Shown one piece after another: positions 1 to 49,657 of a stretch of DNA of 49,657 nt. Position numbers and translations under genes: made by a program. The stretch comes from a virus. Within the stretch, counting starts at the first letter, position 1; the number at the start of each line of letters is the position of its first letter. The stretch covers positions 1 to 49,657 of IMG/VR virus record IMGVR_UViG_3300017746_000021. One strand, 5' to 3'. The notes beneath the pieces are model-generated. The model did not search any database and was not told the DNA's origin. It saw only the letters and a program-made list of their open reading frames with translations.

Positions 1-126
1 GTGAGCAGAGAAGCAGCTCCTGACGCACAACAGAGACGATACAATCAGCTGCAACAAAGAATCGATCGCTTGAGATCACAACTGTCACTGGCCACAGCTG
101 AACAACAACAACTGATCAACAACTGA
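1..126 (+). CDS. 3' end of an unidentified Gln-rich protein
   Basis: An open frame enters from the left edge and ends at TGA 124-126, leaving 41 residues. The segment is rich in Gln, Arg and Leu in a spacing that fits a short coiled coil. The GTG at position 1 may be an internal codon, so the true start is unknown. The end of the gene holds two adjacent copies of an 11-bp unit (about 111-132) encoding the terminal Gln/Leu/Ile/Asn residues. I do not recognise the family. Confidence 0.5.
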   Translation: MSREAAPDAQQRRYNQLQQRIDRLRSQLSLATAEQQQLINN

Positions 127-202
127 TCAACATTTTAATCCATAACTGATCTTCAGAGGCTGGTGAAGCTGAGTAGCCGGCCTCTGGACATCCATCACAC
201 AC

Positions 203-409
203 ATGGGCTTCTTCTTACTAGACGACACACACGACAACAACACACCAGACTATCAACAGATGGCCAACACGTTCAACAATCTGATCGACACTGATCAGTT
301 GAACCAGATGGTCAATCTGATCAATCAGATGGTGGATGACGACACGACCAATCACAACACACCAGCGTCAGAGTTTGACTGGGGAGTGCAGACAGACCAC
401 ACCAGCTGA
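203..409 (+). CDS. Small acidic Asn/Asp-rich protein, unknown function
   Basis: 68 residues, strongly acidic, rich in Asn, Asp, Gln and Thr. A hydrophobic stretch at the N-terminus (GFFLLDD) is too short for a membrane segment. The middle repeats a NLI/NQMV pattern (residues 25-44) that could form an amphipathic helix. It follows the partial gene with a 76-nt gap and precedes a terminator-rich intergenic region, so it is probably last in its transcript. No family recognised; the main support is that nothing else explains the interval. Confidence 0.45.
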   Translation: MGFFLLDDTHDNNTPDYQQMANTFNNLIDTDQLNQMVNLINQMVDDDTTNHNTPASEFDWGVQTDHTS

Positions 410-477
410 GACCCCCATGGTGTGCAAAAAAGTACTATAGTGTTTTGGGCATGGAAAAACCAGGTACGCATGGTCCA

Positions 478-554
478 TTTTTTTTCGCAGAAATCCGGTG
501 GTTTGTGAGAACCGGTCTCCGGAAAATTTTTTTTCGCGACTCACAGGTGGTTTG
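478..554. repeat. Imperfect 28-nt direct repeat with T8 tracts
   Basis: Copies at 478-505 and 527-554, spaced 49 bp start to start. Both begin with eight T followed by CGC and end with GGTGGTTTG; about 21 of 28 positions agree. They are either tandem terminators or duplicated regulatory sites. Confidence 0.5.
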
Positions 555-570
555 CTCGATACACAAAAAA

Positions 571-600
571 AGAGCCAATCATTCGAAAGGCTCTCTTTGT
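571..600 (+). terminator. Rho-independent-type terminator hairpin
   Basis: Stem AGAGCC (571-576) with GGCTCT (589-594), 12-nt loop, followed by CTTTGTT. An A-run lies just upstream, so it may also work weakly on the minus strand. It would end transcription of the gene at 203-409. Confidence 0.6.
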
Positions 601-682
601 TAAGGTGGAATGTTAAATCCCGTGTTATGAGTTGTAGTATACCTATACTTATGTGTCCCTATGTTAAAATACACTATTCATC

Positions 683-690
683 AATAAATA
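683..690 (+). promoter_or_regulatory. T4-type late promoter (AATAAATA)
   Basis: AATAAATA, one mismatch from the T4 late consensus TATAAATA. It lies 7 nt upstream of the ATG at 698. Confidence 0.55.
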
Positions 691-697
691 ACAATAT

Positions 698-1135
698 ATG
701 TCAATACATAAACACAACACAATCTCCACTGGCTATGGCTGGATCGCGTTGGATGGTAGCTGCCTGTCCGTGTCACACTCTAGTCAGGCCATGCCCATGC
801 TCATGAGAGAGACCGCATGGATGCGGCAATTGTACAACACGATGAGAACACGTGATACACACACGTACTATCGATTCTTACATGTCGCGTATGATCACGG
901 ATACACTCTGATCGGGCGGCATCAAGGGTTTCTAGCAGCAGAGGCCAGCAGCAGCGTGATACTGGACAAGCACCAACAACTGATACAACAGATATGCAAG
1001 GACAGCGGCATCAACAACAACACATTGATTCCCATGAGACGTGTGTACAGCGTGGTGGATCCAGTGACAGACACGGACATTCGGCGACAGTACTATTCTG
1101 AAAACTTGGAGCCGCCGCAGGGGGAAAAAAATTAG
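698..1135 (+). CDS. Conserved-looking hypothetical protein, 145 aa
   Basis: Starts at ATG 698 just after a late-promoter-like element. No membrane segment. The middle is rich in Tyr, His and Arg (DTHTYYRFLHVAYDHGYTL, about residues 53-71), and the C-terminus is charged. It is co-directional with the PhoH-like gene, which has its own promoter. Base composition is richer in G+C than in genes further right, as for the whole first 1.9 kb. No family recognised. Confidence 0.55.
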   Translation: MSIHKHNTISTGYGWIALDGSCLSVSHSSQAMPMLMRETAWMRQLYNTMRTRDTHTYYRFLHVAYDHGYTLIGRHQGFLAAEASSSVILDKHQQLIQQICKDSGINNNTLIPMRRVYSVVDPVTDTDIRRQYYSENLEPPQGEKN

Positions 1136-1173
1136 CAGCCGTGGTCGTTTATTTGCATATTATACGCGAGATG

Positions 1174-1181
1174 TATAAATA
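1174..1181 (+). promoter_or_regulatory. T4-type late promoter (TATAAATA)
   Basis: Perfect TATAAATA, 7 nt upstream of ATG 1189 of the PhoH-like gene. It helps choose 1189 over the TTG at 1183, which would leave almost no room for initiation. Confidence 0.7.
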
Positions 1182-1188
1182 GTTGTAT

Positions 1189-1905
1189 ATGGTAAAAAAA
1201 GCCTGCCACGTGGAACCGGACACCATCGTCAAGAAAGTTGCTCGGAACACCATCGATCTCAACTTCAAAGTTATAAACAAATTCGAGCTGAAGACCGTGC
1301 ACAAGAGTTTCGAGGCTCTCGCGTTCCATAGAGACAGCAACGTTGTGTTCGTGGATGGTCCAGCTGGAAGTGCCAAGACTTATTGTGCGGCACGAACCGG
1401 GCTGCATTTGCTCAGAAGCAAATCGGTAGGAGAGATGGTGTATATCAGAAGCATAATCGAGAGTGCCAGCAAGAGCATGGGCAGTTTGCCTGGAGAGGTG
1501 GATGACAAGTTCAGTCCATGGGTCACACCATTGAAAGAGAAGCTGGATGAACTGGTGCCACTGACCACCAGCCGCAATTTGTTGGATAATGAGATAGTAC
1601 GAGCCATACCAGTCAATTACGTGAGAGGTTTAACTTTCAATGACGCGGTGGTTATTGTTGATGAGGCTCAGAATCTCACACGTAGCGAGTTGGTGACCAT
1701 CATGACCAGGTTGGGAGAGGGTAGCAAGATGTTCATCATAGGTGACACTCAGCAGAGTGACATCAATGGCAAGAGTGGTTTCAAGCAAATTTACGATCTG
1801 TTTGACAATGAAGAGAGTGAAGAGAATGGAATGTACTGCTTCAAATTTGAGCACTGCGACATTGTGCGTAGTGCGATAGTTCGTTACATCGTGTCCAAAC
1901 TGTAA
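1189..1905 (+). CDS. phoH: PhoH-like P-loop ATPase
   Basis: 238 residues, matching the PhoH ATPase domain. Walker A GPAGSAKT lies at about residues 57-64 and a Walker B-type VIVDEAQNLT follows. A sensor-like FIIGDTQQSDI precedes a C-terminal region that ends in the IVRYIVSKL pattern usual for PhoH. PhoH proteins are common in marine phages. The domain resembles the N-terminal ATPase of superfamily 1 helicases, but the biological role in phages is unsettled. I chose ATG 1189 because the late promoter ends 7 nt before it. The stop codon directly abuts the stop of the convergent Clp gene, with no terminator visible between them. Confidence 0.85.
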   Translation: MVKKACHVEPDTIVKKVARNTIDLNFKVINKFELKTVHKSFEALAFHRDSNVVFVDGPAGSAKTYCAARTGLHLLRSKSVGEMVYIRSIIESASKSMGSLPGEVDDKFSPWVTPLKEKLDELVPLTTSRNLLDNEIVRAIPVNYVRGLTFNDAVVIVDEAQNLTRSELVTIMTRLGEGSKMFIIGDTQQSDINGKSGFKQIYDLFDNEESEENGMYCFKFEHCDIVRSAIVRYIVSKL

Positions 1906-4338
1906 TCAATTAACAAACAGCTTGCCTCCACGACAGGCTATTTTCACGTCTCTGACGTCTGGATTCTCCAGAACATGATCTGCTAGTAGTGTTTCTATCT
2001 CTTTTTGTATGATTCTGTTGATAGCTCTTGCTCCAAACTTGTGATGTTCATTCCGGTTCACCACCCATCTGGCCACAGATGGTGTGTAGCTCAACGTGAT
2101 GTCATGACTTTTCATACGATGTATCAACTGCGCCAGACCTAATCTGGTTATACTGATGAGCTGTTGTTCCTCTAGCTTGTTGAACATCACCACTTCATCC
2201 AGTCTGTTCACAAACTCCGGACGTAAGGTGTTATCTATCTCTTTGTTCACGTTATACTCTGCATCATTAGATGAACTACCGAAACCAACATTCGAGTTCT
2301 TGGTAAGTTTATCAGCGCCTATGTTGGATGTTAGTATTATGATGGTGTTTTTAAAGTTTATATGTCTGCCATGTGCATCAGTTATACTACCCTCGTCCAG
2401 CACTTGTAACAATATGTTGAGTACATCTGGGTGAGCCTTTTCAATCTCGTCGAATAGCACGATACTGTACGGGTTTCTTCTCACTCGTTCAGTTAAATCT
2501 CCACCAGTCTCGTAACCCACGTAACCAGGTGGAGAACCTATCAGCTTACTGACACTATGTTGCTCCATCATCTCAGACATGTCAACACGTATTATCTTAT
2601 CTGCATCGTCAAACAGAACTTCCGCTATACATTTGGTTATATATGTTTTACCAACCCCAGTAGGACCTACAAACAAGAAGCTTCCAATTGGTCTCTTCGG
2701 ATTGTTCAATCCTGTCTTGGATCTTTTTATGGTGGTTGTTATTACGTCTATAGCTTGTTGCTGACCTATCACATTTTTCTCTAGAAAGGATGTGAGTTTG
2801 CGTATTCTCAAATGATCACCCCCCTTTATGTTGACAACTGGTATCTTAGTTATATTGGATATCACCATGCTGATGTGTTCCTCATTCATCTCACGTGTTA
2901 TCTCATGTTGTTTCATGTACTGTGAGTGTCGTCTATCTATTTTAGATAACCACTTTGTCTCTTCTTGTCGGTACTCTGAAGCGATGTCGTATTGCTTTCT
3001 CTCTACAAACGCTTTCATCTGCTCATTAGCCATCTCGGCGTTTTCAAGATATACAGGATTCACTTTATATTTTCGATACACATCAATTTTTACAGATGAG
3101 CATGCTTCATCAAGTACATCAATTGCCTTATCTGGGAAGTTTCTGTTAGTTATGTACCTGTCACATAAGGATATGATTTTATCAATACACTCATCACTTA
3201 TAGTCAGATTGTGATAAGCTTCAAAACTGGACTTGATACCTAATAAAATTTGCCGAGTCTCTAAAATACTGGGTTCAGACACTCTGATAGGTTGAAACCT
3301 ACGTTCTAAAGCACCATCAGTCTCTACATGCTTTCTGTACTCATCTAATGTTGTTGCTCCTATCATGTTTATCTCACCACGTGCTAGTGACGGTTTCATT
3401 ATGTTACTAGCATCCATAGCACCATCAGCATTACCGGCTCCGACCATCATATGTAATTCATCCAGGAACAATATTATGTTATTAGATTCTGATACATGCT
3501 CTATAACCTCAGTTAATCTCTCTTCGAATTGTCCTCGATATTTAGTACCTGCTAACATCAATGGTAAATCCAAACTCAATATAGTCTTCTTTTGTAGTTC
3601 ATACGGAACATCACCGGCGATAATCATGTTTGCTAACCCCTCTACAATTGCTGTCTTACCAACTCCTGGTTCTCCTACTATCACAGGGTTGTTTTTCGAT
3701 TTACGTAGCAATGTCTGTATGACATGTTCAATATCACCATCTCTACCAATCACAGTTGTTAGTTTACCTTCCCTAGACATCTGTGTCAAGTCCTTAGTGT
3801 ATTTAGTTATAGCTGACCCTGCTGTAGGTTTGCTTGTGGTTTTGCTTGTGGTTTTGTTTGTAGATTTATGTTCTGATGTACCTGTCTTATATCTCTGATC
3901 ATCACTTGATTCCTCGATATACTGTCTAATTGTTGCTATGTTAAAATCATATCTCTTATAAATTAAAGACGCGATACCGGATTCCTTCTTGAATACACCT
4001 ATCAATAGATGTATTAAACCAACTAATACAACACCGTTGCTTACCGCCTCTGCAGCTGCAGAAGTTATTATTTCTTTTATCTTTGGAGAGAATGAAGGAT
4101 TACCATCTCCTGTACCGTCATTAACATCTAGTTGGGTGCGTATTAACATTGACAATTCACGTGTGTCAATGTTGTGATCTGAGAATAATTTATTAATCTC
4201 TTTACACTTTCTATATTTCAGTAGACTATACATCACGTGATGTGATGTGATGAAGTTGTGGTTGTACTTCTGAGCATGTCGCTCAGCACGCTCAACAACA
4301 TATCTACAATCAGGTGATAAACTATATTGATAACCCAT
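1906..4338 (-). CDS. ClpA/ClpC-type AAA+ protein unfoldase
   Basis: 810 residues with the full Hsp100 layout: an N domain (about 1-145) of two Clp-N repeats, a Ser/Thr/Lys linker, a first AAA+ module with Walker A GEPGVGKTA, a short middle region, and a second module with GPTGVGKTY and sensor motifs. The middle region carries a UVR-like helix (EQMKAFVERKQYDIASEY) and lacks the long ClpB coiled coil, so ClpC/ClpA type fits better than ClpB. Between the sensor I region and the PEFVNRLDE motif sits a VGF tripeptide, at the position of the ClpP-docking loop (IGF/L). It could therefore feed substrates to host ClpP; no clpP gene is in the window. A late promoter lies 7 nt before the start. Confidence 0.88.
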   Translation of the reverse strand: MGYQYSLSPDCRYVVERAERHAQKYNHNFITSHHVMYSLLKYRKCKEINKLFSDHNIDTRELSMLIRTQLDVNDGTGDGNPSFSPKIKEIITSAAAEAVSNGVVLVGLIHLLIGVFKKESGIASLIYKRYDFNIATIRQYIEESSDDQRYKTGTSEHKSTNKTTSKTTSKPTAGSAITKYTKDLTQMSREGKLTTVIGRDGDIEHVIQTLLRKSKNNPVIVGEPGVGKTAIVEGLANMIIAGDVPYELQKKTILSLDLPLMLAGTKYRGQFEERLTEVIEHVSESNNIILFLDELHMMVGAGNADGAMDASNIMKPSLARGEINMIGATTLDEYRKHVETDGALERRFQPIRVSEPSILETRQILLGIKSSFEAYHNLTISDECIDKIISLCDRYITNRNFPDKAIDVLDEACSSVKIDVYRKYKVNPVYLENAEMANEQMKAFVERKQYDIASEYRQEETKWLSKIDRRHSQYMKQHEITREMNEEHISMVISNITKIPVVNIKGGDHLRIRKLTSFLEKNVIGQQQAIDVITTTIKRSKTGLNNPKRPIGSFLFVGPTGVGKTYITKCIAEVLFDDADKIIRVDMSEMMEQHSVSKLIGSPPGYVGYETGGDLTERVRRNPYSIVLFDEIEKAHPDVLNILLQVLDEGSITDAHGRHINFKNTIIILTSNIGADKLTKNSNVGFGSSSNDAEYNVNKEIDNTLRPEFVNRLDEVVMFNKLEEQQLISITRLGLAQLIHRMKSHDITLSYTPSVARWVVNRNEHHKFGARAINRIIQKEIETLLADHVLENPDVRDVKIACRGGKLFVN

Positions 4339-4345
4339 ATGTCAT

Positions 4346-4353
4346 TATTTATA
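4346..4353 (-). promoter_or_regulatory. T4-type late promoter (TATAAATA)
   Basis: Perfect TATAAATA on the minus strand, 7 nt upstream of the Clp gene start at 4338. Confidence 0.7.
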
Positions 4354-4381
4354 ACATATCAGTAAATATACAATCTACTCA

Positions 4382-4525
4382 TCACTCATCTTCGTCGTAT
4401 TGACTTATTATATCTAGTATCTGATCTGTTATCTGTACCAAATCACTATCATCTTCCAGATCATAATTATCCAGCTTTATTGTATCAAGTACGAACCCCG
4501 TATTGTCAACTATTTGTAATCTCAT
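4382..4525 (-). CDS. Small acidic protein, 47 aa, unknown
   Basis: I start it at ATG 4525, 8 nt after a perfect TATAAATA, rather than at the longer in-frame start at 4606. The extra N-terminal part would overlap that promoter and read like non-coding AT-rich sequence. The product is acidic, ending in a run of Asp/Glu, with an alternating hydrophobic pattern. No family recognised. It is transcribed toward the Clp gene. Confidence 0.55.
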   Translation of the reverse strand: MRLQIVDNTGFVLDTIKLDNYDLEDDSDLVQITDQILDIISQYDEDE

Positions 4526-4533
4526 TAGATATG

Positions 4534-4541
4534 TATTTATA
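4534..4541 (-). promoter_or_regulatory. T4-type late promoter (TATAAATA)
   Basis: Perfect TATAAATA on the minus strand, 8 nt from the ATG at 4525. Confidence 0.65.
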
Positions 4542-4574
4542 GTTGCAATATGATAAAATGTCATTATAATTAGA

Positions 4575-4580
4575 TATAAT
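4575..4580 (+). promoter_or_regulatory. -10 element TATAAT before the DpdA-like gene
   Basis: TATAAT at 4575-4580, only 4 nt before ATG 4585. It overlaps the alternative ATG at 4579, which argues for 4585 as the start and for a leaderless mRNA. No clear -35 box seen. Confidence 0.5.
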
Positions 4581-4584
4581 GACG

Positions 4585-5385
4585 ATGTTAGTATCACACG
4601 AATCACCTAAGCATATCTTAAATGCATCTAGAGAATATAACGACTATGATTATGCACTCGTACATCTGTTCGAGGAGCATAAAGATTATTTTGATTTCTT
4701 TAAGAAGAGTGTACAGATGAAGCGAACGGTTTATCTAGATAATAGCATATTCGAGCTTAAAGAGTCCTTTGAACCTAGTAAATATATTAAATGGATTAAG
4801 GAGTTGAGACCATCTCTGTATATTGTACCAGATGTTCTAGAAGACAGCGCTGGTACTATACAACAGTTTGAAGAATGGGAACGTAAATTCTCCCCTAAAG
4901 TGGATTTTGATGTAGTTAAGATGGGTGTTGTTCAGGGTCATAATTGGAAGGATTTAGTAGAGTGTTATAGATACATGTCAAAACATGCTGATATGATCGC
5001 TATTAGCTTCGATTATACGTATTATGAATTAACAGCTGAAGGTAACAGTCCGTTAGAGAGAATGTGTAATGGTAGACAGAGGTTTATTCATCAGTTAGTA
5101 GATGAGGGTATCTGGAACAAAACAAAACCACACCACTTACTAGGTTGTAGTCTAGCTAGAGAGTTTGCAAAATACACGTCACCGGAGTACAGCAACATAG
5201 TATCAATAGATACATCAAATCCAGTTGTTGCAGCGATAAAGAGAAAGCAGTACAAAACGTATATTGGGTTGGATGATAAACCTAAGGTGCTGTTGGCTGA
5301 TTTAATAGATGTACAGCTAGACACAGAGCAGTTGAGAATGGTAGAATATAACACAACACAGTTCAAAAGAATAATAAATAGATGA
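4585..5385 (+). CDS. dpdA: DpdA-like DNA guanine transglycosylase (TGT superfamily)
   Basis: 266 residues. The pattern fits the tRNA-guanine transglycosylase-like family that phages use to exchange guanine in DNA for a 7-deazaguanine: an N-terminal SHESPKHILNA segment, YLDNSIFEL (about 50-58), IVPDVLED (80-87), VVQGHNWKDLVECYRYM, IAISFDYTYY, HHLLGCSLAREF and SIDTSNPVV (207-215). Asp52, Asp83 and Asp209 are candidate catalytic or base-binding residues by analogy with TGT. The 3' end overlaps the formyltransferase gene by 4 bp, implying coupled translation. QueD and QueE, which make the precursor, lie at 30-31.8 kb on the other strand. The subfamily cannot be set by eye. Confidence 0.72.
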   Translation: MLVSHESPKHILNASREYNDYDYALVHLFEEHKDYFDFFKKSVQMKRTVYLDNSIFELKESFEPSKYIKWIKELRPSLYIVPDVLEDSAGTIQQFEEWERKFSPKVDFDVVKMGVVQGHNWKDLVECYRYMSKHADMIAISFDYTYYELTAEGNSPLERMCNGRQRFIHQLVDEGIWNKTKPHHLLGCSLAREFAKYTSPEYSNIVSIDTSNPVVAAIKRKQYKTYIGLDDKPKVLLADLIDVQLDTEQLRMVEYNTTQFKRIINR

Positions 5386-5927
5386 AAAAAGATAAAGAGT
5401 GGTATGCATTCTTCAGTCACACTGGTGAAGAGATTTATAATATATGTAAATCAACAGGTCTCCTGCCAGATAAGATTATAACCAACCAATCACCAGGTAA
5501 TAAGTCTATAAGTAAAAGGCTGCTAAAGCTAAATGTAGAGATTGTGTACTTGTCATCCAATCCTACAGTTCAAGATTATGAGAGAATTATGTTCCGATGT
5601 GATGATTGTATATGTACTTTACATGGTTGGATGAGGATAATTCCACCCATGATCTGCGAATCATATAAGATCTACAATTTACACCCAGGATTGATTACTG
5701 TATACCCAGAACTGAAAGGCAAGGACCCACAATCGAGAGTCTGTCACGAGACACATGATTGGATAGGTTGTGTGATTCATAGAGTTACTCAAGGGGTTGA
5801 TGAAGGTCCTGTATTAACGACGGCTAAAGTTAGAAACCATTACAACGGTGAGGAAATGATAACAAGTAGATTAAAAGAAATGGCATTATCCATGTGGGTG
5901 GATATAATACAGATGGAGGTATTATGA
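5382..5927 (+). CDS. PurN/Fmt-like formyltransferase; candidate DpdN-type DNA-base formyltransferase
   Basis: 181 residues of the 10-formyl-tetrahydrofolate formyltransferase fold. The catalytic set matches PurN: Asn99 and His101 in YNLHPG, and Asp140 in TQGVDEGPVL. The segment between them (GCVIHRVTQ) matches the family's strand and loop. It overlaps the DpdA-like gene by 4 bp. A purine-synthesis role is possible, but this context suggests formylation of a modified base. I recall from published work, not checked here, a phage formyltransferase named DpdN proposed to make 7-(formylamino)methyl-7-deazaguanine from preQ1 in DNA. The preQ1-forming enzymes QueC and QueF are not in this window. 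Confidence 0.7.
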   Translation: MKKDKEWYAFFSHTGEEIYNICKSTGLLPDKIITNQSPGNKSISKRLLKLNVEIVYLSSNPTVQDYERIMFRCDDCICTLHGWMRIIPPMICESYKIYNLHPGLITVYPELKGKDPQSRVCHETHDWIGCVIHRVTQGVDEGPVLTTAKVRNHYNGEEMITSRLKEMALSMWVDIIQMEVL

Positions 5928-5948
5928 TATCTCCATGGAAAAATATTA

Positions 5949-6308
5949 ATGAAGGAAAACAATAATAGACAGTTTGACACAGGTGCTCAGCGCGACACTG
6001 GTGATGGTAAACTCAGAATGAGTCTAGTACCACAGCAAGAGCTCAAACGTGTGATGAAACGATATCTGGACGGTGCTGAGAAGTACGGAGAGAACAACTG
6101 GATGAATGGCATGCCAGTGAGTGTGTATTATGATTGTGCTCACAGACATCTCGAGGCTTGGTGGAGTGGTGAAAGTGATGAGGATCATGCTGCTGCGGTG
6201 GTGTGGAACATGCTTTGTGCTATGTATACTGAAACTCACGCACCCAAGGACTATAATAAAATGAACGACAAGTGGAAATACCCTAACTGTGAACCGGAAG
6301 ATGAGTAG
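5949..6308 (+). CDS. dATP/dGTP diphosphohydrolase-like protein (DUF5664 type)
   Basis: 119 residues with the hallmarks of the small phage family annotated as dATP/dGTP diphosphohydrolase N-terminal domain. These are DTGDGKLRMSLVP, an Arg/Tyr-rich helix with GAEKYGENNW, a His-rich helix (YYDCAHRHLEAWW), and a second acidic helix with DHAAAVVWNMLCAM. The two helices with His and Glu/Asp resemble the metal-binding core of all-alpha NTP pyrophosphohydrolases. It lies 21 nt after the formyltransferase gene on the same strand, so it could adjust the purine dNTP pool. The link to base modification is inference only. Confidence 0.65.
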   Translation: MKENNNRQFDTGAQRDTGDGKLRMSLVPQQELKRVMKRYLDGAEKYGENNWMNGMPVSVYYDCAHRHLEAWWSGESDEDHAAAVVWNMLCAMYTETHAPKDYNKMNDKWKYPNCEPEDE

Positions 6309-6314
6309 TGATTC

Positions 6315-6518
6315 ATGGATATAAAAAGACATCTAAGATATCATTTAAGATGGCAGTGTGGTTTCTGTGTATGTTACCCATGTATGTGGTTTTTCTCGGA
6401 TGTGTTAAAGTTGCCATTATGGGGTGCTATTGTTGCATTTCAATTTGTAGGTGCATCAATTTTCTATCACATAGATGACTGGATTTTCAATAAAAACAAT
6501 GATAATAATAAACAATGA
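6315..6518 (+). CDS. Small membrane protein, 67 aa
   Basis: Two hydrophobic segments, about residues 14-30 (CGFCVCYPCMWFFSDVL) and 36-52 (LWGAIVAFQFVGASIFY), flanked by a basic N-terminus and an Asn/Lys tail. Likely a two-pass inner-membrane protein. It lies 6 nt after the previous gene and overlaps the next by 4 bp, so it is part of the same operon. Function unknown. Confidence 0.6.
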   Translation: MDIKRHLRYHLRWQCGFCVCYPCMWFFSDVLKLPLWGAIVAFQFVGASIFYHIDDWIFNKNNDNNKQ

Positions 6519-6700
6519 GTAAAGGAAGTAAACAAAGACCAACAAATAAGTTGCAGTTTGATGAGAATTATTCGAATATTAAATGGAATAAAGATCCTAA
6601 ACTAACTGACAAGCAAATGAACGAATTAATGAATGTTGTTAAAGAATTACCTATTCGAAAACAAAAGCTACACAATGAAGATAACACTACAACCATATAG
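6515..6700 (+). CDS. Small basic hypothetical protein, 61 aa
   Basis: Starts in an ATGA overlap with the membrane protein gene. Lys/Asn-rich with no membrane segment. Its 3' end overlaps the next gene by 26 bp. No family recognised. Confidence 0.5.
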   Translation: MSKGSKQRPTNKLQFDENYSNIKWNKDPKLTDKQMNELMNVVKELPIRKQKLHNEDNTTTI

Positions 6701-6911
6701 TGGTGGTGAGTACACTGCACAGAATGATGCTGAGCATATTGATGATGTCATCAGAACATTTAAATGTCTGTTAGTCTCATGCGGTTATCACCCAGAGACG
6801 GTTGATAATCATTTCAACATTGGTGAGGAATGGTTTCCGGATGAACCAGGTGTACCTACTCAAGAAAGAATAGACGATCACTTACAAAGCCTGTACAGGC
6901 AGACAGACTGA
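6675..6911 (+). CDS. Hypothetical acidic protein, 78 aa
   Basis: ATG 6675 is preferred to the upstream in-frame ATG 6633. The shorter product begins with a clean beta-strand pattern (MKITLQPYSGGEY), while the longer one would overlap the previous gene more. The rest is acidic with an HIDDVIRTFKCLLVSCGY helix. It lies 2 nt before the kinase gene. Function unknown. Confidence 0.5.
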   Translation: MKITLQPYSGGEYTAQNDAEHIDDVIRTFKCLLVSCGYHPETVDNHFNIGEEWFPDEPGVPTQERIDDHLQSLYRQTD

Positions 6912-6913
6912 TT

Positions 6914-7504
6914 ATGTTAGTTAGTTTCACAGGAGCACAAAGTACTGGTAAGACTACATTATTGGATGTCTGTGCTAAAGCGGTCTTAAATGATGATGCT
7001 GTTCATCAACCTGTCAATCATTGGGTGTTCGTGCCAGAGGTCACACGAATGATCAAAAGAACACACAATGTTGACATAAACGAGCAAGGTACAGATGATA
7101 CACAGTTATTGATCATGAATCAACATCATGTCAATGTGATGAGTCATAGAAACAGTAATAGAAATTACTTGTTGGATCGATGTGTTGTTGATGGTTATGT
7201 ATATAGTTTATACCTTCATAGGCACGGGAGAATCAATGACAATACATGGAGCATAGTAGAGTGTATGTATAAGCATTTACTACCGGAGTACGATTGGATT
7301 TTTTATACACATCCAGAGGATATACCTATTGAGGATGATGGTGAGAGAAGTATTGATATTGATTTTAGAAATGAGATAATCGATATATACGAGAATGAGA
7401 TTGACTGGAGTGAGTATCACAGACATAAGACTCACTGGGTGGAGTTGAGAGGTACCCCGGAGCAGCGGTTAGAGATTATGCTTGAATGTCTTGAGACACC
7501 CTAG
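6914..7504 (+). CDS. NadR-like P-loop nucleotide or nucleoside kinase
   Basis: 196 residues. Starts with SFTGAQSTGKTTL, a Walker A motif (residues about 6-14) of the type seen in NadR-like and AAA_28 kinases. It continues with a PEVTRMIKRT strand-helix and YLLDRCVVDGYVYSLYL, the DR-centred substrate region. The C-terminal GTPEQRLEIM helix fits the family. It probably phosphorylates a nucleoside or nicotinamide riboside; the substrate cannot be told from sequence. A degenerate homologue lacking the P-loop lies at 29002-29625. It is the last gene of the operon, ending before a strong hairpin. Confidence 0.7.
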   Translation: MLVSFTGAQSTGKTTLLDVCAKAVLNDDAVHQPVNHWVFVPEVTRMIKRTHNVDINEQGTDDTQLLIMNQHHVNVMSHRNSNRNYLLDRCVVDGYVYSLYLHRHGRINDNTWSIVECMYKHLLPEYDWIFYTHPEDIPIEDDGERSIDIDFRNEIIDIYENEIDWSEYHRHKTHWVELRGTPEQRLEIMLECLETP

Positions 7505-7516
7505 GCATACAGACAT

Positions 7517-7550
7517 AAAAAGAGGGCGGATATATCATTTCACCGCCCTC
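7517..7550 (-). terminator. Strong terminator for the capsid gene (possibly bidirectional)
   Basis: Perfect 8-bp stem GAGGGCGG (7522-7529) with CCGCCCTC (7543-7550) and a 13-nt loop. Read on the minus strand the stem is followed by TTTTTA, a standard intrinsic terminator downstream of the capsid gene. On the plus strand there is no T-run, but the hairpin could slow transcription from the kinase operon. Confidence 0.85.
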
Positions 7551-7575
7551 CAAATATAACCAAGTTGTGACTAGA

Positions 7576-9099
7576 TTACAGGTAGTTAACTTTATCCGAA
7601 GAACGTGTAAACTGGCCTGTTGCGCTGTCAACACTGGAGTCAAGATCTTTACATAAAATAATATGATAATAGAGATGAGCACCAAAAATGTTGTCAACTA
7701 CTCCGTAACGGGTTAGCAAGCCAACTCGAGGGGCGAAGTCATTAGGGCCAATTGTGCGCTGTACCATCACTGGGATGTACGGACAATAGACGATACCTGT
7801 GTCATAGAACTCAGGGCCTTTATAGCCTAGAAGAACGTAGTTAAGTTCAGTGTCGCGTCTTGGAGCGCCACCAAGAACATCACTGCTCTTGGAGACATCT
7901 TGAAACTGCGACTCGGTGCGGGTGTCACGGTAGACGTTAAAACGTCCGCCGAGATTTCCAACACGAGCGATGCCGACTGGTTGTGTATTAACACTTCCGT
8001 TGACGGACATCCACTGGAACTCGGGAAGCATTTCCATGATTGCACATACCTTAGGTGTGGCTACCAAGAAATTGGCAGCTCCACGGCGGTTACGTACAGC
8101 AATACGATTTGCTTCTACGATTATCTTAGCATAAAGGTCACGATTACGTTCGGCCATCCAACGACCATCAGCGAGTGTGGGGGTCCAAACACTGTAGCCA
8201 TGATTCTTACCAGCATTCAATGCTGTCTGAACCATACGCATGATCATTTCACGGTCGATTTCTGCCTGAATTTCATAGGACATTGCGTTGGTCAATTCCG
8301 TGTCAATGTCTATTCCATTCATGTTCTTGAGATCTTGTTCTAGTTCTACACTCCAGCGAGCTGCTAATCTACGAGTACCAGCTTCAACAGCTGTCTTCTC
8401 AAAAGAGACGAGCATCTGTGGAATATCACCGGTGAGTTCGAAGTTTTTAAGCAATTCCGCTACACCTTGATCTTCAGCAGCCATTGGGAAGTCTGAATCA
8501 GCACCTAAACCGGTGAGATCATCAGACTGTGCGCCTGTGAAGCGAGTGTCGAGGTAGTTGTATCCGACTTCCGCACCATCTGAATTAGGCGAACCAGCTT
8601 GGCGGTCTCTCGCGCGAGGCGAATCTTGAGGTGTTGATTTACCATCAACTCCTGTACCAAGTGTGTCCGTTTCATAACGGTAACGTAAGGCGAATGCCAA
8701 TCCAACAGGTCCGCTCATGGGCTGCACACCAACGATTTCGTTAGTGATGAGCTCAGGGAACGTACGACGGATCATCGGAATGAGGATCTTAGGCAGACGA
8801 CTATCGCCGCTTGCATAAGAGTCTGTATTTCCGAGTGCACCTCCAGTGCCACCGTTATCTGCAGAACCAAAGGCTCCACCGGTACCACCAGAAACATGTC
8901 CGCCACCGTGATAACCACTTTCTTTCAAGCACCATGTCTCTTGGTTTTCCAAGAGTATTGCGGTGTTCAAACGAGTGTGATCGTCTTCAATGGATTTAAC
9001 ATTGCTAGAACTATAATCAAGAACAGGGGCCCATTTTTCCATGAGGAGGTTGGCACGTGATTCATCGATATAACTTTGTGAATTATTTATTTGTGACAT
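7576..9099 (-). CDS. gp23: Major capsid protein gp23
   Basis: 507 residues. The T4 gp23 signature is clear: IPMIRRTFPELITNEIVGVQPMSGP (shown in parts: IPMIRRTFPEL, IVGVQPMSGP) then GLAFALRYRY, AARWSVELEQDL, and the C-terminal GYKGPEFYDTG region. An N-terminal arm (1-70) precedes a Gly-rich stretch (about 64-90) and DSYASGDSRLPK. A second insertion (about 165-200) contains GYNYLDTRFTGAQ. Both segments have look-alikes in two small proteins elsewhere in the window. Start: ATG 9099 has a good AGGA site about 9 nt upstream, unlike most promoter-proximal genes here. It lies downstream of gp22, with a hairpin between them and a terminator after it. Confidence 0.93.
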   Translation of the reverse strand: MSQINNSQSYIDESRANLLMEKWAPVLDYSSSNVKSIEDDHTRLNTAILLENQETWCLKESGYHGGGHVSGGTGGAFGSADNGGTGGALGNTDSYASGDSRLPKILIPMIRRTFPELITNEIVGVQPMSGPVGLAFALRYRYETDTLGTGVDGKSTPQDSPRARDRQAGSPNSDGAEVGYNYLDTRFTGAQSDDLTGLGADSDFPMAAEDQGVAELLKNFELTGDIPQMLVSFEKTAVEAGTRRLAARWSVELEQDLKNMNGIDIDTELTNAMSYEIQAEIDREMIMRMVQTALNAGKNHGYSVWTPTLADGRWMAERNRDLYAKIIVEANRIAVRNRRGAANFLVATPKVCAIMEMLPEFQWMSVNGSVNTQPVGIARVGNLGGRFNVYRDTRTESQFQDVSKSSDVLGGAPRRDTELNYVLLGYKGPEFYDTGIVYCPYIPVMVQRTIGPNDFAPRVGLLTRYGVVDNIFGAHLYYHIILCKDLDSSVDSATGQFTRSSDKVNYL

Positions 9100-9125
9100 A
9101 ATATAGGTTTCCTTTTCTGATTCTC

Positions 9126-9140
9126 AGACCATATAGGTCT
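9126..9140 (-). promoter_or_regulatory. Small hairpin between scaffold and capsid genes
   Basis: AGACC-TATAT-GGTCT, a 5-bp stem with a 5-nt loop in the 45-nt gap before the capsid gene. No T-run follows, so an RNA processing or stability element is more likely than a terminator. It sits upstream of the capsid ribosome-binding site without covering it. Confidence 0.4.
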
Positions 9141-9144
9141 CAAC

Positions 9145-10032
9145 TTAAAATTTTCCTAACTCGGACATGTAAACATTGCCGAGTGGATTAGAGTCGTTGT
9201 TAGATTGTTTATTTGTTGGTGTAGTGCTCTCAACTATCGGTCTGTCAACCTCAGGTCGGCGCTTTGCTACAGCCTCTTGTTTAATTTTAACTATCTTTTC
9301 TTCTTCTGTTTTATCAAACAATCTCAATGTGTAGTCAAAATTTTCAGTGATAAACTCTGGAGATTTATTTGATAACACCCGATGCATGTATTGTTGTTTT
9401 TGTTTGGGTAGATCTTGTGTCTTCTCACTCAACAATATATGTGATTGTAATTGTGTGACTTGATTGGCTAAGTTGTTGTTGTTCTCAGACAACTGTGTGA
9501 TCTTCTTGTGTGACTGATCAATTTCAACTTTACCTTCATGTATAGCGTCTTTAATTGTTTCTTTGGATAGAGCGAGGTCTACCCCTAAGGTTGATCTCAA
9601 TGATTCAAGCACTTTGACTGCTTTGTTATTTCTGATAGCTTCCTGTACATCTTGTAAAGGTATATTCTCATCGATGTACTCTTCTAAATAATTGCTAATA
9701 CTCTCGACTAAAGTGTTTTTGAAACCACTAGCATCTTCAGTTAGTGTTGATTCGTACCTCTTGACTAGCTGGACTAATTTCTGAGCATGGTTTTTATCTA
9801 GAGCCTCTACAACCTTCTCAAGCTTGTCGGTGTGATCTTTGTCAATCGCTTCGAGTAAACTCTCAAGCTTATCAGCGTGTGTCTGGTCTTGTTCGACAAG
9901 CGCCTTTTCCGCACGGATGACGGATCGTGAGTCGACCGCTTCGTTAAATACAGTTTCAATCTGATCTAGCGTTTCTTGTGTGATTATATCACCAACCGCT
10001 TCCTTCAATATAGATGTTATGTCTTTGCTCAT
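9145..10032 (-). CDS. gp22: Prohead scaffolding core protein gp22
   Basis: 295 residues, highly charged and predicted almost wholly alpha-helical, with heptad-like repeats of LESLLEAIDKDHTDKLEK type (about 53-95) and a Gln/Asn-rich coiled coil around 180-200. A low-complexity Thr/Asn/Pro C-terminal segment follows. Composition, size and position between gp21 and gp23 match T4 gp22, the core assembled inside the prohead and degraded by gp21. Its start overlaps the stop of the small core gene. The nearest late promoter (10064-10071) lies inside that gene, leaving an unusually long spacing of 31 nt. Confidence 0.8.
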   Translation of the reverse strand: MSKDITSILKEAVGDIITQETLDQIETVFNEAVDSRSVIRAEKALVEQDQTHADKLESLLEAIDKDHTDKLEKVVEALDKNHAQKLVQLVKRYESTLTEDASGFKNTLVESISNYLEEYIDENIPLQDVQEAIRNNKAVKVLESLRSTLGVDLALSKETIKDAIHEGKVEIDQSHKKITQLSENNNNLANQVTQLQSHILLSEKTQDLPKQKQQYMHRVLSNKSPEFITENFDYTLRLFDKTEEEKIVKIKQEAVAKRRPEVDRPIVESTTPTNKQSNNDSNPLGNVYMSELGKF

Positions 10033-10178
10033 GTTTTTTGAAATATTTTAAAATTCTTATGATTATTTATACGATTCAGTAACTTATTTTCTATAATAGA
10101 CTTTAATTGTTTATTAGCCTCACTATAATTTTTATCAGAAACTGACTTGATGAATGAGTTTATTTGTTTGTTTTTCAT
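10029..10178 (-). CDS. Small prohead core protein (gp67/gp68-like)
   Basis: 49 residues between gp21 and gp22. It begins MKNKQINSFIKSV and continues with a SDKNYSEANKQLKSIIENKL helix. It starts in an ATGA overlap with gp21 and its TGA overlaps the ATG of gp22, so all three are probably translated in coupling. In T4 the small core proteins gp67 and gp68 occupy this place. The helix-rich, Lys-rich sequence fits, but assignment rests mainly on position. Confidence 0.6.
   Translation of the reverse strand: MKNKQINSFIKSVSDKNYSEANKQLKSIIENKLLNRINNHKNFKIFQKT
10064..10071 (-). promoter_or_regulatory. T4-type late promoter (TATAAATA) inside the small core gene
   Basis: Perfect TATAAATA on the minus strand, 31 nt upstream of the gp22 start. 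It would give gp22 and gp23 an additional transcript, matching their need for high expression. Confidence 0.55.
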
Positions 10179-10843
10179 GTCTTGGAAATTGCTTTTAAAA
10201 AGTCTGCTACTGCATTAGTTAGATGTTCATTTAAGTTTTTACTAGGAAGATTGCTCAGATTGTTGTCGAATTGTTCGTACACTTCGCAAAAGTTTCCAGT
10301 GTTATCACAAATCCATTGCTTACTCTCAAGTATACCATCAACAAATGCTCCAGGGTAACTAGGGTCTGCAACACAATCAATCGCGATGAGCTTCATATCC
10401 TCTACACGATTTATACCACCAGCCTCCTCGACTAACCGGCCAAGAGATCTGGTACTCATACCAACTCGTACACCATCTCGTATAAGAGCTTCTACAATCT
10501 TACCTGTGGGAGTGGATAAGACTTTTGACTTACCGATTACTTCATTACCAGCTGGTTTCAACTCTGTCACCATATGACAGGCTCGTTCTAGATCTACTTC
10601 TGCAGTTGAAGGGTGATTAAGTTCTCCTAAAGCCTTAGCGTTATCTATCTCCTCTCTAACATACCTATCAACCTCACGTATCATCTCTTCCTTAATATAT
10701 CTACGTTTGTTCTTATTGACTTTCTCCGCACACATGTAAGGTCCTTCTATATACACACGTGATGGTTTATTACCATCACCTTCTTCAATTATATAATTAA
10801 ACTCACTACGATCGAAATCTTCTACTAATAGGTTATATGCCAT
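10175..10843 (-). CDS. gp21: Prohead core protein protease gp21
   Basis: 222 residues. Matches the T4 gp21 / herpesvirus-protease-like family: YIEGPYMCAEKVNKNKRRY at 31-49, GELNHPST with candidate catalytic His77, and VGMSTRSLG with candidate nucleophile Ser130. The KLIAIDCVADPSYPGA segment follows. The C-terminal 60 residues are less conserved. It cleaves scaffold and capsid N-termini during head maturation. A GATAAATA late promoter lies 8 nt upstream of the start. It overlaps the next gene by 4 bp. Confidence 0.88.
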   Translation of the reverse strand: MAYNLLVEDFDRSEFNYIIEEGDGNKPSRVYIEGPYMCAEKVNKNKRRYIKEEMIREVDRYVREEIDNAKALGELNHPSTAEVDLERACHMVTELKPAGNEVIGKSKVLSTPTGKIVEALIRDGVRVGMSTRSLGRLVEEAGGINRVEDMKLIAIDCVADPSYPGAFVDGILESKQWICDNTGNFCEVYEQFDNNLSNLPSKNLNEHLTNAVADFLKAISKT

Positions 10844-10851
10844 GTGATAAT

Positions 10852-10859
10852 TATTTATC
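10852..10859 (-). promoter_or_regulatory. T4-type late promoter (GATAAATA)
   Basis: One mismatch from consensus, 8 nt upstream of gp21 ATG 10843. Confidence 0.6.
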
Positions 10860-10883
10860 TCATACTGACCAAAAAAACATATT

Positions 10884-11339
10884 TTACTGGTTGAATAAGT
10901 GATCTTCAGTTAATATTTGGAATTTATAACCTCTAGACTTACACCATTTTTCAGCAGCAGCCCACTTGGCTTGGTTCTTGATATATGTTACATTTTCATA
11001 CAACACTGTGCTGTTTTTTTTATTTCCATGAGACTTTGGTTTTTGTGTCTGTTTTTTTGGTTTGATCTCGATAAGGTACTTCACGACAACTCCACCTTCG
11101 AGTATCTTGACGGTGTTATCTACAATATACCTAGCTGTTCTACCAGTCAATGGTGATGTGTAGGGTACTACGACCGACTCACTTGTCCATTCTAGTATAC
11201 TATCAGTAGCGTCACACCATCTGAAGAATTTTAACTCCCAACTAGACCTATAAACCGGTCGCTTAGAACCCTTGTACTTATTACCGACTGGAGTGTACAC
11301 TCCTTGCTTATATTGACTGTAAGTTCTCTTACGCCTCAT
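10884..11339 (-). CDS. gp4: Head completion protein gp4 (nuclease-fold)
   Basis: 151 residues. Contains PVYRSSWELKFFRWCD, the characteristic gp4 opening, then a TSPLTGRTARYIVDNTVK strand region and KYLIEIKPKKQTQ. The core resembles a TnsA/PD-(D/E)XK fold, with Glu and Lys in IEIKPK. In T4, gp4 seals or trims packaged DNA at the head before tail joining. It starts in an ATGA overlap with gp13 and has no promoter of its own. Confidence 0.78.
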   Translation of the reverse strand: MRRKRTYSQYKQGVYTPVGNKYKGSKRPVYRSSWELKFFRWCDATDSILEWTSESVVVPYTSPLTGRTARYIVDNTVKILEGGVVVKYLIEIKPKKQTQKPKSHGNKKNSTVLYENVTYIKNQAKWAAAEKWCKSRGYKFQILTEDHLFNQ

Positions 11340-12601
11340 CCTACAAAAAACATAGGAGGGTCAGCATCTCCAAAACCAGGAGTTGTGCCTGTATATAGCT
11401 TTTCTTCTAATGCGGATTTTTCTTGTGTACCTTCCGATAGCAATTCACTATAGTTGGGAGATCCACCACCAAATAAATTCGTACCTTGATACTTACCACG
11501 TATACGAGCTATCGTTATTTTAGTCAATGCCAGTGCGTATTGATAAACCCACGGCTCTACTATAATGTCTTTCAAAGGTTTCTCCAACCACACACCAACT
11601 GCACCCCAAAATTGAGCACGCGTGTGACTTGTTGGATCAGGTGTCATGAACATTCTCTGCTCTCGCTCATCAAATCTCCAGCAATATTTTGTCGAGAGCA
11701 TCTTGTTGCGGACATTCATCCACTCCTTTAATGTGTACCAGCTCACTAGATCGAATCCATACTTTCCCATCGCATAGCTAAAATATGTTTGTTGTGCTAA
11801 TGTTTGCTCGATAGTAAATAGTGTATTGATTCCACTTGTGGTACCTTCTTCAAATGAGTACACATCAACGACTTTCCTAGTGGAGTTCAATAGATTGTCG
11901 AACCCTCGAGTGTATGTTGTTAGTTTCTTCTTCTTGGTATCAGGTGAGAAGTTGTCACGAGTGACTGTAGCAACTCCTTTAACCTCTGTAGTAATTCTGA
12001 TTTCAATTTGATCACTTGATGTATGTACATTAAATATAGACTTAGGATCCTCAGATGTATACGTTCTTCCATACTCAGCAACGCTGGCGTCTATTTCATC
12101 AGTTATGTCGTTATATACTGCAGTTATTAAGAATTTAGTAGCATGGTGGTAGTAACCACTTTTAAATTGTAGCAAAAACTCTACTGGTGTATTCTCTTCT
12201 TTAGATATAGTATATGTATAAATGGTACGAGGTTCATTAATGAAATCGATAGCTTCTGTGTGAGTGGGTGACTTATCATACTCAGGATTCTCGTTAGTAA
12301 TCTCACCACTCAGTTCAGGTGTGTTGTCAATTAGTTTAGGCATGTACAAGCCTTTTTGTTTCTCATATAGTGTGCTATGAAACACAAGATACTCTTCAGT
12401 AAAACCGGCGAATTTTGTGAACAGCTCACAAGCTTGTGCGATGTTGTCATATACCTGCATGGTGTGCGCTTCTACATTTATCTGAGGATAACCTAATGTC
12501 ATCGCGATTCGGTCGCACAAACCGTCAATATCTTTGATACGAGGATTTAAATTGGTGCTGTAATACAGCTCTGGATCTGGTTCTACTTGTTCTACTGACA
12601 T
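11336..12601 (-). CDS. gp13: Neck protein gp13-like
   Basis: 421 residues, longer than T4 gp13 (about 309). The N-terminus (IAMTLGYPQINVEAHTMQVY, then IAQACELFTKFAGF) aligns in pattern with the T4 gp13 opening, which also has a LGAP.INVELT..QIYDCI stretch. A Thr-rich middle region precedes a conserved-looking C-terminus (WRFDEREQRMFMTPDP, then IVEPWVYQYALALTKITIARI). Position directly before gp4 in the head/neck block supports it. The central insertion explains the extra length. A CATAAATA late promoter lies 6 nt upstream. Confidence 0.6.
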   Translation of the reverse strand: MSVEQVEPDPELYYSTNLNPRIKDIDGLCDRIAMTLGYPQINVEAHTMQVYDNIAQACELFTKFAGFTEEYLVFHSTLYEKQKGLYMPKLIDNTPELSGEITNENPEYDKSPTHTEAIDFINEPRTIYTYTISKEENTPVEFLLQFKSGYYHHATKFLITAVYNDITDEIDASVAEYGRTYTSEDPKSIFNVHTSSDQIEIRITTEVKGVATVTRDNFSPDTKKKKLTTYTRGFDNLLNSTRKVVDVYSFEEGTTSGINTLFTIEQTLAQQTYFSYAMGKYGFDLVSWYTLKEWMNVRNKMLSTKYCWRFDEREQRMFMTPDPTSHTRAQFWGAVGVWLEKPLKDIIVEPWVYQYALALTKITIARIRGKYQGTNLFGGGSPNYSELLSEGTQEKSALEEKLYTGTTPGFGDADPPMFFVG

Positions 12602-12607
12602 CGTAAT

Positions 12608-12615
12608 TATTTATG
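12608..12615 (-). promoter_or_regulatory. T4-type late promoter (CATAAATA)
   Basis: One mismatch from consensus; 6 nt upstream of the gp13-like start at 12601. It drives the gp13-gp4 pair. Confidence 0.6.
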
Positions 12616-12623
12616 CCTCGCGT

Positions 12624-12652
12624 AAAAAAAAGGAGGCTCCGAAGAGCCTCCT
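12624..12652 (-). terminator. Intrinsic terminator with UUCG tetraloop
   Basis: Read on the minus strand: AGGAGGCTC, loop TTCG, GAGCCTCCT, then seven T. Nine perfect base pairs with a stable tetraloop make this the clearest terminator in the window. It ends the transcript of the structural gene at 12681-14825 and lies just upstream of the next late promoter. Confidence 0.93.
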
Positions 12653-12680
12653 AGAGGGTTAAGGGTTATTGTTAATACAA

Positions 12681-14825
12681 TTACTTGATCATTTGATAAT
12701 GACCTACAACTGTGTTAGTTGATCCAGATGTTTGTGTGCAAACAAGATTAACTGTGTTGGTATCTGTAACTGTTACTGTGAACGTTCCATCGATATCACT
12801 TGCTCCTGTTGATACAACACCATAAGAAATGAGCTTAGCACTAGTGCCAGCTGCATTTGTTGCAATCAAGATTTCTCTTGTTGTGGTATCTGTACCATCG
12901 GACATTCTGATATGAACTTTAGCGGAATCATAAACATCACCGTCAAATGAGAACATTGTGTTTCCGTCTGTGGTGTTGTCCATTGTCGTAGAGAAATCAT
13001 TCTCAAGACGGTTTCCGGACTGAAGTACAAGCTCATTTTCCGATTGAAGAGCCATGTGACCAGAGCCAGTGGACCAATCGTAATCTGATGTGATTGTTCC
13101 AGACTGAAGCAACATGTCATCAGCTGTTCCAACGATGTTGTTGGTTTCCATTGACAATTGACCGTCGCAATCAATTCCACCGTTGAATTCAGCTTCAACA
13201 GCGAATGTGGCTTTGCCGGTTTGTGTCATTGTACCTGTAACAGTAGCGTCGTTACTAATGGACAAGTCGTTACCGATTGTCACATCATTTGGCAATCCAA
13301 CTGTGATTGTTTGACCACTACCAGCAGTTTCAATCTCATTGGTTGTACCAACGATAGACAAGGTCTGACTGTCAAGATCAACCGCGAGAGCACCACCGGT
13401 GTCTCCTTGAAGATCTAAATCAGCATTTCCTACTTTGCTATCAACATAAGCCTTGTTGGCTATGTCAGCATCCTCTGCAACAGCATCAGCTGAATCGGAG
13501 CTCAACTGTGATCCACTGAGCACGGTTGTAATACCAGTACTTGAGACTGTGAATCCAGTCATGGTGATACTATCACCACTGATGTCTCCACAATCAAGTG
13601 TGCTAGTTCCAATGTCGATTGTTCCGAAACCGGATGTGATCGAACCAGAATTTAAAGCACCAGTTGTTACCAAGGAGGCGTCTCCAGGATATGAATCTGC
13701 ACCAGTCAGATCGAATGCGGGTTGCGCAACCGAGCTACCAAGTGTGAATTCAACTCCACCTGCGCTCAATGCGCTGTTAGTCAGCTTGTTGTTAGCGATA
13801 GAACCACCCAACATGTCGTTGGATATTCCACCGGATTTAACTTGCAAACCATTGTCAGCATTAATCTCAATCGATGCATCATCTACTATAGCCACAGCAC
13901 TGAAGTCTCCAGCGGCGGACATAGTCATGTCAACAGATGTGGAATCAGACACTGATAATGCTGTATATACACGGTCATTAGTGTAATACAGATTTGAACT
14001 GCCTTCGCCTAGACCGTCTGTATCAAACGCGCTGAGTTCAGCAACTTTGCTAGACTCGATGCTTCCTGCCAACATGGCGTTGGTCACTCCTTCAGTCGTT
14101 ACACTAAATGAACCATTTGTGGCTGTAATACCAGCTCCAGCTACTGCTGAAGCGTAATCCGCCCATGAATCTCTTCTGGTTCCATTTCCATCAGCATCAA
14201 TGAACAGCAAGGAATCTGCTGCAGGATCAACTACAGCGACAGTTGCTTCACTCAATGACACGTCTAATGTTAATGTATTAGCGGTATCATCATATGTCTT
14301 GGTCAATCCACTGCCATCAACCAACATGGTGCTGATACGATCATCAACACGCTCGTCTGTGTAATACAGTTTGTTTCCTTCATCCAAGTCAGTTGTCGAG
14401 AACGCGCTGAGTTCAGCAACTTTGCTGGACTCGATGCTTCCTGCCAACATTGCGTTGGTAATTCCTTCTGCTTTGACTTGAACACCATTATCAGCATCAA
14501 TCTCGATTGAACTGTCATCAACCTCAAGAGCCAACGCAACGTTGTCCTCGGTCAATGTCCAGGTCAATGCATTATCACTCTGGAAATTTATAGTATCATC
14601 TACTTCAACAGTATATGTACTACCATTAATTTCAGTTGTGGATAGTGTGAATTGATTATGTGCATCAATATAGCTTTTTACAGCATACTCAGTTGGAAGT
14701 TCGCTTTGGCTATTACCAGCAAGATTGGGATCGTTACTGATAGCGCTCAAAGAGACACCATTCAACTCTAATTGTTTTCCTGAGGGTATACTCAGGCCAC
14801 CTTCTACTACGAATTTATTACTCAT
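12681..14825 (-). CDS. Repeat-rich virion structural / fibre-like protein
   Basis: 714 residues from ATG 14825. I reject the longer GTG start at 14849 because TATAAATA sits between them, 8 nt before ATG 14825. The protein is Ser/Thr/Asp/Ala-rich, poor in Lys and aromatic residues, and has beta-strand periodicity typical of trimeric fibres. A module including IESSKVAELSAF and a YYT(D/N)(E/D)RV motif occurs twice. I recall such YTDxRV modules from structural proteins of marine T4-like phages. No S74 chaperone domain is seen at the C-terminus, which looks like a small beta domain. The exact virion location is unknown. A strong terminator follows. Confidence 0.7.
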   Translation of the reverse strand: MSNKFVVEGGLSIPSGKQLELNGVSLSAISNDPNLAGNSQSELPTEYAVKSYIDAHNQFTLSTTEINGSTYTVEVDDTINFQSDNALTWTLTEDNVALALEVDDSSIEIDADNGVQVKAEGITNAMLAGSIESSKVAELSAFSTTDLDEGNKLYYTDERVDDRISTMLVDGSGLTKTYDDTANTLTLDVSLSEATVAVVDPAADSLLFIDADGNGTRRDSWADYASAVAGAGITATNGSFSVTTEGVTNAMLAGSIESSKVAELSAFDTDGLGEGSSNLYYTNDRVYTALSVSDSTSVDMTMSAAGDFSAVAIVDDASIEINADNGLQVKSGGISNDMLGGSIANNKLTNSALSAGGVEFTLGSSVAQPAFDLTGADSYPGDASLVTTGALNSGSITSGFGTIDIGTSTLDCGDISGDSITMTGFTVSSTGITTVLSGSQLSSDSADAVAEDADIANKAYVDSKVGNADLDLQGDTGGALAVDLDSQTLSIVGTTNEIETAGSGQTITVGLPNDVTIGNDLSISNDATVTGTMTQTGKATFAVEAEFNGGIDCDGQLSMETNNIVGTADDMLLQSGTITSDYDWSTGSGHMALQSENELVLQSGNRLENDFSTTMDNTTDGNTMFSFDGDVYDSAKVHIRMSDGTDTTTREILIATNAAGTSAKLISYGVVSTGASDIDGTFTVTVTDTNTVNLVCTQTSGSTNTVVGHYQMIK
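14026..14084 (-). repeat. 59-bp direct repeat, copy 1 (copy 2 at 14401-14459)
   Basis: The two copies differ at only 2-3 of 59 positions although they encode structural modules 375 bp apart. This indicates recent duplication or gene conversion within the fibre-like gene. Both encode the SSKVAELSAF module. Confidence 0.85.
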
Positions 14826-14833
14826 AACATAAT

Positions 14834-14841
14834 TATTTATA
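14834..14841 (-). promoter_or_regulatory. T4-type late promoter (TATAAATA)
   Basis: Perfect consensus, 8 nt upstream of ATG 14825. Confidence 0.7.
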
Positions 14842-14879
14842 GCAACCACTAGTTAATTTATTAAGTTGCGCACCATAAT

Positions 14880-15431
14880 ATGACAAATAAAATCCAAAAA
14901 ACTATTTTAAAAGCGCGATACATGGATCTTGAGCTTCAAGAAGTTAAAGAAATTTTTGAGAAATGTAAATCAGATTGGTTTAGTTATGTGGCTCGTGTCA
15001 CAGCTGAGAAAAGACCACAACAATCGGATCCACCCTGTCCAGTTGATAAAGAGCAAGAACATACTAAAGTTAAGCATAAACCTAAAAAAGATCAACCAGG
15101 TGTAGTGAAACAGATGTACAGAGACATTGCCAAGCAGGTCCACCCGGATAAAAACATAGGCAGTCAAGAGGATAAGGAGAGGTTGATGAGACAAGCCTCA
15201 AGAGCCAAAGAGTCAGGTGATTTGATATCATTGATGAGTATGTGTGATGACTTAGGAATCAAAACACCTAAGCTCAGACAATCACACGTTAAGTATATCG
15301 AGCAAGACATACGTAACAAAGAGACACAGATTAAACAAATGAAACTTTCAGATGCTTGGATTTGGTATCATTCTGATGAACAAAAAAAGGACATCATACA
15401 TAAAATGTTAATTAAGAGTCTAACTGAGTAG
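14880..15431 (+). CDS. J-domain (DnaJ-like) protein
   Basis: 183 residues, the only plus-strand gene in the virion block. Residues about 75-125 form a J-domain-like helix pair: MYRDIAKQVHPDKN carries the diagnostic HPD tripeptide, followed by a basic helix III (LMRQASRAKESGDLISLM). The N-terminus is helical with a Lys/Pro-rich linker, and the C-terminus is charged helical (IRNKETQIKQMKLSDAW). J-domains stimulate Hsp70 ATPase, so it probably recruits host DnaK. The 3' end overlaps the convergent structural gene by 12 bp. No promoter of the TATAAATA type is seen. Confidence 0.72.
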   Translation: MTNKIQKTILKARYMDLELQEVKEIFEKCKSDWFSYVARVTAEKRPQQSDPPCPVDKEQEHTKVKHKPKKDQPGVVKQMYRDIAKQVHPDKNIGSQEDKERLMRQASRAKESGDLISLMSMCDDLGIKTPKLRQSHVKYIEQDIRNKETQIKQMKLSDAWIWYHSDEQKKDIIHKMLIKSLTE

Positions 15432-15965
15432 AAACTTGAATACAGATATGTCGAGTGCTTGTGAGGTAGTAGCAGAAAGTGCCATAGCACCGGTAGACAC
15501 ACTTGCATTGAATGATATAATATCTTTATCACCTAATACACCATACTGTGTTATATGCACGTTATCATTGGTGTCTACATGTAGTAGCATTTCAGAGCAA
15601 TGTGATACACTAGAACCACTCGCATTTATAATATATTTTGCAGTGGTGTGATCTGTCACAGTGAATGTATCTAACTCTGATGTACCGTTTAATGAATCTA
15701 TCTTGATGGTTGTGACTTCACTATCATCAGTAAACTGAACAGTGTCAGTTGAAATTGCACCAGTGTTAGATGTTGTAGGAGTGGGTCTCCAGTCGGTGTT
15801 TCCACTTCCGTATTTTTCATATCTTTTAAAACCATCATCTGTATCTAAAAGGTATGTACCCAACGCAGCAATGACTCCGTCACCTTGTGTTGGATTACCA
15901 GCAGCTTTGATCACTACCTGACGTAGTGGTAATTCATCTCTTATAAAATCTTCAAATTGTGACAT
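15420..15965 (-). CDS. Predicted virion structural protein, 181 aa
   Basis: Begins MSQFEDFIRDELPLRQVV, followed by a Gly/Asp/Thr-rich beta region (GTYLLDTDDGFKRYEKYG) and a long Ser/Thr-rich tail. It lies 1 nt downstream of the 912-residue structural gene and has a very strong ribosome-binding site (GAGGAGGG, 6 nt before ATG), so it is translated from the same transcript. Composition and position suggest a fibre- or neck-associated protein. No family recognised. Confidence 0.6.
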   Translation of the reverse strand: MSQFEDFIRDELPLRQVVIKAAGNPTQGDGVIAALGTYLLDTDDGFKRYEKYGSGNTDWRPTPTTSNTGAISTDTVQFTDDSEVTTIKIDSLNGTSELDTFTVTDHTTAKYIINASGSSVSHCSEMLLHVDTNDNVHITQYGVLGDKDIISFNASVSTGAMALSATTSQALDISVFKFLLS

Positions 15966-15966
15966 C

Positions 15967-18705
15967 TTATACTCCCTCCTCTACTGTTATTACTGATGTA
16001 CCAGACACGTTGTTGTTTACTGCGACTCTATCCAGGTAGAAGAAAGCGTCACCGCCATAATCCACCTTGCCTGGGTCTCCACTATCCACTATAGTGTATT
16101 TACTAGTAACATCCACACCTGTACTTATGTCTGTTTCGATTGATGAACCATCAGCTAGGGTGTTATCAAATGTAATACTACCGCGAAATGTTTCAGTTAT
16201 TGTGAGTTTTGTTGGATCACCTACATCTGTACCAAATACACGAGTACGTGACAACGCTGACATTGTTAACGACCTCTCAACAAAACCACCTATTGTATAT
16301 GTACCACCACTATCCGCTGTCGTTTTGACAGTCTCTGCTAGGTTTGTAGCATTTATAGACGACCAATCGAATGTACCTTTGTCATCAGAGTCAGATATTT
16401 GTATGTTACGCTTCCATGTTCTGTTACTGTTAGAACCTTGCCATGAACCTAACAATGTACCGGCAGAAGCAGCAGCACTCATGTTAAAACTATCCAGTTG
16501 TTGATTTGATGTGACTGTGATTTGATAAGTTTGAGCTGTTGTATTTTCATCTCCTCCGGAGCGTAACCTACTATTAGGTACCGAAATACTAATGGATGGA
16601 GCAACGTCAGCTATTTTTATAACTCCACTGCTATAAGTTGATGTTTTATCATTCTCTTGTCTGTTTACAACTACTTTAAAATTGTTACTACTGATATTGT
16701 AGTTACCGGAATTTGTATTTGTAACTGTTTTTGTTTGGCTGTACACATTAGTGGATGGTATACTCACTTCACTTCTAGGGTTACTGTAAGTATAGGTTGG
16801 TGACGATCCAACATTAGTTATTGTCAAGTTAACATCAGCTGTATCAGTGTTTTTTAGCGCTTGTTGACCTGTAGGGTATGTTACAGAAAATCCAGAAAAT
16901 GTAGGACTTACATTGTTAACAGTTACTGTATTCGTACTGTTGATGTAATTACCGTAATTGTTGTTACCACCTCGAGCTCTTATCCGTATTGGTTGATCTT
17001 GTGCTGATGTAACACTTGTGTCTATCGTTATTGATGTTGTTGCTTGTAATGAGTTAACAGTTACATTTTTAGTTTGGCTTGAGGAAGCATAACTGCCACC
17101 ACTCGCTAACTGTACATTTGATATGTTGTTTGTATCGAATGTAACTGTAATGCTTATGGAGTCATTATCTTTAAGTTCTGTTTGTGTGCCAGGATATCCA
17201 CCGAATGTGATATTTGTTATCTCTGGTCCTTGTCTAACAGGTACTTTGGCGATTGATGTATGTTCATCTCCTTCTGTACCAAAACTATTCTTAGCGGAAA
17301 TCTTCACAGGTACATCTGTAACGGAACTCAAACTTGTGTCTATAGACGTGTTAAATGTATATGTACTGGTACCATCACCTACATTTACAGGTGTTATTGA
17401 CATGTTACTAACACTAGTTGTAGCTGTATCATTTCCACCATCTAAAGATATTGATGATACGTCTTCTGTGTCGAACGTTAATGTCACTTCTAGAGTATCA
17501 CCATCTAAATACATCGATTGCTGCTGACCACCATATGTTGGTATTGAACCGAAAGATACATTGGTTACCGCTGGACCTTGACCTAATAATGATACAGTTG
17601 TTGTATGAGAACTACCATTACCAGATACAACTATATTTTCTGCTCCGTCCAGATCCATATTAACAGTTGCTGTAAACCTACGTGTATTTCCTATTCTGGA
17701 GATGTACTGATCTGTAATGATGTTGTCATTTATTGTGATTTCTCCCATCCAATCATCAGTAGGACCATCCCATTCAACTGTTATGTCTATATCTGAATCA
17801 TCATCAACTGTGATACCTGTCACGATATAATCATTAGGTATTGTACCTTGTAAATAAGATTTTTGTAACAATCCATTATTATTGACTATATTTGTTACAA
17901 AAACTGGCGAAATAGCATCTGGTTGTGTTGTGCTTAAATCTATATTATTACCATTTGATATGGTGAGTGTGTTACCAGATAGAGAAAGTGTTTGATTGTC
18001 GAGTTCTTCTGCTAGAAATGCTAAATCAACAGTGTTACCATCTGTGATAGTTAAATCAGTACCACTAATAGACAGTGACTGATTCATAGGACTCAAATCA
18101 ACTGTATTACCATCTGTGATGGATAAATCCGTACCATCCAAAGTTAGGTCTTGTTGCATTGTCGCCAAATCAATAGCATTACCGTTAGATATAGTCAATG
18201 TGGTACCAGATAAGCTCAGTGTCTGATCGTCTAACTCTTCCGCTAAAAATCCTAAATCAACAGTATTACCATCTGATATAGATAACTCTGTACCAGATAC
18301 AGATAGATCCTGCTTCATTGGAGATAAGTCAACATCATTACCAGATGAGATTAACAATGTATCTCCTGATAGGGTGAGTTGCTGTTTGTAATCTTCTAAG
18401 CTGATTGTATTACCTCTAGTAATTGAAATAATATCATTGCTTAGAGATATTGTTTGTATGTCAATCTCAGGTAAAGCGTCTGCTAGATCAACTGTATTAC
18501 CATCTGATAATGTTAATTGTGATCCAGATAAGTTCAATGTCTGTGAGGGGATTGTTACATCCGCTCCCGACAGTACTGAACCTCCTGGTATAGTGATTGC
18601 ACGAACCGGAGGAACTAAGCCTAAAGGCTCGAATATATTCCGTACGGAATCTCCGGAAAGGATTAAATCACCAACTATCTCAAATTGCTTTTGTACTTGG
18701 GCCAT
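15967..18705 (-). CDS. Large repeat-rich virion structural protein, 912 aa
   Basis: The N-terminal 270 residues contain about eight 20-25-residue repeats with the pattern LSxSGxxLTIxxGNxxDLS, a beta-solenoid-like array. The rest is Ser/Thr/Asn-rich with several Ig-like or beta-sandwich-like segments (VTNVSFGSIPTYGG and ITNITFGGYPG begin similar units). It probably forms a fibre or decoration. A CATAAATA late promoter lies 7 nt upstream. It is followed after 1 nt by the 181-residue structural gene. Function in adsorption is inference. Confidence 0.7.
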   Translation of the reverse strand: MAQVQKQFEIVGDLILSGDSVRNIFEPLGLVPPVRAITIPGGSVLSGADVTIPSQTLNLSGSQLTLSDGNTVDLADALPEIDIQTISLSNDIISITRGNTISLEDYKQQLTLSGDTLLISSGNDVDLSPMKQDLSVSGTELSISDGNTVDLGFLAEELDDQTLSLSGTTLTISNGNAIDLATMQQDLTLDGTDLSITDGNTVDLSPMNQSLSISGTDLTITDGNTVDLAFLAEELDNQTLSLSGNTLTISNGNNIDLSTTQPDAISPVFVTNIVNNNGLLQKSYLQGTIPNDYIVTGITVDDDSDIDITVEWDGPTDDWMGEITINDNIITDQYISRIGNTRRFTATVNMDLDGAENIVVSGNGSSHTTTVSLLGQGPAVTNVSFGSIPTYGGQQQSMYLDGDTLEVTLTFDTEDVSSISLDGGNDTATTSVSNMSITPVNVGDGTSTYTFNTSIDTSLSSVTDVPVKISAKNSFGTEGDEHTSIAKVPVRQGPEITNITFGGYPGTQTELKDNDSISITVTFDTNNISNVQLASGGSYASSSQTKNVTVNSLQATTSITIDTSVTSAQDQPIRIRARGGNNNYGNYINSTNTVTVNNVSPTFSGFSVTYPTGQQALKNTDTADVNLTITNVGSSPTYTYSNPRSEVSIPSTNVYSQTKTVTNTNSGNYNISSNNFKVVVNRQENDKTSTYSSGVIKIADVAPSISISVPNSRLRSGGDENTTAQTYQITVTSNQQLDSFNMSAAASAGTLLGSWQGSNSNRTWKRNIQISDSDDKGTFDWSSINATNLAETVKTTADSGGTYTIGGFVERSLTMSALSRTRVFGTDVGDPTKLTITETFRGSITFDNTLADGSSIETDISTGVDVTSKYTIVDSGDPGKVDYGGDAFFYLDRVAVNNNVSGTSVITVEEGV
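17950..18520 (-). repeat. Coding tandem repeats (LSGxxLTIxxGNxxDL units)
   Basis: About eight degenerate units of 60-75 bp encode alternating LSLSGxTLTISNGNxIDL and LSISGTDLTITDGNTVDL segments. The units are diverged at DNA level, so the array is old and under protein-level selection. Confidence 0.7.
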
Positions 18706-18712
18706 ATACCAT

Positions 18713-18720
18713 TATTTATG
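18713..18720 (-). promoter_or_regulatory. T4-type late promoter (CATAAATA)
   Basis: One mismatch from consensus, 7 nt upstream of the start at 18705. Confidence 0.6.
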
Positions 18721-18750
18721 GCGCGCATCCTCATAATTTAATGTTTATTA

Positions 18751-20526
18751 TTATGTTGGAGGCAAGGCACTGTCTCCGGTCGTCGCCTCTGGATTCTCTG
18801 CAGCTCCGTCAGTAGGTGGTGGTTCACCAAACGCTGGTGGTGCGTCAGCTGGTAAAGCTGAATCACCCATACCACCCATACCACCCATACCACCCATACC
18901 AGATCCCTCTCCAGGTTGACCTTGTGCGGCAATTATATCCCTCCAGTTAGGTCCTAAGGCTTCAATTTGAGCCATCTCAAAGGCTAATGCTTTGTCTTTT
19001 CTCATCCATTCTCTATTCTCTGACACTTCTGTATCATCCCATTGTAGGTATTTCTTCTGAGCGAATGTATTGGACACAAATTCATTATTAGACATATTGT
19101 TGTAATTGTTCGATTTGACATCAAATATCTGTTGCATTCTGAGAGTGTGAAACGAACTAGGTGGGTTAAATTCTATATCAAAATCATTCTCTTTTAAGTC
19201 GTAGTCATCCCACATCCCACGCAACTTTAAATGAGTCACAAATGAGTTTTTAATACCTCGAGAGAATTGCTTCTGTAAGCGTATTATAAACTTTGCGAAT
19301 TTTAATTCCTCTCTCAATACAGATGTATCATCTTGGTATGATGATTCAGGTTCTAATCTGCTGACAGGTACTCGTAATGATTTGTATAATTTCTTAACGA
19401 AGTACATTAAGTCTGTCAACTCACCCAGATTGGCACCACCTGGTAATTGATTGACTGTTGTACCTTCACTACCAGTTCTTTTTGCAAACCAGAAAGCGTC
19501 AAGCATCGATTGAGGGTCAAAAGCGTTTACTGTTGTGCCTTGAGCACGGTCATATGTTTTCCGATTCCAGTAATTTTGCATCAACTTCTTGAGATATGCT
19601 TCTGCTTTTGGAGGTGCCATGTTTCCAACATCTACATTAAACACAAGCCTTTCCGGTGCTCTCACCAACCTATATATGACAATTGCATCCTCAACCATTG
19701 ACAACTGTCTGTATGACCTTCTGCAATTCTCAATAAACGGAAGCCTCATTGTTTGATCCTCATTCCATACCTCACTGTGTATATATGTTACTTGATTCTT
19801 GTCAAATGGTATATACTCCACCTTCTCTGTCTGACCAGACTCTGTATTGAGCACCGGTCGTCTCAGAATAAATCCTTTGAGTAATTTGTTCTGTATATTA
19901 TCATACACAGGATCCATGACCTCGGTGGGTATGTCTACTATGCCAAGTATTCCTTTATCTGTAAATTCATCATGCAATATATGCTCAAAAAACAGCTCAC
20001 CATCAATTAACAATCTACGAATATACTCCCACCCTTTATTTTCCAAGTCGAAATGATTTATTATCTTTGAGAATTCAATCTCAATCTCTTTACGCTTCGT
20101 GTTGTTTATATCATTGTTTCTAAACGCAACACGTGTAACTTTATGATCCTCATCTTCTACAATAAAGTCATCACAAATCTCATCAAGCGCATCTCCAACT
20201 TCAGAGTACATAGACATGATTCGGAAATCTTTCAGTCTCTTACCTTTATCGTGATCGATATTAGCGTACATAAATTTATGGAAGTTGGTGTCAACACTCA
20301 ACGCTCCCATAGGTTCATCAGTAGCTATTTGTTGTGATACAGAGTGTTTGGATAATATCGACTCTCTACGTGTTCCATTATTATAGAATAACTTATACTT
20401 AGGATTTATCTCATTTATATTGTTGATAGTCTCCATAGAGTTATATGGTAACTTACTACCTATATATGTCATTAGAGATCGACCAAAAGTTGATCCTCTG
20501 CCCTTGTTTTGTTGATACTCAGCCAT
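18751..20526 (-). CDS. gp20: Portal vertex protein gp20
   Basis: 591 residues. The central region matches T4 gp20: FHKFMYANIDHDKGKRLKDF, then MSMYSEVGDALDEICDDFIV, WEYIRRLLIDGELFFEHIL, and VPVSRLEPESSYQ near 380-400. The portal dodecamer nucleates the prohead and conducts DNA. The C-terminal 50 residues are low complexity: four GGM repeats, then a Pro/Ala/Glu-rich tail containing DSALP twice. A CATAAATA late promoter lies 9 nt upstream. Confidence 0.92.
   Translation of the reverse strand: MAEYQQNKGRGSTFGRSLMTYIGSKLPYNSMETINNINEINPKYKLFYNNGTRRESILSKHSVSQQIATDEPMGALSVDTNFHKFMYANIDHDKGKRLKDFRIMSMYSEVGDALDEICDDFIVEDEDHKVTRVAFRNNDINNTKRKEIEIEFSKIINHFDLENKGWEYIRRLLIDGELFFEHILHDEFTDKGILGIVDIPTEVMDPVYDNIQNKLLKGFILRRPVLNTESGQTEKVEYIPFDKNQVTYIHSEVWNEDQTMRLPFIENCRRSYRQLSMVEDAIVIYRLVRAPERLVFNVDVGNMAPPKAEAYLKKLMQNYWNRKTYDRAQGTTVNAFDPQSMLDAFWFAKRTGSEGTTVNQLPGGANLGELTDLMYFVKKLYKSLRVPVSRLEPESSYQDDTSVLREELKFAKFIIRLQKQFSRGIKNSFVTHLKLRGMWDDYDLKENDFDIEFNPPSSFHTLRMQQIFDVKSNNYNNMSNNEFVSNTFAQKKYLQWDDTEVSENREWMRKDKALAFEMAQIEALGPNWRDIIAAQGQPGEGSGMGGMGGMGGMGDSALPADAPPAFGEPPPTDGAAENPEATTGDSALPPT
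18864..18899 (-). repeat. Four tandem 9-bp repeats in the portal 3' end
   Basis: The unit CACCCATAC occurs four times without change (plus-strand orientation), encoding Gly-Met-Gly repeats. Perfect copies suggest a slippage-prone region whose length may vary between relatives. Confidence 0.9.
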
Positions 20527-20535
20527 CTAAGTAAT

Positions 20536-20543
20536 TATTTATG
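20536..20543 (-). promoter_or_regulatory. T4-type late promoter (CATAAATA)
   Basis: One mismatch from consensus, 9 nt before the portal start. Confidence 0.6.
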
Positions 20544-20559
20544 TCTCCGGGCGGGAATA

Positions 20560-21393
20560 TCAATTAATAGATTTAATTGTGGAGTGCTGTAAGTTGTGGT
20601 GCACCCATTCTGTACTCACCGGGTGGTACGTGGGATTGAGTTTACCATAACCAGCTGGTGTCACAACCACTATATCTAATATAGATTCAACCTGACTAGC
20701 AGGTATTGATACTATTAATTCATTTTCTGACACAATACTATAATCTATTTTATAGCCCATGAAGTTTGTAAATTGACCTGGGTTAGGTGATTGAACTTCA
20801 CTCATCGGATATGCATCATTGTTACAGCTCAAATATACTGATGTTGTATAATTTAAGCTGTAACCTGTTAATAATATGTTGTAGCTGTCGTCAGGTTTTA
20901 TGTTCAAGTGACTTACATAATTAATAGTAGGTACACCCTTCACAACTACATACTCTGTCAATTTGTTGTGTGTGTATTTCAAACCACCTGCATATGATAC
21001 AGACGGTGTGGGTGTAGGCGTGGGAGTAGGTGCAGGTGTACTGCTAGGGGTTGGAGATGGAGTTATTGATATTACCGGTTCGTAGTCACCATTACATGCA
21101 GACAATGTAACAACACCAGTGTAGTCACCACTCTCAATCGACACCCAACCAGTTTGTGGTAGTGTTTCTGCTCTTGAAGGGTTGGCATAATATAATGTAT
21201 ATGGACTGTTGTTCTTGGCTATTCGCCAGCTCCCACCAACAAAATTAGTGATACGGTCACTGTACGTTATTTTATAACCAGTTACAGATGAGTATTTGAC
21301 TCCAATGTCAGAGTGGTGTTCAAGATCATACGTACCATCAAGAAAATCTTCATCAAGTGTTGAACCAGATAAGCATATTTGTCTAGTTATCAT
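20560..21393 (-). CDS. Predicted virion protein with Pro/Thr linker, 277 aa
   Basis: Two beta-rich domains (about 1-105 and 135-277) are joined by a striking Pro-Thr-Ser linker at residues 111-130 made of TP repeats. Such linkers occur in phage surface and decoration proteins. The second domain contains NILLTGYSLNYTTSVYLSC and a VVTPAGYGKLNP ending that resembles an IPT/Ig-like fold. It overlaps gp15 by 4 bp, so it is co-translated with a tail-completion protein. No specific family recognised. Confidence 0.6.
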   Translation of the reverse strand: MITRQICLSGSTLDEDFLDGTYDLEHHSDIGVKYSSVTGYKITYSDRITNFVGGSWRIAKNNSPYTLYYANPSRAETLPQTGWVSIESGDYTGVVTLSACNGDYEPVISITPSPTPSSTPAPTPTPTPTPSVSYAGGLKYTHNKLTEYVVVKGVPTINYVSHLNIKPDDSYNILLTGYSLNYTTSVYLSCNNDAYPMSEVQSPNPGQFTNFMGYKIDYSIVSENELIVSIPASQVESILDIVVVTPAGYGKLNPTYHPVSTEWVHHNLQHSTIKSIN

Positions 21394-22073
21394 ATCTCGT
21401 CAATATCAATCACCGGAGTGAAGTTGCTTGTCACTTTGTAAATTTGACCAGATGGGTCAGATTGATCCTTAAACAACCAACCTTTGATAGTGAAACCAGC
21501 GTCTGCTGACACTCGATATTGCGAACTACCGGACAAGTCGTCTGGGTATGACATGTTTATGTTACCATCCCACATCACCTGTGATCGAATCTCTTGCTTC
21601 TTTTGTAATACACCATCCGGTATAGTCCATGATATAACAACGTATGGGTTTGTGTATGGTATGAAATTGCTCAGTATCTGATCCATGTCGGATTGATACC
21701 TGGTGAGAATCGACATACTCACACCTATATCGATCGGAACCGGAGGCTTCAAGAAGTCTGTGTTGTTAGTTATCTGCTGACCAGCAAATTCATCCACACG
21801 AGGGTGATGTGAACCTGCTAATTTGTTGAACACTCTTGATGGATCTCTATTCACACTGGTAATAGTTACAGCTATCACCGGTAGTGTTATGTGTTTAGCT
21901 TTGTTGGTCAGGTCGTGTATGACTCTCTGTTTTGGAGCATATACATATCTCACATTGATCTTCTTGTCCACACTTCTGTCACGATTGTGCCTAGATATGA
22001 CCACATCATCAAAAGCACTGATGAATTGCGTGACAAGATCCTTGATCTCAAAATAAAATGGTTGTTTCTTCAC
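21390..22073 (-). CDS. gp15: Tail sheath stabiliser / completion protein gp15-like
   Basis: 227 residues. Pattern similarity to T4 gp15 includes KPPVPIDIGVSMSILTRYQSDMDQIL and NFIPYTNPYVVI, against the T4 region with ELSIFTRYEDDMFQI and LPYFQPH. An ITLPVIAVTI strand and a C-terminal FTIKGWLFK also fit. gp15 caps the completed tail and joins it to the head. Start is GTG 22073, 7 nt after a CATAAATA late promoter. Confidence 0.7.
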   Translation of the reverse strand: MKKQPFYFEIKDLVTQFISAFDDVVISRHNRDRSVDKKINVRYVYAPKQRVIHDLTNKAKHITLPVIAVTITSVNRDPSRVFNKLAGSHHPRVDEFAGQQITNNTDFLKPPVPIDIGVSMSILTRYQSDMDQILSNFIPYTNPYVVISWTIPDGVLQKKQEIRSQVMWDGNINMSYPDDLSGSSQYRVSADAGFTIKGWLFKDQSDPSGQIYKVTSNFTPVIDIDEI

Positions 22074-22080
22074 TTACTAT

Positions 22081-22088
22081 TATTTATG
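22081..22088 (-). promoter_or_regulatory. T4-type late promoter (CATAAATA)
   Basis: One mismatch from consensus; 7 nt upstream of the GTG start of the gp15-like gene. Confidence 0.6.
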
Positions 22089-22098
22089 TAGTTGATTA

Positions 22099-22107
22099 TG
22101 ATATAAT
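22099..22107 (+). promoter_or_regulatory. Extended -10 promoter (TGnTATAAT)
   Basis: TGATATAAT on the plus strand, a full extended -10 element, directed into the gene-free 22.1-22.5 kb region. There is no good -35 box, as expected for extended -10 promoters. Predicted start of transcription is about 22113-22115. Confidence 0.5.
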
Positions 22108-22113
22108 AGATAT

Positions 22114-22512
22114 TAAAATATAAACGATGCACAAGTGTGGGATAACGCTATAACATCACCTATCAACATTTTCGGTACACGAGTGTGAGTAGTAGTTAAC
22201 TCGATGATAGGATGTGACTTGGCAGAGCACACTGCTAGAAGGACAACGCTAAATCAAACCCTGTTAGTGACAGGACAAAAACGGCAGGTTAAAAACTGCA
22301 TCGCACCGAACTGCAGCGCAAGCTGGTATATTTTAGCGGTTGTTATCAACCGGAGTTTATAGGTCAGGATTCTCCATAAAGTTAAAATCTCATATGAGTG
22401 GTCACTATGTTAAGATACACATGTTATACTGGACAACAATCTAGACACCAATACGCTCTGTTAATTCACGGGTGTATTGTGTCAAGAGACCAAGTGGCCT
22501 GGAGTACAATCA
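22114..22512 (+). ncRNA. Candidate structured non-coding RNA, about 400 nt
   Basis: This 427-nt interval (22091-22517) has no credible gene but many helices. Long-range CCTATCA/TGATAGG (22159-22165/22205-22211) is extended by ACAT/ATGT and encloses CGAGT/ACTCG. Hairpins follow: GCAG/CTGC (22222/22232), CCTGT/ACAGG (22260/22270), GCAG/CTGC (22284/22296), CAGC-GCAA-GCTG with a GNRA loop (22314-22325), CGGTTG-TTAT-CAACCG (22337-22352), and TTTAT..GG/CCATAAA (22356/22374). A 14-bp bulged helix (22444-22458/22470-22483) is framed by TGGTC/GACCA (22399/22488). The GCAA loop and the extended -10 element favour the plus strand. It matches no tRNA, tmRNA, RNase P or group I intron hallmark I know. The 3' end is uncertain. 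Confidence 0.5.
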
Positions 22513-22517
22513 ATATA

Positions 22518-22850
22518 TTATTCGTACTCAATAACCAAACGGTCATTAAAGATGGTACTGGAAGTTTTGTACTTCTTAAGTAATTTATCAGCTAGCAGGT
22601 CATCGATCATTAGAGAGTCTAGTGAATAGTCAAATATTATCTCTTTTGAGTCTTTCTTGTCGATCACATCGTATGGGTAATATATCTCATATGTTCTCAA
22701 CGCTCCTTTGTGAGTTTTTATGGTGAATGTAATCACATGATCTTTTGTGTTGAACAACAGCAGTTTGCCTCTTCTCAGCAGTTTGCGTCTATTCAATGTT
22801 ATCTTGATCGATCGCTGTAGTAGGTGTTTGCATGCATCTTCGAGTATCAT
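22518..22850 (-). CDS. Hypothetical basic protein, 110 aa
   Basis: Begins MILEDACKHLLQRSIKITL, followed by a Lys/Arg-rich stretch (NRRKLLRRGKLLLF) and beta-strand patterns. It overlaps the upstream gene by 4 bp (ATGA). A GAGTAC/GTACTC inverted repeat spans its stop codon (about 22503-22528). No family recognised. Confidence 0.55.
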   Translation of the reverse strand: MILEDACKHLLQRSIKITLNRRKLLRRGKLLLFNTKDHVITFTIKTHKGALRTYEIYYPYDVIDKKDSKEIIFDYSLDSLMIDDLLADKLLKKYKTSSTIFNDRLVIEYE

Positions 22851-23224
22851 ATGTTCATAAAGGTTATTTTTTGATCTTGACTCATCTTGTAGAGCTCCTC
22901 ACTGAAATATCTCCAGAATTCGTCATTGGCCGGAATTTGTGATATCAACTCACATCTATCCGCATTGACTGTTCTGTAGCTTTGCATGAAGATGTCCCAC
23001 GTGATTATTAGATTCTTAGCGGTTGGGTTGAATCTTGGAGGTTGCTTGGATGGCACGTAATTTAGAGCGGTCCGAGCTTCTTGTGAGTCTAGCAACACGC
23101 GACTGTTGGTACAGAGCATGCGGCGAGTTGGTGAGCTGCCAGGCTTGGGCCGCCGCCTGATAAATTTTATCTCTAGCACGTTGTCCTGCAACATGCGGTT
23201 GAGAGTTGGAAGTGCTACTTGCAT
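22847..23224 (-). CDS. Conserved T4-like phage protein, 125 aa, unknown
   Basis: Start ATG 23224 shares bases with the stop codon of the GroES-like gene. Sequence features are VLEIKFIRRRPKPGSS, then TRRMLCTNSRVLLDS, FNPTAKNLIITWDIFMQSYR and ISQIPANDEFWRYF. I recall similar small proteins in marine T4-like phages, but no function. The mixture of strands and a conserved WDIFMQ core suggests a compact folded domain. Confidence 0.6.
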   Translation of the reverse strand: MQVALPTLNRMLQDNVLEIKFIRRRPKPGSSPTRRMLCTNSRVLLDSQEARTALNYVPSKQPPRFNPTAKNLIITWDIFMQSYRTVNADRCELISQIPANDEFWRYFSEELYKMSQDQKITFMNI

Positions 23225-23640
23225 CAACCTGAAACATCACATGTACCAAATATTCTCAACTCGTTCAAGAACACAGCCTGCTTGATCTTCTCTCCACCTT
23301 TGATCATAATGTTGCTGGCGCGGACTCCAAACTCGTTGGGAAATATGATGTGTTGACCGGCTTGTACTTGCTTGCAGTTGGGTCCAACCATCACCACACG
23401 AGCAATTCTCCAGGCACGATCCGCCACGTTACCTGGTATCACGATACCATCTCGCATGATGTTCTCTCCTGTGTCATCTACATCAGTGTACACAGCAAGG
23501 ATTATATCATCAAAAACTTCGTCTAGTTCATATCCAGTCAACAAAGGTCCTTCTCCTTTGGAGTGATCCGCGAGATCAATTAACCCTCGAGTAGGCTTTA
23601 TGTGGTCAATGTCAACCCGGTCTTTATATTGTTTGCTCAT
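23224..23640 (-). CDS. GroES/gp31-like co-chaperonin (predicted)
   Basis: 138 residues from ATG 23640. The core (VFDDIILAVYTDVDD, then DGIVIPGNVADRAWRIARVVMVG, QVQAGQHIIFPNEFG) has the order of strands of GroES. It includes the typical I/V-x-x-A/G-x-VVxVGP stretch and a following AGqxVxFP motif, plus a mobile-loop-like TGENIMRDGIVIP segment. In T4, gp31 replaces GroES for folding gp23. Position near no other chaperonin gene; host GroEL would be the partner. A weak TTAAATA element lies 9 nt upstream. Confidence 0.6.
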   Translation of the reverse strand: MSKQYKDRVDIDHIKPTRGLIDLADHSKGEGPLLTGYELDEVFDDIILAVYTDVDDTGENIMRDGIVIPGNVADRAWRIARVVMVGPNCKQVQAGQHIIFPNEFGVRASNIMIKGGEKIKQAVFLNELRIFGTCDVSG

Positions 23641-23654
23641 AGTTAACAATATTT

Positions 23655-23669
23655 AACTACGAGCACCTG
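23655..23669 (-). repeat. 15-bp exact repeat shared with 24140-24154
   Basis: CAGGTGCTCGTAGTT (minus strand) occurs here, just after the stop codon of the gp62-like gene, and inside the capsid-like peptide gene at 24140-24154. Here it reads D-F-S-G-A-R-S-stop in a frame different from gp62. In the peptide gene it encodes the FTGARS core. Confidence 0.7.
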
Positions 23670-23674
23670 AGAAA

Positions 23675-24043
23675 TCAACTCATGTCTAGCATCTGTTGGA
23701 CCTCACGTTGAGACAGTTGTAGGTTCCTGGCTAGCATCTCCACATCATGTGGGTTGTCATCGTCCTTGTCCGGAGGATCCGGTTTTATTTTCTTGACGTA
23801 ATTGATCCTCTTCCGCTTGGCTTGAGGCAACACACAGTGTAGAAAATTGTAATGATCAAGCTTAGTTTCAAATATAGGGTACAGCCAATTGACAGTGTTG
23901 TTGATAATATTAGCCATCTCATCAGAGTACATACTTGTCCATCTGTTGATCATGTATTGACTGTAGTCTGTCTCGTGATCAACATTACTCATACACTTGA
24001 CAGACTTGTCGAATATTAAATCATTCAGCTGGTCGAATATCAT
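23675..24043 (-). CDS. gp62: Clamp-loader small subunit gp62-like
   Basis: 122 residues, shorter than T4 gp62 (187). Order of motifs agrees: DYSQYMINRW, a helix with MANIINNTVNW, DHYNFLHCVLPQAKRKRINYVKK, and a C-terminal VEMLARNLQLSQREVQQML. The T4 protein has DYSKFMVEN, HFNYLMAAVPRGKRYGKW and LLAKRYQVNTNDAI in the same order. It would help gp44 load the sliding clamp. It overlaps the capsid-like peptide gene by 23 bp. gp44 and gp45 are not in the window. Confidence 0.55.
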   Translation of the reverse strand: MIFDQLNDLIFDKSVKCMSNVDHETDYSQYMINRWTSMYSDEMANIINNTVNWLYPIFETKLDHYNFLHCVLPQAKRKRINYVKKIKPDPPDKDDDNPHDVEMLARNLQLSQREVQQMLDMS

Positions 24044-24212
24044 TGCATTTCTTGTTAGATTCCATTTGTTCGAGAGTGCCTGCCACTCCGGTGTCTTCTG
24101 GCATCATGTCAAACATACCTGGCAAGCCACTCAAAGCTGAACTACGAGCACCTGTGAATGATGTGCATAAAAAATTGTAACCAGCTTCCTTACCATCACA
24201 ACTGTCACTCAC
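24021..24212 (-). CDS. 63-aa protein resembling an internal piece of gp23
   Basis: Starts at GTG 24212 within a GTGA overlap with the DUF366 gene and ends inside the gp62-like gene, an arrangement typical of a real coupled gene. Residues 5-52 follow capsid protein residues about 163-212. DGKEAGYNFLCTSFTGAR parallels DGAEVGYNYLDTRFTGAQ, and PEDTGVAGTLEQME parallels AEDQGVAELLKNFE. DNA identity is partial, so the copy is not recent. It could bind the same partner as this capsid insertion, or it could be a relic of recombination. Confidence 0.6.
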   Translation of the reverse strand: MSDSCDGKEAGYNFLCTSFTGARSSALSGLPGMFDMMPEDTGVAGTLEQMESNKKCNDIRPAE

Positions 24213-24796
24213 TTGCTGATGATTTTGGTTGTCGCTACAAAGATATCATCATTCATTGTGTAGAACATCTCAGTAACATCCTTCATGAAACTATTCACTT
24301 GTTCATCTGTAAGTTTTGTAGAGTACGCGAAGGATGGAGCTTCCTCTCCAGCTAGAACATTGATACCTGTGTGACCCAATGCTGCATCATCCTTCACATG
24401 TGTGATGCTGACACTACACTTCCCATGAGGTTGTATGATACCTCTTTGATTGTGTTCAGCATGTACGATCAGGTCATCTCCATCAACTTCGATTGGTTTG
24501 TTGATATAACTCTGCAGTATGTTAGCTACACTAGTGTTGAACAATCGTTGATATGCAATAGCACCAAATGCATTCAAGTTAGGAATCTCCCAAAGAAAAT
24601 TGACAGCATCCTGACTATAGATAAATTCATTCTTCAGGACATCCTCCTGGTCTATCATACCATCAATCTCAACTTTCATAGGAGCTCTAAACGCTACAAT
24701 ATTACCAATTGGTAACACTCTACTACGGTAAAAGCTATAGGCAAACCTGTTGTGCAACAGATTACCGTCGTACATCTTTATATTCTCAACAATCAT
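24209..24796 (-). CDS. DUF366 family protein (possible 7-deazaguanine pathway enzyme)
   Basis: 195 residues. The order of motifs fits DUF366, otherwise known mostly from archaea: HNRFAYSFYR, IGNIVAFRAPMKVEIDGMIDQEDV, NEFIYSQDAVNFLWEIPN, YQRLFNT, VDGDDLIVH, KCSVSITHV and LGHTGINVLAG. The function is not established to my knowledge. I recall, unverified, a proposal that a DUF366-type protein (DpdL) decarboxylates 7-carboxy-7-deazaguanine in phages. QueE, which makes that compound, is encoded 5.3 kb away on the same strand. A TATAAT lies 6 nt upstream of the ATG. Confidence 0.65.
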   Translation of the reverse strand: MIVENIKMYDGNLLHNRFAYSFYRSRVLPIGNIVAFRAPMKVEIDGMIDQEDVLKNEFIYSQDAVNFLWEIPNLNAFGAIAYQRLFNTSVANILQSYINKPIEVDGDDLIVHAEHNQRGIIQPHGKCSVSITHVKDDAALGHTGINVLAGEEAPSFAYSTKLTDEQVNSFMKDVTEMFYTMNDDIFVATTKIISK

Positions 24797-24802
24797 AAAT
24801 CT

Positions 24803-24808
24803 ATTATA
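24803..24808 (-). promoter_or_regulatory. -10 element TATAAT
   Basis: TATAAT on the minus strand, 6 nt before the ATG of the DUF366 gene. The surrounding AT-rich sequence offers a second overlapping candidate about 8 nt further upstream. Confidence 0.45.
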
Positions 24809-24826
24809 TATTATAAATTAACAAAA

Positions 24827-25240
24827 TCAACTTATACTATTCTTGATATGAGTTGTTGACACTCCGTGTAATCTGTCAACTCTTTTGATCTGTATATCGT
24901 TACCAATCGCATACGTGATCGCTAACTCATGTTCTGGTACACCCTGTTTTCCAAACTCCTCTCCGATGACGAATATATCTGGTTGAAATAATTTCAATTG
25001 TGTTGTTTGATCCGGATCAGTATATATAAACACATCATCAACATATTTGATAGATCTTATCATTTCTGATCTGTTATGTTCATTAATAGTTGGTGACGTA
25101 CCTTTGTGTAATCTTACCAGATCGTCACTACAAACACCCACGATTAAAAAATCACCACATCTCTTAGCAGTCTTAATAATATTCAAATGACCTACATGTA
25201 TCAAGTCCCATACACCCGGTGTATAAACAACACGGTTCAT
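24827..25240 (-). CDS. TagD/RfaE-like cytidylyltransferase
   Basis: 137 residues. Nucleotidyltransferase fold with GVWDLIHVGHLNII (HVGH motif, about residues 15-18) and the second signature RLHGVSTTHI at the C-terminus, close to the RTEGISTT motif of glycerol-3-phosphate cytidylyltransferases. It probably makes a CDP-activated alditol or sugar phosphate. Its gene overlaps the downstream end of the 367-residue transferase by 4 bp, so product and user may be coupled. Confidence 0.75.
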   Translation of the reverse strand: MNRVVYTPGVWDLIHVGHLNIIKTAKRCGDFLIVGVCSDDLVRLHKGTSPTINEHNRSEMIRSIKYVDDVFIYTDPDQTTQLKLFQPDIFVIGEEFGKQGVPEHELAITYAIGNDIQIKRVDRLHGVSTTHIKNSIS

Positions 25241-26340
25241 ATTACACTATTCAACACCTCTACAATACCTGGGGGTGTTGTATCGTAAATGAATTGTCTA
25301 CTAAGTTGTTCAGATATTGATTTATAATCAGACTGTTTGATCAAATCAATCTTACTCTGTAAATTTGTTGTTGTTATGCATTTGTCAACATTAAATCTAG
25401 GTCCGATTGAGCTTGAATACTGTACTCTGGAGTAAATTTCATCTAAAACAGTTTCCATTGTATTAGATTCTTGTGAGTGTTTATCACCCCACTCACCGTC
25501 GTTAATGATTATAATCGGTATAGCACCACACATCAAAGCCTCAACATACGTGCTTGATTCTACAGTGAGCCAAAACTTACCAATCTTAGTACCGTGTTGA
25601 AATAGCACACCACCTGTGTCGTGAAAATCTTTAGGTAGTGGGTGTAGAGGTCTCTTATCTTTACGTTTTATTTTCGACCCAACATCCGTATATGCCTTCA
25701 TGTTGTGTGTTTTGTAATACACATACTTGAACGTATCAGTTATGTGTTCAGGTATTTTGTAACCTATCCAACGATTGCTATCCATGATTAACAAAGTATC
25801 ATCTGGTGTACCATTGAATTGTGAACATATATCATCATCAAGATACAACAACCTATCGTCATCACATGGTGTCATTTTCAAACCTTCTCGTGACACAGTT
25901 TTCCACCACTGACTTTCATAATAGGTTATACCATGCTGCTGACAGAACATAGTTTGAGGTTTGGTGAACACTATATTACCAATATGATTTTTGACCAAGC
26001 GAGATGACGTCTCTGCGTAACCACCCATAATATCATGCTCTATATCCAACCACTTAACATTCGTATGCTTATTATCATAATATGTTATCCATTTTATCCA
26101 GAATGGATTACCGTTGTGAGTGACCATGATAATAGTATCATACTTCAACTCATCCATTTTATTTCGAAACTCTGTCATCGCACAAAGTTTAGAGTTATTC
26201 AAATATACGGTCATCTTACTACTTCCAAGAAATCCGGTTGTAGGTATTGATATAACATCAACGTTAGTGCTGATCTGATTAAACACAGGTTGTACAAACG
26301 GTATGAACATCCATTCACATATTACACAGCATTTACTCAT
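25237..26340 (-). CDS. Predicted GT-B-type transferase, 367 aa
   Basis: The C-terminal half has KFWLTVESSTYVEALMCGAIPIII, the shape of the donor-binding region in GT-B glycosyltransferases and teichoic-acid-type glycerophosphotransferases. The N-terminal half has alternating strands and helices (DTIIMVTHNGNPFWIKW). Adjacency to a TagD-like enzyme makes a CDP-dependent transferase plausible. Family not certain; an exostosin-like fold is an alternative. It overlaps the methyltransferase gene by 8 bp. Confidence 0.5.
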   Translation of the reverse strand: MSKCCVICEWMFIPFVQPVFNQISTNVDVISIPTTGFLGSSKMTVYLNNSKLCAMTEFRNKMDELKYDTIIMVTHNGNPFWIKWITYYDNKHTNVKWLDIEHDIMGGYAETSSRLVKNHIGNIVFTKPQTMFCQQHGITYYESQWWKTVSREGLKMTPCDDDRLLYLDDDICSQFNGTPDDTLLIMDSNRWIGYKIPEHITDTFKYVYYKTHNMKAYTDVGSKIKRKDKRPLHPLPKDFHDTGGVLFQHGTKIGKFWLTVESSTYVEALMCGAIPIIIINDGEWGDKHSQESNTMETVLDEIYSRVQYSSSIGPRFNVDKCITTTNLQSKIDLIKQSDYKSISEQLSRQFIYDTTPPGIVEVLNSVI

Positions 26341-26965
26341 GTCTACACTCTACATAATATTGTTTAGTACCATACTTACTTTCCATTTCATCCGGATAGC
26401 ATCGAACTGGTGCTTTGACATCACTGAAAACACTCTTGAACACATCCATATACTCATCAACTGTTCGATAGATGGAGGCATATTCTTCTTTTAGATCGTT
26501 TGAATATTTGTTTATGATTACAGACTCATCATGCTGACATATCACCCTGGAGTAAAAAACTGGAGAGTTGATCTTTTTGAGTAAATTCATCACAGACTCG
26601 GTATCGAATATATAATTCAAAACACCTGTAGATATAGTCACATCAGTCTGTTCTAGTATAATATTACCATCTGTAGAAAAATCACACCGATTAGTTGTAA
26701 CGTCGTCATACAACTCTAAATTGACTAACATTTCCGCTGAAATATCATATGCATAATATTTAGTTATATTTGTTAAGTTTCTCAAACAAGAAATTAACGA
26801 CCCGTCTCCACATCCTAGATCAGTTATAGTCTCACAAGATTGCAATCTAGGTACAAAATAATTTATTTCATGCAATCTTCTCAACTTAATATTAGCGTTG
26901 TATTCTGGAAAGGCTTTCTGGTTTTTCCAGAAGTTTACAGATACTGTGTTAGGGTCATCTCTCAT
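26333..26965 (-). CDS. SAM-dependent methyltransferase (class I)
   Basis: 210 residues. Motif I is ITDLGCGDGSLIS (about residues 44-56), followed by YYAYDISAEML (motif II) and QTDVTISTGVLNYI (motif IV region). The C-terminal part is poorly conserved. The target is unknown: glycan methylation fits the neighbours, but small-molecule or DNA targets are not excluded. It starts in a 4-bp overlap with the sulfotransferase-like gene. Confidence 0.75.
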   Translation of the reverse strand: MRDDPNTVSVNFWKNQKAFPEYNANIKLRRLHEINYFVPRLQSCETITDLGCGDGSLISCLRNLTNITKYYAYDISAEMLVNLELYDDVTTNRCDFSTDGNIILEQTDVTISTGVLNYIFDTESVMNLLKKINSPVFYSRVICQHDESVIINKYSNDLKEEYASIYRTVDEYMDVFKSVFSDVKAPVRCYPDEMESKYGTKQYYVECRHE

Positions 26966-27522
26966 AACCTGAAAACAGACTCCATGTTATTAATTCGATC
27001 TCTAAAATTATTATATATCGGCATTTTAGAGATCTTCTTTGGTGTATCTCTATATTTGTTTTCTGGAAATCCATCAAATGACACATTCAAAAACTGTTCA
27101 ATTTTATTTAAATTACTCCACATTTTCTCAAATCTGATGAAAACTATATCATAGTTCCTTTCTTTTAATTTGTAGTAATTGTCAAAAAATTCTTCATACT
27201 TAACCTTATCAATATCATCACGCACGTAATCCTCTCTTGAGCTTATGATCTTCGGATCAACACCAATATTGATCCAGTGTCTTTCTGAAAAGGAATCATT
27301 ACAATGAATAGAATATTCTGGTTCACTGTATATAAAAACGACATGATGGTTAGTTAGGTCATCAACAAGTTTGTTCGTGAAATGTTCACCATCAACCTCA
27401 CACAACTTATTTGAAGGTTTTCTGGTATGTATGTGATGACATGTTCCGAATTTCTTCAAATGGTTGACAAGCAACCAACTACCACTACCACCATATGAAC
27501 ATACATAAAATGTTTTACTCAT
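26962..27522 (-). CDS. Sulfotransferase-like protein
   Basis: 186 residues. The N-terminal CSYGGSGSWLLVNHLKKFG looks like the PAPS-binding P-loop-type motif of sulfotransferases (Ser-Gly-Ser-x-x-Leu form). VVFIYSEPEYSIHC resembles the second motif, where the usual Arg is missing. C-terminal features such as KIEQFLNVSFDGFPENKY match the LxxFL region. It lies inside a glycosyltransferase cluster, so sulfation of a glycan is a reasonable guess. Confidence is limited by the changed second motif. Confidence 0.5.
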   Translation of the reverse strand: MSKTFYVCSYGGSGSWLLVNHLKKFGTCHHIHTRKPSNKLCEVDGEHFTNKLVDDLTNHHVVFIYSEPEYSIHCNDSFSERHWINIGVDPKIISSREDYVRDDIDKVKYEEFFDNYYKLKERNYDIVFIRFEKMWSNLNKIEQFLNVSFDGFPENKYRDTPKKISKMPIYNNFRDRINNMESVFRL

Positions 27523-27525
27523 ACA

Positions 27526-28701
27526 TCACCGCGTCATTTGCTCTATAATCTCACTACCAACATCTAGTGGTGATCTGTTGAATATTGCATTAGATGGTTT
27601 AATACGTCTATGTTTTCTGTTGAGCTGTTGTTCAATCTTTTCACGTGTATCATTAATATCATATGGCTTGCAATAATTGATCAACCCACCGACATTACCA
27701 TCTCCACGTTTATATTGTAGATATTCTTTACAACTAGTCCATATACTACTCACAACTGGGCACCCTAGATACAGTGCTTCTAGGTACGTATAACCTGGTA
27801 GCTCGTGAAAGGCTGGACCTACACAAACACTCGCATGTTCAAAAGCAGAGCGTAGTGTGTTGATTTCGAGCTTCTTCCCACCCGGCATGTTTACAACCTT
27901 AAATCTACCACTGGTTTGAGTAGCATGCTCCTCGCTAACTAATATCACATCAACATCAAGCATCTTGGAGAAATTTTTAAGTGTCTCAGTATACCATGGC
28001 TGGTAACCACGAGTCGCAACAAACACAACTGGCAGACCAATACCATCACACGCGGCAAGTGTCATCAATTGATTCTTCCTTGTTTCTAATCTACCCACTT
28101 GTAAAATATAATTTCTACTAGTCAGTCCTGTAAGCTCTAGAAAACTGTCATCAGATGATGTATTTTTCCACATATCACTTGTACCTGTCGTCCAATGTAC
28201 TGCGCATGTATTCGCATCTGGACAATCTCTTAACATTGTACTCTCTTCAAACTGACTATTAGCAACACACAGACGGCTATGTCTTAGTACATGTTGATTT
28301 AATAATTGTATTGTTGGTGGTGGTTGTGCAAAGTAACCGATTACCTCAGGAACTTTTCGTAAAGTATCAATATTAACTTGCTTAGAATCGGGGTGCTTGA
28401 CTATAGCTGTAATTGCTCGTGTGAACCCCATCATGGTGCTAAAGTATGTAAGAAAATCTTCATGGAAGCCAATCAATCCAAACGGTTGTTTACTTTCCTT
28501 CAATGTCTGAAAATTCTTCGTTTGATCGAGACATGTATTAGATAAGAATACATATCTACAATCTTTAAGATCCTCGGAGTTTTTTCCTGTCTTTACAGAT
28601 GCTCCTTTAAGTTTTAAACCATCTCGTATCGTGTATAGAGCACGTAGATCACCACCCCATTGAGATTCATTTTCTCTTGTAACTATACCAATGTCATACA
28701 C
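27526..28701 (-). CDS. Glycosyltransferase family 4-like protein
   Basis: 391 residues. The GT-B C-terminal domain is clear: NYILQVGRLETRKNQ, then FKVVNMPGG, and PAFHELPGYTYLEALYLGCPVV with the E-x7-E-type motif. The N-terminal domain starts at GIVTRENESQWGGDLRAL. It begins at GTG 28701, which lies in one arm of a 9-bp inverted repeat. It heads the glycan cluster. Confidence 0.75.
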   Translation of the reverse strand: MYDIGIVTRENESQWGGDLRALYTIRDGLKLKGASVKTGKNSEDLKDCRYVFLSNTCLDQTKNFQTLKESKQPFGLIGFHEDFLTYFSTMMGFTRAITAIVKHPDSKQVNIDTLRKVPEVIGYFAQPPPTIQLLNQHVLRHSRLCVANSQFEESTMLRDCPDANTCAVHWTTGTSDMWKNTSSDDSFLELTGLTSRNYILQVGRLETRKNQLMTLAACDGIGLPVVFVATRGYQPWYTETLKNFSKMLDVDVILVSEEHATQTSGRFKVVNMPGGKKLEINTLRSAFEHASVCVGPAFHELPGYTYLEALYLGCPVVSSIWTSCKEYLQYKRGDGNVGGLINYCKPYDINDTREKIEQQLNRKHRRIKPSNAIFNRSPLDVGSEIIEQMTR

Positions 28702-28722
28702 ATGTATATTTAAACATGTGTA
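28697..28722 (-). promoter_or_regulatory. 9-bp perfect inverted repeat around a late-promoter-like core
   Basis: Arms TACACATGT (28697-28705) and ACATGTGTA (28714-28722) with an 8-nt AT-only spacer. The minus-strand reading contains TTTAAATA (28707-28714) 5 nt before the GTG start at 28701. The repeat could be an operator, or an RNA hairpin covering the start codon. Confidence 0.5.
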
Positions 28723-28731
28723 CTACAGAAA

Positions 28732-28992
28732 TCAAATACCTTTCGTGAGAAACTTGATTGCTTTTTGAAACTCTCTAATAACAGTATGTCTGTTTCGACC
28801 TTCTGCTTGAATCTGAGCACCATTTTCATCTTCTGTAACAACTGGTGCTGTTTGTCTTTTGAATTCTTCTTGAAATGCGGAGATAAAATCTTGACTCAGT
28901 TTCAATTTTGCTGGAAATCTTTCACGGACTACTGTTTTCAGTAGACCATACTTTTCTAGAATAGTTTCGTAACTCTGATTATAATTGTTCAT
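28732..28992 (-). CDS. Hypothetical helical protein, 86 aa
   Basis: Start ATG 28992 is preferred to the TTG just before it, as AATAAATA ends 6 nt upstream. The product is helical and charged (ETILEKYGLLKTVVRERFP, then IREFQKAIKFLTKG). No family recognised. Confidence 0.5.
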   Translation of the reverse strand: MNNYNQSYETILEKYGLLKTVVRERFPAKLKLSQDFISAFQEEFKRQTAPVVTEDENGAQIQAEGRNRHTVIREFQKAIKFLTKGI

Positions 28993-28998
28993 CAATAT

Positions 28999-29006
28999 TA
29001 TTTATT
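28999..29006 (-). promoter_or_regulatory. T4-type late promoter (AATAAATA)
   Basis: 6 nt upstream of ATG 28992; it overlaps the 3' end of the previous gene. Confidence 0.5.
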
Positions 29007-29625
29007 TAATACCGAAAGCTTTCTCGAGTTCTTCAAGTTCTCCAGGATCAATTATACCTTGAGCACCTATTGAATCTCCCTGTTCATCCATATAAAGAGA
29101 TATGATCTCTACTCGTTGTTCGGCATCTCCAAACAACTCAATAACCGGTGGTCTGTCATCCTTTATAAAGAACGGAGATTCATCTTCTTGCCACTTACTA
29201 TTGACTGCTGTGTATAGATTCTGTATCTCATCGAAATCAGAACTCACATCTGTATCGTCATGCTTGGTGTTTGGTACATAAAACACAACATCTACAAACT
29301 TCATCGACTCTGCAACGATTGGTAAGCATTTTTGAATGAATTCGTCTTCATAGTCATGACCTTTAGCATTAGCCCATATACTATATACTATATTATCAAT
29401 TGCAGATCCATGGTAATATATATGATCATTATTTCTATGCTGCTGCATTTCATCAATAATCTTATTAAGATTCTCCCACTGTTCTTGCTGGCTTGTTACT
29501 AACGATATATCATCTGGAGTGTAACTATTAACACTCGATTGTAGGTAGTTGGGCCATTTGTCAGTGAACTTATCAAAAAAGCTACTTGTGTATAATTGTG
29601 TTAAGCCAGTAAAGGATATTCTCAT
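29002..29625 (-). CDS. NadR-like kinase homologue with a degraded P-loop
   Basis: 207 residues. The opening RISFTGLTQLYTSSFFDKF aligns with VSFTGAQSTGKTTLLDVC of the kinase at 6914-7504, but the Gly-Lys-Thr of Walker A is absent. Further on, YYHGSAIDNIVYSIWANAKG parallels YLLDRCVVDGYVYSLYLHRHG, where the DR is lost. A strand DVVFYVPNT and an acidic loop follow. It is therefore a probable non-catalytic paralogue. It overlaps the phosphoribosyltransferase gene by 4 bp. Confidence 0.6.
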   Translation of the reverse strand: MRISFTGLTQLYTSSFFDKFTDKWPNYLQSSVNSYTPDDISLVTSQQEQWENLNKIIDEMQQHRNNDHIYYHGSAIDNIVYSIWANAKGHDYEDEFIQKCLPIVAESMKFVDVVFYVPNTKHDDTDVSSDFDEIQNLYTAVNSKWQEDESPFFIKDDRPPVIELFGDAEQRVEIISLYMDEQGDSIGAQGIIDPGELEELEKAFGIK

Positions 29626-30095
29626 TTACTATTATTTAATTCCCACGGGTAAACAATCCACTTGTAGGATTTCTCCGCGAAATATCTAGGTGTAATTTTT
29701 GATTTAGGTTTGAGTATTAAAGAGACGAATCTGGTATTATCAATTTCCTTGCAGATATTTTTTCTTAGAAAGAGAAATGTTTCACCAGTATCGCAAATAT
29801 CATCAACAATCAAAGTACAACCAGTGCTAGATTTGAGCGTCCATATATCTGTCTTAGTTAATTGTTGATACATGACTGGTTCACGTTTCTTTCTACTAGT
29901 TGTATACGACTTGACACCTAAACTATATATACGATCGATATCTAGTTCATGGGCTAACACAGTTGCTGGTACAAGACCACCTCTAGATAATGCAATTATG
30001 TTACCTACTTTTTCGTTCTGTAACTTAATACTATTTGAGATGATCTTACATAAATCATGTATATCACGCCACGACTGTGTATAATCGTTAGACAC
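29622..30095 (-). CDS. Type I phosphoribosyltransferase (XGPRT/Gpt-like)
   Basis: 157 residues. IIALSRGGLVPATVLAHEL is the N-terminal PPi-loop region as in xanthine-guanine phosphoribosyltransferase. CTLIVDDICDTGETF is the PRPP-binding motif (about residues 94-108). The C-terminal FAEKSYKWIVYPWE agrees with Gpt. It overlaps queE by 8 bp. A guanine-type PRTase next to 7-deazaguanine synthesis genes could handle released guanine or a deazapurine base; this is inference. Confidence 0.75.
   Translation of the reverse strand: MSNDYTQSWRDIHDLCKIISNSIKLQNEKVGNIIALSRGGLVPATVLAHELDIDRIYSLGVKSYTTSRKKREPVMYQQLTKTDIWTLKSSTGCTLIVDDICDTGETFLFLRKNICKEIDNTRFVSLILKPKSKITPRYFAEKSYKWIVYPWELNNSK
29633..29640 (-). 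promoter_or_regulatory. Weak late-promoter-like element (ATTAAATA)
   Basis: Two mismatches from TATAAATA, 7 nt before ATG 29625; it lies inside the upstream gene's last codons. Confidence 0.35.
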
Positions 30096-30900
30096 CAGTT
30101 AGTTTATCCCAAGCTGATACGTGTAATCTAGTCAACCCAATATATCCATACTTCTTTGCAACCTCTAGACAAAATCTAGTACGTTCATGAAAGTCAGCCT
30201 GATTATCTAAACCAGGCATCATGATAACTCTTTTAGGGTCGATATTGAAAGGTCTAATAAAATCTCTCTCAATCTCTTTAACACAATCCTCAGTACTGAT
30301 AACAAACTTAAACCAATAATTGTCATGTGACATTATTCTCTCTAGAGCTTTAGGTACAATTCTTCTATCTTTAGACATACCACTATTCTCAAGCTTAACA
30401 GAACAGTTTATTTGATGGATATAGTCAAATAGATCATCATTGATGTAAATGGTACCATTAGTCTCAATTTCATTATATGGGTAAGCGCTATGTGAGCCAC
30501 CCAACCAATCTAGGAAGGCAACAATTGAGTGTTGATTTTTTGGTATGGTAGGTTCTCCACCAGTCCATATCAGATTGACTCTTCTTCCCTTCACCCAATC
30601 AAAAATTCTGTCTTGCTTCCATCTATCAACAAGGTAGCTAAATTCTTTCTCTAGACCCTTTCTCCACACATACTCTGTGTCACACCACCATGTTGCCTTT
30701 CCTTCTTTCATGAGACTACCATCACGACCACCACACATTAAATTACATGCTTTCAATCTAATAAAGTAAGCTGGGTAACCTGTTGTGTTACCCTCACATT
30801 GTACAGAGTAGAAATCTTCAGATATATTTAAAGTGTCATATACACGTTCACCTTGAACGGTACTAACCTGAGTTTCAGCTTTATTTAGTATCTGAGTCAT
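30088..30900 (-). CDS. queE: QueE-like radical SAM 7-carboxy-7-deazaguanine synthase
   Basis: 270 residues from ATG 30900, which overlaps the upstream gene by 20 bp; a longer frame to 30981 overlaps it by 101 bp. ISEDFYSVQCEGNTTGYP is the QueE opening. RLKACNLMC supplies two cluster cysteines and WWCDTEYVW the third, with about 16 residues between the second and third instead of the usual two. WTGGEPTIPK is the SAM-binding GGEP motif, and NEIETNGTI fits the family. The enzyme converts 6-carboxytetrahydropterin to 7-carboxy-7-deazaguanine. Confidence 0.82.
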   Translation of the reverse strand: MTQILNKAETQVSTVQGERVYDTLNISEDFYSVQCEGNTTGYPAYFIRLKACNLMCGGRDGSLMKEGKATWWCDTEYVWRKGLEKEFSYLVDRWKQDRIFDWVKGRRVNLIWTGGEPTIPKNQHSIVAFLDWLGGSHSAYPYNEIETNGTIYINDDLFDYIHQINCSVKLENSGMSKDRRIVPKALERIMSHDNYWFKFVISTEDCVKEIERDFIRPFNIDPKRVIMMPGLDNQADFHERTRFCLEVAKKYGYIGLTRLHVSAWDKLTGV

Positions 30901-31111
30901 CTTCTTGCTTGGTTGAGAAGTACCGATTGATGGTATCAATAACTTCATCACATTTATTGATCTCCTTAATTTTTCTCTCAATTTCTAGACCTAAGTCTCC
31001 ATGCTCGCCAACCCCAACAGGTTTGTCAAGATACACAGATAAGTCTGCAATCGCTATATCTTTAATACCAATGTATTTGTTTAGTATTCCGGTAATGTAT
31101 TTATCTTTCAT
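30881..31111 (-). CDS. Small hypothetical protein between queD and queE, 76 aa
   Basis: Start ATG 31111 lies one base after the queD stop; a longer frame from 31138 would overlap queD. Features are GILNKYIGIKDIAIADL, VGVGEHGDLGLEIERKI and a helical KCDEVIDTINRYF. Its tight placement between QueD and QueE suggests a role in, or dosage linkage to, that pathway. No family named. Confidence 0.55.
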   Translation of the reverse strand: MKDKYITGILNKYIGIKDIAIADLSVYLDKPVGVGEHGDLGLEIERKIKEINKCDEVIDTINRYFSTKQEDDSDTK

Positions 31112-31112
31112 A

Positions 31113-31754
31113 TTAAATTCCAAATGTACCTCTCTCATCAGCCCAACGACCCTCTGTCTTTCTGGCAGTCAGCGGAGCTGCTTTCTTAGCGAATGGTGGT
31201 CTTGTGATATTGTTTTGTTGTTTATTCTCTACTACACTCGCGATGTCTTCCGCGATTTCCTCTGTAGTACTATCTTCATTACAACCAGTGTTCATCACTG
31301 TCTTGTGATTGTCTAAATTAACTTCATAGATAGCAGAATTATTTTCATGTTCAAAAACTTCTGCTTTGATACATCTACATCTACCATTAGTAAGTTGATT
31401 TACATAAGCATCAGCTGCTTGATAGCAAAACTCTGCGAATCTCTCTACACCTACACCTCCATCCATTACACGTAAATCACAAACACCAGCTCTTTCCAAC
31501 TCGCTAAATCTATCGAGCTCCGGGTCGTCTTCTGATATACATAGAGTATGGTCGAATTGTGTTTGTAATATAGCTTTTAACTGCTTCAAGCCACCAAAAT
31601 CAACAACCCAGTTGTTACTATCAAGTTCCTCCGCTTCAAACCAAAATTTGGCCGTTAATCTATAACCGTGTAAAAACCTACAATGGCTTGTAGCATTAGG
31701 TTGTCTGAATGCACAGCTACCTAGTTCAATAATTTTAGTACTCTTAAATGACAT
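31113..31754 (-). CDS. queD: QueD-like 6-carboxytetrahydropterin synthase
   Basis: 213 residues, longer than bacterial QueD (about 120). The first 150 residues fit the PTPS/QueD fold: ATSHCRFLHGYRLTAKFWF with the catalytic Cys, NWVVDFGGLKQLK, and FDHTLCISEDDP. The last zinc-ligand His of the usual LHGH is Tyr here (LHGY), and the first His is displaced. The C-terminal about 60 residues are a charged, probably disordered tail (KKAAPLTARKTEGRW). It should supply the substrate of QueE. Confidence 0.78.
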   Translation of the reverse strand: MSFKSTKIIELGSCAFRQPNATSHCRFLHGYRLTAKFWFEAEELDSNNWVVDFGGLKQLKAILQTQFDHTLCISEDDPELDRFSELERAGVCDLRVMDGGVGVERFAEFCYQAADAYVNQLTNGRCRCIKAEVFEHENNSAIYEVNLDNHKTVMNTGCNEDSTTEEIAEDIASVVENKQQNNITRPPFAKKAAPLTARKTEGRWADERGTFGI

Positions 31755-31760
31755 ATCTAT

Positions 31761-31766
31761 ATTATA
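31761..31766 (-). promoter_or_regulatory. -10 element TATAAT before queD
   Basis: TATAAT on the minus strand, 6 nt from the ATG at 31754. It would give the queD-queE-PRTase operon a leaderless non-late transcript. Confidence 0.45.
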
Positions 31767-31788
31767 AGATATGTTTGAAATAGTTCAA

Positions 31789-32061
31789 CTATTTTTCTAT
31801 AGACATTAACGCACCTAAGAAATGATCCGCGATCCAGCTAACTGCAGCTGATGCAAATGGTGTGTATATGATATGACTTAAATCTTGTGTAAGGTAATAC
31901 GATATCATACCTATAGTAACACCAGACCAGAAGCCTAAACACAAACTACACTTGAATAGCTCATTCAATACATTAACTCTCTTTAAGACATCTCTAGGTC
32001 TATCTAAGATAGTACCGTACTTAAGAATGAAAGTTAAACCTACACAAGCTAGGATTTCGAT
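31789..32061 (-). CDS. Small membrane protein with CxxCxGFWxG motif (DUF1360-like)
   Basis: An uninterrupted frame ends at TAG 31789-31791 and encodes two hydrophobic segments (ILACVGLTFILKYG and SGVTIGMISYYL) around FKCSLCLGFWSG. This Cys-x-x-Cys-x-Gly-Phe-Trp pattern is typical of DUF1360-type proteins. The frame has no ATG, GTG or TTG between the upstream stop (about 32125) and residue 30 or so. The start must be a rare codon: ATC 32061, spaced about 9 nt from an AGGA, or ATT 32070. It overlaps the upstream gene by 13-22 bp. Confidence 0.6.
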   Translation of the reverse strand: MEILACVGLTFILKYGTILDRPRDVLKRVNVLNELFKCSLCLGFWSGVTIGMISYYLTQDLSHIIYTPFASAAVSWIADHFLGALMSIEK

Positions 32062-32240
32062 TTTTCTAATTCCTCGATCGCCTGCGTGATAAGCTGAGCC
32101 TGTTGCTGCTCCATTATCACGTGATTACCATAATCATCAACAATTTTTATTTGGTTATCCTCTGTAAAAGTCATCACCGGGCATTTATCCTTACCGCAGC
32201 AAAGCATTACGGAACCGTCAGTTATTTTTAGCATACTCAT
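32049..32240 (-). CDS. Small hypothetical protein, 63 aa
   Basis: Beta-strand N-terminus with a Cys-rich segment (MLCCGKDKCPVMTF) and a helical Gln/Glu-rich C-terminus (QAQLITQAIEELEKS). ATG 32240 lies 5 nt after a CATAAATA element. Its end overlaps the membrane protein frame. No family recognised. Confidence 0.55.
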   Translation of the reverse strand: MSMLKITDGSVMLCCGKDKCPVMTFTEDNQIKIVDDYGNHVIMEQQQAQLITQAIEELEKSKS

Positions 32241-32245
32241 ATCTA

Positions 32246-32253
32246 TATTTATG
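32246..32253 (-). promoter_or_regulatory. T4-type late promoter (CATAAATA)
   Basis: 5 nt before ATG 32240. Confidence 0.55.
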
Positions 32254-32276
32254 TATATATTGCATTTATCAATAGA

Positions 32277-33017
32277 CTATTTAAATTTTTTTACTAAATT
32301 TAAAAACTCCGGGATGTTTACACCTGGTGGTAGCATCTTCTCAAGAGTTTGTATATCTGCCTCTTGTGTAGCTACTCTTAGTATCTGACTTCTCACATCT
32401 GTTGCACTTCCCAAACGATCTAGCAGGTTGGCTTTAATTTGAATTTTCTCTGGTGAAATGTTATGCTGTTCAGAAATTTTAAGCTTAAACCTATCACTAA
32501 CAAAGTATTGATACCTAGATTGATCTTCAGCACCTGCATATAGGTTAATGACATTATTAGCTATTTGTTTAGGTTTTAAGTTTAAGATAGCCTGCTCCAT
32601 ACCTATAACTGGACTTGGGCTACTAGATATAGAAACACCAACTTTATCTACTAGTGATTTATCAGCTTGATTTATATACATATTCCAAACCTCTAGTGAC
32701 ATCTCCTTTGTTATCATCGTCTCTGATATACCGCTCAACTCATCTGCTGGTACTTTGCTTCTCTTAGCTCTACTATAATTGTCATTTTGATTTTGTGAGC
32801 CTCTAGGAGCATGCCCGATAATAACATACACATAATCAGATGTCATTGAACCATCTAGTAATATTGGCTTACCTGTTTCAGGGTTCATCACATCATAACC
32901 CAGCATCGATTGAAGAGCTGCGAAGTGACCATTATGTGGAGGTTTAAACCCACCCGGAAAAAAACCAATTGAATTTGATTGAGTGTAATCGTTGTGATAT
33001 TTTTTAAAGTTATCCAT
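32277..33017 (-). CDS. HxGH nucleotidyltransferase superfamily protein
   Basis: 246 residues. GFFPGGFKPPHNGHFAALQ (about residues 18-36) contains the HNGH form of the HxGH motif of cytidylyl-/adenylyltransferases. The insertion after it (TSDYVYVIIGHAPRGSQ) keeps the second strand. A later GSATDVRSQILRVATQ resembles the second SxTxxR-type signature. NMN or phosphopantetheine adenylyltransferase-like activities are possible; the substrate cannot be set. It overlaps the upstream gene by 8 bp. Confidence 0.7.
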   Translation of the reverse strand: MDNFKKYHNDYTQSNSIGFFPGGFKPPHNGHFAALQSMLGYDVMNPETGKPILLDGSMTSDYVYVIIGHAPRGSQNQNDNYSRAKRSKVPADELSGISETMITKEMSLEVWNMYINQADKSLVDKVGVSISSSPSPVIGMEQAILNLKPKQIANNVINLYAGAEDQSRYQYFVSDRFKLKISEQHNISPEKIQIKANLLDRLGSATDVRSQILRVATQEADIQTLEKMLPPGVNIPEFLNLVKKFK

Positions 33018-33264
33018 GAAAATACGCCTGTTTATAAATATTAATTAGATCTCGTTCATCAAATTGCTGATTAACATATAACTCTAGACCGTCAACACTT
33101 GTTATACCTTCCAGATGCTTTGCAACCATCAATTCACATACACCTTTAGATTCAATTAAATAACTCATTGTAACATTCTTAAGCAACACGAACTTAGGGT
33201 CAATAGTTTGTACACTACTTAAAGTACTCAAAACATCGGCTATTAATTGATCCAGACCTTGCAT
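33010..33264 (-). CDS. Hypothetical protein, 84 aa
   Basis: I use ATG 33264 rather than 33285, because AATAAATA lies between the two and ends 5 nt before 33264. Helical, mixed charge (LDQLIADVLSTLSS, then LYVNQQFDERDLINIYKQ). No family recognised. Confidence 0.5.
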   Translation of the reverse strand: MQGLDQLIADVLSTLSSVQTIDPKFVLLKNVTMSYLIESKGVCELMVAKHLEGITSVDGLELYVNQQFDERDLINIYKQAYFHG

Positions 33265-33269
33265 GTATA

Positions 33270-33277
33270 TATTTATT
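33270..33277 (-). promoter_or_regulatory. T4-type late promoter (AATAAATA)
   Basis: 5 nt before ATG 33264, within the short divergent region shared with the plus-strand gene at 33309. Confidence 0.5.
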
Positions 33278-33308
33278 GATTTCATCAGATAATATCATAT
33301 ATATTTAT

Positions 33309-33533
33309 ATGAACAAAAAAGAACTAGAAGAATCTAACGCAATACTTCAAAAACATAATGAACAGTTGGTTCTGGCTATACACGAACATATTACTCGTGT
33401 TGACAACTTGATGCAAAAATCTGATAACATCACCGGGAAGGATGTCGGTGTGAATCTCTCAAAATATATAACACAATTAGAGGTAGCTCTTGGGTCAGTC
33501 AATGACACTAAATTAACTCGATTGTTCGATTAA
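33309..33533 (+). CDS. Small helical hypothetical protein, 74 aa
   Basis: ATG 33309 (MNKKELEESNAIL) is preferred to the frame start at 33276, whose extra residues are translated promoter-like AT sequence. The product is a likely coiled coil (ELEESNAILQKHNEQLVLAI). It lies 1 nt before the next gene on the same strand. Confidence 0.5.
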   Translation: MNKKELEESNAILQKHNEQLVLAIHEHITRVDNLMQKSDNITGKDVGVNLSKYITQLEVALGSVNDTKLTRLFD

Positions 33534-33534
33534 A

Positions 33535-34029
33535 ATGTTAGAGGATGTTATAATAGGTTTATCTAGCACTAGATTTAAAAATCTACAACGACCAGCTATT
33601 ATCGCTAGCAAGTCTCCAGAGACACAAGTGAAAATATTGAACAAGAGTGCATATTATGTGATCAAAGATTGTGCAGATATTACACTTAAATATCTACCAC
33701 ACTATCTATACAGCCACCTTAAAAATCCAATAGCATCACTAAAAGGTAAAGTCTCTGAACAAAACATTATAGATTTTGTAGGAAGATCTGGCAAGTCAGA
33801 AACAACAAGACAGCTATTACAGATAATAGTTGATGATATTGTCATCGACAAGCCTGATATATCAGACGCCACAATAACTGATTTTACTATACCAGAAGGT
33901 GTTGATGATGTATATGGGGATTACGGTTACACATCGGACGAACCTACTAACGAATCACCAAGTCTGGTTCGTGTTGATATAAACGATGGTGGTGCAGTTA
34001 TAGATTTACTTACTACTGCGCTGTTGTAA
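33535..34029 (+). CDS. Hypothetical protein, 164 aa
   Basis: Helical N-terminal two thirds with a basic face, then a strongly acidic Thr/Asp-rich tail (YGDYGYTSDEPTNES). Its last 24 bp overlap the 3' end of the convergent fibre gene. No family recognised. Confidence 0.55.
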   Translation: MLEDVIIGLSSTRFKNLQRPAIIASKSPETQVKILNKSAYYVIKDCADITLKYLPHYLYSHLKNPIASLKGKVSEQNIIDFVGRSGKSETTRQLLQIIVDDIVIDKPDISDATITDFTIPEGVDDVYGDYGYTSDEPTNESPSLVRVDINDGGAVIDLLTTALL

Positions 34030-35613
34030 TCGTTCGATTTGCACTTGCTGTGCTTTGATTGCTTCTATCAACACTGGAATTACACCGTTGTAATTTATAG
34101 ATCTTTCATCCATATACTTATCACCACTATGTTTTACTACCAATTCTGGTAATACTTCTTCAACTTGTTGAGCAACTAGACCATAATCCATCTTACCAGT
34201 CTGTTTCTTGACATACTTAACTCCTGAAAGCCGCTTGATCGTATCGATACTATCAAGTACAGGTGTTATGTCTGTCTTGTAGCGTTCATCACTCTGTGCA
34301 ATTATATTACCACTCGCTCGAACGTCACCATTAACATCGCATGCAAATGCTGGTAGTGTGAATGTCGGATCATTAACTCTGATCATACCTCTAAAACCAG
34401 TGGATGCTGACCATTCGAATGGTGCATCGGAAATGTATTTCCACTTCATTACAGCGGTATCCACCTGATCTTTACTCAAATAAACAAAAGCTTCATCACT
34501 TGTGCCTATCTCGTTAGGATTATCATCCGCATTGTAAAGTAATCCAAATCCAATATTCTCCGATTGACCTGCAAATAATCTAGCACTGGCTTGATCGGTT
34601 GGGCTTGTACCACGACCAATGATGTTGACTTCTGCTCTATTTCCAGAACTTGTCTCTCCAACCGTCACATCTAACTCGCGAGTGGTTATCTTACCGAGCA
34701 CATGACGACCATCAACCTGTGAATTAAAATCACCATTCCCGGTAGGGTCGATCGTTATACGATTATCAGTATTGCTAGGATTGTTCAATGACCATGTTGA
34801 ATTGTTCTCAACCTTTAAATTGTCGATAACTATATCATCACTAGTAGCATAACCCTTCACACTCAAACCACCATCCGATCTGAACAACATAAAAGTACCA
34901 TTTATATTGATACTTGCAGCGTTTCTATCGAAATCAACTGTGACAGTGTCTCCGCTCACGGCTGTGATTACACCTAACGCTGTCCGGTCATGTGGTTCTA
35001 ACCTACTCTTACCGGCTGCGATTCTCAACCCCACGTGACCAGCTGTTAATCCACCACCACTGGGTGTACCTAACCACTGAAAAACCTTCACAGTACCGCT
35101 AGTTACATTTGTAGTGTTACGCCATCTTTGTGTGGTTTCTCCACCAGGCATACTGCGTAAAAATCTCGGAGCAACAGTAACTACTCCATTCCATTCTTGA
35201 TGAAGCTGCTCTGCTATTTGTCCATCTGTAGCAAAATACCATCTACCCTCTTGTGTACCCATCATCATACCAGTTGCACCTCGAGAGAATACTCTAACCC
35301 ATTCCGACGTAATGGTTGTATTTGCGGTTATATTTCTAGTGATAGCGTCAAAGTTCCAGCTAGTTTCTTCGATACCCTCTCCGATTGCCGAAGAACATAG
35401 TGTTATTTGACCACCCTCTGCGCTAGCGGTTCCATGACCATGTATTATCTGATCATGGTTTATATATTTCTTCAAATCACCTACACTGTAACGTCTCTCA
35501 GATCCAGCAACAGAATTACCATTATAGCCAATAATAAAATGACCATCATTGATCTGGTTGCTAGTATCTAAAGAGTTGTAGTTACCTTGTGTTAACTGTG
35601 CAGGTGTAGGCAT
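34006..35613 (-). CDS. Tail fibre-like protein with C-terminal S74 intramolecular chaperone
   Basis: 535 residues. The last about 95 residues match the Peptidase_S74 domain: SDERYKTDITPVLDSIDTI, then YGLVAQQVEEVLPELV and a C-terminal coiled coil (LIEAIKAQQVQIERLQQ). Cleavage usually occurs before the SDER-like serine (near residue 440). The N-terminal part is Gly/Thr/Asn-rich beta structure (IGYNGNSVAGSERRYSVGD). The chaperone helps trimerisation of fibres, which typically bind the host surface. No TATAAATA element is seen directly before the start. Confidence 0.85.
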   Translation of the reverse strand: MPTPAQLTQGNYNSLDTSNQINDGHFIIGYNGNSVAGSERRYSVGDLKKYINHDQIIHGHGTASAEGGQITLCSSAIGEGIEETSWNFDAITRNITANTTITSEWVRVFSRGATGMMMGTQEGRWYFATDGQIAEQLHQEWNGVVTVAPRFLRSMPGGETTQRWRNTTNVTSGTVKVFQWLGTPSGGGLTAGHVGLRIAAGKSRLEPHDRTALGVITAVSGDTVTVDFDRNAASININGTFMLFRSDGGLSVKGYATSDDIVIDNLKVENNSTWSLNNPSNTDNRITIDPTGNGDFNSQVDGRHVLGKITTRELDVTVGETSSGNRAEVNIIGRGTSPTDQASARLFAGQSENIGFGLLYNADDNPNEIGTSDEAFVYLSKDQVDTAVMKWKYISDAPFEWSASTGFRGMIRVNDPTFTLPAFACDVNGDVRASGNIIAQSDERYKTDITPVLDSIDTIKRLSGVKYVKKQTGKMDYGLVAQQVEEVLPELVVKHSGDKYMDERSINYNGVIPVLIEAIKAQQVQIERLQQRSSK

Positions 35614-35625
35614 AAACTAATGTTA

Positions 35626-35811
35626 TTAATCGTTGTTTTTAGCCGCTTGGATCTCTTTCCTGCGTTCTCTAGCTAGTTTTACTAGCTCGTTTAATGCTTT
35701 TCTCGCTCTCGTTCCAGCGGCTTTATTACCTTTACTTTCAAATTTTTCGTTATTCGTGTGATATAACTCGATTTGCTCAATAATCTGTTCATGTACTGTT
35801 AATTCGTTCAT
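35626..35811 (-). CDS. Histone H1-like small basic protein, 61 aa
   Basis: ATG 35811 is chosen because GATAAATA ends 5 nt before it; the longer frame from 35835 runs through the promoter. The sequence ESKGNKAAGTRARKALNEL and a Lys/Arg-rich tail (KLARERRKEIQAAK) resemble small phage and chlamydial Hc1-like proteins. A DNA-binding role is likely but untested. Confidence 0.6.
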   Translation of the reverse strand: MNELTVHEQIIEQIELYHTNNEKFESKGNKAAGTRARKALNELVKLARERRKEIQAAKNND

Positions 35812-35815
35812 ACCA

Positions 35816-36037
35816 TTATTTATCCTTTTTACCACTCCGTCTCTTCATTTCTCTGTCTATATCTTGTTTCTTTGTTTTGATATTGGCTCTGAACGTCTTA
35901 GGATCATGTTTTTTTAAATCATCCAACTCTGCTTTAAGCTCATCATCCGTACGGTTTTTATAATCCTCATAATTGAGACTGGTACTGATCATGTTGTCTC
36001 TCATTATATTTTCAAACAGTTTGTCGTATTTATTCAT
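35816..36037 (-). CDS. Small charged helical protein, 73 aa
   Basis: Lys/Asp-rich, helical (DYKNRTDDELKAELDDLKKH), with a basic C-terminus. It is transcribed from a divergent promoter region shared with the gene at 36068. No family recognised. Confidence 0.55.
   Translation of the reverse strand: MNKYDKLFENIMRDNMISTSLNYEDYKNRTDDELKAELDDLKKHDPKTFRANIKTKKQDIDREMKRRSGKKDK
35817..35824 (-). promoter_or_regulatory. T4-type late promoter (GATAAATA)
   Basis: 5 nt before ATG 35811; it lies inside the last codons of the upstream gene. Confidence 0.55.
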
Positions 36038-36043
36038 TTATAT

Positions 36044-36051
36044 TATTTAGT
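36044..36051 (-). promoter_or_regulatory. Late-promoter-like element (ACTAAATA), divergent pair
   Basis: 6 nt before ATG 36037. It lies 3 bp from the plus-strand element at 36055-36062. Confidence 0.45.
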
Positions 36052-36054
36052 CTA

Positions 36055-36062
36055 AATAAATA
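36055..36062 (+). promoter_or_regulatory. T4-type late promoter (AATAAATA), divergent pair
   Basis: 5 nt before ATG 36068 on the plus strand. Confidence 0.55.
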
Positions 36063-36067
36063 ATTAC

Positions 36068-37105
36068 ATGAGAAATTTCCATAGAGACTTTGAATCCTTG
36101 AACCAAGCATATGATGACTCCATCAGAACAAAACAAAAACCACACGAAACATTATATGAGAGTACATCATCTGATATAGACAATATACATCGATCTGGAA
36201 GCATCAAGCAATTGAGAGAAGCTCTAGGAAAATTATGCGCAGCGCATACCGAAGATCAGTCATCACTAACATATGAAGAGGTGTGCTCTGAGATCAAAAA
36301 TTTCGCTGAGGAGCAAATGATACCAACAATCACGACACCTCCGACTAGTTCCATGCACAACGAGCCTGTGACAGGTTTAGCACAAGAGCAGAAAGACGAG
36401 GAAGATGAGGACGAAGTTGAGGAAGGTACTGATGGGTCAACAGGAGATCTCACGGAGCGTGAAAAATTTAAACTAGCTGCAGACGCCGCTAAAAAAGGCA
36501 AAGGTCCTCTCAAGAAGGAATCTAACTCAGGTAACATACAAACAGCATTGAAGGATGATGAAGATGCAGATCACTATGAAAAAACTGGTGAGATTCGCAA
36601 GAAAAAAACTGAAGACGATTCTGAGGGTAAAAAAGACAAAGTGGGAGAGAATTTTGAAAAAATGCTGGAGATATTGAAACTCACCGATCAAGTAAAATTA
36701 GAATCAGGTGATGTAGTTGAAGAAGAGATGTACGATTGTATCAGAGACTACATGAGTGATGGTTATTCTAGAGCCGAAGCTACTGCGAAGTGTAGCGGTC
36801 AAGGTTATGAAGAGAGTTCTAAGACTGATGAAGAAGATGAAGATAAAGAAGGTATAGAAGAGGCCAATCCATCTGCTGGAGATTTATCTAATGCAGTTGG
36901 TGGAGCCGGTGTAATCAACCCTCAATTGATCAAAACCGCTAAAGCTCTTGCTGGTGGAAAAGGTCAGGCTGGTATGTTGGGAATGGGAAGAAACCCAGAA
37001 AAGACAATACAGAAGGCATACGGTTCGTTGATGAATTCAGTGGCTGATAAATTGACACACGCTGTGAAGCAGGTTGAAAATCCTAGCGCTGGTGGTACTT
37101 ACTAA
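36068..37105 (+). CDS. Large acidic hypothetical protein, 345 aa
   Basis: Very acidic, with Glu/Asp runs at about 110-125, 195-205 and 258-268, separated by helical and Lys-rich patches. The C-terminal part is Gly/Ala-rich (GDLSNAVGGAGVINPQ, then LAGGKGQAGMLGMGRNP) and helical. The tripeptide-rich phrase NPSAG occurs twice near the end. It could be a scaffold- or core-like protein, but its position away from the head genes gives no support. It ends directly against the convergent gene at 37106. Confidence 0.55.
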   Translation: MRNFHRDFESLNQAYDDSIRTKQKPHETLYESTSSDIDNIHRSGSIKQLREALGKLCAAHTEDQSSLTYEEVCSEIKNFAEEQMIPTITTPPTSSMHNEPVTGLAQEQKDEEDEDEVEEGTDGSTGDLTEREKFKLAADAAKKGKGPLKKESNSGNIQTALKDDEDADHYEKTGEIRKKKTEDDSEGKKDKVGENFEKMLEILKLTDQVKLESGDVVEEEMYDCIRDYMSDGYSRAEATAKCSGQGYEESSKTDEEDEDKEGIEEANPSAGDLSNAVGGAGVINPQLIKTAKALAGGKGQAGMLGMGRNPEKTIQKAYGSLMNSVADKLTHAVKQVENPSAGGTY

Positions 37106-38446
37106 TTATTTCTGAAACTGACCGTGTTGTAAATTCTTAGCTGAGAAATCCAACCGATCCACAATCTTCACCTGATTGTCACCCACAAAGAGAACAAATC
37201 CCTCTCCTCTGCTTAAAGCAAACGACCCATCTGCTTGTGGTATGAAGGCCTTACCTATCTTACCACCCGTCTTGGCAATTTGAGATTCTATTTGATTGAA
37301 CAGATTGAGTATCAAGTTTTTGATTCTGATCATGTAATGTGTTGATGTTACAAAATGCTGAAAGTTGTCATGTTCAAACATAGCTTGGTAATCTTTCATA
37401 CGTTCCTTAGCATTGAGAATACCACGATCACCCTTACCAGTTATCTCTTTATCATAATTACCTTTGAGAAATTTTTTAAAACGCTTACCAAACACCTGCT
37501 CATTAAAATCGTTCCCATTGAACGCCAGTGAGTATATGTTGTTTTTGGTCCGGTCTGCCTTCTTCACTTCATCATTCAAGAATCGTTGAATCAATCCCAT
37601 AAATTTGTTGTTGCTGGTATAAGCGGTGTTGAAAGTCTCACTAACTTCATCCATATGACCTTGAGCTTTGCTCATCAGAGTATCCAGCTCAACCTTTGTT
37701 TGCCGTGGGAGATCAAGGTTTATCTGCTTCTGGTTATATGTACTACTCTCGATGAAAACACCGTGTTGTTTGCTAGCTTCTACAAGGTCTAACACGTTCT
37801 TATTAGGTGATGTGAACCTGATATTTGTACCATCATCGGTGACTCCTTTGAAACTGTCATGTATCGCGATTCCAAATGCTGCTTTGTTGATCCTGTGATA
37901 CAACTCACTGCTCTCATCCACAGGTACAGCGTACTTGATTAGCTGTGGTTGAAATGTGATATGAGCCTGACCGTCAATAGTTTCTTGATTCTTTAAATCG
38001 TCAGTAAAAATTATGTCACCTTGATATATACGACTAGCTCCAATGGATTCATATACTGGTTTGAGCGAGTTGAGAGCTTGTATCAACTTCTGCGCCAAAC
38101 CAGGGGCATGACCATGATTCTGTTTCACTTCTTCTGGTGTGTGATTTAGTTTGGGTGTCTTGTTGAACCCACTTTTACTAGCCACAAAAAATTGACCTTT
38201 GAAGTCTGGACGAGGGTCAGCTCCAAAATACAATGCTGGTGCACCATCTACCTTGAGATTCACAACTGTCTCGCTGTCTAAACCGTAGATGTAATTTTTG
38301 AGCTCTATAATATGCTCTGCAAATGAAGCGAAGCCTTGTTTGCCTTGCTCGATCACCAGATCTTCTAGATGTGACAAATGAAGTTTCACTCCTGGATTGA
38401 CCTTCTTCTCGATCAGAAGATTATAATATTGTTTATATGTTACCAT
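37106..38446 (-). CDS. Ligase-like nucleotidyltransferase-fold protein, 446 aa
   Basis: Motif I-like VVNLKVDGAPALYFG holds a KxDG (Lys65-Gly68) as in ATP-dependent ligases and mRNA-capping enzymes. SRIYQGDIIFTDD resembles motif III, and the C-terminal RGEGFVLFVGDNQVKIVDR combines EGFV (motif IV) with a VK motif V-type end. I recall this as a T4-like phage family of unknown function (DUF6267). A nucleotidyltransfer reaction is likely; the substrate is unknown. It overlaps the upstream nuclease-like gene by 14 bp. Confidence 0.62.
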   Translation of the reverse strand: MVTYKQYYNLLIEKKVNPGVKLHLSHLEDLVIEQGKQGFASFAEHIIELKNYIYGLDSETVVNLKVDGAPALYFGADPRPDFKGQFFVASKSGFNKTPKLNHTPEEVKQNHGHAPGLAQKLIQALNSLKPVYESIGASRIYQGDIIFTDDLKNQETIDGQAHITFQPQLIKYAVPVDESSELYHRINKAAFGIAIHDSFKGVTDDGTNIRFTSPNKNVLDLVEASKQHGVFIESSTYNQKQINLDLPRQTKVELDTLMSKAQGHMDEVSETFNTAYTSNNKFMGLIQRFLNDEVKKADRTKNNIYSLAFNGNDFNEQVFGKRFKKFLKGNYDKEITGKGDRGILNAKERMKDYQAMFEHDNFQHFVTSTHYMIRIKNLILNLFNQIESQIAKTGGKIGKAFIPQADGSFALSRGEGFVLFVGDNQVKIVDRLDFSAKNLQHGQFQK

Positions 38447-39497
38447 TGAAGTTAAAATTAAAATTTGGGTATAGAGTGCTAAGTGAAAAACTACTAGATA
38501 ATAATAAATTTGAATCGATTAAACCACCACTTTTTAATGCGTCTTTTTTCGCGAACATTGCAAAATCTAACGAATTTTTATCAACAAATAAAAATAAGTC
38601 TGTTTTGTATTTTGACGAATAGTGATCAAAGTTTAACTTGGCAAGAGCTTTTCTGATATCCCCTGGTAGTACGTTTCTTCCTCTCCTGGTACCTAGATTA
38701 TTAAAATCAATTTTATTATTTATATAATTTAAATTACCGGAGGGGTATGATGAACTAAGAGTTTTCCGTAATCTTGGTATAAATTGATTAATGATACCTT
38801 CATTTACGAATGAATTGTAGATTGTGCTTATACTCTTTTCTAACGAAACGATACCGTCAAGTAATGGTGGTTGTTTTAGAGGTTCTAATAACGTGTCGAA
38901 TGTAAACGCAATACCACCTCTACCAGGTTGTTGACCGAACCTACCACCTTGTCCTTTAACTTCTAGTTTGTTATTACCTATCATTAAGTCACCACCTATA
39001 GTTGAATTTGAAACATCATTAAATGTTAATGCTAGTAAAATCTCTCCTGGACCGACATTACTACCGGTTTTGTCGATTGGTGTAAATCTGGCTATCCTTT
39101 GAGCCATTGTAGAGTCTAGACCACTTCTTGATGTAATGTCAATAATATTACCAGACTTAACTGTCATCAGATCCGGCTTTTTTTGAGATATATAACCTTC
39201 AAAAGCAGCCCCGTCTAACAGTTCTATTAATAACCTATAGTCATCTTCACCCTTGAATGAATCAGGTGTATATTGCTTACTGATCAAGTATTCCTCGATT
39301 TGCTCAAGTGCCTCTCCGGAACTGATCATTCTGGTAATTTTGTTAAATTCTTGATTAGTGACACTGCCTAAATGTTTATACCGATTCTGAGATTTTGTGT
39401 ATATTTCCTTATCTTCACTAACTATGAATCTCTCCCGCCTTGACAAACTACTACCAGTGATACTTGAGTATAACTTACCTATATCTCTGTTGCTCAT
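38433..39497 (-). CDS. Predicted PD-(D/E)XK nuclease-fold protein, 354 aa
   Basis: A helix with VGPGEILLAL (Glu152) precedes GGDLMIGNNKLEVKGQGG, where Asp170, Glu179 and Lys181 form the D-x(n)-ExK signature. The N-terminus is helical, and the C-terminus is Asn/Phe/Ser-rich without clear domains (NFNFNFNGN). Such a core usually cuts DNA. It overlaps both neighbours and is translated together with the ligase-like protein. The target is unknown. Confidence 0.6.
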   Translation of the reverse strand: MSNRDIGKLYSSITGSSLSRRERFIVSEDKEIYTKSQNRYKHLGSVTNQEFNKITRMISSGEALEQIEEYLISKQYTPDSFKGEDDYRLLIELLDGAAFEGYISQKKPDLMTVKSGNIIDITSRSGLDSTMAQRIARFTPIDKTGSNVGPGEILLALTFNDVSNSTIGGDLMIGNNKLEVKGQGGRFGQQPGRGGIAFTFDTLLEPLKQPPLLDGIVSLEKSISTIYNSFVNEGIINQFIPRLRKTLSSSYPSGNLNYINNKIDFNNLGTRRGRNVLPGDIRKALAKLNFDHYSSKYKTDLFLFVDKNSLDFAMFAKKDALKSGGLIDSNLLLSSSFSLSTLYPNFNFNFNGNI

Positions 39498-39838
39498 AAC
39501 CCTGTGTCTGGATAATAACCACTCACCAACTCTCTCACGGTCTTCTCCATGTCGTCAAGATTCTCCATGCTTGTGGTGTTGGTCAGCTTGGCGTATAGTG
39601 ATCGATCTATATCGTTCGGGTTGATAATTATGGCTTTGCGTATTGATTCCACCATGTCCAGTTTCATCTTGGACACATCATCTGGTGCGTCATCAATGTT
39701 GTCTGGTTCTGGTGCAGGAGGAGCTTCTGCTGCTGGGTCAGCACCAGCCTCTGGCTCTTGTTCACCAGGTGGTGGTGGTAACTCTTCCTCTAAATATAAC
39801 GACCATGCTCGATGCAGCTTCTCTTCAAAATTCTCCAT
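39494..39838 (-). CDS. Acidic Pro/Ala-rich hypothetical protein, 114 aa
   Basis: ATG 39838 (MENFEEKLHRAW) is chosen because AATAAATA lies 8 nt upstream; the longer frame from 39886 crosses it. The middle is a Pro/Glu/Ala-rich acidic linker (PPPPGEQEPEAGADPA) between two helical ends. It overlaps the nuclease-like gene by 4 bp. Confidence 0.55.
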   Translation of the reverse strand: MENFEEKLHRAWSLYLEEELPPPPGEQEPEAGADPAAEAPPAPEPDNIDDAPDDVSKMKLDMVESIRKAIIINPNDIDRSLYAKLTNTTSMENLDDMEKTVRELVSGYYPDTGL

Positions 39839-39845
39839 AATACAA

Positions 39846-40391
39846 TTATTTATTAATAGCTGGCTGTATACCCACAGCTTGCTCAATCTTCCGTAGATTA
39901 CGATTGAAATAATTCAACCAACCTTGCGTCCTTCGATCTTGTTGTTTGAATTTATTTCTATGTCTTTCCCACAACGAGAGATCACGTTTATATAAATTTT
40001 TCATCTCCACTGACACTAATGGGTTGTTAATACGTTTGCTAACATCAGCATATCTTTGATTCATCACCTTAATCTCATTTGTACCTCTAGCACCTTTGAA
40101 CATACCAGGAATCTTACCCACTCCAAGATTACCAAACGGGTCATCTGTAGCTCCTTGACTCATGTGTTTCAAAGCACCACCAACAGCATTCATGCCACCT
40201 TTCGCCAGTCTACCAGCACCTCTGGCTAGACCCTTTGCGAATCTCTTACCTACGCCATCACCACTCGGTTGTTGTATCTGTTTAATTTTATTCTCAACCT
40301 CTTCCAACTCCCTATCACTTAACGTGTTCAGGTATTTAATTCTATCAACTTCTGAAGAGTTTGATATTATATCATAATCAATTTGGCTCAT
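39846..40391 (-). CDS. Basic Gly-rich hypothetical protein, 181 aa
   Basis: An acidic helical N-terminus (DRELEEVENKIKQIQQP) precedes a Gly/Lys/Ala-rich amphipathic stretch (residues about 50-75, KRFAKGLARGAGRLAKGG), then a basic helical C-terminus. The middle stretch looks membrane- or DNA-interacting. It starts in an ATGA overlap with the gene at 40388-40762. No family recognised. Confidence 0.5.
   Translation of the reverse strand: MSQIDYDIISNSSEVDRIKYLNTLSDRELEEVENKIKQIQQPSGDGVGKRFAKGLARGAGRLAKGGMNAVGGALKHMSQGATDDPFGNLGVGKIPGMFKGARGTNEIKVMNQRYADVSKRINNPLVSVEMKNLYKRDLSLWERHRNKFKQQDRRTQGWLNYFNRNLRKIEQAVGIQPAINK
39847..39854 (-). promoter_or_regulatory. T4-type late promoter (AATAAATA)
   Basis: 8 nt before ATG 39838; the stop codon of the upstream gene lies in this spacer. 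Confidence 0.5.
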
Positions 40392-40762
40392 AATGTATTA
40401 AAGTAGTCATTTATTCTAGTTATAGATTCACCACGCTCTCCACCGATACCTGATAACAACTGTTCTACAGACTGCTCTTCTGGTTCTGATTCCACCTCAG
40501 GAGATACTACTGGTGTAGGTGTAGTTGTTGGTTCTGGTGTATCATCAACAGCTGGTTCTTCAGGTTCTATATCTACTGGATCTTCGCTTGTTGATGGTTT
40601 TTCTTGTGAGTTGTTGTGATTACCGAGTGGGTCAGGATATGTTGAGTCTGATTGTGATCTATCCTTTGATAAAGGATTCATGAAATCATAACTAACATCT
40701 TCATCATCTCGATCTCTATAATCACGAAAACGTGATTCTATTATATCTATGAACTTCCCCAT
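40388..40762 (-). CDS. Acidic Pro/Thr-rich hypothetical protein, 124 aa
   Basis: MGKFIDIIESRFRDY helix, then a disordered Ser/Pro/Glu/Thr-rich segment (about residues 30-105), then a short C-terminal helix (SVEQLLSGIGGERGESI). CATAAATA lies 5 nt upstream. No family recognised. Confidence 0.5.
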   Translation of the reverse strand: MGKFIDIIESRFRDYRDRDDEDVSYDFMNPLSKDRSQSDSTYPDPLGNHNNSQEKPSTSEDPVDIEPEEPAVDDTPEPTTTPTPVVSPEVESEPEEQSVEQLLSGIGGERGESITRINDYFNTL

Positions 40763-40767
40763 ACTAT

Positions 40768-40775
40768 TATTTATG
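40768..40775 (-). promoter_or_regulatory. T4-type late promoter (CATAAATA)
   Basis: 5 nt before ATG 40762; it overlaps the stop region of the upstream gene. Confidence 0.55.
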
Positions 40776-41334
40776 CAAATAATAGATTCTTTGTTCTTAT
40801 ATCTTCAAAATAGGTTTCGGATAAAAACGTCAATCCGTTATTTTTAATAAATTTCTTAATTTTCTCAAAGCTCACAACACGTTTATTACACATACTATAT
40901 GAGATATGATTCATAATACTAATTTTATCACCATCATCGTTATTGAGATTCATGAATTGGTTGAATGTAAAATCATCTGATATATGCATATTAACTGGTA
41001 ATTTACTACACACATCTCTCAAACACTTAGATATAAATGCATCAAGTTTGCTATTGTCATCCACATACCTGCTCATGAATGTCGATAATGTGTTAATATT
41101 AACGAACATTAAAATCTTCTCCTTACACTTATCATTCAATATATAATCACAAGTCTGCTTGATTAAATTATACATAAACAACCGTCTAAAATCACGAGAC
41201 ATGCTACATACCATACTCATATCACTATCAATCTCATACAACCTATCAATCACAGTAACATCGACTTGCTGAAGAATAGAATTAAAATCAACAATCTTAA
41301 TTCTGTTCTTAAATATGAAATAATCAACTACCAT
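40771..41334 (-). CDS. Hypothetical protein, 187 aa
   Basis: Helical, rich in Ile, Asp, Asn, Met and Cys, with no signal or membrane segment. It starts inside the last codons of the resolvase-like gene (11-bp overlap). Features such as CSMSRDFRRLFMYNLI and KIKKFIKNNGLTFLSE are not a pattern I know. Confidence 0.5.
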   Translation of the reverse strand: MVVDYFIFKNRIKIVDFNSILQQVDVTVIDRLYEIDSDMSMVCSMSRDFRRLFMYNLIKQTCDYILNDKCKEKILMFVNINTLSTFMSRYVDDNSKLDAFISKCLRDVCSKLPVNMHISDDFTFNQFMNLNNDDGDKISIMNHISYSMCNKRVVSFEKIKKFIKNNGLTFLSETYFEDIRTKNLLFA

Positions 41335-41836
41335 GATTAATATTATATTTACTAGACATCTTCAATAACACATTTTTATTCTTCTCGAAAAAACCATCAT
41401 AATTCACGATGTAACATGAATTGTAATTCATATAATTACCCTGGTAGTTTATAGATTTCCACACCATGCGATCAAATGCGATGAATGAACCTCTATTGTT
41501 TATTTTAAAAATTAAAAACCATATTTTAAAATCAACCTTAGCTTGATCAATCCAACTGTTAATCAGTGCATTCGTTTTGAACAATCCATGAAATGCAAAA
41601 TCTTTATATGACTTACACTCTATCTTAACATTACCTAATTCTTCTGGCATCAATATATCACCGTCATAAATTAGCTTTTGAGCTTCTGTTAATGTATTGT
41701 ATCTGTGTATATTTTTTCCACCGGTGAATGCTCCAGAGTTAGGAACGCGTTCAAAATTCAATTCAAAGACCTCAGATAAATGATTCGCTACTTGCCTCTC
41801 AAACTGATTACCTTTTGCCTTTTGTCTACTTGTCAT
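41324..41836 (-). CDS. Holliday-junction-resolvase-like PD-(D/E)XK nuclease
   Basis: 170 residues. KGNQFERQVANHL carries Glu13, VPNSGAFTGG is the usual following loop, IYDGDILMPE carries Asp60 and KIECKSYKDF carries Glu73 and Lys75. This matches archaeal Hjc-like and phage resolvase-like nucleases. It would act on branched recombination intermediates, consistent with the UvsY-UvsW-46/47 genes nearby. TATAAT lies 5 nt before the start. Confidence 0.65.
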   Translation of the reverse strand: MTSRQKAKGNQFERQVANHLSEVFELNFERVPNSGAFTGGKNIHRYNTLTEAQKLIYDGDILMPEELGNVKIECKSYKDFAFHGLFKTNALINSWIDQAKVDFKIWFLIFKINNRGSFIAFDRMVWKSINYQGNYMNYNSCYIVNYDGFFEKNKNVLLKMSSKYNINHGS

Positions 41837-41841
41837 ACTTT

Positions 41842-41847
41842 ATTATA
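41842..41847 (-). promoter_or_regulatory. -10 element TATAAT
   Basis: Minus strand, 5 nt before ATG 41836. Confidence 0.4.
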
Positions 41848-41856
41848 TACACTACA

Positions 41857-42165
41857 TTACATAAATCCATGACCAGCTTTACCTGATGTACCAGACATAC
41901 CAGTCTCTCTACGCTGTATAACAGGTACCGTCTCACCTTTAGGTACTTTGTGATTCTGTTTTATCCTCTTCTTCTTTTTCTTTTTCCGGTCTGTCAAATC
42001 GATAGTTCCGAGAGCTTTGGGTAGTCTTGCATCTCCCGGTGCATATGAATCAGTCTTGTCGAACGACCCTGCTGTCTGACCCTTACTGTTACCACCTCCA
42101 AAGGCAGTTCCAGCGGTCATATCTTCTTGTAAAATGTTAGTAAATATATTTTTATAGGTTCTCAT
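41857..42165 (-). CDS. Small Lys-rich protein carrying a gp23-like DSYxxGDxRLPK segment
   Basis: 102 residues. After a helical N-terminus (NIFTNILQEDMTAG), a Gly-rich run leads to KTDSYAPGDARLPKALG, which parallels NTDSYASGDSRLPKIL of the capsid protein (about residues 86-101). A run of six Lys and a VPVIQRRETGMSG tail follow. I recall related marine phage proteins with a YAPGDxRxP core, without known function. The gene is divergent from uvsY. Confidence 0.6.
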   Translation of the reverse strand: MRTYKNIFTNILQEDMTAGTAFGGGNSKGQTAGSFDKTDSYAPGDARLPKALGTIDLTDRKKKKKKRIKQNHKVPKGETVPVIQRRETGMSGTSGKAGHGFM

Positions 42166-42191
42166 CTTGATTTTCGAGTTTTATATATTAT

Positions 42192-42199
42192 TATTTATC
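42192..42199 (-). promoter_or_regulatory. T4-type late promoter (GATAAATA)
   Basis: Minus strand, 26 nt upstream of ATG 42165, a longer spacing than most promoters here. Confidence 0.45.
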
Positions 42200-42208
42200 T
42201 ATAAACGT

Positions 42209-42601
42209 ATGCAACTCGAGAGATATATAGATGAATTAAGCAAAGATATCGCAATTGACGAATTTGCTCTCAAGGAATGTCAGATGAAACTACCAGCTTT
42301 AAAGCATAAATGGGTAGGTCGTCTAGTACGGCATAAGAGAGACTTATACAAGTTACAAAAACAGAGACATGAATGTATAACAAAGATATCAGACAAGGTA
42401 AGAAGTTCATCTGAAATACAACTAACTAGACCAGCTGCAAATAAGATAGCAGAGAAGCATAACGATATACAAGTTCTAGATGATAATATAAAGGATATTG
42501 AATTAGTTATCGAGCTTCTAGACAAGTGCGAGCGTATATTTAGCAGCATGAGTTTTGATATGAAAAACTTAGTAGAGATAATAAAGATGGAGACATTATG
42601 A
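42209..42601 (+). CDS. uvsY: Recombination mediator UvsY-like
   Basis: 130 residues from ATG 42209; the longer frame from 42167 adds a hydrophobic leader absent from UvsY and runs through the intergenic region. MQLERYIDELSKDIAID resembles the start of T4 UvsY, followed by KHKWVGRLVRHKRDLYKLQKQ and a helical C-terminus. UvsY helps load UvsX on SSB-coated DNA. Direct coupling to uvsW by a 4-bp overlap supports the call. Confidence 0.75.
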   Translation: MQLERYIDELSKDIAIDEFALKECQMKLPALKHKWVGRLVRHKRDLYKLQKQRHECITKISDKVRSSSEIQLTRPAANKIAEKHNDIQVLDDNIKDIELVIELLDKCERIFSSMSFDMKNLVEIIKMETL

Positions 42602-44031
42602 CAACATATAATATAGATATTGATAAGAAGTGTAAGTATGGTCATATAAAAGGTGATGATCTTACATTACTACGTGAAGTGTTTTCAGTACCAAACAATG
42701 CAGCGAAGTTCACAAGATATAGAAATAGATTTACACCTTCTCGCTTATACGCAATAACCCCTGCTGGTAGATTTGATATAGGTATGTACCACGAGATTAA
42801 AAAATATTTAAACAGCTTAGATTCACCGGTGAAAATTAACGTATCAGAGCAGTTCAAAAAGATAGCATTACCACAAATAAAAAGACATGACGATGTTAAA
42901 TTGAATTTAGATTTGAGAGATTATCAGAAAGATATTGTAAATATATGCTGTAAATCTGGTCGTGGAGTAGCAGTACTAGCGACTGCTGGTGGTAAGACAC
43001 TAACTATGGCTGGTTTGTTGGAGAACATATATAAGACAAACAAAAAATTCACATGCCTGTTAATAGTACCTAATTTAAGCCTAGTATCACAAACATACTT
43101 AGATTTTAAAGAATATGGTGTGAGTTTCTCAACAACAAAATGGACCGGTAGCAATGACCTGACTTTAGGTTATAATGTAACTATAGCAAATACATCAATA
43201 TTACAAAGCTCTAAAAGTGACGTATCGTGGATACAGGATATAGATGTATTAATAATTGACGAGGTGCATGGCTTGCGTAAACAAAACAAGATTAACAAAA
43301 TTATATCCAAAATACATACACCGAACCGCTATGGATTTACTGGTACTATGCCAGAAGAGCAACTAGACCAATGGAATATAATAGGAAAAATTGGTCCTAT
43401 TATATATGAAAAGGGAAGCTACTCGCTGAGAAAAGAGGAATATATAGTAAAAGCTTCAACACAGGTATTAAAAATAAATTACAGTAGTAAGCCTAAGGAT
43501 GTTAGTAAGAGTAACCCTCTTGCTAAATACAAAGCTGAAATAGATTTTATTATAAAATCAGAATACAGGTACAAAGTAATATCAGCATTGAGTAAAAATT
43601 TCGATAATAACTCTCTAATTCTTGTTGACTATATCGAGCATGGTACTTTAATGTACAAAAAGATTAAAGAACAAGCTAAAGGTAAAGAAGTGTACTTTAT
43701 AAGAGGTGATGTTGAGGTAACAGAACGAGAACGCATACGGAGATACATGGAGTTAAACAACAACGTTATATGTATAGCAATATCTAAGATATTTTCAACC
43801 GGAATCAATATAAAAAACCTACATTATATAGTCTTCGCTGGTAGTGGAAAGGCCAAAATTAAAACACTACAATCTATAGGTCGTGGTTTGAGAAAACACG
43901 AGACTAAATCCCGGTTAGTTATATTTGATATATATGACAATTTATACTACGGCTCTAGACACTTTGAAAAGAGAAGTATCCTTTATGACAAAGAGAATAT
44001 AGAATACAAAATTAATGTATTTACGGAATAA
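42598..44031 (+). CDS. uvsW: DNA/RNA helicase UvsW
   Basis: 477 residues of superfamily 2. Motif I is ATAGGKTLTM (about 128-137), motif II is IDEVHGL (DEVH, 221-224), motif III FTGTMPE, and the C-terminal domain has FSTGINIKNLH and QSIGRGLRKHE (motif VI). T4 UvsW unwinds R-loops and branched recombination intermediates, shifting replication from origin- to recombination-driven. Size is close to T4 UvsW (about 500). Confidence 0.93.
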   Translation: MTTYNIDIDKKCKYGHIKGDDLTLLREVFSVPNNAAKFTRYRNRFTPSRLYAITPAGRFDIGMYHEIKKYLNSLDSPVKINVSEQFKKIALPQIKRHDDVKLNLDLRDYQKDIVNICCKSGRGVAVLATAGGKTLTMAGLLENIYKTNKKFTCLLIVPNLSLVSQTYLDFKEYGVSFSTTKWTGSNDLTLGYNVTIANTSILQSSKSDVSWIQDIDVLIIDEVHGLRKQNKINKIISKIHTPNRYGFTGTMPEEQLDQWNIIGKIGPIIYEKGSYSLRKEEYIVKASTQVLKINYSSKPKDVSKSNPLAKYKAEIDFIIKSEYRYKVISALSKNFDNNSLILVDYIEHGTLMYKKIKEQAKGKEVYFIRGDVEVTERERIRRYMELNNNVICIAISKIFSTGINIKNLHYIVFAGSGKAKIKTLQSIGRGLRKHETKSRLVIFDIYDNLYYGSRHFEKRSILYDKENIEYKINVFTE

Positions 44032-44034
44032 TTT

Positions 44035-44553
44035 ATGATGAAATCAAAACCACCAGAAAAAAAATCCACGGAGGTTAAGGCTAAAACACCCAAGCCTAGA
44101 AAACCTAAGGCAAAGAAACCAAAAAAACCACACTATGTAAATAGTAAGGTGTTATTACAGCAGATAATAGACTATTATGAACAACCGGAAAGTGTAGATA
44201 TGGATCCAGTACTAGCTGAGAATGTATACAAAATCGCCAAAGGTCTATCCTTTGCACCTAACTTTATCAACTATTCTTATAAGGATGATATGATTGGTGA
44301 TGCGATAGTTAAAATGTTTACTGCATTACAAGGTAAGAAATTCGATCCAACTTCAGGTTATAATCCATTCTCATACTTTACAACAATTGCTTTCCATGCA
44401 TTTATTAACAGAATAAAGAAAGAGAAAAAATACAAGCAAGCAGTAACAGACTATCAAGAGATGGTATACGATCAATTGATGGAGACAGATGCAGACACAA
44501 CCGAGAATAAAATAAATTACACAAACCCATATAGCAGCGAAGCAGAGGAGTAG
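44035..44553 (+). CDS. gp55: Late sigma factor gp55
   Basis: 172 residues. A basic Lys/Pro-rich N-terminus (1-35) precedes the gp55 core: SYKDDMIGDAIVKMFTALQ, KFDPTSGYNPFSYFTTIAFHAFINRIKKEKK, the sigma region 2-like helix set (quoted in two parts: YNPFSYFTTIAFHAF, INRIKKEKKYKQ). In T4, gp55 directs RNA polymerase to TATAAATA promoters; many such sites occur in this window. gp33 and gp45, its partners, are not seen here. Two adjacent ATGs (44035, 44038) are possible starts. Confidence 0.88.
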   Translation: MMKSKPPEKKSTEVKAKTPKPRKPKAKKPKKPHYVNSKVLLQQIIDYYEQPESVDMDPVLAENVYKIAKGLSFAPNFINYSYKDDMIGDAIVKMFTALQGKKFDPTSGYNPFSYFTTIAFHAFINRIKKEKKYKQAVTDYQEMVYDQLMETDADTTENKINYTNPYSSEAEE

Positions 44554-44556
44554 TAT

Positions 44557-45600
44557 ATGTTTCTATCTAACAGGGTGTGTTGTGTATCTGATATACATAT
44601 AGGTGTACATCAGAACGGTTCGATGTGGCATAATGTAACGTTAAATTGGGCTAGATGGTTGGCTAAAGATCTCAAGGAAAAGAAGGTCAAAGATATAATG
44701 ATATGTGGAGACTTATTTCATTATAGAGATGAAATCGCGGTAAATACAATTCAAATAGCGCAAGAGTTCTTGAATATATTATCGGATTTTAATATAGTAA
44801 TCTTATCAGGTAATCACGACGCTTACTATAAGGATAATAGTAACATAACATCACTATCAATCCTCAAAGGATGGCCGAATATAAATGTATATGACAGACT
44901 ACATACATTCAAACAATATAATAAAACAATGATGATCTGTCCGTGGGGCGCAGATAAAGAGCAATTTAGCAAGTGTGATATTATGTTCGGTCACTTCGAG
45001 ATTAGTTCATTCAAAATGAATCATTTCAAAACATGTACTAGTGGTGTATCATACAATGAATTGCTTAAAAAATCACCACTAGTAATAACAGGTCACTTCC
45101 ATCATGGTGAACGCCGTAAATACAAATCTGGTGAGATAGTATATCTAGGAAATCCATTTGAGATGGATTTTGGAGACATCAACTGCAATAAAGGTTATTA
45201 TATATTAGATGTAAAAACATCTCAAATGGATTTTTATAAAAATAATATATCTCCCAAACATGTGAAAATAAAATTATCTGAACTAGCGGAAGAGAAAAAT
45301 ATTACGAATAGATATAAAAAGATAATTAATAAGAATATAGTTCGTGTGTATATAGACATGCACATCATGCCAGATGATGTTGAATTAGTGCTTAGATCAA
45401 TATCTAAGAATCAACCTGAACATCTCGGTGTTGAATATAGTATCAATTATAATGACTTCGGTTTGGATAGTAGTGATGATCACGACCTCTCTGGTGTGGA
45501 TATAATGACAGCTATGAAAGAATTTGTCGATATGCTAGACATTGAGAATAAATCAGATGTATTTAACTATGTAAATCAAGTATACAAATCAGTAAAATGA
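44557..45600 (+). CDS. gp47: Recombination endonuclease subunit gp47 (SbcD/Mre11-like)
   Basis: 347 residues. Calcineurin-like phosphoesterase motifs in order: CCVSDIHIGVH, ICGDLFHYRDE, VILSGNHDAYY, IMFGHFEI, and VITGHFHHGERRKYKSG. The C-terminal domain (about 225-347) is the cap and gp46-binding region. With gp46 it resects DNA ends for recombination. Overlap with gp46 is 4 bp. Confidence 0.95.
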   Translation: MFLSNRVCCVSDIHIGVHQNGSMWHNVTLNWARWLAKDLKEKKVKDIMICGDLFHYRDEIAVNTIQIAQEFLNILSDFNIVILSGNHDAYYKDNSNITSLSILKGWPNINVYDRLHTFKQYNKTMMICPWGADKEQFSKCDIMFGHFEISSFKMNHFKTCTSGVSYNELLKKSPLVITGHFHHGERRKYKSGEIVYLGNPFEMDFGDINCNKGYYILDVKTSQMDFYKNNISPKHVKIKLSELAEEKNITNRYKKIINKNIVRVYIDMHIMPDDVELVLRSISKNQPEHLGVEYSINYNDFGLDSSDDHDLSGVDIMTAMKEFVDMLDIENKSDVFNYVNQVYKSVK

Positions 45601-47405
45601 AACTAGTAAAATTTAAAAAAATAACAGTACAAAATTTTCTATCAGTAGGGGAAGAACCAGTCGTAATAAATTTTACCAAGGGTCTGAATATTATAACTGG
45701 TATAAATAAGGATAAATCCTCACGAAGAAACGGAGTAGGTAAATCAACAATCGCAGACGCTATTTATTTCGCAATATTTGGTAACACATTACGTGATATT
45801 AAAAAAGAGAATATAGGTAATAACATAACACAAAAAAAACCTACTGTGTCGGTTGATTTAGAGATCTCTACATCCTCTGGAAATGTTGATCAATACAAAA
45901 TTACACGTACATTGAATCCAACCAAATGTTACATCTATAAGAATGATAACGATATAACACTTGACACAATCAACAACACAACAAATTATATATCAGATTT
46001 AATTTCCGCATCTCCAGAGTTGTTTCAAAACTGCGTGATAATGACCGTGAACAATACAGTACCTTTCATGGCTAAGAAAAAACTAGACAAACGGAAGTTT
46101 ATTGAAAGTATATTGAATCTGGAGGTTTTTAGTGACATGCTGAGTTATGTCAGATCACAATATAATGAAGCTCAGAGAGATTTAGATATGGAGTGTATAA
46201 GATATGAGGAGGTATCTAATCAGATACAAGCAATTGAACAAGAGAAGACACGACTACAACAAGAAAACCAATCACGTATAAACAAGATCGAGGAACGTAA
46301 GAAGATTAATACAACCTCTATAAATGAGTTGAAAAGTCGTACGGAGACTAATTTTGATAAAAGTGTATCAGAGTATCAAGAGCAAGTAATTGAATGTAAA
46401 AATACATTGATAGAGTTGAAGACAAAACGTGAGAGCAGCAATCAAAAAATTATAGAACTAAAAGCATCAAACAAGCACTTAAAGTCATCACATGACAAGA
46501 TGTTATCCAAAGGTTCAACCTGTCCTGTATGTCTGCAGAACTTAAATGAACATTCACATGAAAAGATTACTAAAGAGAAGAATCGATTAATCGAAGAACA
46601 GAGAAGTAATAATGAACTGATACTAGAAAGAACCAAACAATTAAAGTTAATAGATGATGTACGGGATGTAGTTGAGAATAAAATAGATAAGATACAGAAC
46701 AAAATAAACGAACAAATGATAATAGTTAAAGAAAAGGATAACACTATCAGTAAGATAAATCAGTTACAGGAATGGAATGGAGAGCTAAATCTAGAGATGA
46801 AGAATCTGAACACCATAACTGACAGTCAAAACGATCAACTCGAGAAACATACTTCAAGACTACAAGATGTGCAGAAGACAATAAACAAGCATAAGGATGA
46901 TATAAATCTTATAGATATAGCTCGATTTGTTGTATCAGAGGAAGGAGTAAAGTCATATATTGTGAAGCGTGTGCTACAACTATTAAACAGTAAGCTATCC
47001 TACTACCTCAAGAAGATGGACTCAAATTGTGTGTGTGTTTTCAATGAATATTTTGAAGAGCAGATAATTGATGAGAAAGGTAAGATAATGTCATACTTTA
47101 ACTTCTCTGGAGCTGAGAAAAAGAATATTGACCTCGCATGTTTGTTTTCATTTATGGATATCAGAAGATTACAAGGTGATGTTGCTTTCAATCTCAATAT
47201 ATACGACGAGTTATTTGATAGTAGTCTAGATGAGAAAGGTGTGGAATTGGTCGTGGATATATTACAAGAGCGTGTGGATAAATTTAATGAATCGGCTATG
47301 GTAATCTCACATAGAAGAGACTCAACCAAGATAGCAACTGGTGATATTATATTTTTACAAAAAGAGAAAGGTGTAACAACCAGACTAGAAGGAGTCGTAA
47401 ACTAA
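45597..47405 (+). CDS. gp46: Recombination endonuclease subunit gp46 (SbcC/Rad50-like)
   Basis: 602 residues. Walker A is an extended RRNGVGKSTIADAI (about residues 43-56). Two long coiled coils (about 180-300 and 320-435) are separated by the CPVCLQNL zinc-hook (near 306). NFSGAEKKNIDLACLFSF is the signature motif and IYDELFDSSLDEKG the Walker B/D-loop. The first motif carries the common insertion GINKDKSS before the P-loop. Partner of gp47. Confidence 0.95.
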   Translation: MKLVKFKKITVQNFLSVGEEPVVINFTKGLNIITGINKDKSSRRNGVGKSTIADAIYFAIFGNTLRDIKKENIGNNITQKKPTVSVDLEISTSSGNVDQYKITRTLNPTKCYIYKNDNDITLDTINNTTNYISDLISASPELFQNCVIMTVNNTVPFMAKKKLDKRKFIESILNLEVFSDMLSYVRSQYNEAQRDLDMECIRYEEVSNQIQAIEQEKTRLQQENQSRINKIEERKKINTTSINELKSRTETNFDKSVSEYQEQVIECKNTLIELKTKRESSNQKIIELKASNKHLKSSHDKMLSKGSTCPVCLQNLNEHSHEKITKEKNRLIEEQRSNNELILERTKQLKLIDDVRDVVENKIDKIQNKINEQMIIVKEKDNTISKINQLQEWNGELNLEMKNLNTITDSQNDQLEKHTSRLQDVQKTINKHKDDINLIDIARFVVSEEGVKSYIVKRVLQLLNSKLSYYLKKMDSNCVCVFNEYFEEQIIDEKGKIMSYFNFSGAEKKNIDLACLFSFMDIRRLQGDVAFNLNIYDELFDSSLDEKGVELVVDILQERVDKFNESAMVISHRRDSTKIATGDIIFLQKEKGVTTRLEGVVN

Positions 47406-47409
47406 AATT

Positions 47410-48534
47410 ATGTTCGGTACAACAATAGGCACAAGTGTAGGTAGTAAAGTTAATCAAAAAGTTGTGTATAAAAAATCTCGAAAACCAAAGATAAAACGTT
47501 ATCATGATTATATAGCGGATTACGGTGGTTGTGGTCATTGGAGAATGATATGGCCGCAATTATTATTAAACTCAACACAAAAAGCTGTAGGTAGTAACTC
47601 ATCTACAATGGTGCTGGAAGACTCATTTTATAGAGGTTTATCTACAGTACGTGTACAGAGACAGGTAACACCACAGCAATTAGATTTCATGAAGGTTGTG
47701 AAGGATAAATCAAGTAGATTAAACTTCAAGCTACTATATGATATAGATGATATTTTCATTATAGATGACATACCAAGATATAATGCATTCCGAGGTGCGT
47801 ATGATAATGATGAATTACAAGAGTCTGCAAAGACAATACTAGGTATGGTGGATGAAGTCACAGTACCTTGCGTGCAGATGAAGAATTATTATGAACAATA
47901 CAATAAGAATGTAAGAGTAATTCCAAACTATGCTCCAAAGTTCTGGCTAGATAATATGTATGACTCGGATACAGTTCACCAGAATTGGTCGAACAATACA
48001 CCTTCAAAGAAGCCAAGAATAATGTATGCAGGTTCTACAGCACATTATGATATTAAGAATTTGAATAACGGTGTCGATGATTTGTCACATGTTGTAGATG
48101 TGATTAAGAAAACGAAGAATGACTATGAATGGATATTTATGGGTGCAATACCACCTTGTCTGCGTGATCTAGCTAAGGAGAATAAAATCACAGTTTACAC
48201 CTGGCAAAATATATACAACTTACCAAGATTCGTCAAAGATTTAAACGTTAATATTTTTATAGCCCCGTTGAATGATAACACATTCAACAGGTGTAAGAGT
48301 GATATCAAAATTCTCGAATCTGGTGCTTATGGTGTACCCTGTATATGTCAAGATCTACCAACGTATGTTCAATCTCCACTAAAGTTCAAAACCGGAGAAG
48401 AGCTTCATGACTTGATAAAACAACTTCTGAACGACGTTGATTTATACATGTCGATGTCTAAAAAATATAACGATATACTACAGACTCGGTGGTTAGATGA
48501 TCATGTAGATGATTATCTTAATTTAATTGGTTAG
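47410..48534 (+). CDS. Glycosyltransferase (GT-B, family 4-like)
   Basis: 374 residues. N-terminal YGGCGHWRMIWPQLLLN resembles the acceptor domain of phage GT4 proteins. PRIMYAGSTAHYDIKN is the start of the second Rossmann domain, YEWIFMGAIPP and IAPLNDNTFNRCKSDIKILE (quoted to 20) carry the donor loop, and GAYGVPCICQDLP follows. It may modify DNA bases or virion glycans. It sits between gp46 and gp43, where many phages place nucleotide-related genes; this gene is oddly placed relative to the glycan cluster. Confidence 0.72.
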   Translation: MFGTTIGTSVGSKVNQKVVYKKSRKPKIKRYHDYIADYGGCGHWRMIWPQLLLNSTQKAVGSNSSTMVLEDSFYRGLSTVRVQRQVTPQQLDFMKVVKDKSSRLNFKLLYDIDDIFIIDDIPRYNAFRGAYDNDELQESAKTILGMVDEVTVPCVQMKNYYEQYNKNVRVIPNYAPKFWLDNMYDSDTVHQNWSNNTPSKKPRIMYAGSTAHYDIKNLNNGVDDLSHVVDVIKKTKNDYEWIFMGAIPPCLRDLAKENKITVYTWQNIYNLPRFVKDLNVNIFIAPLNDNTFNRCKSDIKILESGAYGVPCICQDLPTYVQSPLKFKTGEELHDLIKQLLNDVDLYMSMSKKYNDILQTRWLDDHVDDYLNLIG

Positions 48535-48572
48535 TAGTTGCACTACTAATTGAGATATACTATTCTAAATAA

Positions 48573-49657
48573 ATGTACCGTAATATTGTATATGATAAAA
48601 GACAAAAGAGTGTCATATTGTTGACATGGGACGAGGACGGAAACCGTGTTAAGCAGGAATTGAGTTATGAACCATACCTATATCTTGAGACAAGACAAGA
48701 TACTGGAATTAAATCGATTTTTGATACAAATCTAAAGAAAAAAAGCTTCATATCACCGTCTCACCGATACCGGTTTTTAAATGATGTATCCACGACGAGA
48801 ATATTTGAAAATATTAGATGGGATCAGCAATTTTTAATCGACCTGTTTCAAACTGAATGTACAAAAGATACATTCAATCAACACCCGATCAAGACATGGT
48901 TTATAGATATTGAGACATATAGTCCGGATGATTTTCCAGTCCCGGAGAAAGCAAGTGATTGTATAAATGTTATAACAATATACGACACGATAACAAAGAA
49001 ATTTACTACATTCGGTACAAAGCCATTAGAAAGACCTATCGAGAATTGTGAATACATATACCACGATACAGAGGAGAAAATGTTACAGTCATTTCTGAAT
49101 CGTGTAGCGCTCGATACACCGGATATACTCTCAGGTTGGAACAGTGAATTTTTCGACATACCATATATAATAAACAGGATTGCTAGACTGTTTGATGAAG
49201 ATACATGTCATCGCTTATCTCCGGTTGGTACTATATATCCAAGGACATTACGAACTCAGTTTGGTAGGGAAACAGTCCGGTGGTTTATCGATGGTGTATC
49301 ATGCTTGGATTACTTAGATGTATACAAGAAATTTAGTATAGGTTTAAGAGAATCGTATAAGTTAGACTCTATAGCTGAACTAGAATTAGATGAGAAGAAG
49401 GTAGATTACGGTAATATGAATCTAGCGCAGTTAGCAGATGATGATTGGCAGACATTCGTGGAATACAACGTACAGGATGTAAATCTACTCGTTCGGATGG
49501 AAGAGAAGCTTAGATATATAGAGCTGTTACGTATGTTAGCATACACAGGTTTGACCACATTCGAATCTGCGATGGGAACATTACCAGTTATAACAGGAGC
49601 AGCAACCCTAGCAGCTAGGAAAAAAGGTAAGATACTACCAACATTCATCCGCAATGA
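48573..49657 (+). CDS. gp43: DNA polymerase gp43, N-terminal part
   Basis: The frame runs off the right edge after 361 residues. The family B 3'-5' exonuclease is clear: TWFIDIETYSPDD holds the DIE motif (Exo I), LSGWNSEFFDIPYIINR is Exo II-like, and FVEYNVQDVNLLVRM the Exo III Tyr-x3-Asp. An N-terminal domain (about 1-105) starts YRNIVYDKRQKSVILL. A TATACT lies about 12 nt before ATG 48573, followed by CTAAATAA right against the start. Confidence 0.93.
   Translation, partial: MYRNIVYDKRQKSVILLTWDEDGNRVKQELSYEPYLYLETRQDTGIKSIFDTNLKKKSFISPSHRYRFLNDVSTTRIFENIRWDQQFLIDLFQTECTKDTFNQHPIKTWFIDIETYSPDDFPVPEKASDCINVITIYDTITKKFTTFGTKPLERPIENCEYIYHDTEEKMLQSFLNRVALDTPDILSGWNSEFFDIPYIINRIARLFDEDTCHRLSPVGTIYPRTLRTQFGRETVRWFIDGVSCLDYLDVYKKFSIGLRESYKLDSIAELELDEKKVDYGNMNLAQLADDDWQTFVEYNVQDVNLLVRMEEKLRYIELLRMLAYTGLTTFESAMGTLPVITGAATLAARKKGKILPTFIRN

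Follow-up and report, generated by a model that had tools for sequence, protein, structure and literature searches.

A dpdA-formyltransferase gene pair in a phage genome fragment suggests formylated 7-deazaguanine in viral DNA

What would a phage gain from an N-formyltransferase gene that overlaps a gene for a DNA guanine transglycosylase? Restriction enzymes are known to be blocked by the 7-deazaguanines of phages, and dPreQ1 has been found in the DNA of viruses (PMC6884629). The question is raised by the virus fragment IMGVR_UViG_3300017746_000021, which we searched over its whole length of 49,657 bases (positions 1 to 49,657; hereafter, the window). Its gp23-like and gp20-like proteins are ~30% identical to their counterparts in T4-like cyanophages, so the window is probably a piece of a larger T4-like genome. 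A preliminary description of this DNA had proposed that a DpdA-like gene and a formyltransferase (FT) gene at 4585-5927 may together make 7-(formylamino)methyl-7-deazaguanine. The features that bear on this proposal are collected in Table 1.

Table 1. Positions of the dpdA-FT pair, its neighbours and other deazaguanine-related features in the window
Feature	Position	Strand	Evidence or remark
DpdA-type DNA guanine transglycosylase, 268 aa	4579..5385	+	start 4579 or 4585
ATGA stop/start overlap of dpdA and FT gene, 4 nt	5382..5385	+	sequence
DpdN-type N-formyltransferase (FT), GART fold, 181 aa	5382..5927	+	PF00551, model, clade
DUF5664/PF18909 dATP/dGTP pyrophosphohydrolase-family protein, 119 aa	5949..6308	+	PF18909 E 7e-22
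P-loop kinase, dNMP/thymidylate-kinase/NadR type, 196 aa	6914..7504	+	PF13521 E 1e-15
Kinase-capsid gap, no queF or remnant (relative L005 has queF there)	7505..7575		tblastn, HMM
Second, divergent copy of the DpdA-partner kinase, adjoins PRTase gene	29002..29625	-	kinase HMM 96 bits
Xanthine/guanine phosphoribosyltransferase-like (XGPRT-like PRTase)	29622..30095	-	PF00156; NF006613 E 5.5e-24, sub-cut-off
QueE-like 7-carboxy-7-deazaguanine synthase	30088..30981	-	phrog_2076 QueE-like E 3.5e-43; TIGR03963 E 1.9e-17
QueD-like 6-carboxytetrahydropterin synthase, 213 aa	31113..31754	-	PF01242 E 7.7e-18; phrog_2389 E 1.2e-36

The overlap described earlier is present, and it joins two real open reading frames; the word "fused" in the earlier title holds for this overlap only, as the two genes are separate. 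The same 4-nt overlap is exact in 22 of the 82 related loci introduced below, and since this arrangement is found again in independent contigs and both products have database matches, we regard dpdA and the FT gene as real genes. Of the two candidate starts of dpdA, the second in-frame ATG at 4585 agrees with the N terminus of the homologue from Campylobacter phage CP220 (MLVSHE...).

No Pfam or NCBIfam model scored above its cut-off on the window DpdA, a single-sequence search of the PDB gave no match, and hhalign against E. coli TGT gave a weak one, so the identity of this protein had to come from its structure and its relatives. The AlphaFold model, built from a 24-sequence alignment of window and contig sequences only, had a pLDDT of 94.7, and the best 50 PDB matches listed by Foldseek were all bacterial TGTs (E 2e-8 to 9e-7, TMq about 0.61-0.66), in agreement with the original assignment to a DpdA/TGT-like family. 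Among relatives, the annotated DNA guanine transglycosylase of Flavobacterium phage immuto (vB_FspM_immuto_2-6A, NC_055915) is 43% identical over 98% of the length (E 9e-57), and the CP220 protein, which we take to be DpdA3, is 41% identical. An alignment of homologues revealed the conserved motifs LDNSxFEL, PDxLED, GVVQG, HLLGC and DTSNP and the invariant residues D54, D85, D211, Q119-G120 and HLLG. From the order of these motifs we infer that D54, D85 and D211 correspond to D102, D156 and D280 of TGT. The DTSNP motif aligns with SIDSTTP of the solved DpdA structure 7ui4, in a weak profile match against the PDB (E 0.28).

The second protein scored 43.5 bits on the Pfam model Formyl_trans_N (PF00551; cut-off 26.1), and its AlphaFold model (pLDDT 93.8) has the GART fold, with PurN, PurU, Fmt, ArnA and WbkC among its Foldseek matches. 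The Asn-His-Asp set of PurN, noted in the preliminary description, is formed by N99, H101 and D140 and is invariant in 32 diverse homologues. PurN is also the best relative in the PDB and NCBIfam, and its folate (formyl-THF) motif is kept in the FTs, as would be expected if the gene were a phage GAR transformylase for purine synthesis that lies near dpdA by chance. However, the score on the PurN model TIGR00639 was 50.5 bits against a cut-off of 150.1, and the acceptor-binding residues of PurN are gone from all FTs compared. The GSN motif of PurN (residues 11-13), which we take to contact the phosphate of GAR, is GxE in 19 of 20 FTs and GEE in the window; EHxxYP (the E173 region), presumably the contact to the GAR ribose, has become [SAG]xxxW, with A-L in the window at the place of E173-H174. 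Grouping with true PurN, named at the outset as evidence against the proposal, was not what we found: in a maximum-likelihood tree, 20 FTs formed one clade on a long stem (support 100/100), with PurN, PurU, Fmt, ArnA and the PurN of cyanophage S-SKS1 outside it. A chance neighbour of dpdA would also hardly be its constant neighbour, as the FT is. We therefore rejected PurN as the identity of this protein, a reading to which we give very little credence.

A DpdN/fdPreQ1 pathway was reportedly put forward by Cui et al. in 2023, with a predicted dPreQ1 formyltransferase acting together with phage DpdA, and the window FT resembles this reported DpdN in its pairing with DpdA. How widespread is the pairing? 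A profile search of viral contigs detected 348 relatives of the FT, and 80 loci were kept, which with the window and immuto make up a set of 82. DpdA lies immediately upstream of the FT in all 82 loci. The proposed DpdN function thus gains a strong genomic basis, with 348 relatives and DpdA beside the FT in 80/80 of the kept loci. Typically the genes run DpdA-FT-(small gene)-kinase-QueF, and FolE, PRTase, QueE, QueD and QueC are often encoded upstream. Of the 82 loci, 73 have QueF; in seven of the nine others the contig stops no farther than about 1 kb from the FT, and the remaining two are the window and locus L006. Locus L181 is a third FT locus without an adjoining QueF.

A second search, centred on the DpdA of CP220, provided loci without an FT. 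Where the contig offered 4 kb or more of downstream sequence, 74 loci had both FT and QueF, one had FT without QueF, 41 had QueF without FT, and eight had neither; kinase and QueF both follow the FT in 74 of the 75 FT loci of this kind, the window being the exception. Removal of near-copies left 46, 1, 15 and 5 loci (Fisher p 0.008), where p is a guide only because the loci share ancestry, were picked for their resemblance to the window and lack independence, and where the cell for FT without QueF would hold 3 if L006 and L181 were counted. The presence of an FT hence nearly always implies QueF (74 loci versus 1), and the 41 DpdA-kinase-QueF loci that have no FT fit a scheme in which formylation comes on top of preQ1. 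Many loci without FT fall into one large DpdA-kinase-QueF group (L089-L165, e.g. L102, L136 and L145), for which dPreQ1 DNA is predicted. The QueF neighbours themselves scored 243-263 bits on TIGR03138, under its cut-off of 293, and 14/14 keep ESKS-KLY-NSF, the catalytic Cys, QxD and FHE. To judge from these motifs, the QueF beside the FT is a true bimodular QueF, the preQ1 synthase, and not QueF-L. The link to preQ1 drawn earlier for this locus is supported by the intact QueF adjoining the FT in its relatives, the window itself being without QueF in the usual place. Gene content would divide one DpdA clade into three predicted DNA chemistries, with preQ0/ADG where QueF is missing, preQ1 where it is present and formyl-preQ1 where it is joined by the FT.

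It is unusual that the window and L006 both have no QueF between the kinase and capsid genes, its customary position. L006 is an independent contig with the identical kinase-capsid junction, which makes an assembly artefact an unlikely cause. On the evidence of sequences and models, membership of the window operon in the recently proposed DpdN kind is supported, and the missing QueF neighbour is its unusual feature. This feature is also what one might expect if the FT formylated some other amine, on a hypermodified base, a sugar or a protein, while DpdA inserted unformylated preQ1 or preQ0, and the acceptors of GART-fold enzymes are indeed varied (ArnA, VioF, WbkC, Fmt). Since the FT nearly always occurs with QueF, whose product bears the one obvious free amine of the pathway, we consider another acceptor quite improbable.

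The preliminary description placed QueC and QueF outside the window and called for a search for folE, queC and queF. Our searches of the 49,657-base record by tblastn, HMMs and whole-record family models found neither QueC, FolE nor QueF, with matches at chance level only, and all three were found on turning to larger relatives. QueD and QueE, overlooked earlier, are encoded within the window; the start of the QueE-like reading frame is uncertain, with homology from about residue 50. Whole-record searches of nine FT-bearing relatives (139-230 kb) found QueC, FolE and QueF in 9/9 cases and PTPS/QueD in eight. These genes may be scattered: in the 222-kb record G009, dpdA (near 9 kb) has queF close by at 12 kb, and folE and queC lie at 152 and 171 kb. 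The absence of QueC and FolE from a 49.7-kb fragment therefore means little, as they are often far from dpdA in the large relatives.

Our preferred reading, to which we assign a probability of about 0.72, is that 4585-5927 is a dpdA-dpdN pair through which preQ1 or dPreQ1 is N-formylated, giving 7-(formylamino)methyl-7-deazaguanine in phage DNA. GTP would be converted to preQ0 by FolE, QueD, QueE and QueC, and preQ0 to preQ1 by QueF, where QueD and QueE would come from the fragment and FolE, QueC and QueF from the rest of the phage genome or from the host. The FT would transfer a formyl group from 10-formyl-tetrahydrofolate to the amine of the 7-aminomethyl group of preQ1, either on the free base or after its insertion. 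DpdA would exchange guanine for the 7-deazaguanine in the manner of TGTs, through a conserved Asp nucleophile (D211 by motif), and the released guanine is probably salvaged by the XGPRT-like PRTase. Immuto-type loci likewise have a PRTase gene, placed between queE and folE. Because the FT is always beside DpdA where examined and nearly always near QueF, DNA with formylated guanine is predicted for the whole group: FT-bearing phages probably replace guanine in their DNA by a formylated analogue, which would escape recognition by restriction enzymes, presumably as a protection from host restriction.

We then asked how the other neighbours fit this reading. A kinase gene follows DpdA in nearly all loci, with and without FT alike, and is a constant partner of this DpdA clade; in profile searches its best PDB match was a thymidylate kinase (E 2.8e-9). 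The family is rare, with 41 to 46 of 50,697 phage records (from Campylobacter, Flavobacterium and Streptomyces phages). Two copies occur in Campylobacter phages as in the window; in the Campylobacter phages the second adjoins a dUTPase gene. Of 41 FT-bearing loci, 23 have a DUF5664 or MazG/PRA-PH gene no more than about 3 kb from DpdA, versus 0 of 16 loci without FT; none was found in 748 kb of flanking sequence, a background count biased low by the use of DpdA neighbours as HMM seeds. Between FT and kinase, or just upstream of DpdA, there is recurrently a DUF5664, MazG/PRA-PH, IMPDH/GMP-reductase-family, LOG or weakly DUF1599-like gene. Examples are IMPDH/GMP-reductase-family genes in or near the DpdA operon (L044, 10569-11534; L156, 5002-5952) and LOG-type genes (PF03641) between FT and DUF5664 (L005, 1125-1817; L006, 5355-6095). 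A 115-aa family (phrog_1485), with a sub-threshold match to the DUF1599 "nucleotide modification associated domain 1", fills the FT-kinase slot in L149 (9342-9686), L051 (8315-8689), L044 (11534-11878) and others. The DUF5664 family has been shown to hydrolyse dATP and dGTP in Z phages and is present in phages with canonical DNA as well (PMC12884076).

The constant kinase and the dGTP-hydrolysing neighbours raise the question of whether the base is exchanged before replication. In such a pre-replicative scheme, dGMP would come from a dGTP pyrophosphohydrolase of the DUF5664 family in the window and of the MazG/PRA-PH kind in immuto-type phages, DpdA would swap the guanine of dGMP and the FT would finish the base, and the dedicated dNMP kinase would lift the product towards the triphosphate for the polymerase, comparable to T4 hmC or Z-genome phages. 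The neighbours just described, including the purine-pool genes of L044, L005 and L006 and an HD-domain gene that adjoins dpdA in CP220, are in line with this scheme. However, the TGT and DpdA enzymes known to us all have polymers as substrates. Large phages moreover commonly encode NTP pyrophosphohydrolases and kinases, the kinase family of these loci also occurs in Streptomyces phages without an annotated DpdA nearby, and by our models the FT-less loci have no such hydrolase. Given how common such genes are and the action of known TGT-type enzymes on polymers, we consider exchange in the nucleotide pool rather unlikely and favour exchange on DNA.

Known systems show how such operons vary. The Z-genome module (MazZ/DUF5664 with PurZ) resembles the window in having a dGTP/dATP pyrophosphohydrolase family beside a base-making enzyme, but it makes its dNMP de novo, whereas the window relies on base exchange by a TGT-type enzyme; without recourse to models, neither PurZ nor DatZ was seen among the window genes examined. 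In immuto, a cultured phage, a full set of FolE, QueD, QueE, QueC and QueF surrounds DpdA-FT-kinase-QueF, and its FT is 42% identical to that of the window (E 2e-37). The two phages differ in that immuto has a 155-nt gap between dpdA and FT in place of the 4-nt overlap, an upstream MazG/PRA-PH gene instead of DUF5664, and QueF after the kinase where the window has none. CP220 has the same kinase adjoining DpdA but, unlike the window, neither FT nor QueF near DpdA, and is of the dADG type; dADG is mentioned in Campylobacter phages (PMC6884629). In Campylobacter phage CC_R7 (L004), a divergent DpdA (8007-8747, 27% identity, annotated as hypothetical) overlaps a QueC gene, followed by the kinase and a DNA polymerase.

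The dpdA-FT pair also occurs on two contigs from bacterial bins, L247 (Rhodobacteraceae), with the full operon, and L246 (Clostridiales), with a MazG-like gene just upstream as judged by eye. Their gene content is phage-like in appearance. Most other matches on genome contigs were Patescibacteria formyltransferases without an adjoining DpdA. In the window, a gene for a ClpA/B-like AAA+ ATPase (1906-4338, minus strand) is divergent from dpdA, and such a gene also adjoins dpdA in L006, L170, L174 and L181. Farther away, on the minus strand, the window encodes a structural protein with many LSLSGTTLTISNGNxIDL-type repeats (15967-18705) and, clustered at 24827-28701, glycosyltransferase, methyltransferase and cytidylyltransferase genes of the kind that would serve to make a glycan.

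Follow-up and report, generated by a model that had tools for sequence, protein, structure and literature searches.

A probable noncoding RNA gene with a conserved, pseudoknotted fold beside the gp15-like gene of uncultured T4-like phages

What does a phage genome keep in several hundred bases between two genes when no gene can be recognised there? The question was raised by the virus record IMGVR_UViG_3300017746_000021, whose complete 49,657 bases were analysed and are called the window below. The record represents a T4-like phage by gene content, which includes genes for a gp23-type major capsid protein, a gp20-like portal and a tail sheath, together with SbcCD-like and helicase genes. The portal and capsid proteins share only about 29–35% identity with their best counterparts in cultured phages, and the group is therefore uncultured within the collections compared, while psbA was not found in any record searched, giving no sign of typical cyanophages. 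The gap lies at 22074–22517 (444 bases), between the gp15-like gene and a small gene at 22518–22850. A preliminary description, made from the sequence alone, had called it a gene-free island, rich in helices and possibly encoding a new structured phage RNA. The first of these claims held, as the flanking genes end at 22073 and 22518, no conserved open reading frame is present in the gap, and the short reading frames inside it are not common to homologues. The reading favoured here, at a probability of roughly 0.65, sees in the gap a noncoding RNA gene that stands on its own and belongs to an uncultured T4-like phage lineage. The features of the locus are as follows:

21390–22073, minus strand: gp15-like tail sheath stabilizer gene (PHROG 227, E = 1.5e-21), syntenic neighbour of the RNA
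22081–22087, minus strand: ATAAATA, a T4-type late-promoter-like motif for the divergent gp15 gene, which also precedes many window genes
22092–22119, plus strand: sigma-70-type promoter, with -35 TTGATT at 22092–22097, a 16-nt spacer and -10 TAAAAT at 22114–22119
about 22126–22512, plus strand: structured noncoding RNA of about 390 nt (33-row alignment, covariation and strand test)
22518–22850, minus strand: small convergent gene with no known function, syntenic with the RNA in most copies

The RNA lies on the plus strand, in antisense orientation to the gp15-like gene and upstream of it; its 5' end is inferred from the promoter and helix P1, and the final conserved element is taken to mark its 3' end.

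Relatives of the gp15 protein were gathered from IMG/VR as the starting set for the homologue search, and an nhmmer search with the island as query detected copies in nine of these loci, with E values of 1e-44 to 1e-86 (two of the nine come from near-identical contigs). Motif and pattern scans enlarged the family to about 36–40 distinct IMG/VR contigs, fragments included. Two loose pattern scans returned mostly chance loci, with L186 and L298 being real, and L111 and L116 were dropped as homologues since they carry the motif only. The full copies occupy a single locus throughout, upstream of gp15 and on the opposite strand to it, and one copy per record was present in 12 of the 12 longer records. 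The far neighbour is the homologue of the 22518–22850 gene in most copies, and extra genes occur on either side in some, including three (L086, L101 and L113) in which they intervene between the RNA and gp15. Two close relatives harbor large extra genes between the RNA and its usual neighbour, at 4060–5835 in L087 and 1461–4367 in L104. In related phages lacking the RNA (L017, L019, L043, L050 and L071), just 24–30 bases separate gp15 from the preceding gene; L008 was rejected as a further RNA-minus relative, its absence probably resulting from the contig ending upstream. On the gp15 tree, the RNA presence label needs 3 changes versus 27 in shuffles, and the starred branches force two. The whole lineage, with its compact genomes, appears to have retained the RNA at this single position, and it seems to have been lost only rarely.

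Outside this lineage no relative was recovered. The core covariance model gave chance-level matches only in the RNA-minus relatives and in five cultured T4-like phages, among them T4 (no credible match, best E 0.25); nucleotide searches of 50,697 phages and 72,556 plasmids yielded weak short matches or none; and scanning 84,980 prokaryote genomes for the motif returned two matches, both without the remainder of the RNA. No description of this RNA was found in the literature covered, which leaves out most subscription papers. The family is very likely new, none of the collections searched having yielded a relative; the novelty concerns the family itself, as large phage-borne RNAs of unknown function are already a known phenomenon. 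One homologue, L094 (IMGVR_UViG_2788499918_000003), carries a record number that looks unlike the metagenome series (3300...) and may offer a lead to a host.

Whether the structure exceeds chance was assessed from folding energy and from covariation. Single-sequence folding of the window against shuffles gave z = -2.42 for the plus and -0.29 for the minus strand, and the single-sequence energies of 17 homologues separated the strands weakly (mean z -2.05 versus -1.41), so that folding energy alone would not convince. The covariation is decisive. RNAalifold on nine sequences identified 31 pairs with double changes, and in an alignment of 33 sequences, tested in the manner of R-scape with a purpose-written procedure against a phylogeny-preserving null of 40 simulated alignments, 11 pairs exceed all 40 simulations. 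Of the 25 best among the 77,815 pairs tested, 23 are canonical, and several join distant positions. An explicit model was drawn up with 93 pairs in 20 helices; it is 95.1% canonical, 60 of its pairs show double changes and its compensatory cells number 412, compared with 83.8%, 37 and 109, respectively, in the shuffled control, whereas sliding the partners by 1–3 columns left 36–39% paired and 28–48 compensatory cells. Part of the structure was itself read from the alignment in which the pairs were counted. At the helix level nearly all varying helices are significant against the phylogenetic null, with P2 borderline. Of the five pseudoknot or long-range contacts, a, b, c and e covary and d is invariant. 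The window and L002 are imperfectly aligned locally at P7, so that P7 and pseudoknot b are undercounted. Whole-helix replacements were also observed: in L115, L117 and L121 the sequence of P4 is replaced and its shape kept (UCG-GUACA-CGA to CCU-GGGCA-AGG and similar), and in L117 and L121 P3 is swapped from CCUAUC/GAUAGG to CCAUGU/ACAUGG.

The strand can be read from the same alignment, in which G-U cells outnumber A-C cells on the plus strand by 326 to 36, and the functional strand is therefore the plus strand. This bears on a rival reading, in which the interval belongs to the minus-strand operon as a 3' UTR or as a spacer between its genes; in its favour, the genes on both sides are read from the minus strand. 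Against it stand the G-U excess on the plus strand, the near-zero minus-strand z score in the window and a conserved plus-strand promoter, and we regard it as very unlikely. A real structured plus-strand RNA is very likely, and its elements, all on the plus strand, are as follows:

22126–22157: P1 (22126–29/22154–57), enclosing P2; compensatory changes in 4 of 4 P1 pairs
22134–38/22145–49: P2, inside P1; mostly invariant
22159–22211: P3 (22159–64/22206–11), enclosing P4 and P5; helix-level p<=0.0025
22166–69/22183–86 plus 22172–74/22180–82: P4, loop GUACA; helix-level p<=0.0025
22187–90/22199–22202: P5; helix-level p<=0.0025
22194–22219: pseudoknot a, P5 loop 22194–97 with 22216–19; 97.7% paired, 3 of 4 pairs covary
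22220–22237: P6 hairpin (22220–25/22232–37); stem GGCAG/CUGCU near-invariant
22242–22462: pseudoknot e, 22242–45 with the P14 apical loop 22459–62; covariation
22260–22274: P7 hairpin CCUG/CAGG; covariation
22266–70 with 22402–06: pseudoknot b, from the P7 loop; covariation
22284–22299: P8 hairpin; 98.5% paired, 3 of 4 pairs covary
22311–22367: pseudoknot c, 22311–13 with 22365–67; one pair above all 40 null simulations
22314–22325: P9 hairpin, GCAA loop in the window; 4 of 4 pairs covary
22330–22388: P10 (22330–37/22381–88), 8 bp, enclosing P11 and P12; 99.6% paired, 7 of 8 covary
22338–41/22348–51: P11, within P10
22352–55/22372–75: P12, within P10
22356–22380: pseudoknot d, UUUA 22356–59 with UAAA 22377–80, H-type with P12; invariant in 33 sequences
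22389–22398: P13 hairpin CUC/GAG
22421–22443: R1, with a CUGGA motif, preceding P14; changes in concert with R2
22444–22483: P14, bulged 3' hairpin with conserved core 22450–58/22469–78; 96.6% paired
22491–22513: R2, a second copy with a CUGGA motif, following P14; within-molecule identity test

Several of these helices had been proposed beforehand. The long-range helix at 22159/22205 held as P3 (double changes in five of six pairs), the core of the 14-bp bulged helix at 22444/22470 held as P14, and the 6-bp hairpin matches P6. The GNRA hairpin, which we take to be CAGC-GCAA-GCTG at 22314–25, held as the covarying hairpin P9, with a GNRA loop in only some copies. Pseudoknot e reads GACA/UGUU in some copies and GAUC/GAUC in others and is 93.7% paired as helix 9, and one pair of pseudoknot c is UA in 21 sequences and CG in 12. 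Pseudoknot d is possible and no more, resting on complementarity alone, as its invariance precludes support from covariation. Long unpaired segments, namely GCUAAAUUAAAC, AAAACGG, GCACCGAAC and AGGU, are conserved as well. The pairing of the roughly 390-nt transcript into a multi-pseudoknotted body is shown by covariation; that this body is compact is inferred. Separately, column 22327 covaries with the 22453–22475 pair (C.G-C / U.A-U), which might represent a base triple or an alternative pairing.

Transcription of the RNA is inferred from promoter sequence, without expression data. A TTGA-type -35 and a TATAAT-like -10 line up at the same columns of the alignment in almost every homologue, and P1 begins about 7 bases past the -10 in the window. 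The preliminary description had instead placed an extended -10 element, TGATATAAT, at 22099–22107, which failed as a conserved promoter, being out of register with TTGATT/TAAAAT. Judging from the promoter type, host sigma-70 polymerase would make the RNA before the late genes. No intrinsic terminator was found near the RNA 3' end, which is therefore uncertain and may need processing. Based on longest-ORF tiling, the next plus-strand gene candidate is about 11 kb off, at about 33.3 kb, and the RNA is therefore not a 5' leader; a riboswitch or other cis leader was rejected on the same ground. The proposed new structured phage noncoding RNA is supported, as it has homologues, shows compensatory changes and an asymmetry between the strands, and is preceded by a promoter that is conserved.

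The plus-strand promoter sits a few bases from the divergent ATAAATA of gp15, the corresponding ATTTAT being conserved in many but not all homologues. This proximity, together with the unvarying placement of the RNA at a single locus in antisense to the late operon, lends some weight to a second rival, a local regulator in which rightward transcription, or antisense pairing to read-through late mRNA, times the gp15 operon. However, simple antisense or collision needs no conserved fold with so many compensatory cells, and extra genes separate the RNA from gp15 in the three copies named above; this rival is considered unlikely. An RNA with its own promoter acting in trans, rather than a cis element, is likely, with the caveat that the strict fidelity to one locus could also be compatible with a local role.

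Comparison with known RNAs revealed no established relative. Rfam 15 covariance models gave no family match at the gathering threshold in the window or in 18 homologous loci, and at E<=10 the window, L120 and L115 gave nothing credible and chance matches at most, under a setting that recovered all eight T4 tRNAs of a control stretch. No tRNA genes were found in the window or in seven long relatives, and no tmRNA was found in the window by ARAGORN, with the Rfam tmRNA models also silent. A group I or group II intron was rejected, as Rfam gave no match and the RNA sits between genes that run on the other strand. Melnitz, a marine T4-like phage, encodes a tmRNA in two pieces (PMC9004378), likewise a structured RNA borne by marine T4-like phages, and tmRNAs also contain pseudoknots. 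The T4 rnaC and rnaD are comparable as small stable RNAs annotated in a phage, but they measure 119–139 nt, adjoin the tRNA cluster and show no sequence relationship. ICP1 produces an abundant noncoding transcript of about 800 nt with unknown role (PMC7567579), similarly from an ORF-less gap in a phage without tRNAs, although it is about twice as long, lies beside the lysis cluster and has no sequence match to the present RNA in the phage collection searched.

The preliminary description had offered GOLLD or ROOL, or something new, and the latter branch is supported. Cryo-EM has revealed nanocages for GOLLD and ROOL and a dimer for OLE, and the first two RNAs often lie near tRNA islands, as a tendency and not strictly (PMC12286853). 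The present RNA resembles GOLLD and ROOL in being phage-encoded, ornate, pseudoknotted and of unknown function, and differs in lacking an Rfam match and a tRNA island, in lying within a structural gene cluster and in its clearly smaller size, as many GOLLD RNAs exceed 800 nt (PMC12286853). OLE, about 600 nt and found in Gram-positive extremophiles or anaerobes (PMC9723947), is likewise an intricate bacterial noncoding RNA with highly conserved segments, but no Rfam OLE match was obtained here and the RNA occurs in 0 of the 84,980 prokaryote genomes by the motif scan. A third rival, RNA-only assembly or scaffolding as in these three, would involve high copy number and inferred homo-oligomers; it is possible but not likely, and has for it the shared ornateness and a P4 loop, GUACA, containing the self-complementary GUAC in most copies. 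Against it are the lack of any sequence or structure match to GOLLD, ROOL or OLE, the missing tRNA island, the smaller size, and a P4 loop that is not palindromic in several copies (L115, L117 and L121).

The two elements R1 and R2 flank hairpin P14 near the 3' end of the RNA. Their identity averages 14.3 of 23 positions within a molecule versus 11.0 across molecules, compared with 12.5 for R1 with R1 across molecules, and none of 20,000 permutations reached the within-molecule value. They change in the same, not a complementary, way (U-U, C-C and A-A at one position). The simplest reading, possible and inferred with no binding partner identified, is that they are two copies of one site for a coevolving partner. 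Both conserved elements contain GGA; a CsrA-sponge RNA would be expected to have many GGA loops and a CsrA partner, and a CsrA gene was not detected in the phage relatives searched. The alternative is a ribozyme or self-processing RNA, in which R1 and R2 flanking P14 would be cleavage or processing sites. Dense pseudoknotting, invariant unpaired core segments, similar coevolving elements either side of P14 and the missing terminator speak for it; no Rfam ribozyme family matched, a search of relatives for a RegB-type nuclease, run without a positive control, came up empty, and there are no cleavage data. As partners, CsrA and RegB thus gained no support. Processing at R1 and R2 remains possible, while the ribozyme reading as a whole appears unlikely.

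For the favoured stand-alone RNA gene, host RNA polymerase with a sigma-70-type factor would transcribe rightward, diverging from gp15 and opposing the late operon, and the RNA would appear before or apart from late transcription. The multi-pseudoknotted transcript would then most probably be a stable RNA or RNP that works in trans by binding a host or phage partner, for which the conserved unpaired segments and the concerted R1 and R2 are candidate contact sites by inference. Whether the mechanism is partner binding or decoy, as opposed to catalysis or RNA-only assembly, is inferred and could as easily fall either way. When an RNA fold is under constraint as strong as this, the molecule has usually turned out to be a catalyst, a receptor, a scaffold or the core of an RNP. 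A bolder reading, a new pseudoknotted phage RNA class that is itself catalytic or an RNA-only structure-builder during infection, unrelated in sequence or fold to GOLLD, ROOL, OLE or any known ribozyme, is a real possibility but clearly less likely than not. The covariation model supplies directly testable pairs and a minimal construct.

Two further observations concern the window at large. ATAAATA occurs within about 4–17 bases of many gene starts, such as 698 and 1183 on the plus strand and 4338, 10843, 12601, 18705, 20526, 22073, 32240 and 40762 on the minus strand, and late mRNAs may therefore be leaderless or nearly so. In addition, a Clp-like AAA protein (PHROG 4871, ATP-dependent protease) is encoded at 1906–4338 on the minus strand and shares the late region with the capsid gene.
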